Shown piece by piece: positions 1 through 36,487 of a stretch of DNA of 36,487 nt. Below the pieces are notes generated by a model. The model saw only the letters and a program-made list of their open reading frames with translations. It did no database searches and had not been told where the DNA came from. How positions within the stretch are numbered: the stretch's first letter is position 1; each line of letters starts with the position of its first letter. Position numbers and translations under genes: made by a program. This stretch comes from Roseateles toxinivorans. Its GTDB lineage: Bacteria > Pseudomonadota > Gammaproteobacteria > Burkholderiales > Burkholderiaceae_C. The stretch covers positions 1-36,487 of the forward strand of contig CAMDHE010000041.1 of assembly GCA_945898095.1 (NCBI GenBank), written 5' to 3'.

Positions 1-27
1 GAGTGGCTTGCCCGATTGCTGAAGTAA
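1..27 (+). CDS. Possible C-terminal end of a gene cut by the window edge
   Basis: Reading frame 1 is open from the first base and ends at a TAA at 25-27, giving the tail EWLARLLK. The composition resembles an amphipathic C-terminus, and a repeat that could act as a 3' boundary follows about 50 bp later. Eight codons cannot identify a protein or prove coding, so this is only a possible gene end entering from the left. Confidence 0.25.
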   Translation, partial: EWLARLLK

Positions 28-76
28 AACGATCCGTAGCAGCCAGGACGAAAGCTTATTCTGGTAACAGCTCGAT

Positions 77-151
77 CCCCGTTCGTCCTGAGCTTGTCGA
101 AGGATCTTGCCCGTTCAAATCGGCCCTTCGACGGGCTCAGGGCGAACGGGG
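77..151. repeat. REP-like inverted repeat (27-nt arms)
   Basis: Arm 1 (77-103) and arm 2 (124-151) are near-perfect reverse complements: 27 nt with three mismatches around a loop of about 20 nt. The core reads TTCGTCCTGAGCTTGTCGAA in the first arm, with the inverse TTCGACGGGCTCAGGGCGAA in the second. Closely similar palindromes are, to my knowledge, scattered in many copies between genes in proteobacterial genomes. This copy lies beyond the lexA 3' end and may act as an RNA-stabilising or transcription boundary hairpin. No transposase is linked to it here. Confidence 0.8.
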
Positions 152-173
152 GAGGAATTTCTGGCGATTTGAG

Positions 174-198
174 AAAAATGCCTCGGCGCGACCAAGGC
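174..198 (-). terminator. Intrinsic terminator of lexA
   Basis: Read on the minus strand, the stem GCCTTGG / CCGAGGC (7 bp with one G-U pair) encloses the loop TCGCG and is followed by ATTTTTCTC. The hairpin starts about 20 nt past the lexA stop codon, which is the expected place for a Rho-independent terminator. Confidence 0.7.
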
Positions 199-217
199 GA
201 AAGCATCTTCGCCACAC

Positions 218-913
218 TCAGCTGAATATCTGCTTGCGAATCAGCCCGACGGCCAGGCCTTCGAGTGAAAAGCTTTCATCGCCATTGGCGATCTGGATCG
301 GCGCAAAATCGGGGTTTTCGGCCAGCAGTTCGATACCGGTGCGGCCACGTTTGAAGCGCTTGACGGTGACTTCATCGCCGATGCGGGCGACGACGATCTG
401 TCCGGTTCTGGCTTCGCTGGCCTTGCGCACTGCCAGCAGATCACCGTCCATGATGCCGACACCGCTCATGCTCATGCCGCGCACTGTCAGCAAGAAGTCG
501 GGCGGGCTGGAGAACATGCTTGCGTCCAGCGTATAACTTTGCTCGATATGCTCGGTCGCCAGGATCGGATGGCCTGCAGCGACGCGGCCGACCAAGGGCA
601 AGGTCAACTGCGCCAGCCCGGCCATCGGCAGCGAAAATTGCCTGCCAAAGGCGGCGCGTGCATCGCGTGCGATGTTCACGGCGCGCAATGTGTCAGACTT
701 CAGCCTGATGCCGCGTGAGGTGCCGCCGACCAACTCGATCACGCCCTTGCGGGCGAGTGCCTGCAAATGCTCTTCAGCCGCGTTGGCCGAGCGGAAGCCG
801 AGTTCGGTGGCGATCTCGGCGCGGGTCGGCGGCGCGCCGGTGCGTTCAATCGCATCGCGAACCAGGTCGAGAATTTGTTGCTGTCGGGCGGTGAGTTTGG
901 GGCTGTCGTCCAC
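218..913 (-). CDS. lexA: LexA repressor (SOS regulator, self-cleaving protease)
   Basis: LexA represses SOS DNA-repair genes. When RecA-ssDNA filaments form, it cleaves itself and the regulon is induced. The N-terminal winged helix-turn-helix covers about residues 1-70. The self-cleavage bond is Ala113-Gly114 in VGRVAAGHP. The S24 protease domain has the nucleophile Ser148 in RGMSMSG and the general base Lys185 in EVTVKRF. At 231 aa it is about 30 residues longer than the E. coli protein, mostly in the linker at about 72-105. The start is GTG at 911-913, preceded by a GAGG ribosome site seven bases upstream; no in-frame ATG fits better. Two LexA boxes lie directly upstream, so autoregulation is expected. 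The gene is followed by its own intrinsic terminator, so it is probably monocistronic. Confidence 0.97.
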
Positions 914-936
914 GGATGTTCCTCAGGTTCAAAGTT

Positions 937-954
937 ACTGAATATTTATCCAGT
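937..954. promoter_or_regulatory. LexA box 1 (ACTG-N10-CAGT)
   Basis: The site fits the CTG-N10-CAG SOS-box pattern of beta- and gammaproteobacteria, with an AT-rich core (AATATTTATC) and an extra matching A/T pair outside. It lies 24 bp upstream of the lexA start codon, overlapping the probable lexA promoter. It should bind a LexA dimer and mediate autorepression. Confidence 0.85.
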
Positions 955-956
955 GG

Positions 957-972
957 CTGTATTTTCATCCAG
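957..972. promoter_or_regulatory. LexA box 2 (CTG-N10-CAG)
   Basis: CTGTATTTTCATCCAG is a second SOS-box match, 19 bp (centre to centre) from box 1, the arrangement expected of a double lexA operator. Its right edge touches the AGGA ribosome site of the divergent asparaginase gene, whose ATG is at 984. Repression at this box may therefore affect both genes. Confidence 0.8.
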
Positions 973-983
973 GATTGAGAAAA

Positions 984-1922
984 ATGCAAAACAAAGGCGA
1001 TTTGATCGTGATTCTGGGCACTGGCGGCACGATTGCCGGCACCGCGGCCGACCCAGGCGACAACGTCGGCTACAAGGCGGCGCAGCTCTCGGTCGAGCAG
1101 TTGATTGCCTCGCTGCCAGGCCTGGCAGGTCGTCGGCTGGAAACCGAGCAGGTCGCCCAGATCGACAGCAAGGACATGGATTTCGCCACCTGGCAGCAGC
1201 TGGCCGAAAAACTGGCGCAACATCTGGCGCGGCCCGAGGTCAGCGGCATCGTCATCACCCATGGCACCGACACGCTGGAAGAAACCGCTTATTTTTTGCA
1301 GCGGTTGCTCAATCCGGTCAAGCCGGTGGTGATCACTGCGGCAATGCGGCCAGCCACTTCCTTGCAGTCCGATGGGCCGCAGAACCTGCTCGATGCAGTT
1401 GCCGTCGCGGCACAAGCGCACGTGGCCGGGGTGCTGGTCGCCTTTGCAGGCGCGATCCATTCAGCCGAACAGGTGCGCAAGGTGCACAGCTATCGGCTCG
1501 ACGCTTTTGCTTCGGCCGAAGGCAGCCGACTCGGCGTGGTGGAGGAGGGCATCGTCCGCTGGCTGGCAAGGCGGCCATCAGCGCCTGCTGCCCTGGGTCT
1601 GGCGCGGATTAGCCGGCCCGCAGCGCAATGGCCGCGAGTCCAAATCGTGATGAACCATGTCGGCGCTGACGGCGCGGTGGTCGAGGCTTTGCTGGCCCAG
1701 GGCGTAGATGGCCTGGTGGTCGCCGGCACCGGCAATGGCAGCGTTGCCAGTCCGCTTGAGGCCGCTTTGCGGCAGGCGCATGAGCAGGGCGTGGCGGTGC
1801 TGCGCAGCACCCGCTGCGATGCCGGGCCTGTCAGCGCGGCCGCTGATGCGCTGCCGAGCGCAGGTTCGCTGAGCCCGGTGAAGGCCCGCATCGAGTTGCT
1901 GCTGACCCTGCTGGCCGACTAG
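984..1922 (+). CDS. Asparaginase (cytoplasmic, L-asparaginase family)
   Basis: Hydrolyses L-asparagine to aspartate and ammonia. The family's two threonine motifs are present: GTGGTIAG, with the nucleophile at Thr16, and THGTDTLEE, with the Thr95-Asp96 pair. The flexible-loop tyrosine of VGYKA is also kept. There is no signal peptide, so a cytoplasmic enzyme is expected, although the VGYKA-type loop resembles type II enzymes. The length of 312 aa is normal. The ATG at 984 is chosen because AGGA at 971-974 sits nine bases upstream; an in-frame TTG at 975 has no such site. The gene diverges from lexA, and its 5' region overlaps LexA box 2, so SOS control is possible but unproven. A short terminator follows. 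Confidence 0.92.
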   Translation: MQNKGDLIVILGTGGTIAGTAADPGDNVGYKAAQLSVEQLIASLPGLAGRRLETEQVAQIDSKDMDFATWQQLAEKLAQHLARPEVSGIVITHGTDTLEETAYFLQRLLNPVKPVVITAAMRPATSLQSDGPQNLLDAVAVAAQAHVAGVLVAFAGAIHSAEQVRKVHSYRLDAFASAEGSRLGVVEEGIVRWLARRPSAPAALGLARISRPAAQWPRVQIVMNHVGADGAVVEALLAQGVDGLVVAGTGNGSVASPLEAALRQAHEQGVAVLRSTRCDAGPVSAAADALPSAGSLSPVKARIELLLTLLAD

Positions 1923-1942
1923 AAGCCCGAGCCGGGTTTTTT
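1923..1942 (+). terminator. Short intrinsic terminator after asparaginase
   Basis: Just after the asparaginase TAG, AGCCCG and CGGGTT form a 6-bp stem (one G-U pair) with loop AGC. It is followed by a run of T residues that overlaps the stop codon of the convergent yheS gene. It is small but correctly placed to end plus-strand transcription. Confidence 0.6.
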
Positions 1943-3911
1943 AATCCTCGGTCGCGTGGATCAGGTCGACCTCGGCGCTCAGTTCCAGCCAGCGCAGTTC
2001 TGCCGCAGCCAGCAGGTCGTGGATGCTTTTCAGGCGTTTGCCATGCTCGGCAATTTGCGTCGGTGTGCTTGATGCAGCCGCCAGTTGTGCCTCCACGGCG
2101 CTGCGCTCGTCGGCGAGTTGGTTGAGACGCAAGTCGATGGCATCCATCTCGCGACGCAAAGGCTTGGTTTGCTCGGCCAGACGTTGGCGAGCCTGCCCGC
2201 TGGCCTTGCGATCAGGCGCGACCGGCGCGGTTGCAGCTTGTGGCGCGGCCGCCTTGGCAAAACCGGCTTTGGCGTTCTTCTTGGCGGCATCCTTGGCTGC
2301 TTTGGCAGCTTCCTTTGATTGCTCGAGCAGCCATTTCTGGTAATCGTCCAGATCGCCGTCGAAAGGTGCAACCACGCCCTTGGCGACCAGCCAGAACTCG
2401 TCGCAGACTTCGCGCAGCAGGGCGCGGTCATGGCTGACCAGCATCACCGTGCCTTCGAATTCGTTCAGCGCCATCGACAGCGCCTCGCGCGTCGTCAGGT
2501 CCAGATGGTTGGTCGGCTCGTCAAGCAGCAGCAGGTTCGGACGCTGCCAGACCAGCATCGCCAGCACCAATCGGGCTTTCTCGCCGCCTGAGAGGCTGCC
2601 GACTTCCTGGTTGACCATCGCGCCGACAAAGCGGAACTGGCCGAGGAAGTCGCGCAGCTCCTGTTCGCGCGCGTTCGGGCTGCATTCCTTGGCCAGCCGC
2701 ACCATATGCGAGAGCGGCCCTTCATCAGGGCGCAGGACATCCATTTCCTGCTGGGCGAAATAACCGATCTGCAGGCCCTTGCCTTCGGTGATCTTGCCGC
2801 CCAGCGCCTTGTTCATGCGCGCGACCGTTTTCACCACCGTCGATTTGCCCTGACCGTTGGCACCGAGAATGCCGATGCGCTGACCCGCCAGCACCGAGCG
2901 GTTGATGCCGCTCACGATGATGTTCTGCCTGCCGTCTTCAGCTTCATAGCCGCAGGCGACTTCGTCGAACATCAGCATCGGATTGGGCAGATTGAGCGGC
3001 TCGCGGAATTCAAACGAGAAGTCCGAAGCTGCCAGCACCGGCGCCAGCCGTTCCATCCGCTCCAGCGCCTTGACCCGGCTTTGCGCCTGCTTGGCCTTGC
3101 TGGCCTTGGCCTTGAAGCGGTCGATGAACTTTTGAAGGTGCTCGATGCGGTCCTGCTGCTTGCCAAAGGCCGCAGCCTGCAAGACCATGCGCTCGGCACG
3201 CATCTGTTCGAAAGCGGTGTAGTTGCCGCCATAGCGCATCAGCTTGGCGTCGTCCAGATGCAGGGTGACGCGGGTGATCGCGTCGAGAAATTCCCGGTCA
3301 TGGCTGATGATGATCAGCGTGCCTTCATAGCGCTCCAGCCAGGCTTCCAGCCAGACCAGGGCGTCGAGGTCCAGGTGATTGGTCGGCTCATCAAGCAGCA
3401 TCAGATCGGCCGGACACATCAGCGCCCGCGCCAGTTGCAAGCGCATGCGCCAGCCGCCCGAAAAGCTGTTGACTGGCCAGTCGACCTGTTCGCCCTTGAA
3501 ACCCAAGCCCATCAGCAGCGCCTGAGCGCGCGGTCTGGCGTCAAAAGCGCCGGCATCGCTGAGCATTGCGTGGGCATCGGCCATCGCGTGGCCATCTTCT
3601 TCGGCCTCGGCCTTGTCCAGCGCCATTCTGGCTGCCATCAAGCGGTTGTCGCCTTCCAGCACATAGTCGGTGGCCGGCATTTCGGTCTCGGGCATGTCCT
3701 GGGCGACCTCGCCGATCGTCCATTGGCGCGGGATTTCAGCCTCGCCCTTGTCGTTTTGCAGGCGATTCGTCAGCATCGCGAACAGGCTCGACTTGCCGGC
3801 GCCGTTGCGCCCGACCAGGCCGATTTTCTCGCCCGGCTGCAGCGTGACGCTGGCGTCGTCGAGGACGACTTTGGTGCCACGTCGCAGCGTGATATTGCGC
3901 AGCGTGATCAT
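1941..3911 (-). CDS. yheS: ABC-F family ATPase, YheS type
   Basis: A soluble twin-ATPase protein of the ABC-F family, whose members act on ribosomes; the exact role of YheS is not firmly settled. Two nucleotide-binding domains are visible. NBD1 has Walker A GRNGAGKS (34-41), signature FSGGWRMRLQLA (about 150-161) and Walker B LLDEPTNHLD. NBD2 has GANGQGKST (350-358), LSGGEKARL (about 440-448) and LLLDEPTNHLD. They are separated by the charged linker (about 235-300) that in ABC-F proteins contacts the P-site tRNA. A coiled-coil C-terminal extension (about 530-656), preceded by an Ala/Lys-rich stretch, and the overall match to E. coli YheS favour YheS over Uup. There are no membrane segments. 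The ATG overlaps the prmB stop by 4 bp, indicating translational coupling. Confidence 0.93.
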   Translation of the reverse strand: MITLRNITLRRGTKVVLDDASVTLQPGEKIGLVGRNGAGKSSLFAMLTNRLQNDKGEAEIPRQWTIGEVAQDMPETEMPATDYVLEGDNRLMAARMALDKAEAEEDGHAMADAHAMLSDAGAFDARPRAQALLMGLGFKGEQVDWPVNSFSGGWRMRLQLARALMCPADLMLLDEPTNHLDLDALVWLEAWLERYEGTLIIISHDREFLDAITRVTLHLDDAKLMRYGGNYTAFEQMRAERMVLQAAAFGKQQDRIEHLQKFIDRFKAKASKAKQAQSRVKALERMERLAPVLAASDFSFEFREPLNLPNPMLMFDEVACGYEAEDGRQNIIVSGINRSVLAGQRIGILGANGQGKSTVVKTVARMNKALGGKITEGKGLQIGYFAQQEMDVLRPDEGPLSHMVRLAKECSPNAREQELRDFLGQFRFVGAMVNQEVGSLSGGEKARLVLAMLVWQRPNLLLLDEPTNHLDLTTREALSMALNEFEGTVMLVSHDRALLREVCDEFWLVAKGVVAPFDGDLDDYQKWLLEQSKEAAKAAKDAAKKNAKAGFAKAAAPQAATAPVAPDRKASGQARQRLAEQTKPLRREMDAIDLRLNQLADERSAVEAQLAAASSTPTQIAEHGKRLKSIHDLLAAAELRWLELSAEVDLIHATED

Positions 3912-4786
3912 GGCTTGGCAGCTTTCTTCATGGATTCCTGGGTCACTAACAACACTTGCTTCTCTCCGGCCGATGTTTCCATCCAGGCCAATTCCAGCTG
4001 CGGGAATGCAGCTTCGAAAAATTCATGCTCGTTGCCGATTTCCAGCAGCAGCACACCATGTTCAGTCAGATGTTCCGACGCTTGCGCCAGCAACTGACGC
4101 ACGAAGTCCATCCCGTCCGCACCGCCGGCGAGCGCCAGCTGCGGCTCGGTCAGGTACTCCTTTGGCAATGTCGCCATCGAACTGGCATTGACATAGGGCG
4201 GATTGCACAGAATCAGGTCGTAGCGGCGCCCTGCGACCGGGGCCAGCCCGTCGCCTTGTGCGAGGTTGATGCGCGCTTGCAAGCCATGCCGGTCGACATT
4301 GATGCGGGCGACTTGCAGCGCCTCGGCACTGAGGTCGACAGCGTCGATCTGCACTTCGGGCCAGGCCAGCGCTGCCAGCACAGCCAGGCTGCCATTGCCA
4401 GTGCATAGATCGAGTACCAGGCTTGTCGATTCGGGCAGCCAGGCGTCGATGCTGGCATCGGCGATCAGCTCGGCGATCAGGCTGCGCGGCACGATCGCGC
4501 GCTCGTCGACATAAAAAGCCACGCCCTGCAGCCAGGCTTCCTGCGTCAAATAGGCAGCGGGTTTGCGGCTGCTGATGCGCAGCTCGATCAGCGCCTCGAT
4601 CCTGGCGAGATCGTCGGCGCTGAGTTCCTGCAGTTCATGTTCAGCCAGCGCATCGAGCGGCAAGCCGAGGCGCCATAGCAGCAGCCAGGCGGCTTCGTCA
4701 AAAGCATTCAAAGTGCCATGCCCAAAAGAAACGCCCGCCTCGGTCAGGCGGGCGGCTTGGGCCTCGATACAGCTCAGCAGGTTCAC
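3908..4786 (-). CDS. prmB: Ribosomal protein uL3 glutamine methyltransferase PrmB
   Basis: S-adenosylmethionine-dependent N5-glutamine methyltransferase expected to modify ribosomal protein L3 (GGQ-type glutamine). The SAM-binding motif LDLCTGNGSLAV and the catalytic NPPYV motif, which positions the glutamine amide, are both present. The N-terminal segment with FGHGT and AYLT matches PrmB rather than PrmC. I place the start at GTG 4784-4786 (GGAAG upstream), giving 292 aa. The frame stays open to a TTG at 4838-4840, which would add 18 residues not expected from the family. It lies between dapD and yheS, with which it overlaps by 4 bp. Confidence 0.9.
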   Translation of the reverse strand: MNLLSCIEAQAARLTEAGVSFGHGTLNAFDEAAWLLLWRLGLPLDALAEHELQELSADDLARIEALIELRISSRKPAAYLTQEAWLQGVAFYVDERAIVPRSLIAELIADASIDAWLPESTSLVLDLCTGNGSLAVLAALAWPEVQIDAVDLSAEALQVARINVDRHGLQARINLAQGDGLAPVAGRRYDLILCNPPYVNASSMATLPKEYLTEPQLALAGGADGMDFVRQLLAQASEHLTEHGVLLLEIGNEHEFFEAAFPQLELAWMETSAGEKQVLLVTQESMKKAAKP

Positions 4787-4860
4787 AACGCTTCCAATGT
4801 GGATGGGGGAAAGCAGGTCGGTTCGGCGCGGCTGCTTCAAGCCGCGTCGGCCTTCAGCGC

Positions 4861-5682
<822 letters not shown>

Positions 5683-5696
5683 GGTGGGCTCTTGAT

Positions 5697-6923
5697 TCAA
5701 AGGGATTGGATATAGGCGGCGATGCGTTGGGCGGCTTCGACGCATTCCGGCGTTTCGGCCACCAGGGCCAGGCGGATGCGGCCGGCGCCGGGGTTCACAC
5801 CATGGGCCTGGCGCGCCAGCAAGCTGCCTGGCAGCACGGCGACATTGTATTGAGCCAGCAGATCGAGGGCGAAGGCGATGTCGTCACCGCCATGCAGATG
5901 GGCCGGAATTGCGGCCCAGAGGTAGAAACCGGCATCGGGCAGGGCCACGTCGAGGTGGCTGGTCAGCAGTGGCGTCACCTGGGCAAACTTGGCGCGGTAT
6001 TTGGCCCGGTTGGCGATCACATGGTCCTCATCGTCCCAGGCCGCAATGCTGGCCGTTTGCACCAAGCCGCTCATCGCGCTGCCATGGTAGGTGCGGTACA
6101 GCAGGAAGCGCTTGATGATGGCGGCGTCGCCGGCCACGAAGCCCGAGCGCATGCCCGGCACGTTCGAGCGCTTGGACAGGCTGGTAAAGGCGATCAGGTT
6201 GCGGAAGTCGCTGCGGCCGAGTTTGGCCGCGGCCTCAAGGCCACCGAGCGGCGCCTCGTCGCGGAAATAGATCTCCGAATAGCATTCGTCCGAAGCGATG
6301 ACGAAGCCGTAGCGGTCCGACAACTCGAACAGCATCTTCCATTCGTCCAGCGGCATCACCGCGCCGGTCGGGTTGCCCGGCGAACAGACATAGAGCAGTT
6401 GCGTGCGGGCCCAGGTGGCGGTGTCGATTTCGTCCCAGTTGGCGGCAAAGTTCCGGGCCGGATCACTGTTGGCAAAAGCGGTCTGGGCGCCGGCCAGCAG
6501 CGCTGCACCTTCATAGATTTGATAAAAAGGATTCGGGCAGACGACGGTGGCGCCCGGTCTTGTCGGGTCAATTACCGTCTGCGCCAGGGCAAACAAGGCT
6601 TCACGCGAACCATTCACCGGCAGCAACTGGCTGGCCGGGTCGAGTTGCAGGCCGTATCGGCGGTGCAACCAGGCAGCGATCGATTCACGCAAGGCCGGGG
6701 TGCCGGCGGTGGCCGGATAGCTCGAAAGCCCCTGCAAACCGGCCAGCAAGGCATCCTCAACCAGCTTGGGCGCCGGATGCTTGGGCTCGCCGATGCCCAG
6801 GCTGATCGGCCTGAAGGCCGGGTTCGGCACGATGCCGGCAATCAGCTCCTTGAGCCGCTCGAACGGGTAGGGGTGTAGCTTGTCGAGCAGCGGGTTGTGC
6901 GCTGATGCGGGCAGATTGATCAT
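5697..6923 (-). CDS. dapC: Succinyldiaminopimelate aminotransferase DapC
   Basis: PLP-dependent class I/II aminotransferase that transfers an amino group from glutamate to N-succinyl-2-amino-6-ketopimelate, the step after DapD. Visible fold-type I features are the [11 protein letters not shown]-terminal substrate motif, SPGNPTGAV, the PLP-contacting [10 protein letters not shown], and the Schiff-base lysine Lys251 in [10 protein letters not shown] followed by GMRSGF. The 408-aa length is standard for the proteobacterial DapC branch. Its position 14 bp upstream of dapD supports dapC over other aminotransferases. queF lies 15 bp downstream of the minus-strand promoter side (6939) and is read in the same direction, so queF and dapC could be cotranscribed. 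Confidence 0.94.
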
Positions 6924-6938
6924 GGTTCTTGTGCGGTC

Positions 6939-7370
6939 TTAGCCTTGCATGCCCGAAGCGAAGCCATGCGCCGGCAACTCGACGCGCGGCTGCGGTTGCC
7001 AGCCTGCTTGGCGATGTTCGACCACCAGATTGGTATAGATGCCGCCGCGCACATACCATTTGGCGGTGATGCGGATGAAGCGGGGCTGCGCCACGGCGAC
7101 GATGTCATCGAGGATCGTATTGGTCACTTTCTCGTGGAAAGCGCCTTCATTGCGGTAGCTCCAGAAATACATCTTCAAGCTCTTCAGCTCGATGCATTGC
7201 TGGTCGGCAATCATGTCGATGGTGAAATGGGCGAAATCGGGCTGGCCGGTCAGCGGGCAATGGCAGGTGAACTCAGGCACCTGGAACTGGATCACATAAT
7301 CGCGCTGCGGCGCCGGATTCGGGAATACCAGCAATTCCTTGCTTGGTGCCGAAGGCGGATTGGCAGGCAT
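6939..7370 (-). CDS. queF: NADPH-dependent 7-cyano-7-deazaguanine reductase QueF (short form)
   Basis: Reduces the nitrile preQ0 to the amine preQ1 in queuosine tRNA-modification biosynthesis. The unimodular QueF signature is present: [15 protein letters not shown], carrying the thioimide-forming Cys (second Cys) and the proton-donor Asp, then [21 protein letters not shown]-like substrate motif residues. I choose ATG 7368-7370 (143 aa) because AGGA lies eight bases upstream and the protein then begins near the family start. The frame is open back to ATG 7469 and GTG 7490, which would add an Ala/Lys-rich, low-complexity leader of 33-40 residues. No preQ1 riboswitch is evident upstream. Confidence 0.93.
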
Positions 7371-7649
7371 TTCGCGCATCCTGGATGCGGCGGCTTGCTT
7401 GCGCGTATTGCTTGGGGTCTTGCTTGCCGGCTTGGCAAGCGGCTTTGCGGTTTGGTTCATCTTGGCCATCGAAGCGACGCAGGCCGGCACAAGGCCGGCC
7501 TGAGGTTTAATTTGGGGTAATCCCCGATGTTATCATCCAGCCCCGTATGGCGCCCGAAAATGGCGTTTTATTTAAGTAAATCAATGGCTTAGAAGGGGCT
7601 CCCAGGTTTGGGGAGCCTGCCAGGCAAGGGCTGCAAACAAACCGCTTCC
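7371..7649. other. Divergent queF / smc intergenic region with hairpins
   Basis: About 280 bp without a supported gene, holding the promoters of queF (-) and smc-zipA-ligA (+). An 8-bp GC-rich inverted repeat, AGGCCGGC / GCCGGCCT, lies at 7481-7501, and a second hairpin, GGCTCCC / GGGAGCC, at 7597-7617 in the smc leader. The AT-rich stretch TTTTATTTAAGTAAATCAAT near 7566-7585 is a plausible smc promoter area. I cannot assign -35/-10 boxes with confidence. Confidence 0.4.
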
Positions 7650-10600
7650 ATGCGTCTGAATTCGATCAAGCTCTCGGGCTTCAAGTCCTTTGCTGATCCG
7701 ACCGTCTTCCAGTTGCCCGGGCAGCTGGTCGGCGTGGTCGGACCGAATGGCTGCGGAAAATCCAACATCATGGACGCAGTGCGCTGGGTGCTGGGCGAAA
7801 GCCGGGCTTCCGAGCTGCGCGGCGAATCGATGCAGGACGTGATCTTCAATGGCTCGGGCAACCGCAAGCCGGCCAGCCGCGCCAGTGTCGAGCTGGTCTT
7901 CTCCAATGAGGATGCGCGCGCCGGCGGCCAATGGAGTCAGTTTGCCGAGATCGCGGTCAGGCGACTGTTGACGCGCGACGGGTCGTCGAGCTATTTCATC
8001 AACAACCAGGTCGTGCGCCGCCGCGATGTGCAGGACGTGTTTCTCGGCACGGGCCTGGGGCCGCGCGCCTACGCCATCATCGGCCAAGGCACGATCAGCC
8101 GCATCATCGAGAGCAAGCCTGAAGAGCTGCGCATGTTCCTCGAAGAAGCCGCCGGTGTTTCCAAGTACAAGGAACGCCGGCGCGAGACCGAGAACCGTTT
8201 GCGTGACACGCGTGAAAACCTCACCCGGGTTGACGACATCCTGCGCGAGCTCGGCAGCAATCTGGAAAAGCTCGAAAAGCAGGCCCAGGTGGCGTCAAGC
8301 TACCGCAGTTTGCAGGACAGCGGCACGCTCAAGCTGCAGCAGCTCTGGTTCCTGAAACACCGCGACGCCACCGGCGAGCAGGCCAGGGTCAGGCAGGAAC
8401 ATCTCGACGCGGTCAATGCGCTGGAATCCCGCTTGGCCGAATTGCGCCAGGTTGAGGCCGGGCTGGAAACGCTGCGCCAGGCGCATTACGCCGCTGGCGA
8501 CGAGCTGCATGCCTCGCAGGGCCGTTATGCCGAAGCCCAGCTCGAGGTCAGCCGGCTCGAGGAACGCATCCGCTATGTCGTCGAAGGCCGGCAGCGGGTC
8601 GATGCGCGGTTGGTTGATCTGCAAGCCCAGAACCAGCAATGGGAAACCCGCTCGCTGGAAGCTCAGGATGAGCAGGAGAGCATTGCCGAGCAGATCAGCG
8701 TGGCCCAGGAGCAAAGTGAAATCCTCGCCGCCCAGGCCGACGAGCAGGGTCAGGATCTGCCCAATGCTGAAGATTCGCTCAGGGCAGCGCAGGCAGCTGC
8801 CAATGCCCAGCGGCTCGAAGTCGTGCAGGTGCAGCAGCAGATCCAGGTGCTGGCGGCCGAAAGCCGCAGCATCGAAGATCAATCGCGCCAGTTGCGCAGC
8901 CGCCGTGAACGCCTGGCGATCGAGCGCCAAGCGCTGGCGCCGCCGGACGCGCAGGCGTTGGTTGACCTGCAGCGTGCCAGCCATGCCGCTGACGAAAGCC
9001 GCGACCTGAAGGCCGCGCAACTGCACGAGTTGTCGGAACAGTTGCCGCTGCTTGAAGAAGCACGCCGCGTCCAGCAGCAAGAAGCCAACAGCCAGTTGTC
9101 GCGCCGCGCGCAGTTGTCCGCCAAGCTCGATGCTTTGCGTGCGCTGCAGGAAAAAGTCCAGACCGAAGGCAAGCTGCAGCCCTGGCTGGCGCGCCATGGT
9201 CTGGAAAGCCTGGCCGGTTTGTGGACCCGCTTGCAGGTCGAACAAGGTTGGGAGAACGCGCTCGAAGCGGCGCTGCGCGAGCGCATGGGTGCGCTCGAAG
9301 TCGGTCGGCTCGAGACGGTACGCGCATTCGGACAGGATGCGCCGCCCGCCAAGCTGGCGTTTTACTCGAACAATGGCGCGACGGCAGTCGACGCACGCAG
9401 CGCCAGCCTGCCCAGGCTGGCGGCCAGGTTGCGTCTGCATGATGCGGCGCTGCAGGCCATGCTCGAAGAATGGCTGGCGGGTGTCTACAGCGCGGAATCG
9501 ATCGACGCTGCGCTGGCCAGCCGTAACAGCCTGGCTGCAGGCGAGCTGATCATGACTGCCGAGGGCCATGCCGTCAGCCGCTTTGCAGTGAGTTTTTATG
9601 CGCCCGATTCAGCCCAGTCGGGTTTGCTGGCTCGGGCCCAGGAAATCGAACATCTGACCCTGGAACTGCGCGCTCAAAAGCTGATCTCCGAATCGGCTGC
9701 CAGCGACCTGGTGCGCGCCGAGGCCGCTTGTACCGAAGCAACGCTGATTCTGGCGCAGCAGCGGCGCGAGGCTGCCGAGACCCAGAGCCGGGCGCATCAA
9801 TTGCATGTCGAGCTGCTGCGTCTGTCGGCCCAGGCCGATGCCGCCAGCAGTCGGCGTCTGCAACTGGCCGACCTGCTGGCCGAGATCGACACCGAGGACG
9901 AAGCCTTGCAGGAGCGCCGCATCATCGGCGAGGCGCGTTTCGAAGACCTGGACATGCAACTGGCGACCACCCAGGAGCGCCATGCCGAACTTGAAGATGC
10001 GACGCTGCTGGCCGAGCGGCGACTGACCGAAGCGCGCGAGCAATTGCGCGCACTCGAGCGCCGCGCCCAGGAAGCCCAGTACAGCGCCAGGGCCTTGTCC
10101 GCGCGCCAGGCCGAGATGCAGCGCTCGATCGAAACCGCGCAGTCCCAGGTCGAGACCAACCGGCAGTCGATCGCCAGCCTGCAGCGCGAGCTCGATCAGC
10201 TCAATGACGCGGCGGCGCAGGCCGGCCTGCAAGACGCCCTGGCCTTGAAGATGGAGCGTGAGCAGGCCCTGGCCGAGACGCGCAGCGGCTATGACGACCT
10301 GAGCCAGCAGCTGCGCGCGGCCGACGAGCAGCGCCTGAGCTTCGAACGCAGCCTCGACCCCTTGCGTGAGCAGATCGGCAAGCTCGCGCTCGAAGAACAG
10401 GCCGCGCAGCTCGGCGGTGCGCAATATCTGGAACAGCTGAACGCCGCTGGCGTTGACATGGAGGCGCTGGCCCTCTCGATCGAAACTGGTGCGGTCAAGC
10501 TCGCCGGCTTGCAGGGCGAGATCGACCGTATCAACCGCGAGATCACCGCTCTGGGAGCGGTCAATCTGGCCGCCCTCGACGAGCTGACCGCGGCACGCGA

Positions 10601-11164
10601 ACGCAAACAGTTTCTCGACGCACAGAATGCCGACCTGCTGTCGGCGATGCAGACGCTGGAGGATGCGATCCACAAGATCGACCTCGAGACGCGCGCCTTG
10701 CTGGGCAAGACCTTTGACCAAGTCAATGAGCATTTCGGCCGCATGTTCCCGGTGCTTTTCGGTGGCGGGCAGGCCAGGCTGGTGATGACTGGCGAAGAAA
10801 TCCTCGACGGCGGCGTGCAGGTGATGGCGCAGCCGCCGGGCAAGAAAAACAGCACCATCCACCTGCTCTCGGGCGGTGAAAAAGCGCTGACGGCGATCGC
10901 GTTGGTGTTTGCGATCTTCCAGCTGAATCCAGCGCCGTTCTGCCTGCTCGATGAGGTCGATGCGCCGCTGGACGATGCCAATACTGAGCGCTATGCCAGG
11001 CTGGTCAAGGAAATGAGCGGCGGCACTCAGTTCCTCTTCATCTCGCACAACAAGATTGCAATGGAAATGGCAGAACAATTGATCGGGGTAACGATGCAGG
11101 AGCAGGGCGTGTCGCGTATCGTCGCGGTGGATATTGAAGCAGCTCTTTCGATGGCGGAGGTTGG

Positions 11165-11168
<4 letters not shown>
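7650..11168 (+). CDS. smc: Chromosome segregation/condensation ATPase SMC
   Basis: Structural-maintenance-of-chromosomes protein, which dimerises and, with ScpA/ScpB, extrudes DNA loops to organise and segregate the chromosome. The 1172-aa length is typical. The N-terminal half-ATPase has Walker A GPNGCGKSN (31-39) and an R-loop/Q-loop region. Two long Glu/Gln/Arg/Ala-rich coiled coils flank a globular hinge at about 515-650. The C-terminal half-ATPase carries signature LSGGEKALTA (from about 1073), Walker B FCLLDE and the D-loop DAPLDD. The ATG at 7650 gives the canonical start MRLNSIKLSGFKSF; upstream in-frame codons are unsupported. The stop overlaps zipA in ATGA. Confidence 0.97.
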
Positions 11169-14247
<3,079 letters not shown>

Positions 14248-14270
14248 CCGACCCATATCTGGCCCGCAAG

Positions 14271-14484
14271 GCCGGTAGCCCGCCATGCAGCGCAGCGCAA
14301 TGCGGGGGATTCGACAACGGGGAATGGGTAGCCGGGAGTCGGCATTGCCTCCGCACCCCTCAGGAATTGAGTCCGTCGCAGTTCGGGGTTTATCCCTGAG
14401 CCGTCGATCGTTGCCGACTTTCGACTTTCCAATTCCCCGGAACCAATCCCCGCAATCCGCTGCGCTGCTTGTCGGGCTACGGGC
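14271..14484. repeat. 214-bp imperfect inverted repeat (MITE-like)
   Basis: The left end GCCGGTAGCCCGCCATGCAG and the reverse complement of the right end, GCCCGTAGCCCGACAAGCAG, align closely. The match continues for nearly 60 bp (CGCAGCG, TGCGGGG, CGGGGAAT) and resumes inside with GTCGGCA. The centre (about 14350-14400) is unpaired. The element occupies the gap between the convergent ligA and waaA ends and has no coding capacity. Its structure suggests a non-autonomous mobile repeat, or a pair of inverted GTAGCCCG-type repeats, able to fold into a long cruciform or RNA hairpin. Confidence 0.7.
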
Positions 14485-14510
14485 AATAACAACTACCGGC
14501 TTCGCAGGGT

Positions 14511-15809
14511 TTAGCCGTGAGCGGGTAGCAGGCGCAGGATCTGCGTGGCCATGCGGGCGGCAGCGCCGCGGTGTTCGGCGGCGAAGCTTTCGGCGGCGCT
14601 GGCCATCTGGGATTGGCGCTGTGGGTCGCGGCAGAGGTTGAGGCCTTGCTGCAGCCCGGCGCTGATGTCGGCCACGCGGATGGCGGCACCGGCTTGTACG
14701 GCGAGCTCAGCAGCCTCGGCGAAATTGAAGGTATGCGGGCCCATCACGACCGGGCAAGCGCAGGCTGCGGCTTCGATCAGGTTTTGCCCGCCCAGCGGGG
14801 CGAAGCTGCCGCCAAGCAAGGCGCAGTCGGCCAGGCCGTAATAGAGCGACATTTCGTGCATCGAGTCGCCCAGCCAGACATCGGCGCCCAGCGCGGCTTC
14901 GGCAGGCTGATCCTGCCAATGGCTGCGCCGCGCCAGGTTCAGGCCGGCAAGGGTGATCAGATCGGCCACCGCATCGAAACGTTGTGGGTGACGCGGCACG
15001 ATCAGCAGCAGCGGACGCGCTGCTTCAGGCAAGGCCTGCCAGGCCTGCAGCAGCAGCGCTTCTTCGCCTTCGCGGGTGACTGCCGCCAGCAGGACCTTGC
15101 GCTGCAGCAGTTGATTCCAGCGGCGCCCCTGTGCCAGCAGGCCGGCATCGACTTGCAGATCGAATTTCAGATTGCCCTGGACTAGCGGGCTTGGTGCGCC
15201 GCTGGCGCGCAGGCGTTGGGCGTCGAGCAAGGTCTGCGCCAGCACCAGCTTGAGCCTTCGAACAGCCGGTTGCAGCAGCGCGGCAAAGCGCCTGCCGCGG
15301 CGCTCGCTGCGCGCTGACAGGCGAGCATTGGCCAAGGTCATCGGCAGGCCGAATTTAGCTGCCTCGAACTGCAGATTTGGCCAGATCTCGGTTTCGATCA
15401 AGACGCCGACCGCCGGTTGCCAATGGCGCAAGAAGCGCCTTACTGCGCCGGGCAGGTCATAGGGCAACCAGGCCTGCGCGTCACCCGGGGCAAGCAGTTC
15501 AAGACCAGCCGTACGACCGGTGGCGGTGCCATGGGTCAAGAGCAAACGCAACCCGGGGGATTGCTCGCGCAGGGCTGCGATCAGGGCGGCAGCGGCGCGC
15601 GTCTCGCCCAGCGAGACGGCGTGGATCCAGACCCAGCCGCTGCCATTGGCCGGCGCCCGGTACAAGCCCAGGCGTTCGCCCAGCCATTGCCTGTAGAGCG
15701 GCTCAGCCGCGCCGCGGCGCCAGAGCCGCAGCAGATAAAGCGGGGTCAGCAGGCGCAGCAGGCCGGCATAGGCCTGGCGGCTGAGCGCCTCGATGAAGTT
15801 TTCGCTCAA
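14511..15809 (-). CDS. waaA: 3-deoxy-D-manno-octulosonic acid (Kdo) transferase WaaA
   Basis: Inner-membrane-associated GT-B glycosyltransferase that adds Kdo from CMP-Kdo to lipid A precursor. Family features are the hydrophobic N-terminal helix (about 14-30, LLRLLTPLYLLRLW); GLYRAP/WIHAVSLGETRAA with the catalytic acidic residue; LLTHGTATGR; LIETEIWPNL; the C-terminal nucleotide-sugar motif GGSFAPLGGQNLIEAA; and HTFNFAEAAE. The length of 432 aa is normal. The start is TTG at 15807-15809, the only reasonable initiator near the family N-terminus, six bases after the stop of the upstream phosphomutase gene, so translation is probably coupled. Confidence 0.95.
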   Translation of the reverse strand: MSENFIEALSRQAYAGLLRLLTPLYLLRLWRRGAAEPLYRQWLGERLGLYRAPANGSGWVWIHAVSLGETRAAAALIAALREQSPGLRLLLTHGTATGRTAGLELLAPGDAQAWLPYDLPGAVRRFLRHWQPAVGVLIETEIWPNLQFEAAKFGLPMTLANARLSARSERRGRRFAALLQPAVRRLKLVLAQTLLDAQRLRASGAPSPLVQGNLKFDLQVDAGLLAQGRRWNQLLQRKVLLAAVTREGEEALLLQAWQALPEAARPLLLIVPRHPQRFDAVADLITLAGLNLARRSHWQDQPAEAALGADVWLGDSMHEMSLYYGLADCALLGGSFAPLGGQNLIEAAACACPVVMGPHTFNFAEAAELAVQAGAAIRVADISAGLQQGLNLCRDPQRQSQMASAAESFAAEHRGAAARMATQILRLLPAHG

Positions 15810-15815
15810 GCTCGG

Positions 15816-17216
15816 TCAATGCCCGGCGGCAAAGGTCGCATCGGGCTTGACCCGCTTCAACTGCGCCAGCACATCATGCTGGATCCTGGCCAGCGCCTCG
15901 GGCGTATGGCCTTCGAAGCGCAGCACCAGCACCGGCGTGGTGTTTGATGCCCGCACCAGACCGAAACCATCGTCATATTCAACCCGCAGGCCGTCGATCG
16001 TGACGAGTTCCCTGGCGCCCGGAAACTTGGCCACCTTGAGCAGCTTTTTCACCACTTCATGGTGTTCACCTTCGGCGCAGGGCACGTTGATTTCGGGCGT
16101 GTTGAAGCTGGTCGGCAAAGCGTTCAGCACCGCGCTCGGGTCGGCGAAGCGGGAGAGGATTTCAAGCAGCCGGGCGGCGCAATACATCGCGTCGTCGAAG
16201 CCGTACCAGCGCTCGCTGAAGAAGATATGGCCCGACAGCTCGCCGGCCAGCGGTGCGCCGGTTTCGCGCAGCTTGGCCTTGGCCAGCGAATGGCCGGTCA
16301 TCCACATCAAAGGCCGGCCGCCATGCTCGCGGATCCAGGGTGCCAGGCGCTGGGTGCATTTGACGTCGAAGATGATCTCGGCGCCGGGTTGGCGTTTCAG
16401 GATGTCGGCAGCGAAGAGCATGATCTGGCGGTCGGGCATGATCATCGTGCCGTCCTTGGTGACAACGCCAAGGCGGTCGCCGTCGCCGTCAAAGGCCAGG
16501 CCGAGCTCGGCATCGCAGGCATGGACGATGCGTTTGAGGTCTTCAAGGTTTTCCGGGCGCGATGGGTCCGGGTGGTGGTTGGGGAAGTCGCCGTCGACTT
16601 TTGAAAAGATGTCGATCACCTCGCAGCCGAGCGCGCGCAGGATCGCCGGTGCCGTGGCGCCGGGGATGCCATTGCCAGAATCGACGACGATCTTCATCGG
16701 CCGCTTCAGCTTGCAGTCATTGACGATGCGCTGGGTGTATTCGGCCACGATGTCCATCGCTGCGGCACGACCGGCTTTCCCTTTTGGCTCCAGCAGGTAG
16801 TCTTCGGCCTCGATGCGGCGGCGCAGGGTCTGGATCTGTTCGCCATAGACGGCCGCGCCTTGCAGCACCATCTTGAAGCCGTTGTAGTCCTTCGGGTTGT
16901 GGCTGCCGGTGACCATGATGCCCGAGCTGCAGCCATGCTGGGCGCGGGTCGCCGCGACGTAATAAAGCATCGGTGTTGTGACCGCGCCGAGGTCGACGAC
17001 ATCGAGGCCGGTCGACTTCAACCCGCGGATCAACGCGGCCACCAGAGCGGGGCCGGAAATCCGCCCGTCGCGGCCTACGGCGACGGCTTTTTCACCCAGC
17101 AGTTTTGCTTCGGTGCCGAAGGCCCGACCCAGATGTTCGGCCATGGTTTCGTTCAGGCTGGTGCCGACAACACCGCGGATGTCATAGGCTTTGAAAATCG
17201 AGGCTTGAACTTGCAT
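15816..17216 (-). CDS. Phosphomannomutase/phosphoglucomutase (AlgC/ManB type)
   Basis: Alpha-D-phosphohexomutase interconverting 1- and 6-phosphates of glucose and/or mannose for LPS, exopolysaccharide or storage polymers. The 466-aa protein has all four signatures of the bifunctional PMM/PGM group: the catalytic phosphoserine Ser105 in TGSHNPKDYNG; the Mg2+ loop DGDGDR (243-248); the sugar-specificity loop GELSGH (325-330); and the phosphate-binding loop RASNTTPVLVLRFEG near the C-terminus. The ATG at 17216 has AGGGA just upstream. It sits directly upstream of waaA, consistent with an envelope-polysaccharide role. The symbol is withheld because AlgC, ManB and XanA-type orthologues cannot be told apart by eye. 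Confidence 0.93.
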   Translation of the reverse strand: MQVQASIFKAYDIRGVVGTSLNETMAEHLGRAFGTEAKLLGEKAVAVGRDGRISGPALVAALIRGLKSTGLDVVDLGAVTTPMLYYVAATRAQHGCSSGIMVTGSHNPKDYNGFKMVLQGAAVYGEQIQTLRRRIEAEDYLLEPKGKAGRAAAMDIVAEYTQRIVNDCKLKRPMKIVVDSGNGIPGATAPAILRALGCEVIDIFSKVDGDFPNHHPDPSRPENLEDLKRIVHACDAELGLAFDGDGDRLGVVTKDGTMIMPDRQIMLFAADILKRQPGAEIIFDVKCTQRLAPWIREHGGRPLMWMTGHSLAKAKLRETGAPLAGELSGHIFFSERWYGFDDAMYCAARLLEILSRFADPSAVLNALPTSFNTPEINVPCAEGEHHEVVKKLLKVAKFPGARELVTIDGLRVEYDDGFGLVRASNTTPVLVLRFEGHTPEALARIQHDVLAQLKRVKPDATFAAGH

Positions 17217-17302
17217 GGAATCCCTGGGGCTTAATGGCGATCCGCCATTGTAGGCAGGTGGCCTGTTCGCTTATGCTCCCGTGCAAACAAGGCGAGGCTC
17301 CC

Positions 17303-17806
17303 ATGCTCCAACATCACGTCCTGCAAAAACGCATCAGCACGCCGCTGGGTGAAATGCTCGCCGCGCGCAGCCAGGCAGGGCTATCGGGCTTGTGGTTCGA
17401 GGGCCAGAAACACCATCCTGGCGCACTCAATTTGCCAGTTGCCGCAAGCGATCCGATATTCACTGCATTGGAAAATGCACTGCAAGGCTATTTTGCCGGC
17501 GCAGCCTTGCCGAATGCGTTGCTTGCTCAGTTGGACCCGGCGGGAACGCCTTTCCAACTGGAAGTTTGGCGCACCTTGCTGCAGATCGAGTCAGGTCAAA
17601 GCGAAAGCTATGGCTCGATCGCCAAGCGCATCGGCCGGCCACAGGCGGTGCGGGCCATTGGCGGTGCGGTCGGGCGCAACCCGCTGTCGATCCTGATTCC
17701 CTGCCACCGGGTGCTCGGGGCAGACGGGCGGCTGACCGGTTATGCCGGCGGGCTGGATCGCAAGCTGGCGCTGCTGCAACTCGAGGCCGCAAACGCCATT
17801 ACCTGA
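17303..17806 (+). CDS. ogt: Methylated-DNA--protein-cysteine methyltransferase
   Basis: Suicide DNA-repair protein that takes the alkyl group from O6-alkylguanine (or O4-alkylthymine) onto its own cysteine. The active site IPCHRVLGA has the acceptor Cys134. The helix-turn-helix segment YGSIAKRIGRPQAVRAIG contains the arginine finger, and the Asn hinge is at GRNPLSILIPCHR. The length of 167 aa matches the stand-alone Ogt/AGT form, without an Ada activator domain. The ATG at 17303 is preceded by GAGG at optimal spacing; an open frame further upstream has no ribosome site and no homology. It diverges from the phosphomutase gene and converges on a pilin gene. Confidence 0.95.
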   Translation: MLQHHVLQKRISTPLGEMLAARSQAGLSGLWFEGQKHHPGALNLPVAASDPIFTALENALQGYFAGAALPNALLAQLDPAGTPFQLEVWRTLLQIESGQSESYGSIAKRIGRPQAVRAIGGAVGRNPLSILIPCHRVLGADGRLTGYAGGLDRKLALLQLEAANAIT

Positions 17807-17850
17807 AAGCGCTGGAGCGCGGCGAACCGGGGCAAATCAAGCGGCCTTGA

Positions 17851-18381
17851 TCAGCATTTCGGCATCTGCTTGAACTCGCCATTGGGTGCGCAGTTGCGAA
17901 CCCGCCCGGTGATGCTGACAACCGCCCGGATCGCCTGCCCGTTGGGGTTGCTGACATCGATGCTGCCGGTGCTGCTGACCAGGCCTTGCCGGGCTTGAAA
18001 GCTCATATTGCCGACGTTCGAGTGCAGACTGACTTGCTGGCTCAGCGGCAGCCATTGCAGCTTGATCGGGGCTGCGGGAGCGGTGCAAAGCGCCTGACCA
18101 GAATCGCTGCAACGGCATTGCGCTGCGGCGCCGAGGTAGATGATGTAACAGCTTCCAAGTGGATGCTGGCTGAAGCGGAACTGCACTGTTTCGCCATGCA
18201 ACACGGCTTCGCTGCGGGCTTGCTGCAGATCGGTCAGCAGGGTTTGTGCCACCAGTTCAAGCCGCTTGCGCTGCTTCATTTGGCCAAATGAGGGCAGGGC
18301 CATGCTGAGCAGGACGCCCAACAAGGCCAGGCAAACAAGCAGCTCGAGCATTGTCAATCCGGTGCAGCGATCGCGGGCCAT
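17851..18381 (-). CDS. fimT: Type IV minor pilin / pseudopilin, FimT-GspH family
   Basis: A prepilin-like protein of 176 aa. A short basic leader, MARDRCTG, ends in Gly8. It is followed by LTMLELLVCLALLGVLLSMA, with Glu at +5 as required for PilD cleavage and methylation and for packing into a pilus. The rest has the GspH/FimT globular layout (KRLELVAQTLLTDLQQARSEA) and several cysteines that could form disulphides. A strong AGGAG lies six bases before the ATG. It follows nrdR by 72 bp. In relatives, as I recall, glyA-nrdR is followed by a full minor-pilin cluster (pilV, pilW, pilX, pilY1, pilE). Here the next gene is the convergent ogt, so fimT stands alone. Confidence 0.85.
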   Translation of the reverse strand: MARDRCTGLTMLELLVCLALLGVLLSMALPSFGQMKQRKRLELVAQTLLTDLQQARSEAVLHGETVQFRFSQHPLGSCYIIYLGAAAQCRCSDSGQALCTAPAAPIKLQWLPLSQQVSLHSNVGNMSFQARQGLVSSTGSIDVSNPNGQAIRAVVSITGRVRNCAPNGEFKQMPKC

Positions 18382-18453
18382 GGCGCTCTCCTGAATGGCT
18401 CAGGAAACCATACAGGAGCAGGGCGGCGCTGGCTGTCCCCAGGAACTCCGCAA

Positions 18454-18897
18454 TCAGATGTCGCGGATCAGCTTTCTGAACTGGTCGACGTCTTCGAAGC
18501 TGCGGTAGACCGAGGCAAAACGGACATAGGCGACCTTGTCGATGCGCTTGAGTTCGCGCATGACCAATTCGCCCAGCCGCGCCGATGGCAATTCGCGTTC
18601 GCCGCTGGCCAGCAAGGCTTCTTCAATGCGGGCCATAGCAGCATCAATCTGTTCGAGGCTGACCGGCCGTTTGCGCAGGGCCAATTGCATCGAGTCGCGG
18701 ATTTTTTTGGGATCGAACTCGGCCCTTGTGCCGTCCTTCTTCACCACCGCGGGCAGGGCGATTTCAGCCCTTTCGTAGGTGGTGAAGCGCTTTTCACAGC
18801 TCGCGCAGCGGCGCCGGCGCCGCACCACATCGCCTTCATCCGATTCCCGGGTCTCGGCGACCTGGGTTTCGGGGTGGCTGCAAAACGGACAACGCAT
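18454..18897 (-). CDS. nrdR: Transcriptional repressor NrdR
   Basis: Nucleotide-sensing repressor of ribonucleotide reductase genes. The 147-aa protein has an N-terminal zinc ribbon with Cys3, Cys6, Cys31 and Cys34 (RCPFC, CASC) and the adjacent basic run RRRRR. An ATP-cone domain (about 46-136) binds ATP or dATP and begins [16 protein letters not shown]. It ends in the typical [14 protein letters not shown]. The gap from the glyA stop is only 16 bp, so nrdR is probably on the glyA transcript and under the same leader riboswitch. The ribosome site is weak. Confidence 0.97.
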
Positions 18898-18913
18898 GCT
18901 GGTTCAGCGTGGC

Positions 18914-20161
18914 TCAGCGATAGACCGGGAAACTGCTCGTCAAGGCCGCGACCTTGGCCCGGACTTCAGCGAGATTGCCTTCGTCATGCGGTTTGTCGAG
19001 GACGTCGGCGATCAGGTGCGCGGTGAGACGGGCCTCTTCTTCCTTGAAGCCGCGCGTCGTCATCGCCGGTGTCCCCAGGCGGATACCGCTGGTGACCATC
19101 GGCTTTTGCGGGTCGTTCGGGATACCGTTCTTGTTGCAGGTCATATGCGCCAGGCCCAGAACGTTTTCGGCTTCCTTGCCGGTCATGTGCTTCGGACGCA
19201 GGTCGACCAGCATCACATGGCTCTCGGTGCGACCCGAGACGATGCGCAGACCGCGCTGCGCCAGCGTTTCAGCCAGCACCACGGCGTTCTTGATCACCTG
19301 GCTCTGGTAGAGCTTGAATTCAGGCTGCAGCGCTTCCTTGAAGGCCACCGCCTTGGCGGCGATCACATGCATTAGCGGCCCGCCCTGAATGCCAGGGAAG
19401 ATGGCGCTGTTGATCTGCTTGGCGAAAGCGTCCTTCATCAGGATGATGCCGCCACGCGGGCCGCGCAGGCTCTTGTGGGTGGTTGATGTCACGACGTCGG
19501 CATGCGGGACCGGGTTCGGATAGACGCCGGCAGCGATCAGCCCGGCGTAATGCGCCATGTCGACCATGAAATAGGCGCCGACCTCCTTGGCGATCCGGGC
19601 GAAACGCTCGAAGTCGATGTGCAGACTGTAGGCGGAAGCACCGGCGATGATCAGCTTCGGGCGCTGTTCGCGCGCTGTCGCTTCCATCGCTTCGTAGTCG
19701 ATCTCTTCGCGGGCATTCAAGCCGTAGCTGACCACCTTGAACCATTTGCCGCTCATGTTCAAGGGCATGCCATGGGTCAGGTGACCGCCTTCGGCCAAGC
19801 TCATGCCCATAATGGTGTCGCCTGGCTGCAGCAGGGCGAAGAACACGCCCTGGTTGGCTTGCGAACCCGAATTCGGCTGGACATTGGCGTTTTCGGCGCC
19901 GAACAACTGCTTCAGGCGGTCGATGGCCAATTGCTCGACCACATCGACATATTCGCAGCCGCCGTAATAGCGGCGGCCCGGATAGCCCTCGGCATATTTG
20001 TTCGTCAGCTGACTACCCTGGGCCTGCATGACCGCCGGCGAGGTGTAGTTTTCCGAGGCGATCAACTCGATGTGATCTTCCTGGCGCTGGTTTTCTTGTT
20101 GCACGACGGCCCACAAATCGGGGTCGATCAGGGCAAGGGTGGATTGGTTGCGGTCAAACAT
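18914..20161 (-). CDS. glyA: Serine hydroxymethyltransferase GlyA
   Basis: PLP enzyme that converts serine and tetrahydrofolate to glycine and 5,10-methylene-THF, the main one-carbon source for purine, thymidylate and methionine synthesis. The 415-aa protein has [10 protein letters not shown], the YGGCEYVD substrate motif, [10 protein letters not shown], and the PLP Schiff-base Lys230 in [19 protein letters not shown]-type riboswitch occupies the leader about 60-180 nt upstream of the ATG. The bases just before the ATG (GCCAGCCACC on the coding strand) contain no recognisable Shine-Dalgarno sequence, which is unusual for such a highly expressed gene. nrdR follows closely. Confidence 0.98.
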
Positions 20162-20220
20162 GGTGGCTGGCGGGAGTCAAGAAGTGGAGTCCCAGGCATC
20201 CGGTCATACGACGTGGAAGC

Positions 20221-20338
20221 TGGGCTGCCCAGGCGAACGGCTGAAGGCGGACATTGTCAAATTCAATGGCCGTTCGCGCTTCCCGGTGGTCCTCCACCTT
20301 GGGGCTGCGTGCAACCCTGATCGCCAGTCGCGCGAAGC
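20221..20338 (-). ncRNA. ZTP (ZMP) riboswitch, pfl motif, in glyA leader
   Basis: Read 5' to 3' on the minus strand, the conserved blocks of the pfl RNA occur in order. First is GCGCGACTGGCG (about 20333-20322). Next is a variable hairpin, then GGACCACCGGGAAGCGC (about 20291-20275). Last is CGCCTGGGCAG (20235-20225). The pseudoknot-flanking stem is a perfect 9-bp pairing, GCGAACGGC with GCCGTTCGC (plus-strand positions 20233-20241 and 20269-20277). This class senses ZTP/ZMP, the purine intermediate that accumulates when 10-formyl-THF is scarce, and typically turns on folate and purine genes such as glyA. The leader ends at the glyA ATG. No clear terminator hairpin with a U-tract is seen, so control may be translational. 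Confidence 0.9.
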
Positions 20339-20364
20339 CTTGATTGTAGCTGGCGAAGGAATTT

Positions 20365-21222
20365 CTACCGCATGAGGGCTATACGCTGCTTGTCGGCGTC
20401 CGGCTGGCTGGCCGCTTGATTCAGGAGCTTGGCGGAGCCCGATGTCGGTATCTGCATCGACAACTGGCGACCCGAAGCGATGTTTTTCATCTGCTCATGC
20501 TCGGCCAGCACACGCAGCGAATAGCCTGAGTCGTCGGGCCGGTTGGCGGCGCCTACATAAAATCGCAGGCCTTCTTCGATGCTGCCGGCGCGCTGGATGC
20601 ATTCTTTCAGGATCTGCACGCCGACCCGTAGGTTGGTGATCGGGTCGAAGGCCGCCAGATTGCCACCAAAGGCCTCGTATTTGGCATCGTGCACACGGGT
20701 CAATACCTGCATCAGGCCTTGTGCCCCGACCGAGCTTTGAGCGAATGGATTGAAGCCCGATTCGATCGCCATGATGGCCAGAATCAGGGTCGGTTCAACC
20801 TTGGCCCGCTTGCCGACCGCCCAGGCTTCCTGGACCAGGCGGCTGATCGGCTCTGGCGCGACCTTGTAGCGATGTGCCAGCCAGGTAGCGACTGCCGCTT
20901 GCTGGCGTGGCAACTCCTTCGGGTCGAGGGCCGTGGCGCGCGTGACCGCTTCGGGTTCGCTGTTGCCATAAAGGGTGTCGCCTTCAGCCTCCGCGCGCGC
21001 TTCCTGGCGCGCATGTAGCCATCCGAGGGCGTGGCCCTCAAGGGTATGGCGAAAGCCGGTCTGACTCAAGAAAGTCAGCAGGATCATCACAGCGGCCAGA
21101 CCGACCAGGGCCAGACTGTTATGGCTGACGATCAGCAAGCCTTGGCCGATGTCTCGTACAAATAGCGAGGCGGCAGCATAAGTGCTGCGGGCCAGGGAGA
21201 GCAGATATTCACGCGCTGTCAA
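20365..21222 (-). CDS. Membrane-anchored lytic transglycosylase (SLT domain)
   Basis: A murein-cleaving enzyme of the soluble-lytic-transglycosylase-like family, probably facing the periplasm. In the 285-aa form there is one hydrophobic anchor at about 31-52 (LLIVSHNSLALVGLAAVMIL). The SLT domain has the catalytic Glu154 in AIMAIESGFNP, then SVGAQGLMQVL and a C-terminal YVGAANR block. I choose TTG 21220-21222 because AAAGG lies six to seven bases upstream and the protein then begins at TAREYLLSLARS. An ATG at 21285 in the same frame would add 21 residues but has no ribosome site. It stands alone, divergent from ubiD; the 260-bp gap to ubiD holds both promoters. Confidence 0.87.
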   Translation of the reverse strand: MTAREYLLSLARSTYAAASLFVRDIGQGLLIVSHNSLALVGLAAVMILLTFLSQTGFRHTLEGHALGWLHARQEARAEAEGDTLYGNSEPEAVTRATALDPKELPRQQAAVATWLAHRYKVAPEPISRLVQEAWAVGKRAKVEPTLILAIMAIESGFNPFAQSSVGAQGLMQVLTRVHDAKYEAFGGNLAAFDPITNLRVGVQILKECIQRAGSIEEGLRFYVGAANRPDDSGYSLRVLAEHEQMKNIASGRQLSMQIPTSGSAKLLNQAASQPDADKQRIALMR

Positions 21223-21454
21223 CGGAGACCTTTCTTCCTCGCCACGAAGACAACCGGGGCCAGATGCATCCCGGACATTCAACATGGCAGTGATAATGGG
21301 CCGGCAAAGCAAGCCAGCGAATCGCCGCAACGGACAGGCTCCAAGCCGTTGCCCTGAGCAGCGAAGCGTCAAAGCCGACAATTGGCAAAGACACGGGTTT
21401 ACCCTGAATCATCAAGGAAATCGGATTCTATGGGTGAAAATGGTCGAGTCAAGC

Positions 21455-21485
21455 ATATCAATTGAATTTAAAATAACTTTTTGGT
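21455..21485 (+). promoter_or_regulatory. AT-rich promoter-proximal region of ubiD
   Basis: This stretch (ATATCAATTGAATTTAAAAT then AACTTTTTGGT) is the most AT-rich part of the window. It contains a possible -10 element, TAAAAT, at 21468-21473. No good -35 and no Shine-Dalgarno sequence before the ubiD ATG can be seen. The remaining gap back to the transglycosylase start (21223-21454) shows nothing I can assign. Confidence 0.35.
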
Positions 21486-23048
21486 ATGAAATATCGAGAT
21501 TTGCGTGAGTTCATCGTCGGGCTCGAGGGCCTTGGTGAGCTGAAACGCATCCAGCAACCGGTCTCGCCCCGGCTCGAGATGACGGCTCTCAGCGACCGCG
21601 TGCTGCGCGCCGAAGGGCCGGCGCTTCTGTTTGAAAACCCGACCGGCTACAGCACGCCGGCGTTGACCAATCTGTTTGGCACCACAAGGCGCGTTGCGCT
21701 GGGAATGGGCGCTCAAAGCTTGCAGGAGTTGCGCGATGTCGGGCATTTGCTCGCCAGCCTGAAAGAGCCTGAGCCGCCCAGAGGCCTGAAGGACACCGGG
21801 CGCCTGCTGCAGATGCTGAAGTCGTTATGGGACATGAAGCCCAAGGTGGTCGGCCGCGGCGCTTGCCAGGAGGAAGTCTTTGCCGGCAGCGATGTCGACC
21901 TGAAAAGACTGCCGATCCAGCATTGCTGGCCTGGTGATGTCGGGCCGCTGTTGACCTGGGGCCTGGTGATCACCCGTGGCCCGCAGAGCATTCCGACGCC
22001 GAAGCTGCGGCAGAACCTGGGTATCTATCGCCAGCAGGTGATAGGAAAGAAGCAGTTGATCATGCGCTGGCTGGCGCATCGCGGCGGCGCGCTGGACTTC
22101 CGCGACTTCGCGCTGGCCAATCCGGGTCAGCCGTTTCCGATTGCGGTGGCTTTGGGCGCCGACCCGGCGACGATTCTCGGTGCGGTCACGCCGGTACCCG
22201 ACAGCCTGTCCGAATACCAGTTTGCCGGTTTGCTGCGCGGCTCGCGCACCGAACTGGTGGACAGTGGCGTTGGCGAGGACGGCTTGATGTTGCAAGTGCC
22301 AGCGAATGCCGAGATCGTCCTGGAAGGTCATATTCCGGTCGCTGCCAGCGGCTACAGCGGCTTCAGTGAAGACGGCATTGCGCTGAAAGAGAAGGGCGGC
22401 TATCTGCACGCGCTGGAAGGGCCGTTCGGCGACCATACCGGCTATTACAACGAGCAGGACTGGTTCCCGGTATTCGAGGTGCAGCGGCTGACGCAGCGGC
22501 CCGATCCGATTTACCACTCGACTTACACCGGCAAGCCGCCCGATGAACCGGCCATCCTCGGCGTGGCATTGAATGAAGTGTTCGTGCCGATCCTGCAAAA
22601 GCAATTCACTGAAATCGTCGATTTCTATCTGCCCCCCGAAGGCTGCAGTTACCGGTTGGCGGTAATTTCAATCAAGAAGGCTTACCCGGGGCATGCGAAG
22701 CGGCTGATGTTCGGTCTGTGGAGCTTTTTGCGTCAGTTCATGTACACGAAGTTCATCGTCGTCGTCGACGAAGACATCAATATTCGCGACTGGAAGGAAG
22801 TCATCTGGGCGATCACGACGCGCATGGACCCGGTGCGCGACACCACCTTGGTCGAGGGCACGCCGATCGACTATCTGGACTTCGCCTCGCCGGTCAGCGG
22901 CCTGGGCGGCAAGATGGGGCTCGACGCGACGAATAAATGGCCTGGCGAGACCCCGCGCGAATGGGGGAAGGCGATCGCGATGACGGCGGCAGTGCAGCAG
23001 CGCACCGATCTGCTCTTCGAGCAATTGTTCACCGCCAAAAAAGCTTGA
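21486..23048 (+). CDS. ubiD: 4-hydroxy-3-polyprenylbenzoate decarboxylase UbiD
   Basis: Prenylated-FMN-dependent decarboxylase of ubiquinone biosynthesis, removing the ring carboxylate of 3-polyprenyl-4-hydroxybenzoate. The 520-aa protein starts with the canonical [10 protein letters not shown]. It shows [18 protein letters not shown], the prFMN/metal-binding NLGIYRQQV, and the catalytic Glu region [13 protein letters not shown]. The C-terminal [22 protein letters not shown] block and [14 protein letters not shown] are also typical. The partner flavin prenyltransferase UbiX is not in the window. A structured region and an intrinsic terminator follow. Confidence 0.97.
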
Positions 23049-23074
23049 AAGCTAATCCGGTCTGGGTTAAGCTG

Positions 23075-23211
23075 AATCTGCCTTTTCAGGCAAACAATGT
23101 GGCGCAGTCTCTGCGTGACAGGAGCCCCCGGGCAAATCGCCCCGGAGCCCCACTGGTAGCGTCAGCTACCCGCCCCTTTCAGGCTCCGGCTTGAAAGGGG
23201 TTTCGTTTTTT
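23075..23211 (+). ncRNA. Candidate structured RNA (sRNA or ubiD 3' UTR)
   Basis: Within about 135 nt after ubiD there are consecutive perfect or near-perfect hairpins. They are TGCCT/AGGCA with a 4-nt loop (23079-23092), GCGCAG/CTGCGT (23102-23116), CCGGGC/GCCC-CGG (23128-23145), GGTAGC/GCTACC with loop GTCA (23155-23170), and the terminator hairpin. The terminator loop GGCTCCGG (23182-23189) is exactly complementary to CCGGAGCC at 23142-23149, which could form a pseudoknot or compete with the neighbouring stem. TTGAAA (23045-23050) followed 17 bp later by TAAGCT is a weak possible promoter. I do not recognise a known RNA family. Confidence 0.45.
23173..23211 (+). terminator. Strong intrinsic terminator after ubiD
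   Basis: A 9-bp perfect stem, CCCCTTTCA / TGAAAGGGG, with a 10-nt loop is followed by TTTCGTTTTTT. It ends plus-strand transcription seven bases before the stop codon of the convergent YdcF-like gene. Confidence 0.9.
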
Positions 23212-23218
23212 GGATCCT

Positions 23219-24022
23219 TCAATGGCCGGTGATCGAACCCAGCCATTCGTAGACCGCATAGCGCATGCGCAGAATGCCTTCGTTGGAGGGGCACCAGTCT
23301 TGCAGGTCTGTGGGTACAGCCCGCTGCGCCCCGATTGGTGCCGGGATGATCTCGATCTGCCCCATTGCCGCCTGGTTGAAAGCCCGCAGCGAGCGCGGCA
23401 TATGCAGGTCGTTGGTCACCAGCAGCAGCTTCTTGATGCCATCGGCTTTGAGCAGCGCGACCGAGTAGCTGGCGTTTTCACGCGTGTCGCGCGAGCGGCC
23501 TTCGGCCCATTTCAGCGGCAGGCCGAACTCTTGCTCGGCGGTACGCTCAGCGCTTGACGCCTCAGACTGCGCCGCAGGCCCGGCGCCCCAGCCGATGCCG
23601 CCTGAATATCCCAGCGGCGCCTTGACCTGCCTTGCCAACCAGATACCGAAACGCAGCCGTTCCTGGCTCAGCCGGTTTAGTTCGGGCCCCGAATACTCAG
23701 GTACGAAGCTGCGTGCTCCGCCACCGAGCACCAGCACGGCGACATCGCCCCGGCTTTGACTCTCGCTGCGCAATGCCGCGATCGCTTGCGCACTCAGCGC
23801 CGGTGGGGGTTTCAACAGTCGCTGCGCCAGCCATTGCGCAGCCCCTTCAGTGCAACTGAGCCAAAGTCCCACCAAGGCCAATGTGAGCAGCGCGCGGCCG
23901 GCCTTGCGATGGCGGCGCAGCAGGCCCGCACCGATCATCACCAGCAGCAGCCAAGGTACAGGTGGCAGCAACAGCACCAGCAGCAGCGGCTTGAACAGTT
24001 GGGCAAAATCAATTGAACTCAT
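23219..24022 (-). CDS. YdcF/ElyC-like DUF218 membrane protein
   Basis: A 267-aa inner-membrane protein. Two hydrophobic segments near the N-terminus (about 10-32 and 44-58) are followed by a DUF218 domain: VAVLVLGGGAR at about 92-102, ERLRFGIWLAR, GYSGGIGWG, the conserved SRDTRENA motif and LLLVTNDLHMPRS. This family includes SanA, YdcF and ElyC; ElyC affects cell-envelope or lipid-carrier metabolism in E. coli, but the biochemical role is not settled. A tail CPSNEGILRMRYAVYEWLG is typical. The gene is monocistronic and ends against the ubiD terminator. Confidence 0.85.
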   Translation of the reverse strand: MSSIDFAQLFKPLLLVLLLPPVPWLLLVMIGAGLLRRHRKAGRALLTLALVGLWLSCTEGAAQWLAQRLLKPPPALSAQAIAALRSESQSRGDVAVLVLGGGARSFVPEYSGPELNRLSQERLRFGIWLARQVKAPLGYSGGIGWGAGPAAQSEASSAERTAEQEFGLPLKWAEGRSRDTRENASYSVALLKADGIKKLLLVTNDLHMPRSLRAFNQAAMGQIEIIPAPIGAQRAVPTDLQDWCPSNEGILRMRYAVYEWLGSITGH

Positions 24023-24095
24023 CGAGGCCTCCGCTTAGATCATGCCTTGATCCAGCTCCGCTATGCTTGGCAGACTTTTTTTCAAGCAATCCAAC

Positions 24096-24641
24096 ATGAT
24101 GAATGAATCGACACAACAACTTCAACGCATCACTCTTGGTGGCGGTTGTTTCTGGTGCCTGGAAGCCGTCTTCGAACTGGTGCGAGGTGTGCAGCATGTC
24201 GAGTCGGGTTACTGCAACGGGGCGCTGCAGAACCCGAGTTATGAGCAGGTCTGCTCGGGCCGCACCGGCCATGCCGAAGTTGTGCGTATTGATTTTGATC
24301 CGGCTGAAGTCAGCCTGAGGGAACTGCTCGAGGTGTTTTTCGTCATCCATGACCCGACCACGCTGAACCGCCAGGGGGGCGATGCAGGCACCCAATACCG
24401 CTCGGGCATCTATGTGCACAACGCCGCTCAGGCAGAGCTGGCGCGCGAGGTATTGGACGAACTGCAGTTGGCGCTCCAAGGCCGGGCCGTCACCGAATTG
24501 ACTGCTGAAGCCAATTACTGGCCTGCCGAGGCTTATCACCAGCATTACTTCGTCAACAACCCCTCTCAAGGCTATTGCGCCTTTGTCGTGGCCCCGAAGG
24601 TTGACAAGTTTCTCGCCACTTTCAAGAGGCTGAGTCGCTGA
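24096..24641 (+). CDS. msrA: Peptide-methionine (S)-S-oxide reductase MsrA
   Basis: Reduces methionine-S-sulfoxide in proteins. The active-site motif GGGCFWCLEA carries the nucleophilic Cys (residue 18 from the chosen start) and is preceded by ITLGG. VESGYCNG, the HAEVV segment, FFVIHDPTTLNRQGGDAGTQYRSGIY and the PAEAYHQHYF C-terminal block are all family hallmarks. The usual Tyr/Glu/Asp substrate residues are present. I use ATG 24096 (181 aa); ATG 24099 is equally possible, and an open frame from ATG 24063 is less likely. Its stop overlaps the ATG of the ABC ATPase by one base, so it leads a four-gene operon. Confidence 0.95.
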   Translation: MMNESTQQLQRITLGGGCFWCLEAVFELVRGVQHVESGYCNGALQNPSYEQVCSGRTGHAEVVRIDFDPAEVSLRELLEVFFVIHDPTTLNRQGGDAGTQYRSGIYVHNAAQAELAREVLDELQLALQGRAVTELTAEANYWPAEAYHQHYFVNNPSQGYCAFVVAPKVDKFLATFKRLSR

Positions 24642-25315
24642 TGCAGCTTGCAGCAATCGAATGGCAGGGCCTGAGTTATCGCTATGGCCAGGAGGCCGAA
24701 ATCGCTTTCGATGACCTCAAGCTCGCTGCCGGTCAGCATCTGCTGCTGCGCGGCGCCTCCGGCAGCGGCAAGTCAACCTTGCTGGCCTTGCTGGCAGGTT
24801 TGTTGAGCCCGAGCGCCGGACAGATCCGCATGGCCGGCCAATCGCTACAGGATCTGAGCCCGCGAGAGCGCGATGCCTGGCGGGGTGCGGAACTTGGTTT
24901 TGTGCCACAACGATTGCATCTGAGCGCCAGCCTGACTGTTGCCGATAACCTGGACCTGCCCTATGTCTGCGCCGGGTTGCCGCCGGATCGGGCCAGGGCT
25001 GCCTTGTTGCTCGATCAACTCGGCCTGGCTGCTGTCAGTCAGCGTCTGCCGCATCAATTGAGCGTCGGTCAGGCCCAGCGCGTGGCCTTGGCAAGGGCCT
25101 TGATGCGACGCCCGAAATTGCTGCTGGCCGATGAGCCCAGCGCCAGCCTCGATGACGACAACACCGCTGCGATGCTCGATTTGTTGCTGGGTGCTGCTGC
25201 TGGCCAGGGCGCGACGCTGGTGCTGGCCTCGCATGACGCAAGAGTTGCGCTGCGAATGGGGCAGCGCAGCGATGTGGTCGAACATCGGTTGCCAATTTTG
25301 CCGCCGCCGCTATGA
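24641..25315 (+). CDS. ABC transporter ATP-binding protein (LolD/MacB-like)
   Basis: A 224-aa ATPase of the LolD/MacB/FtsE type. It has Walker A GASGSGKST (38-46), Q-loop GFVPQRLHLS, and signature LSVGQAQRVALARAL (140-154; Gly replaced by Val at position 3 of the LSGGQ motif). Walker B LLLADEPSASLDD (160-172) and the H-loop LASHDA are also present. It overlaps msrA by 1 bp and the permease by 4 bp, so it clearly pairs with that permease. Together with the DUF3299 gene it resembles the Pseudomonas PA4063-PA4066 / Vibrio zrg type cluster linked to zinc limitation. That link is from memory of those operons, and the substrate here is unknown. Confidence 0.9.
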   Translation: MQLAAIEWQGLSYRYGQEAEIAFDDLKLAAGQHLLLRGASGSGKSTLLALLAGLLSPSAGQIRMAGQSLQDLSPRERDAWRGAELGFVPQRLHLSASLTVADNLDLPYVCAGLPPDRARAALLLDQLGLAAVSQRLPHQLSVGQAQRVALARALMRRPKLLLADEPSASLDDDNTAAMLDLLLGAAAGQGATLVLASHDARVALRMGQRSDVVEHRLPILPPPL

Positions 25316-26502
25316 GCCTGACCCGACTTGCCTGGCGCTATTTATGGGCCCAGCCATTGACGGCTGGCTTGAACCTGCTGCTGCTGAGCCTGGGGCTGGC
25401 GGCGATGACTTTTGTCCTGCTGGTCAGCGAACAGATTGACGCCGGAGTCAGACGCGATCTGGCCGGAATCGACCTGGTGGTCGGTGCCAAGGGCAGCCCG
25501 ATGCAGATCATGCTGGCGGGCGTGTTCCACCTCGATACGCCGACCGGCAATATCCCGCTGGCGACCATCGAGCGACTGCGCGCCCACCCCCTTGTGGCTA
25601 GGGCCTTGCCGTTGTCCCTGGGTGACAGCTTGCGCGGTTTTCGCATCGTCGGCACCATCTCCGATTACCTCGAGCTCTACCAGGGCCGCTTGGCCAGCGG
25701 GCAGGTCTGGAGCGAACCAATGCAGGCCTTGTTGGGCGCTGAGGTGGCCCGCGTGACCGGGCTGAAAGTCGGCGACCAGTTTGCCGGTAGCCATGGCCTG
25801 GGTGAGCAGGGCAGCGAGCATGATGAACAAGAATACCGAGTCGTCGGCTTGTTGGCGCCGAACGGCAGCGTGCTCGACCGCCTGGTGCTGACCGACCTGG
25901 CGTCGGTCTGGGCCGTGCATGACGCCCATCATGGTGCAGCCGAGCCGGCCGACATGCGCGAAATCACCATGGCCCTGGTCAGTTACCGCAGCCCGCTGGC
26001 AGCCATCAGCCTGCCGCGCTGGGTCAATGCACAGGATGGTTTGCAGGCCGCAGCACCGGCGCTTGAAACCGCGCGGCTGATGCGCATGGTGGGCGCGGGT
26101 GCCGAATTGCTGCGGGCTTTCGGGCTGCTCCTGCTGCTGGCCGCAGGGCTGTCGGTGTTCGTCGCTTTGCTGCATTCGGTACGGGCCAGGCAGAGCGATC
26201 TGGCCATGCTGCGAATGCTCGGCGCGAGCCCGCTGCGGGTCGCTTTGTTGGTCGGTCTTGAAGCGCTGATCCTCGCGGTAATTGCCGGTCTGATCGGCCT
26301 GCTTCTGGGGCATGTCTTGACCGGCCTGCTTGGCGCTGTATTGGCCTCACAGCAATCCTTGCGCATCACTGGTTTCTGGTACTCAGCCTGGGAGTTCGGC
26401 ATCGCCTTGCTGGCGCTGATCCTGGCGCTGCTGGCCGCCGCCTGGCCGGCTTGGGCGAGCTACAGGCTTGATGTCACCGAGTTGCTGCAAGCGCCCAGGT
26501 AG
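25312..26502 (+). CDS. ABC transporter permease (FtsX/MacB-like)
   Basis: A 396-aa inner-membrane permease with the MacB/LolC four-helix layout. The first membrane helix is at about 17-40. A large periplasmic domain (about 41-262) begins with RRDLAGIDLVVGAKGSPMQ. Three C-terminal helices follow at about 264-290, 312-345 and 362-388, with the FtsX-type RARQSDLAMLRMLGASPLR cytoplasmic loop. The periplasmic part contains acidic/His clusters SEHDEQE and VHDAHHGA, which could contact a metal. It overlaps the ATPase gene by 4 bp. MacB-type systems act by mechanotransmission on periplasmic or lipoprotein substrates rather than classical import. Confidence 0.88.
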   Translation: MSLTRLAWRYLWAQPLTAGLNLLLLSLGLAAMTFVLLVSEQIDAGVRRDLAGIDLVVGAKGSPMQIMLAGVFHLDTPTGNIPLATIERLRAHPLVARALPLSLGDSLRGFRIVGTISDYLELYQGRLASGQVWSEPMQALLGAEVARVTGLKVGDQFAGSHGLGEQGSEHDEQEYRVVGLLAPNGSVLDRLVLTDLASVWAVHDAHHGAAEPADMREITMALVSYRSPLAAISLPRWVNAQDGLQAAAPALETARLMRMVGAGAELLRAFGLLLLLAAGLSVFVALLHSVRARQSDLAMLRMLGASPLRVALLVGLEALILAVIAGLIGLLLGHVLTGLLGAVLASQQSLRITGFWYSAWEFGIALLALILALLAAAWPAWASYRLDVTELLQAPR

Positions 26503-26525
26503 GAAGGCACAATCGAGGGATGGAT

Positions 26526-26999
26526 ATGAAGTTGAAATTTTCAGGGGTGGCTTTGCTGCTTGCTATGGTTTTACAGGTCGCAGCGGCGCAAGCGGTGATC
26601 GGCCAGGGCCCGGGCTATCACGACCCCCGCAGCGCATTTGCGCCCTTGCAGGAAAAGGAGGGCATCCTGACCTGGGAGTTGCTGTCATCGGTGACGACCA
26701 AGGCAGAGAAAAAAAAGTTGACGCCGGTTTTCCCGGCCAAGCTGCTCGCGCTCGACAAGCGCAAGGTCAAGGTGCAGGGCTTCATGATGCCGCTGGAGCC
26801 TGGCGACAAGCAGCACCATTTCCTGCTTTCATCGGTGCCAACGAGCTGCAACTTCTGTGTTCCCGCCGGGCCTGAAGGGCTGATCGAGGTGCGCACCAAG
26901 CAAGCAGTGCGCTATTCGCTGGAGCCGGTTGTCGTCGAAGGCATCCTGGCGGTCTTGAGCGATGACCCATACGGCATGTACTACCGGGTCACCGATTGA
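26526..26999 (+). CDS. DUF3299 periplasmic protein linked to ABC system
   Basis: A 157-aa exported protein. MKLKFSGVALLLAMVLQ is a signal peptide, with likely cleavage after AAA/AQA near residue 22. The DUF3299 core has VQGFMMPLEPG, two histidines (97-98) and a CNFC motif (Cys108, Cys111), which could bind metal or form a redox pair. The ATG at 26526 is preferred because GAGGG lies six bases upstream; an ATG two codons earlier (26520) directly abuts that site. It is the last gene of the msrA-ATPase-permease operon (23-bp gap). The DUF2796 zinc-binding partner found in similar clusters is missing. Confidence 0.85.
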   Translation: MKLKFSGVALLLAMVLQVAAAQAVIGQGPGYHDPRSAFAPLQEKEGILTWELLSSVTTKAEKKKLTPVFPAKLLALDKRKVKVQGFMMPLEPGDKQHHFLLSSVPTSCNFCVPAGPEGLIEVRTKQAVRYSLEPVVVEGILAVLSDDPYGMYYRVTD

Positions 27000-27012
27000 G
27001 CCATGGAGCTTG

Positions 27013-27648
27013 TTATGGCGCCAGCCGTTCCTTGATCCATGTGCCGGCGTCGAGCCGATAGCTGATCCGGTCATGCAGCCTTGACTTGCGACCTTGCCAG
27101 AACTCCCAGCGCTCGGGCAGTAGCCGGTAGCCGCCCCAATGCGGCGGGCGCGGCGGATGCAGGCCATGCTGGACTGCGGCGCGGGCAGCATTGCTGACCA
27201 GCGTGGCGCGTGAACTGATCACCTGGCTTTGTGGCGAAGCCCAGGCGCCCAGACGCGAGTCGAGCGGCCGCGACTGGAAATAGGCATCGGACTCTTCCGC
27301 ACCGACCTGTGTGACCTGACCCTCGATGCGCACGACCCGCTCGAGTTCGACCCAATGAAATTGCAGTGCGGCAAAGGGGTTGGTTGCCAGCTCACGGCCT
27401 TTGCGACTTTCGTAATTGGTAAACCAGACGATGCCTCTGGCATCAAAGCCCTTGATCAAGACCACCCGGGTAGAAGGCCGGCCTTCTGCGCTGACGGTAG
27501 CCAATGTCATTGCATTCGGTTCGGGCAACTGGCTGTCCAGCGCTTCGTCGAGCCATTGCTTGAATTGAAGCGTTGGCTCGCTGGCGGCGAGATCGACATC
27601 GAGTTCGCCCTGTTCGTAGCTTTTTCGGAGGTCAGAGAGTTTGTTCAT
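27013..27648 (-). CDS. pdxH: Pyridoxamine/pyridoxine 5'-phosphate oxidase PdxH
   Basis: FMN enzyme that oxidises pyridoxine- or pyridoxamine-5'-phosphate to PLP. The 211-aa protein has [19 protein letters not shown] and [15 protein letters not shown] for FMN phosphate contacts, then [20 protein letters not shown]. It ends with the characteristic [24 protein letters not shown] and IKERLAP C-terminus. The ATG at 27648 ([16 protein letters not shown]) matches the family start, with CGGAGG in the leader; upstream open codons are not conserved. It converges with the DUF3299 gene and diverges from the MocA-like gene. Confidence 0.97.
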
Positions 27649-27841
27649 GGGCCGAAGTATGCGTCGATTTCGAGCAAACCTTGGCAACTGGTCAATTCGT
27701 GACTTATTCGACAGGAATATGGTTTTTAGGGAGAGTGGAAATGCTTAAGTAGAGAACCCGATGTCGGTGTGCAATGGCGCAGGTCATGCTATGGCCATGG
27801 CAAACAAGAACGCCGACATAATTTTTCAAGGACAAGCTCGA

Positions 27842-28447
27842 ATGATGAAACAGCGACCGGCCATTGTCGTGCTCGCCGCAGGGCGCGGCATGCGCTTTCA
27901 TGGTGCCGGACATAAGCTCGAACAGCAGATCAAAGAGACAGGTGAAACCGTGCTCTCGGCCACTTTGGGTCATGCGCTGGAGACCGGCCTGCGTGTGATC
28001 GTGGTCACCAGCGCCCGCATGGCACCGGCGGTCAACCGTTTGATCGCTGCGCGCAATGTGGTGGTGCTTTCCGAACTGGACAGCCATGGGCGGCCCAATC
28101 CTGAAGGCATGGGCTATTCGATCGCTGCGGGTGTCAGCGCCAGTGGCGATGCGGAGGGCTGGCTGATCGTGCCGGCCGACATGCCTTTGCTGAGCCCCTC
28201 AAGCATGCTGGCTGTTGCAAGCGCCCTGGAACAATATCCGATCGCCTATGCTCAGCATCGGGGCCGCCGCGGCCACCCGGTGGGCTTAAACGCCGAGATT
28301 TATTCGGAACTGGTCGTCCTCCAGGGCGACGAAGGTGCGCGACGCATCCTGGCCCGTTATCCATCGCAGGGGATTGAAATCGACGATGCTGGCGTGCTGG
28401 TCGATGTCGACACGGTCGAGGATTTGGCGGCGCTTCAAGCCGGCTGA
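27842..28447 (+). CDS. MocA/MobA-like molybdopterin nucleotidyltransferase
   Basis: A 201-aa NTP-transferase (Rossmann-like, NTP_transf_3). It has the nucleotide-binding signature VVLAAGRGMRF, with Lys at HKLEQ, the metal-binding PADMPLLSP and the substrate-loop GRRGHPVGLN. This pattern matches MocA (CTP:molybdopterin cytidylyltransferase) and related enzymes that mature cofactors of xanthine-dehydrogenase-type proteins; MobA-type or other specificities cannot be excluded. ATG 27842 is chosen from AAGGA nine bases upstream; ATG 27845 is adjacent. No molybdoenzyme gene is in the window. It lies 112 bp before edd with a repeat-rich promoter between. Confidence 0.85.
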   Translation: MMKQRPAIVVLAAGRGMRFHGAGHKLEQQIKETGETVLSATLGHALETGLRVIVVTSARMAPAVNRLIAARNVVVLSELDSHGRPNPEGMGYSIAAGVSASGDAEGWLIVPADMPLLSPSSMLAVASALEQYPIAYAQHRGRRGHPVGLNAEIYSELVVLQGDEGARRILARYPSQGIEIDDAGVLVDVDTVEDLAALQAG

Positions 28448-28471
28448 ACAGCAGTCTTTGGTTCTCGACCG

Positions 28472-28536
28472 GTTGGTAACCCGTTGGTAACCCGCTACAG
28501 GGTCAGTCGTTGTAATATGGTTACCTGTTTTTACAG
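28472..28536 (+). promoter_or_regulatory. edd promoter region with tandem 11-bp repeats
   Basis: GTTGGTAACCC occurs twice back to back (28472-28482 and 28483-28493). An inverted-type GGTTACC follows at 28519-28525 and a palindrome CTGTTTTTACAG at 28525-28536. TAATAT (28513-28518) is a candidate -10. The partly symmetric TGTAATATGGTTACC resembles a HexR-type operator, but this is a visual resemblance only. The 11-bp repeat spacing equals one helical turn, as expected for a cooperatively bound regulator of the Entner-Doudoroff genes. Confidence 0.5.
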
Positions 28537-28559
28537 AACCGAGTTACATCGACTGCCGC

Positions 28560-30383
28560 ATGAACAAGATTCTCCTTGCCGTTACCTCACGCATCCGTCA
28601 TCGCAGCGCTGCCAGCCGTGAGCAGTATCTCGATGGATTGGCACAGATGTCCGGACGCAAACGCGGCATCGAACGTATCGGCTGCGCCAATATCGCCCAT
28701 GCCGTTGCGGCGCTGCCAGCCAATGACAAGCTGCGCATCGTGGCCGAGAAGGCGCCGCATCTGGCGGTCGTTACTGCCTACAACGACATGCTGTCGGCGC
28801 ACCAGCCCTATGCGGCTTATCCCGACCTGATCCGCGCCGAAGCAGCTCGCCAGCAGGCAACGGTGCAGGTCGCAGGTGGCGTGCCGGCGATGTGTGACGG
28901 TGTGACTCAAGGCCTGCCGGGTATGGAGCTGAGCCTTTTTTCACGCGATGTGATCGCGATGTCGACGGCCGTGGCGCTGAGCCATGATGTCTTTGATGCG
29001 GCCCTGCTGTTGGGGATTTGCGACAAGATTGTTCCCGGTCTGTTGATCGGCGCCCTGCATTTCGGTCATCTGCCCTGTGTCTTCGTGCCCGCCGGGCCGA
29101 TGAGCAGCGGTCTGTCAAACAACGCCAAATCGAAGGTGCGCGAGCAATATGCACAGGGCAAGGTCGGCCGCGACGAGTTGATGCAGGCCGAATCGGCGGC
29201 CTATCACGGCGCCGGCACCTGCACGTTTTACGGTACCGCCAACAGCAACCAGATGCTGCTCGAAGCGATGGGCTTGCATGTGCCGGGCGCTGCCTTCGTG
29301 CACCCACAGGATCCGCTGCGCGATGCCTTGACCCGTGAAGCGGTGCGCGCAGCTTTGGCGATCACGGCGAAGGGCGGGCGTTACACGCCGATCGGGCGCC
29401 TGGTCGACGAGCGCGCGATCGTCAACGCGATGGTGGCTTTGCTGGCGACCGGCGGATCGACCAATCATCTGATCCACTGGGTGGCCGTGGCGCGCTCGGC
29501 CGGCATCCTGATCGACTGGACTGATTTTTCTGATCTTTCAGGCGCAACGCCCTTGTTGACGCGTATCTATCCGAACGGCTCGGCCGATGTGAACCAGTTC
29601 CAAGCCGCGGGTGGCCCGGGTTTCGTGATCCGCGAGTTACTCGATCACGGCTTGATGCATGAAGATGTGCTGAGCGTGGCAGCGCCGTCGCTGCGGCCCT
29701 ATGCGCGTCTGCCGATCCTGGCTGATGACGGTAGTTCGGTCGCCTGGCAGGATCTGGAAGCGGCCAGCAGCGATGAGCAGGTCGTTCGCCTGGCTTCCGC
29801 GCCATTCAGCGACAGCGGTGGTCTGAAACTGCTGGCCGGCAATCTGGGCCGGGCGGTGATCAAGATTTCAGCAGTGCCCGAAGAGAATCATCTGATCGAA
29901 GCGCCGGCGCGCATTTTCGACAGCCAGGACGACATGTTGGCGGCCTTCGATGCGGGTGAATTGGAGCGCGATGTCGTCGTCGTCGTGCGCTTCCAGGGTC
30001 CGCAGGCCAATGGCATGCCTGAACTGCACAAGCTGACGCCGCCCTTGGCGGTATTACAGGGGCGAGGCTTCAAGGTCGCGTTGTTGACCGATGGGCGCAT
30101 GAGCGGCGCGTCGGGCAAGGTGCCTGCAGCCATCCACATCAGCCCCGAAGCCTTGGCTGGCGGGCCGCTGGCCAAACTGCGTGACGGCGATCGGGTGCGG
30201 CTCGATGCGGTCAGCGGAGAATTGCTGGCGCTGGTGCCGGCCAATGTCTGGGATGCCCGCGAATTGGCCGGCATTCCAGCCCAGCAATTACGCAGCAACG
30301 GCCTGGGCCTCGGTCGCGATCTGTTCGCTGGCATGCGACGCAACGTGCTGAGCGCCGAAGCAGGCGCGATCAGCTGGCTCTGA
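28560..30383 (+). CDS. edd: 6-phosphogluconate dehydratase Edd
   Basis: First committed enzyme of the Entner-Doudoroff pathway, dehydrating 6-phosphogluconate to KDPG. The 607-aa IlvD/Edd-family protein has the iron-sulfur cluster cysteines in AMCDGVTQG (Cys112), [10 protein letters not shown] (Cys154) and [14 protein letters not shown] (Cys221). It also has the Edd-specific [13 protein letters not shown] and the C-terminal [19 protein letters not shown]. Edd rather than dihydroxy-acid dehydratase is supported by length, [10 protein letters not shown] and the eda gene 26 bp downstream. No clear Shine-Dalgarno sequence precedes the ATG. Confidence 0.97.
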
Positions 30384-30409
30384 AGTAGCCCCAGATTAGT
30401 TAACCTTGA

Positions 30410-31057
30410 ATGACAGACATGAATAATTTCACTCTCAGCCTGGCCGACCATGGCCCGGTGATTCCGGTCATCGTGATCCAGCGCCTGGAAGACGCGGTGC
30501 CGCTGGCCCGCGCTCTGCTTGCCGGCGGTGTCCGGGTGCTGGAAGTCACGCTGCGGACCCAGGTCGCGCTGCCAGCAATGGAAGCAATCGCCCGCGCGGT
30601 GCCCGAGGCCATCCTTGGTGCCGGCACGCTGCGTTCGGTCGCAGATGTCACTGCGGCAAGGAACGCAGGTTGCCAGTTCGGCGTCAGCCCCGGCTATACC
30701 GAGGCGATCGGTGCGGCCTGCCTCGAGCAGGGTCTGCCGCTGCTGCCTGGGGTGTCGACGGCCAGCGAAGTGATGCTGGCCAATGCCGGGGGTTACGACT
30801 TTTTGAAATTGTTCCCGGCGGTGGCAGTCGGTGGCATCAATCTGCTGAAAGCGCTGGCCGGACCTTTCCCCGAGGTGCGCTTTTGCCCAACCGGCGGCAT
30901 CACGGTGGAGACTGCGCCGCAGTTTCTCGGCCTTTCCAATGTGCTGGTCTGCGGCGGTTCCTGGCTGACGCCTCAGGATGCCGTCGACGCTGGCGATTGG
31001 GGCCGCATCACCGAGTTGGCAGCTGCGGCCGGAGCGCTGCGGCTCAAGCCAAGGTGA
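30410..31057 (+). CDS. eda: KDPG/KHG aldolase Eda
   Basis: Class I aldolase that splits 2-keto-3-deoxy-6-phosphogluconate to pyruvate and glyceraldehyde-3-phosphate, completing the Entner-Doudoroff pathway with edd. The 215-aa TIM-barrel protein has the catalytic Glu45 and Arg49 in VLEVTLRT and the Schiff-base Lys133 in YDFLKLFPA, with the CPTGGI phosphate loop. ATG 30410 is used; ATG 30419 is a near alternative, and neither has a clear ribosome site. It lies 26 bp after edd and overlaps the xthA 3' end by 14 bp on the opposite strand. Confidence 0.97.
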   Translation: MTDMNNFTLSLADHGPVIPVIVIQRLEDAVPLARALLAGGVRVLEVTLRTQVALPAMEAIARAVPEAILGAGTLRSVADVTAARNAGCQFGVSPGYTEAIGAACLEQGLPLLPGVSTASEVMLANAGGYDFLKLFPAVAVGGINLLKALAGPFPEVRFCPTGGITVETAPQFLGLSNVLVCGGSWLTPQDAVDAGDWGRITELAAAAGALRLKPR

Positions 31058-31811
31058 CGGTCACCGGTGCGTGGTCGCTGGGTCTTTCGTTCTTGCGCGG
31101 TAACTTGTCGATCGTGCAGGCCTGGACCTGGCCGCGGAGCGCATCGCTGACCAGGATATGGTCGATGCGCAGGCCCTGGTTCTTGCGGAATGCCAGGTTG
31201 CGGTAATCCCACCAGCTCCAGCTTTTTGCCGGCTGTTCGAACAGCCTGAACGCATCGGTCAGGCCCAGCCCCAGCAGCGCCTGGAAATGGGCTCGTTCCT
31301 GTGGCGTGCAATGGATCTGCCCAGCCCACGCCACCGGATCGTATACATCGCGGTCTTCGGGCGCGATGTTGAAGTCACCCATCAGGATCAGCTCGGGGTG
31401 AACCTTCAGTTCCTCGGCCACCCAGGCCTGCAGCGCGTCGAGCCAGGCCATCTTGTATTGGAACTTGTCGCTGTCCGGCGCCTGTCCATTGGGGAAATAG
31501 GCGCCGATGCAGCGAATGCCGTTGACGCTGGCAGCGATCACGCGCGCCTGCGGGTCATCGAATCCGGGAATATTAATGACCGGGTCGGTCGCATCGGTGC
31601 GGCTCAGCAAGGCCACGCCGTTGTAGGTCTTCTGGCCAAACCAATGGGCTTTGTAGCCGGCTGCTTCAATCTCCGCTGCCGGAAATTTATCGTCGGTCTG
31701 TTTGGTCTCTTGCAGCACCAGCACATCGACCGGGTTGGCTGCCAGCCAGTCCAGCAGCTGCGGCAGGCGCACGGTCAGCGAGTTGACGTTCCAGGTGGCA
31801 AATGTCTTCAA
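31044..31811 (-). CDS. xthA: Exodeoxyribonuclease III (AP endonuclease)
   Basis: Mg2+-dependent AP endonuclease and 3'-5' exonuclease of base-excision repair. The 255-aa protein has TWNVNSL (Asn8), LQETKQTD (Glu35), GDFNIAPED, and the C-terminal SDHAPV with the catalytic Asp-His. I place the start at TTG 31809-31811 because GAGAGGG lies eight bases upstream and the protein then begins MKTFATWNVN as in homologues. The frame is open 45 codons further upstream but without homology. It converges with eda, overlapping by 14 bp. Confidence 0.95.
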   Translation of the reverse strand: MKTFATWNVNSLTVRLPQLLDWLAANPVDVLVLQETKQTDDKFPAAEIEAAGYKAHWFGQKTYNGVALLSRTDATDPVINIPGFDDPQARVIAASVNGIRCIGAYFPNGQAPDSDKFQYKMAWLDALQAWVAEELKVHPELILMGDFNIAPEDRDVYDPVAWAGQIHCTPQERAHFQALLGLGLTDAFRLFEQPAKSWSWWDYRNLAFRKNQGLRIDHILVSDALRGQVQACTIDKLPRKNERPSDHAPVTVTLA

Positions 31812-31960
31812 TTCAGAATCCCTCTCAATCAATTTGGCAACAGACGATTCACTCTGGGCGCGGACTGGATTGTGCCCGCTTCGAATCTCCGCGGTGCAGG
31901 CCCTTACCGGGAGGAGCCAGCGGCTGCAGCATGTTTGCAGCGACAAGCTTCAGCATCTTC

Positions 31961-31985
31961 TAAAATACGTCGATGAATATTCATC
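31961..31985 (+). promoter_or_regulatory. Candidate -10 and start-codon palindrome of hypothetical gene
   Basis: TAAAAT at 31961-31966 is a good -10-like hexamer only six bases before the ATG at 31973. The ATG itself sits in a perfect 14-bp palindrome, GATGAATATTCATC (31972-31985). There is no Shine-Dalgarno sequence. If the hexamer is the real -10, the mRNA would be leaderless, and the palindrome could serve as an operator. No convincing -35 is present. Confidence 0.35.
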
Positions 31986-32515
31986 AAATGCAAGTCCGTT
32001 ATCAGCCAACCGCTGATCGGGTGCTGTGGCAGGTGCGCACCGGCGAAGGCGAGTTGGTAGGAGTCTGGCTGACAAGGCGCATGCTGCGCCAGTTATGGCC
32101 GCACCTGAACCGGGTGACCACGATGTCAGGTATTGCAAGGATGGCGCCGAATGCAATCGCTTCGCCGGAAGCTAGAGAAATGATGGCGCAGGCGGCACGC
32201 TCCAGGCCGCTGCAGAATGCAAATTTCGAAACGGCCTTTGATTCACAGGCAGCTTCGTTGCCGCTGGGCCCCGAGCCCTTGTTGCCGGAAGCCTATGACA
32301 TCGGCCCCGGCAAAGGCGGGCAGGGCGTGCATTTGGCAGCGCGGGAAAGCAATGGCCGCAATATGACGCTGGAGCTGTCCGATGAGCTCGCCATCGGACT
32401 GCTGCGTTTGCTGGAACAGGCGCTGATCGAAGCGGATTGGGGTATTCTGGACGCACCGCCAGCGGCAGAAGCCGGCGCTATATCAACGCCGGTTGCGCCT
32501 GTTTTGCTGAATTGA
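31973..32515 (+). CDS. Unrecognised 180-aa protein
   Basis: I do not recognise a family. It is a soluble protein without signal peptide or membrane segments. The N-terminal part (about 1-60) looks globular, with YQPTADRVLWQVRTGEGE and VWLTRRMLRQLWPHLNRV. A variable Ala/Pro-rich middle follows, and then a C-terminal region with LSDELAIGLLRLLEQALIEADWG and a Pro/Ala tail. Codon use and GC match the neighbours, and the frame is fully open for 543 bp with no competing gene, so it is very likely coding. It diverges from xthA and converges on DUF4337. An alternative ATG at 31988 lacks a ribosome site too. Confidence 0.75.
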   Translation: MNIHQMQVRYQPTADRVLWQVRTGEGELVGVWLTRRMLRQLWPHLNRVTTMSGIARMAPNAIASPEAREMMAQAARSRPLQNANFETAFDSQAASLPLGPEPLLPEAYDIGPGKGGQGVHLAARESNGRNMTLELSDELAIGLLRLLEQALIEADWGILDAPPAAEAGAISTPVAPVLLN

Positions 32516-32537
32516 CCGGCCTCCTGCTGGCTCGAAT

Positions 32538-33113
32538 TCAGAGGTGCAGCCAGGCTCCAATGCCAACGGCGATGCCGATTGCGCCCATCACCAAGGTGGC
32601 AGCACCCATCCAGCCCTTTTTCGTCAGCAAGGCAATGGCAGCCAAGGCGATCGATACCTGCAAGGCTGTGGTCGCCTGAGCCCAGCGGTGATGCTGGTGC
32701 ATTTCATGTTCGCTGCGTTCGTCAAATGCCTTCGATTCGGCCTCAAGCTTCTGCGCTGCCAGCATGATTTCGGCTTTTTCAGACTTGTAGCGATCAACTT
32801 CCTGAAGGAACTTGGCCTTCTTCTCCTCTGGCACCAGCATCACCGCCAATTCGGCCATGTTCTGCTTGTTGCCCTTCGATTGGAAATAGGCCCATTGGTT
32901 GGCCGCTTCGGTCTTCTTGATGGCTGCATCGTTCTTGTACAGGCCGGCATTGGCCTGAGTCAAACCGCCCATATAGGAAAACATCGCACCGACCGTCGCC
33001 AGGATGGCGGTGATCACCGCCAGTTTGCCGGCAAGCCCTTTGGGATCCGCATGGGCAGCATGCTCGATTTCATGGTCATGCGGGCCGTGCACGTGAAAGC
33101 CATGTCCTGACAT
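32538..33113 (-). CDS. DUF4337 membrane protein with His-rich N-terminus
   Basis: A 191-aa protein matching the DUF4337 pattern. One hydrophobic segment (about 30-52, LAVITAILATVGAMFSYMGG) is followed by QANAGLYKNDAAIKKTEAANQWAYFQ. A charged coiled-coil-like middle (about 90-135) leads to two hydrophobic segments near the C-terminus (about 148-165 and 168-188). Seven histidines in the first 23 residues could bind metal. Function is unknown in the family. It lies 15 bp downstream of folA in the same direction. Confidence 0.8.
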   Translation of the reverse strand: MSGHGFHVHGPHDHEIEHAAHADPKGLAGKLAVITAILATVGAMFSYMGGLTQANAGLYKNDAAIKKTEAANQWAYFQSKGNKQNMAELAVMLVPEEKKAKFLQEVDRYKSEKAEIMLAAQKLEAESKAFDERSEHEMHQHHRWAQATTALQVSIALAAIALLTKKGWMGAATLVMGAIGIAVGIGAWLHL

Positions 33114-33128
33114 ATTGTTTTTTCCGGT

Positions 33129-33617
33129 TCAATTGCGTTGGTAGGTGACAAAGTCATAGGGCCAGCCTTGGGGACTGGTCTTTTCTTCGCGAAAAATCTC
33201 GGTAAATTGCTGGCGATCCCAGGCTGGAAAAAAACTGTCCGCATCGAAATCGGCATCAATTTCGGTCAATTCCAGCCTGTCAGCCCGGGAAATCGCCGCA
33301 GTGTAGATCTCCGCGCCGCCGATCACGTAAACCCTGAGGGCTCCGGCGCAGGCTTTCAATGCGGCGTCGAGCGAGTCGAAGACCTCGGCGCCTTCGAGTT
33401 GCAAAACCTTGTGCGACAGCACCAGGTTGCGCCGACCGGGCAGCGGCTTGAATCGGTCAGGCAGGGAATCCCAGGTCTTGCGTCCCATGATCACCGGGTG
33501 GCCCGAGGTCAGGGCCTTGAAACGGGCCATGTCTTCGGGCAGCCGCCAGAGCAACTGGTTGTCACGACCAATCGCGCCCTGGCGCGCCACTGCAGCGATC
33601 AGGCTGATCGCCGTCAT
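33129..33617 (-). CDS. folA: Dihydrofolate reductase FolA
   Basis: NADPH-dependent reduction of dihydrofolate to tetrahydrofolate, regenerating the cofactor consumed by ThyA. The 162-aa protein begins [17 protein letters not shown]. It has the catalytic acid Asp29 in [11 protein letters not shown], the NADPH-binding [12 protein letters not shown] and the loop YVIGGAEIY. The ATG (33615-33617) overlaps the thyA stop by 4 bp, so the two enzymes of the thymidylate cycle are translationally coupled. The frame is open further upstream inside thyA but only as an out-of-frame shadow. DUF4337 follows. Confidence 0.97.
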
Positions 33618-34453
33618 ACGGCGACCGGCGCCTTGATCGCGGGGTGTGGCAGGTAGCCGGTCAGTTCGAAGTCTTCGAGTTCGTAGTCGAACAAGGTCGG
33701 CGGCCGGCGCTTGATCTGCAATTGAGGGTAGGGCAGCGGCTGGCGTGCAAGTTGTGTCTGCACCTGCTCGAAATGATTGCTGTAGATATGGCAGTCGCCG
33801 CCGGTCCAGACGAAGTCGCCCAGATCGAGCTCGCATTGCTGCGCCAGCATCTGTGTCAGCAAGGCATAGCTGGCGATATTGAAGGGCACACCCAGAAAAA
33901 TATCGGCGCTGCGCTGGTAGAGCTGGCAGGACAGCTTGCCGCGGCCGCCAGGCGATTCGGCTGGCGCCACATAGAACTGGAAAAATGCATGGCAAGGCAT
34001 CAAGGCCATCTTCGGCAGGTCGGCGACATTCCAGGCGCTGACGATGATGCGGCGTGAATCGGGGTTGGTTTTCAGCTGCTCCACGACCTGGGCAATCTGG
34101 TCGATATGGCCACCATCAGGGGTCGGCCAATTGCGCCATTGCACGCCGTAGACCGGACCGAGGTCGCCGCTTTCAGGTGCCCATTCGTTCCAGATATTGC
34201 AGCCGCGTTCCTGCAGCCATTTGACATTGGAGTCACCGCGCAAGAACCAGAGCAATTCGAGCACGATCGACTTGAGATGCACTTTCTTTGTCGTCACCAG
34301 CGGGAAACCCTGGCTCAGATCGAAGCGCAATTGGTGGCCGAACACGCTGCGCGTGCCGGTACCGGTGCGGTCCATCTTGGTCACGCCATGCTCGAACACA
34401 TGGCGCATGAAGTCTTCGTACTGGGATGAAGTCTGGGAGGGGCTTGTGCTCAT
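33614..34453 (-). CDS. thyA: Thymidylate synthase ThyA
   Basis: Converts dUMP to dTMP using 5,10-methylene-THF, producing dihydrofolate. The 279-aa protein has the arginine phosphate site [20 protein letters not shown], the nucleophile Cys154 in [29 protein letters not shown] and the HIYSNH motif. The length is slightly above the 264-aa E. coli form because of an extra [10 protein letters not shown] loop after the active site. The ATG 34451-34453 gives a short Ser/Thr/Gln-rich leader. It is the first gene of a thyA-folA(-DUF4337) operon. Confidence 0.98.
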
Positions 34454-34552
34454 GGGTTGGATTCTAGAAGCTTGGTCGCGATCAATGCCTACCCCCAGCC
34501 AGAAGTTCAGAATTGATGAGCAGCTATTTTTCGCTGCACGAAAGGATTTCCC

Positions 34553-34747
34553 ATGTCCACTGCTGAAAAACCGGATGAAGTTGAACGCGTAGCCTGCGAA
34601 ATCTGCCTGAAGGAGGTGCCTTTATCCGAAGCGACGGTCCCCGAGGGGACGGACTATTTTGTGCATTTTTGCGGGCTTGATTGTTTTCAGACCTGGCAGC
34701 GCCAGCAGGACAAGCCTGCTGCCGAGATGGGTGACCCAGCGGCCTGA
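34553..34747 (+). CDS. Small four-cysteine protein (DUF3330-like)
   Basis: A 64-aa acidic protein with Cys15, Cys18, Cys40 and Cys44, in the pattern CEIC...HFCGLDC. This spacing suits a small zinc-binding knuckle, and the segment [20 protein letters not shown] resembles DUF3330 proteins. There is no DNA-binding basic patch or membrane segment. AAGGA lies seven bases before the ATG. Function is unknown. It diverges from thyA and precedes the Tgl-like gene by 170 bp. Confidence 0.75.
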
Positions 34748-34865
34748 CAAGCGGCGCTTTGCCATGGCAGCGCCGGTCAGCGGGACATGATGAACTCGAA
34801 TCGACCCGATTGCGGGAAACTACGGGCCGCCGTCCCCTGCTAACTCAGGGATAATGGGTCTCCGA

Positions 34866-34890
34866 AGTGCGAACCAATCGTTGTCGCACT
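34866..34890 (+). promoter_or_regulatory. Leader hairpin upstream of the Tgl-like gene
   Basis: AGTGCGA / TCGCACT is a perfect 7-bp stem with an 11-nt loop. It lies 28-52 bp before the ATG and just downstream of GGATAAT, a possible -10 (about 34845-34851). It has no U-tract, so it is not a terminator; it may be an operator or an RNA structure near the ribosome site GAGG (34909-34914 region). Confidence 0.4.
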
Positions 34891-34917
34891 CTGCTTCGAT
34901 ATTGACGACGAGGTTTT

Positions 34918-36021
34918 ATGGGCTCGAGATCAGGGCAAGTGGCCGGTGGTTTTTTGACGTTGCCGCCCGGGGATATGGCGGCTTGTGTCGATGCCTTGCG
35001 AAAGCTCGGGCTCGAAGAATACTTGTGGAACTCGGCCGAGATTGGATTTCTGGCGCTGAAACCCGAATTGCTGAACCGCTTGGCACCGGCCTACGACACG
35101 ACCGGTCTGTGCGAGATATTGCATTGGGACACCGAAACCAGCGATCTCGATCTGCAGCGCGAAATCTGGCTGGCCTTGCTCGCAACTCCCTGGCCGCAGC
35201 ATTTCCCCAGCTATGCTGAACTGGCTGCCGCGGTGCGAATGCGCGCCAATATCGTCCATGCCGCCCGCAAGACGGCGCTGGCATTTCACACCCATGTGGC
35301 CGAACGGCCAGCCGGTTTTTGGACCTACTCGCGCGAGACCAGCTTCACCGTACGGCCTGGTTGTTCCTTGATCGAAGCGCTGGAGCGCGCCACTCAGCCC
35401 GAAGTCAGCGGGCAGCTCTATGACTTCTCCTGTTACCGGGCCACCGAATATGTGATTTTGCTGGCAATGGCCAAGGAAGCTAGCGAGCACAACCCGGCCT
35501 TGTTCGCCCGCATGCAGTTGCAAAGCGAGCGCAATGCGGTGATGTCGGGGCAGTTCCATGAAGTGTTCTTGAGTGAGCTGGGTACCAATGAAGTCCCGTT
35601 GCCGCCGGCTTATTACGTGCCCGGTGATCGGGTCTGGTTCCGCAATCCGGATGCAGTCTCCTCCGACGTGACTGGTTTCGAGGGATCTTGGGTGTTTTAT
35701 CTTGGTCAGGGCTTGTTTGCCAATTTCTGGAAGCGCGATCAACCCTTCACCCTGCTCGGCAAATGCGTCGAGATCTATCACTGGCGCCACGGCACTTATC
35801 TGGACGCTGCTGGCGAACTCCGGATGGATGAGAGCAAAGTGGCCGAGCAGGTGGCTTTGACCCTGGCTGACCCGGTCGCCAGCGCCGCAGTGTTTGAGCG
35901 GATGATGCGCTGGCGAGATCTTGCCGGCCAATACCTCGAGGGCGGCTGCATTGACCGCACCCGCGAGAGCCCTCGCTGGATCTGCGCCGGCACCGCCGAT
36001 ATACGCCTGCCCGATGCCTGA
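34918..36021 (+). CDS. Tgl-like protein (remote protein-glutamine gamma-glutamyltransferase homologue)
   Basis: A 367-aa protein with no signal peptide. Residues about 97-285 can be aligned by eye with Bacillus spore-coat transglutaminase Tgl. SYAELAAAVRMRANIVHAAR matches the Tgl SIAELMFELKLRMNIVAAAK segment. DFSCYRATEYVILLAM matches FECATAIVIIYYLAL around the nucleophile (here Cys172). GDRVWFRNPD then matches GDCLYFKNPE, and WVFYLGQGLFAN matches VILLGEDKYFAH. Tgl cross-links proteins through glutamine-lysine bonds. Here the residues aligned with Tgl Glu115, Glu187 and His200 appear to be Ser171, Ser257 (Glu255 nearby) and Asn269, so activity is uncertain. A 95-residue N-terminal region and a 75-residue C-terminal region are extra. 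GAGG lies about five bases before the ATG. It overlaps the next gene by 8 bp. Confidence 0.65.
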   Translation: MGSRSGQVAGGFLTLPPGDMAACVDALRKLGLEEYLWNSAEIGFLALKPELLNRLAPAYDTTGLCEILHWDTETSDLDLQREIWLALLATPWPQHFPSYAELAAAVRMRANIVHAARKTALAFHTHVAERPAGFWTYSRETSFTVRPGCSLIEALERATQPEVSGQLYDFSCYRATEYVILLAMAKEASEHNPALFARMQLQSERNAVMSGQFHEVFLSELGTNEVPLPPAYYVPGDRVWFRNPDAVSSDVTGFEGSWVFYLGQGLFANFWKRDQPFTLLGKCVEIYHWRHGTYLDAAGELRMDESKVAEQVALTLADPVASAAVFERMMRWRDLAGQYLEGGCIDRTRESPRWICAGTADIRLPDA

Positions 36022-36487
36022 CGGCTTTGTCAGCGGACCTATCGTTGAGCAAGCAGGAAGCAGTGCAGCATCGGAAAGAAGGCTAGCGCCTCGATTACCG
36101 CTGGTCGACGCGTTCAAATTCGTCGCTTGCCAGTTGATTGTTCTGCATCATCTCGCCTTTTACGGTCCGATCGGCGACGCTATCGCGGCTCAGTCCCCGC
36201 TACTTTCTTTCGGCCTGATTGAATATGCCCGCATGGTGGTGCAGGTATTTCTGGTGTTCGGCGGTTATCTCGCTGCGCAAGGCCTGTTGCGCGAGCCGCC
36301 GCGCTGGGCTGCTTTGCCCGGCCTGTTCTGGCAGCGCTATTTGCGCCTGGCCTTGCCGCTGGCTGCGGCCCTGATGGTGGCGATGGCAGTCAACGGGCTG
36401 ACGCGGCCCTGGCTCGACGCCGACACCGTGTCGGCGCCGGTGAGCTGGGGTCAGTTGGCTGCGCATCTGGCGCTGCTGCATTCCATG
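36014..36487 (+). CDS. Acyltransferase 3 family membrane protein (5' part, runs off the window)
   Basis: The open frame runs to the window end without a stop (158 codons visible). After a cytoplasmic leader it has PLVDAFKFVACQLIVLHHLA, the first membrane helix with the conserved Asp and His-His of OafA/YrhL-type acyltransferases. A second helix, VVQVFLVFGGYLAAQGLL, follows, then the loop FWQRYLRLALPLAAALMVAM with the family Arg-Tyr-Leu-Arg. These proteins acylate sugars, peptidoglycan, lipids or peptides using membrane-delivered acyl groups. The ATG at 36014-36016 lies inside the last codons of the Tgl-like gene (8-bp overlap), so the two proteins are translationally coupled. The acceptor is unknown. 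Confidence 0.85.
   Translation, partial: MPDGFVSGPIVEQAGSSAASERRLAPRLPLVDAFKFVACQLIVLHHLAFYGPIGDAIAAQSPLLSFGLIEYARMVVQVFLVFGGYLAAQGLLREPPRWAALPGLFWQRYLRLALPLAAALMVAMAVNGLTRPWLDADTVSAPVSWGQLAAHLALLHSM

Follow-up and report, generated by a model that had tools for sequence, protein, structure and literature searches.

A Tgl-fold protein of Burkholderiales that keeps the nucleophilic cysteine, lacks both Tgl glutamates and facultatively adjoins a membrane acyltransferase gene

A protein encoded at the end of a Roseateles toxinivorans contig has the fold of the Bacillus transglutaminase Tgl and keeps its nucleophilic cysteine, but both glutamates at the Tgl active site are replaced, and in some lineages the gene adjoins that of an AT3-only membrane acyltransferase (AT3). 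The reading we prefer, to which we give roughly an even chance (about 0.5), is that of a cytosolic Tgl-fold thioester enzyme whose catalytic partner has migrated, which was recruited repeatedly beside AT3 and which acts without AT3 elsewhere. The window, that is the whole stretch of DNA analysed (36,487 nucleotides), corresponds to an entire contig (C41) of a 4.7-Mb R. toxinivorans assembly, and the features discussed below are collected in Table 1.

Table 1. Positions within the window of the Tgl-like gene, its conserved sites and the adjoining acyltransferase gene.
Feature	Position	Strand	Basis
Tgl-fold gene, 367 aa (Cys172, Ser171, Glu255, Ser257, His288)	34918..36021	+	ORF, Pfam, profile, AlphaFold, alignment
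Codons Ser171-Cys172-Tyr173, nucleophile site (Tgl Glu115-Cys116 position)	35428..35436	+	Coordinates counted from start 34918
Codons Glu255-Gly256-Ser257 (Tgl Arg185-Gly186-Glu187 position)	35680..35688	+	Alignment
Codons His288-Trp289-Arg290, conserved C-terminal motif	35779..35787	+	Alignment
8-bp overlap of acyltransferase start codon and Tgl-like stop region	36014..36021	+	Sequence; same in L026 and L027
AT3-only membrane acyltransferase gene (PF01757), 5' part, 158 codons, cut by contig end	36014..36487	+	Pfam

The relationship to Tgl, which a preliminary description had proposed from an alignment by eye, was borne out at the levels of profile and structure. The protein matches the Pfam family TGL (PF20085) over residues 75-275 with an E-value of 2.9e-30 and 105.8 bits, the cut-off being 23.7, as do all 53 members of our alignment A1 with the family. 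Against PDB sequences, phmmer found Tgl 7c9j at E 1.3e-5 and 4p8i/4pa5 at E 0.22, while a profile reached E 4.7e-14 and 8e-6, respectively, with Tgl entries as its only significant matches. The AlphaFold model, built from 53 sequences, has a mean pLDDT of 93.5 and a pTM of 0.93, and Foldseek placed Bacillus Tgl 4p8i first among PDB entries (E 5.1e-6, probability 1.00; TM 0.61 when normalised to target length, 0.42 to query length); it was the sole structural match at E<=0.001, the next one standing at E 0.32. Besides the core fold, the two proteins share the nucleophilic cysteine at the start of a helix and motifs of the types GD...F.NP and YLG.GLF. They differ in the long additions of the Roseateles protein at its N-terminus (about residues 1-75) and C-terminus (about 275-367), noticed from the outset, which lie beyond the Pfam match, are mostly modelled with high confidence and hold residues invariant in the family. 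In addition, the protein scores only 31.3 bits for the NCBIfam Tgl equivalog, far under the cut-off of 307.

The alignment to Tgl, whose register is anchored on the YLG.GLF motif common to 7c9j, equates Cys172 with Cys116, Ser171 with Glu115 and Ser257 with Glu187. The preliminary description had seen the cysteine kept and these two glutamates seemingly replaced, and both points hold across the family: in the main group of sequences (group A, 109 rows, window included) Cys172, Glu255, Gly256, Ser257, Lys282, Glu285, His288 and Trp289 are invariant, Arg290 occurs in 108 rows, and position 171 is Ser in 106 rows and Gly in three. The third Tgl residue, His200, which sits at the back of the Tgl tunnel, corresponds to Phe270 only when positions are counted without gaps, the multiple alignment having a gap there. 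Conservation at the genome-contig loci is possibly inflated, because these were fetched with peptide patterns, one spanning Ser171-Cys172 and another His288; in the rows obtained by whole-genome search without such patterns, Ser171, Cys172, Glu255, Ser257 and His288 are each present in 44 of 44, these rows being the best-scoring matches, with weak matches left out of the alignment.

A distant group B keeps Cys172, Glu255, Gly256 and Ser257 in all five rows, together with Lys282, Glu285 and Trp289, and has Gly at 171. In both groups, then, Glu-Gly-Ser stands where Tgl has Arg-Gly-Glu, a pattern that suggests an upstream shift of the glutamate by two residues. His288 would characterise group A, its place being taken by Gln in all five group B rows. 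Group B represents a second PF20085 subfamily (L021-L025, from genomes G067, G123, G102, G060 and G135), in which the open frames span 268-535 aa and the motifs are GCY, GYEGS and YQWR. The two groups coexist in G060 and G135, and G269 and G450 carry two PF20085 matches each.

Tgl is known as an enzyme of the spore coat whose Cys-Glu dyad is unusual and is backed by a second glutamate: in the parts of PMC6490927 used here, the nucleophile Cys116 of the B. subtilis enzyme is paired with Glu187, Glu115 being able to replace the latter, and mutants C116A, E115A and H200A are reported to be inactive whereas E187A retains about 60% of the activity. On the reading we prefer, Cys172, placed at the N-terminal end of its helix, would attack an amide or acyl donor, a thioester would form, and the acyl group would be passed to an amine or another acceptor. 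The role of general base/acid, which in Tgl belongs to the Glu187 position, may have passed to Glu255, located two residues earlier where the same strand begins, to His288 in the helical C-terminal part, or to both; Glu255 and/or His288 would then be the new assistant of Cys172.

Three other readings have to be weighed against this one. The protein could be an ordinary protein cross-linking transglutaminase, which would perform the Tgl reaction on cytosolic or envelope proteins with a relocated helper, its AT3 adjacency being incidental operon packing. Fold and nucleophile are those of Tgl, and the replacement of Glu187 by Glu115 in Tgl itself means that the catalytic partner can shift. Yet Tgl becomes inactive when Glu115 or His200 is mutated, and the present family has Ser or Gly at position 115 and Ser in place of Glu187; that other residues are invariant there suggests a new constraint, and we regard this reading as improbable. 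A papain-like/NlpC-P60 superfamily hydrolase, whether amidase, deamidase or peptidase, that uses water as the acceptor appears to us similarly doubtful. PMC10318531, which names the TGL family and, in the sections drawn on here, treats it together with NlpC/P60, CHAP and amidases, describes a superfamily with many amidases and multiple active-site migrations among papain-like enzymes; the NlpC/P60 protein 6biq also appears in the Foldseek search, at a non-significant E of 3.8. Tgl, however, is the only significant match by structure and by profile, and the Glu187 that Tgl uses instead of a histidine, according to the same source, is Ser257 here. Finally, the loss of both catalytic glutamates would be expected of a catalytically dead or binding protein in which Cys172 has another role. 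This we hold to be the least probable of the three, given the presence of Cys172 in 109/109 group A and 5/5 group B rows, the many invariant polar residues and the strong purifying selection on the gene (dN/dS 0.085, window versus L026).

The migrated-partner enzyme we favour is most likely cytosolic, judging from its N-terminus. In a crude hydropathy test, none of the 53 A1 members had a 15-residue stretch above 1.6 on the Kyte-Doolittle scale within the first 45 residues; with a 19-residue window, three of the 53 came just above 1.6, the highest at 1.67. An exported enzyme was therefore rejected, there being no hydrophobic N-terminus in 53/53 members by this test. Other roles were also discarded. 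Neither the Tgl-like nor the AT3 protein has a PADLOC match, which speaks against anti-phage defence, and phage cargo was rejected since none of 18 pattern matches in viral contigs is a relative; PHROGs gave a weak match for the Tgl-like protein (E 0.088) and an O-acetyltransferase family for AT3, and the BFVD structure search returned nothing below E 0.49. Plasmid-borne copies were likewise rejected, no relative being found on plasmids at E 0.01.

Of 399 genomes sampled from the order of the window, 40 have a PF20085 match, as do 4 of 398 sampled from the phylum, a draw which includes members of the order and in which all four positives carry the kinship label of the window's own order. Within the genus, a protein search of 18 genomes (G000-G017) found the Tgl-like protein in three (G000, G016 and G017). 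Among 14 control genomes, through which alone other phyla were sampled, only Bacillus subtilis has a PF20085 match. Scanning genome contigs yielded 74 loci, labelled for the most part as Burkholderiales or other betaproteobacteria, which are not known to sporulate. One locus, L074, is labelled as a Verrucomicrobia MAG and groups inside the betaproteobacterial family in the tree of Tgl-like proteins (TGL tree); a binning error may be the reason.

In the window, the Tgl-like gene ends with a TGA at 36019-36021 and the AT3 gene begins with an ATG at 36014. The resulting 8-bp overlap, already noted in the preliminary description, is identical in L026 and L027, which belong to same-genus genomes (G016 and G017). 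The start of the Tgl-like gene is well fixed, because only four in-frame codons separate its ATG from the previous stop. Gene calls at the loci were taken from a codon model, longest-ORF calling being unreliable in high-GC DNA; this model placed the AT3 start at a later TTG in all three genomes (window, L026, L027). The ATG at 36014 is nevertheless a plausible true start, since the first 30 AT3 codons are under purifying selection (dN/dS 0.119 between the window and L026, a small sample). AT3 as a whole is, like the Tgl-like gene, under purifying selection, with a dN/dS of 0.131 over its 158 codons in the same comparison. Residues 158-367 of the L026 AT3 are matched at the extreme end of a different contig from the window's assembly (G000:C207).

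The partner is a genuine member of PF01757, scoring 38.4 bits for the part in the window and 76.5 bits for the intact L026 copy (L026:3820-4920); no SGNH domain was matched in the partner protein P0003. Like AT3-only membrane acyltransferases, the 46 aligned homologues have His46 in the first helix region (46/46) and the RXXR motif formed by R108 (46/46) and R111 (44/46, Lys in two). They differ in having K35-X10-H46 in place of R-X10-H (Lys in 45, Arg in one), a motif of TMH1 called absolutely conserved in AT3 proteins in the portion of PMC9833829 cited here, and in that the gene sometimes adjoins one for a Tgl-fold protein.

To score adjacency, every ORF of the loci was searched with a profile derived from the AT3 genes next to the Tgl-like gene. 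Of the 74 genome-contig loci, 19 have AT3 beside the Tgl-like gene, with no more than 176 bp between the matched stretches, and none was seen in the other 55; because some loci end near the gene (e.g., L074 and L093), 19 is a lower bound. Sixteen of the 19 lie downstream on the same strand, one lies upstream on the same strand (L061) and two are divergent (L030 and L040); the partners in these last three loci are true PF01757 members according to Pfam. Thirteen downstream pairs outside the window's genus are spaced by -4 to 31 bp. Among the 16, L068 has an intact Tgl-like gene followed, about 60 bp on, by a 94-aa ORF of which 34 residues match AT3, and this remnant is a sign that AT3 can be lost while the Tgl-like gene stays.

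We also searched with the AT3 Pfam model the 44 whole genomes carrying a Tgl-like gene, out of 54 with any match, and obtained 77 AT3 matches (split genes counted twice). AT3 is adjacent in seven of the 44 (G000, G016, G017, G019, G030, G064 and G082), being the sole AT3 match in G019, G030 and G064. In 14 of the 44, AT3 goes unmatched at E<=1e-8, though completeness is only 82-91% for some of these genomes. The pairing is thus facultative, with no AT3 in 55/74 loci and 14/44 genomes, and the basic reaction of the enzyme probably does not depend on AT3, considering the adjacency of AT3 in 7/44 genomes and its lack in 14/44. The coupling of the two genes proposed in the preliminary description stands insofar as the pair recurs in other genomes, with the qualification that it is facultative. 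None of the three refuting conditions named there applied, as profile and fold match Tgl, Cys172 is conserved in the homologues and the gene pair recurs; overall, the observation made there was confirmed, and its interpretation is partly supported. As to the cross-linking transglutaminase with incidental operon packing, it agrees with most loci showing no AT3, and is opposed by an adjacency that is repeated and takes different orientations.

Two trees bear on how the pairing arose. In the AT3 tree (46 rows, the non-adjacent ones restricted to best whole-genome matches), the adjacency label needs three changes, all forced by supported branches, so that at least three are required. The partners of the window lineage, on a long branch, and the divergent partners of L030 and L040 nest among non-adjacent homologues, apart from the partners in Curvibacter, Rhodoferax and Hylemonella; L061 forms a very long branch whose placement is unsure. 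In the TGL tree (111 rows, a quick method with no bootstrap) adjacency needs seven changes, of which four are forced, and the nearest relatives of the window lineage (Roseateles L028 and L029; L006) are unpaired. Together, these patterns favour repeated recruitment beside AT3. The alternative to several gains, an old pairing with many losses, may also account for them, as the trees cannot separate both.

The other neighbours of the Tgl-like gene are genus-specific and mostly housekeeping-looking (names given by eye), and therefore offer no hint of the substrate; a second conserved partner gene was rejected, as neighbours differ by genus. Upstream in the window (33129-34453, - strand; 34553-34747, + strand), genes resembling those for dihydrofolate reductase and thymidylate synthase were recognised by eye, along with one for a 64-aa DUF3330 protein; none is evidently connected with the Tgl-like/AT3 pair. 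AT3 homologues elsewhere adjoin lipocalin-like, regulator-like or other genes, again by eye, and give no pathway hint.

In window-type lineages, then, the migrated-partner enzyme would have been recruited beside an AT3-only membrane acyltransferase, where it probably shares a cell-surface target with AT3 and prepares or modifies that molecule, or its carrier, ahead of or in parallel with acylation across the membrane; in unpaired lineages it would act without AT3. Against a joint role at the surface stands the description of AT3 acceptors as extracytoplasmic, in the parts of the AT3 review PMC9558356 cited here, set against a Tgl-like enzyme that looks cytosolic. A bolder proposal, which we think unlikely, is a two-part surface-modification system assembled several times independently, in which the Tgl-fold enzyme with its migrated Glu/His would serve the AT3-only acyltransferase from the cytosolic side and would load, amidate or cross-link the acceptor or its carrier.

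The homology to Tgl as such is already recorded in Pfam. Among the matches listed in the open-licence literature, no description of the rewired branch or of its pairing with AT3 was found, and the word "transglutaminase" occurs 0 times in the portion of PMC9558356 covered here. A conserved Burkholderiales branch in which the cysteine has stayed, both glutamates are gone and a new Glu and His have become fixed amounts to a natural experiment on the relocation of a catalytic residue. The same review raises, in that portion, the question of a partner requirement in AT3-only proteins. The recurrent pairing supplies a concrete candidate, and the two-part system, if true, would show for these lineages whether such proteins work with partners.
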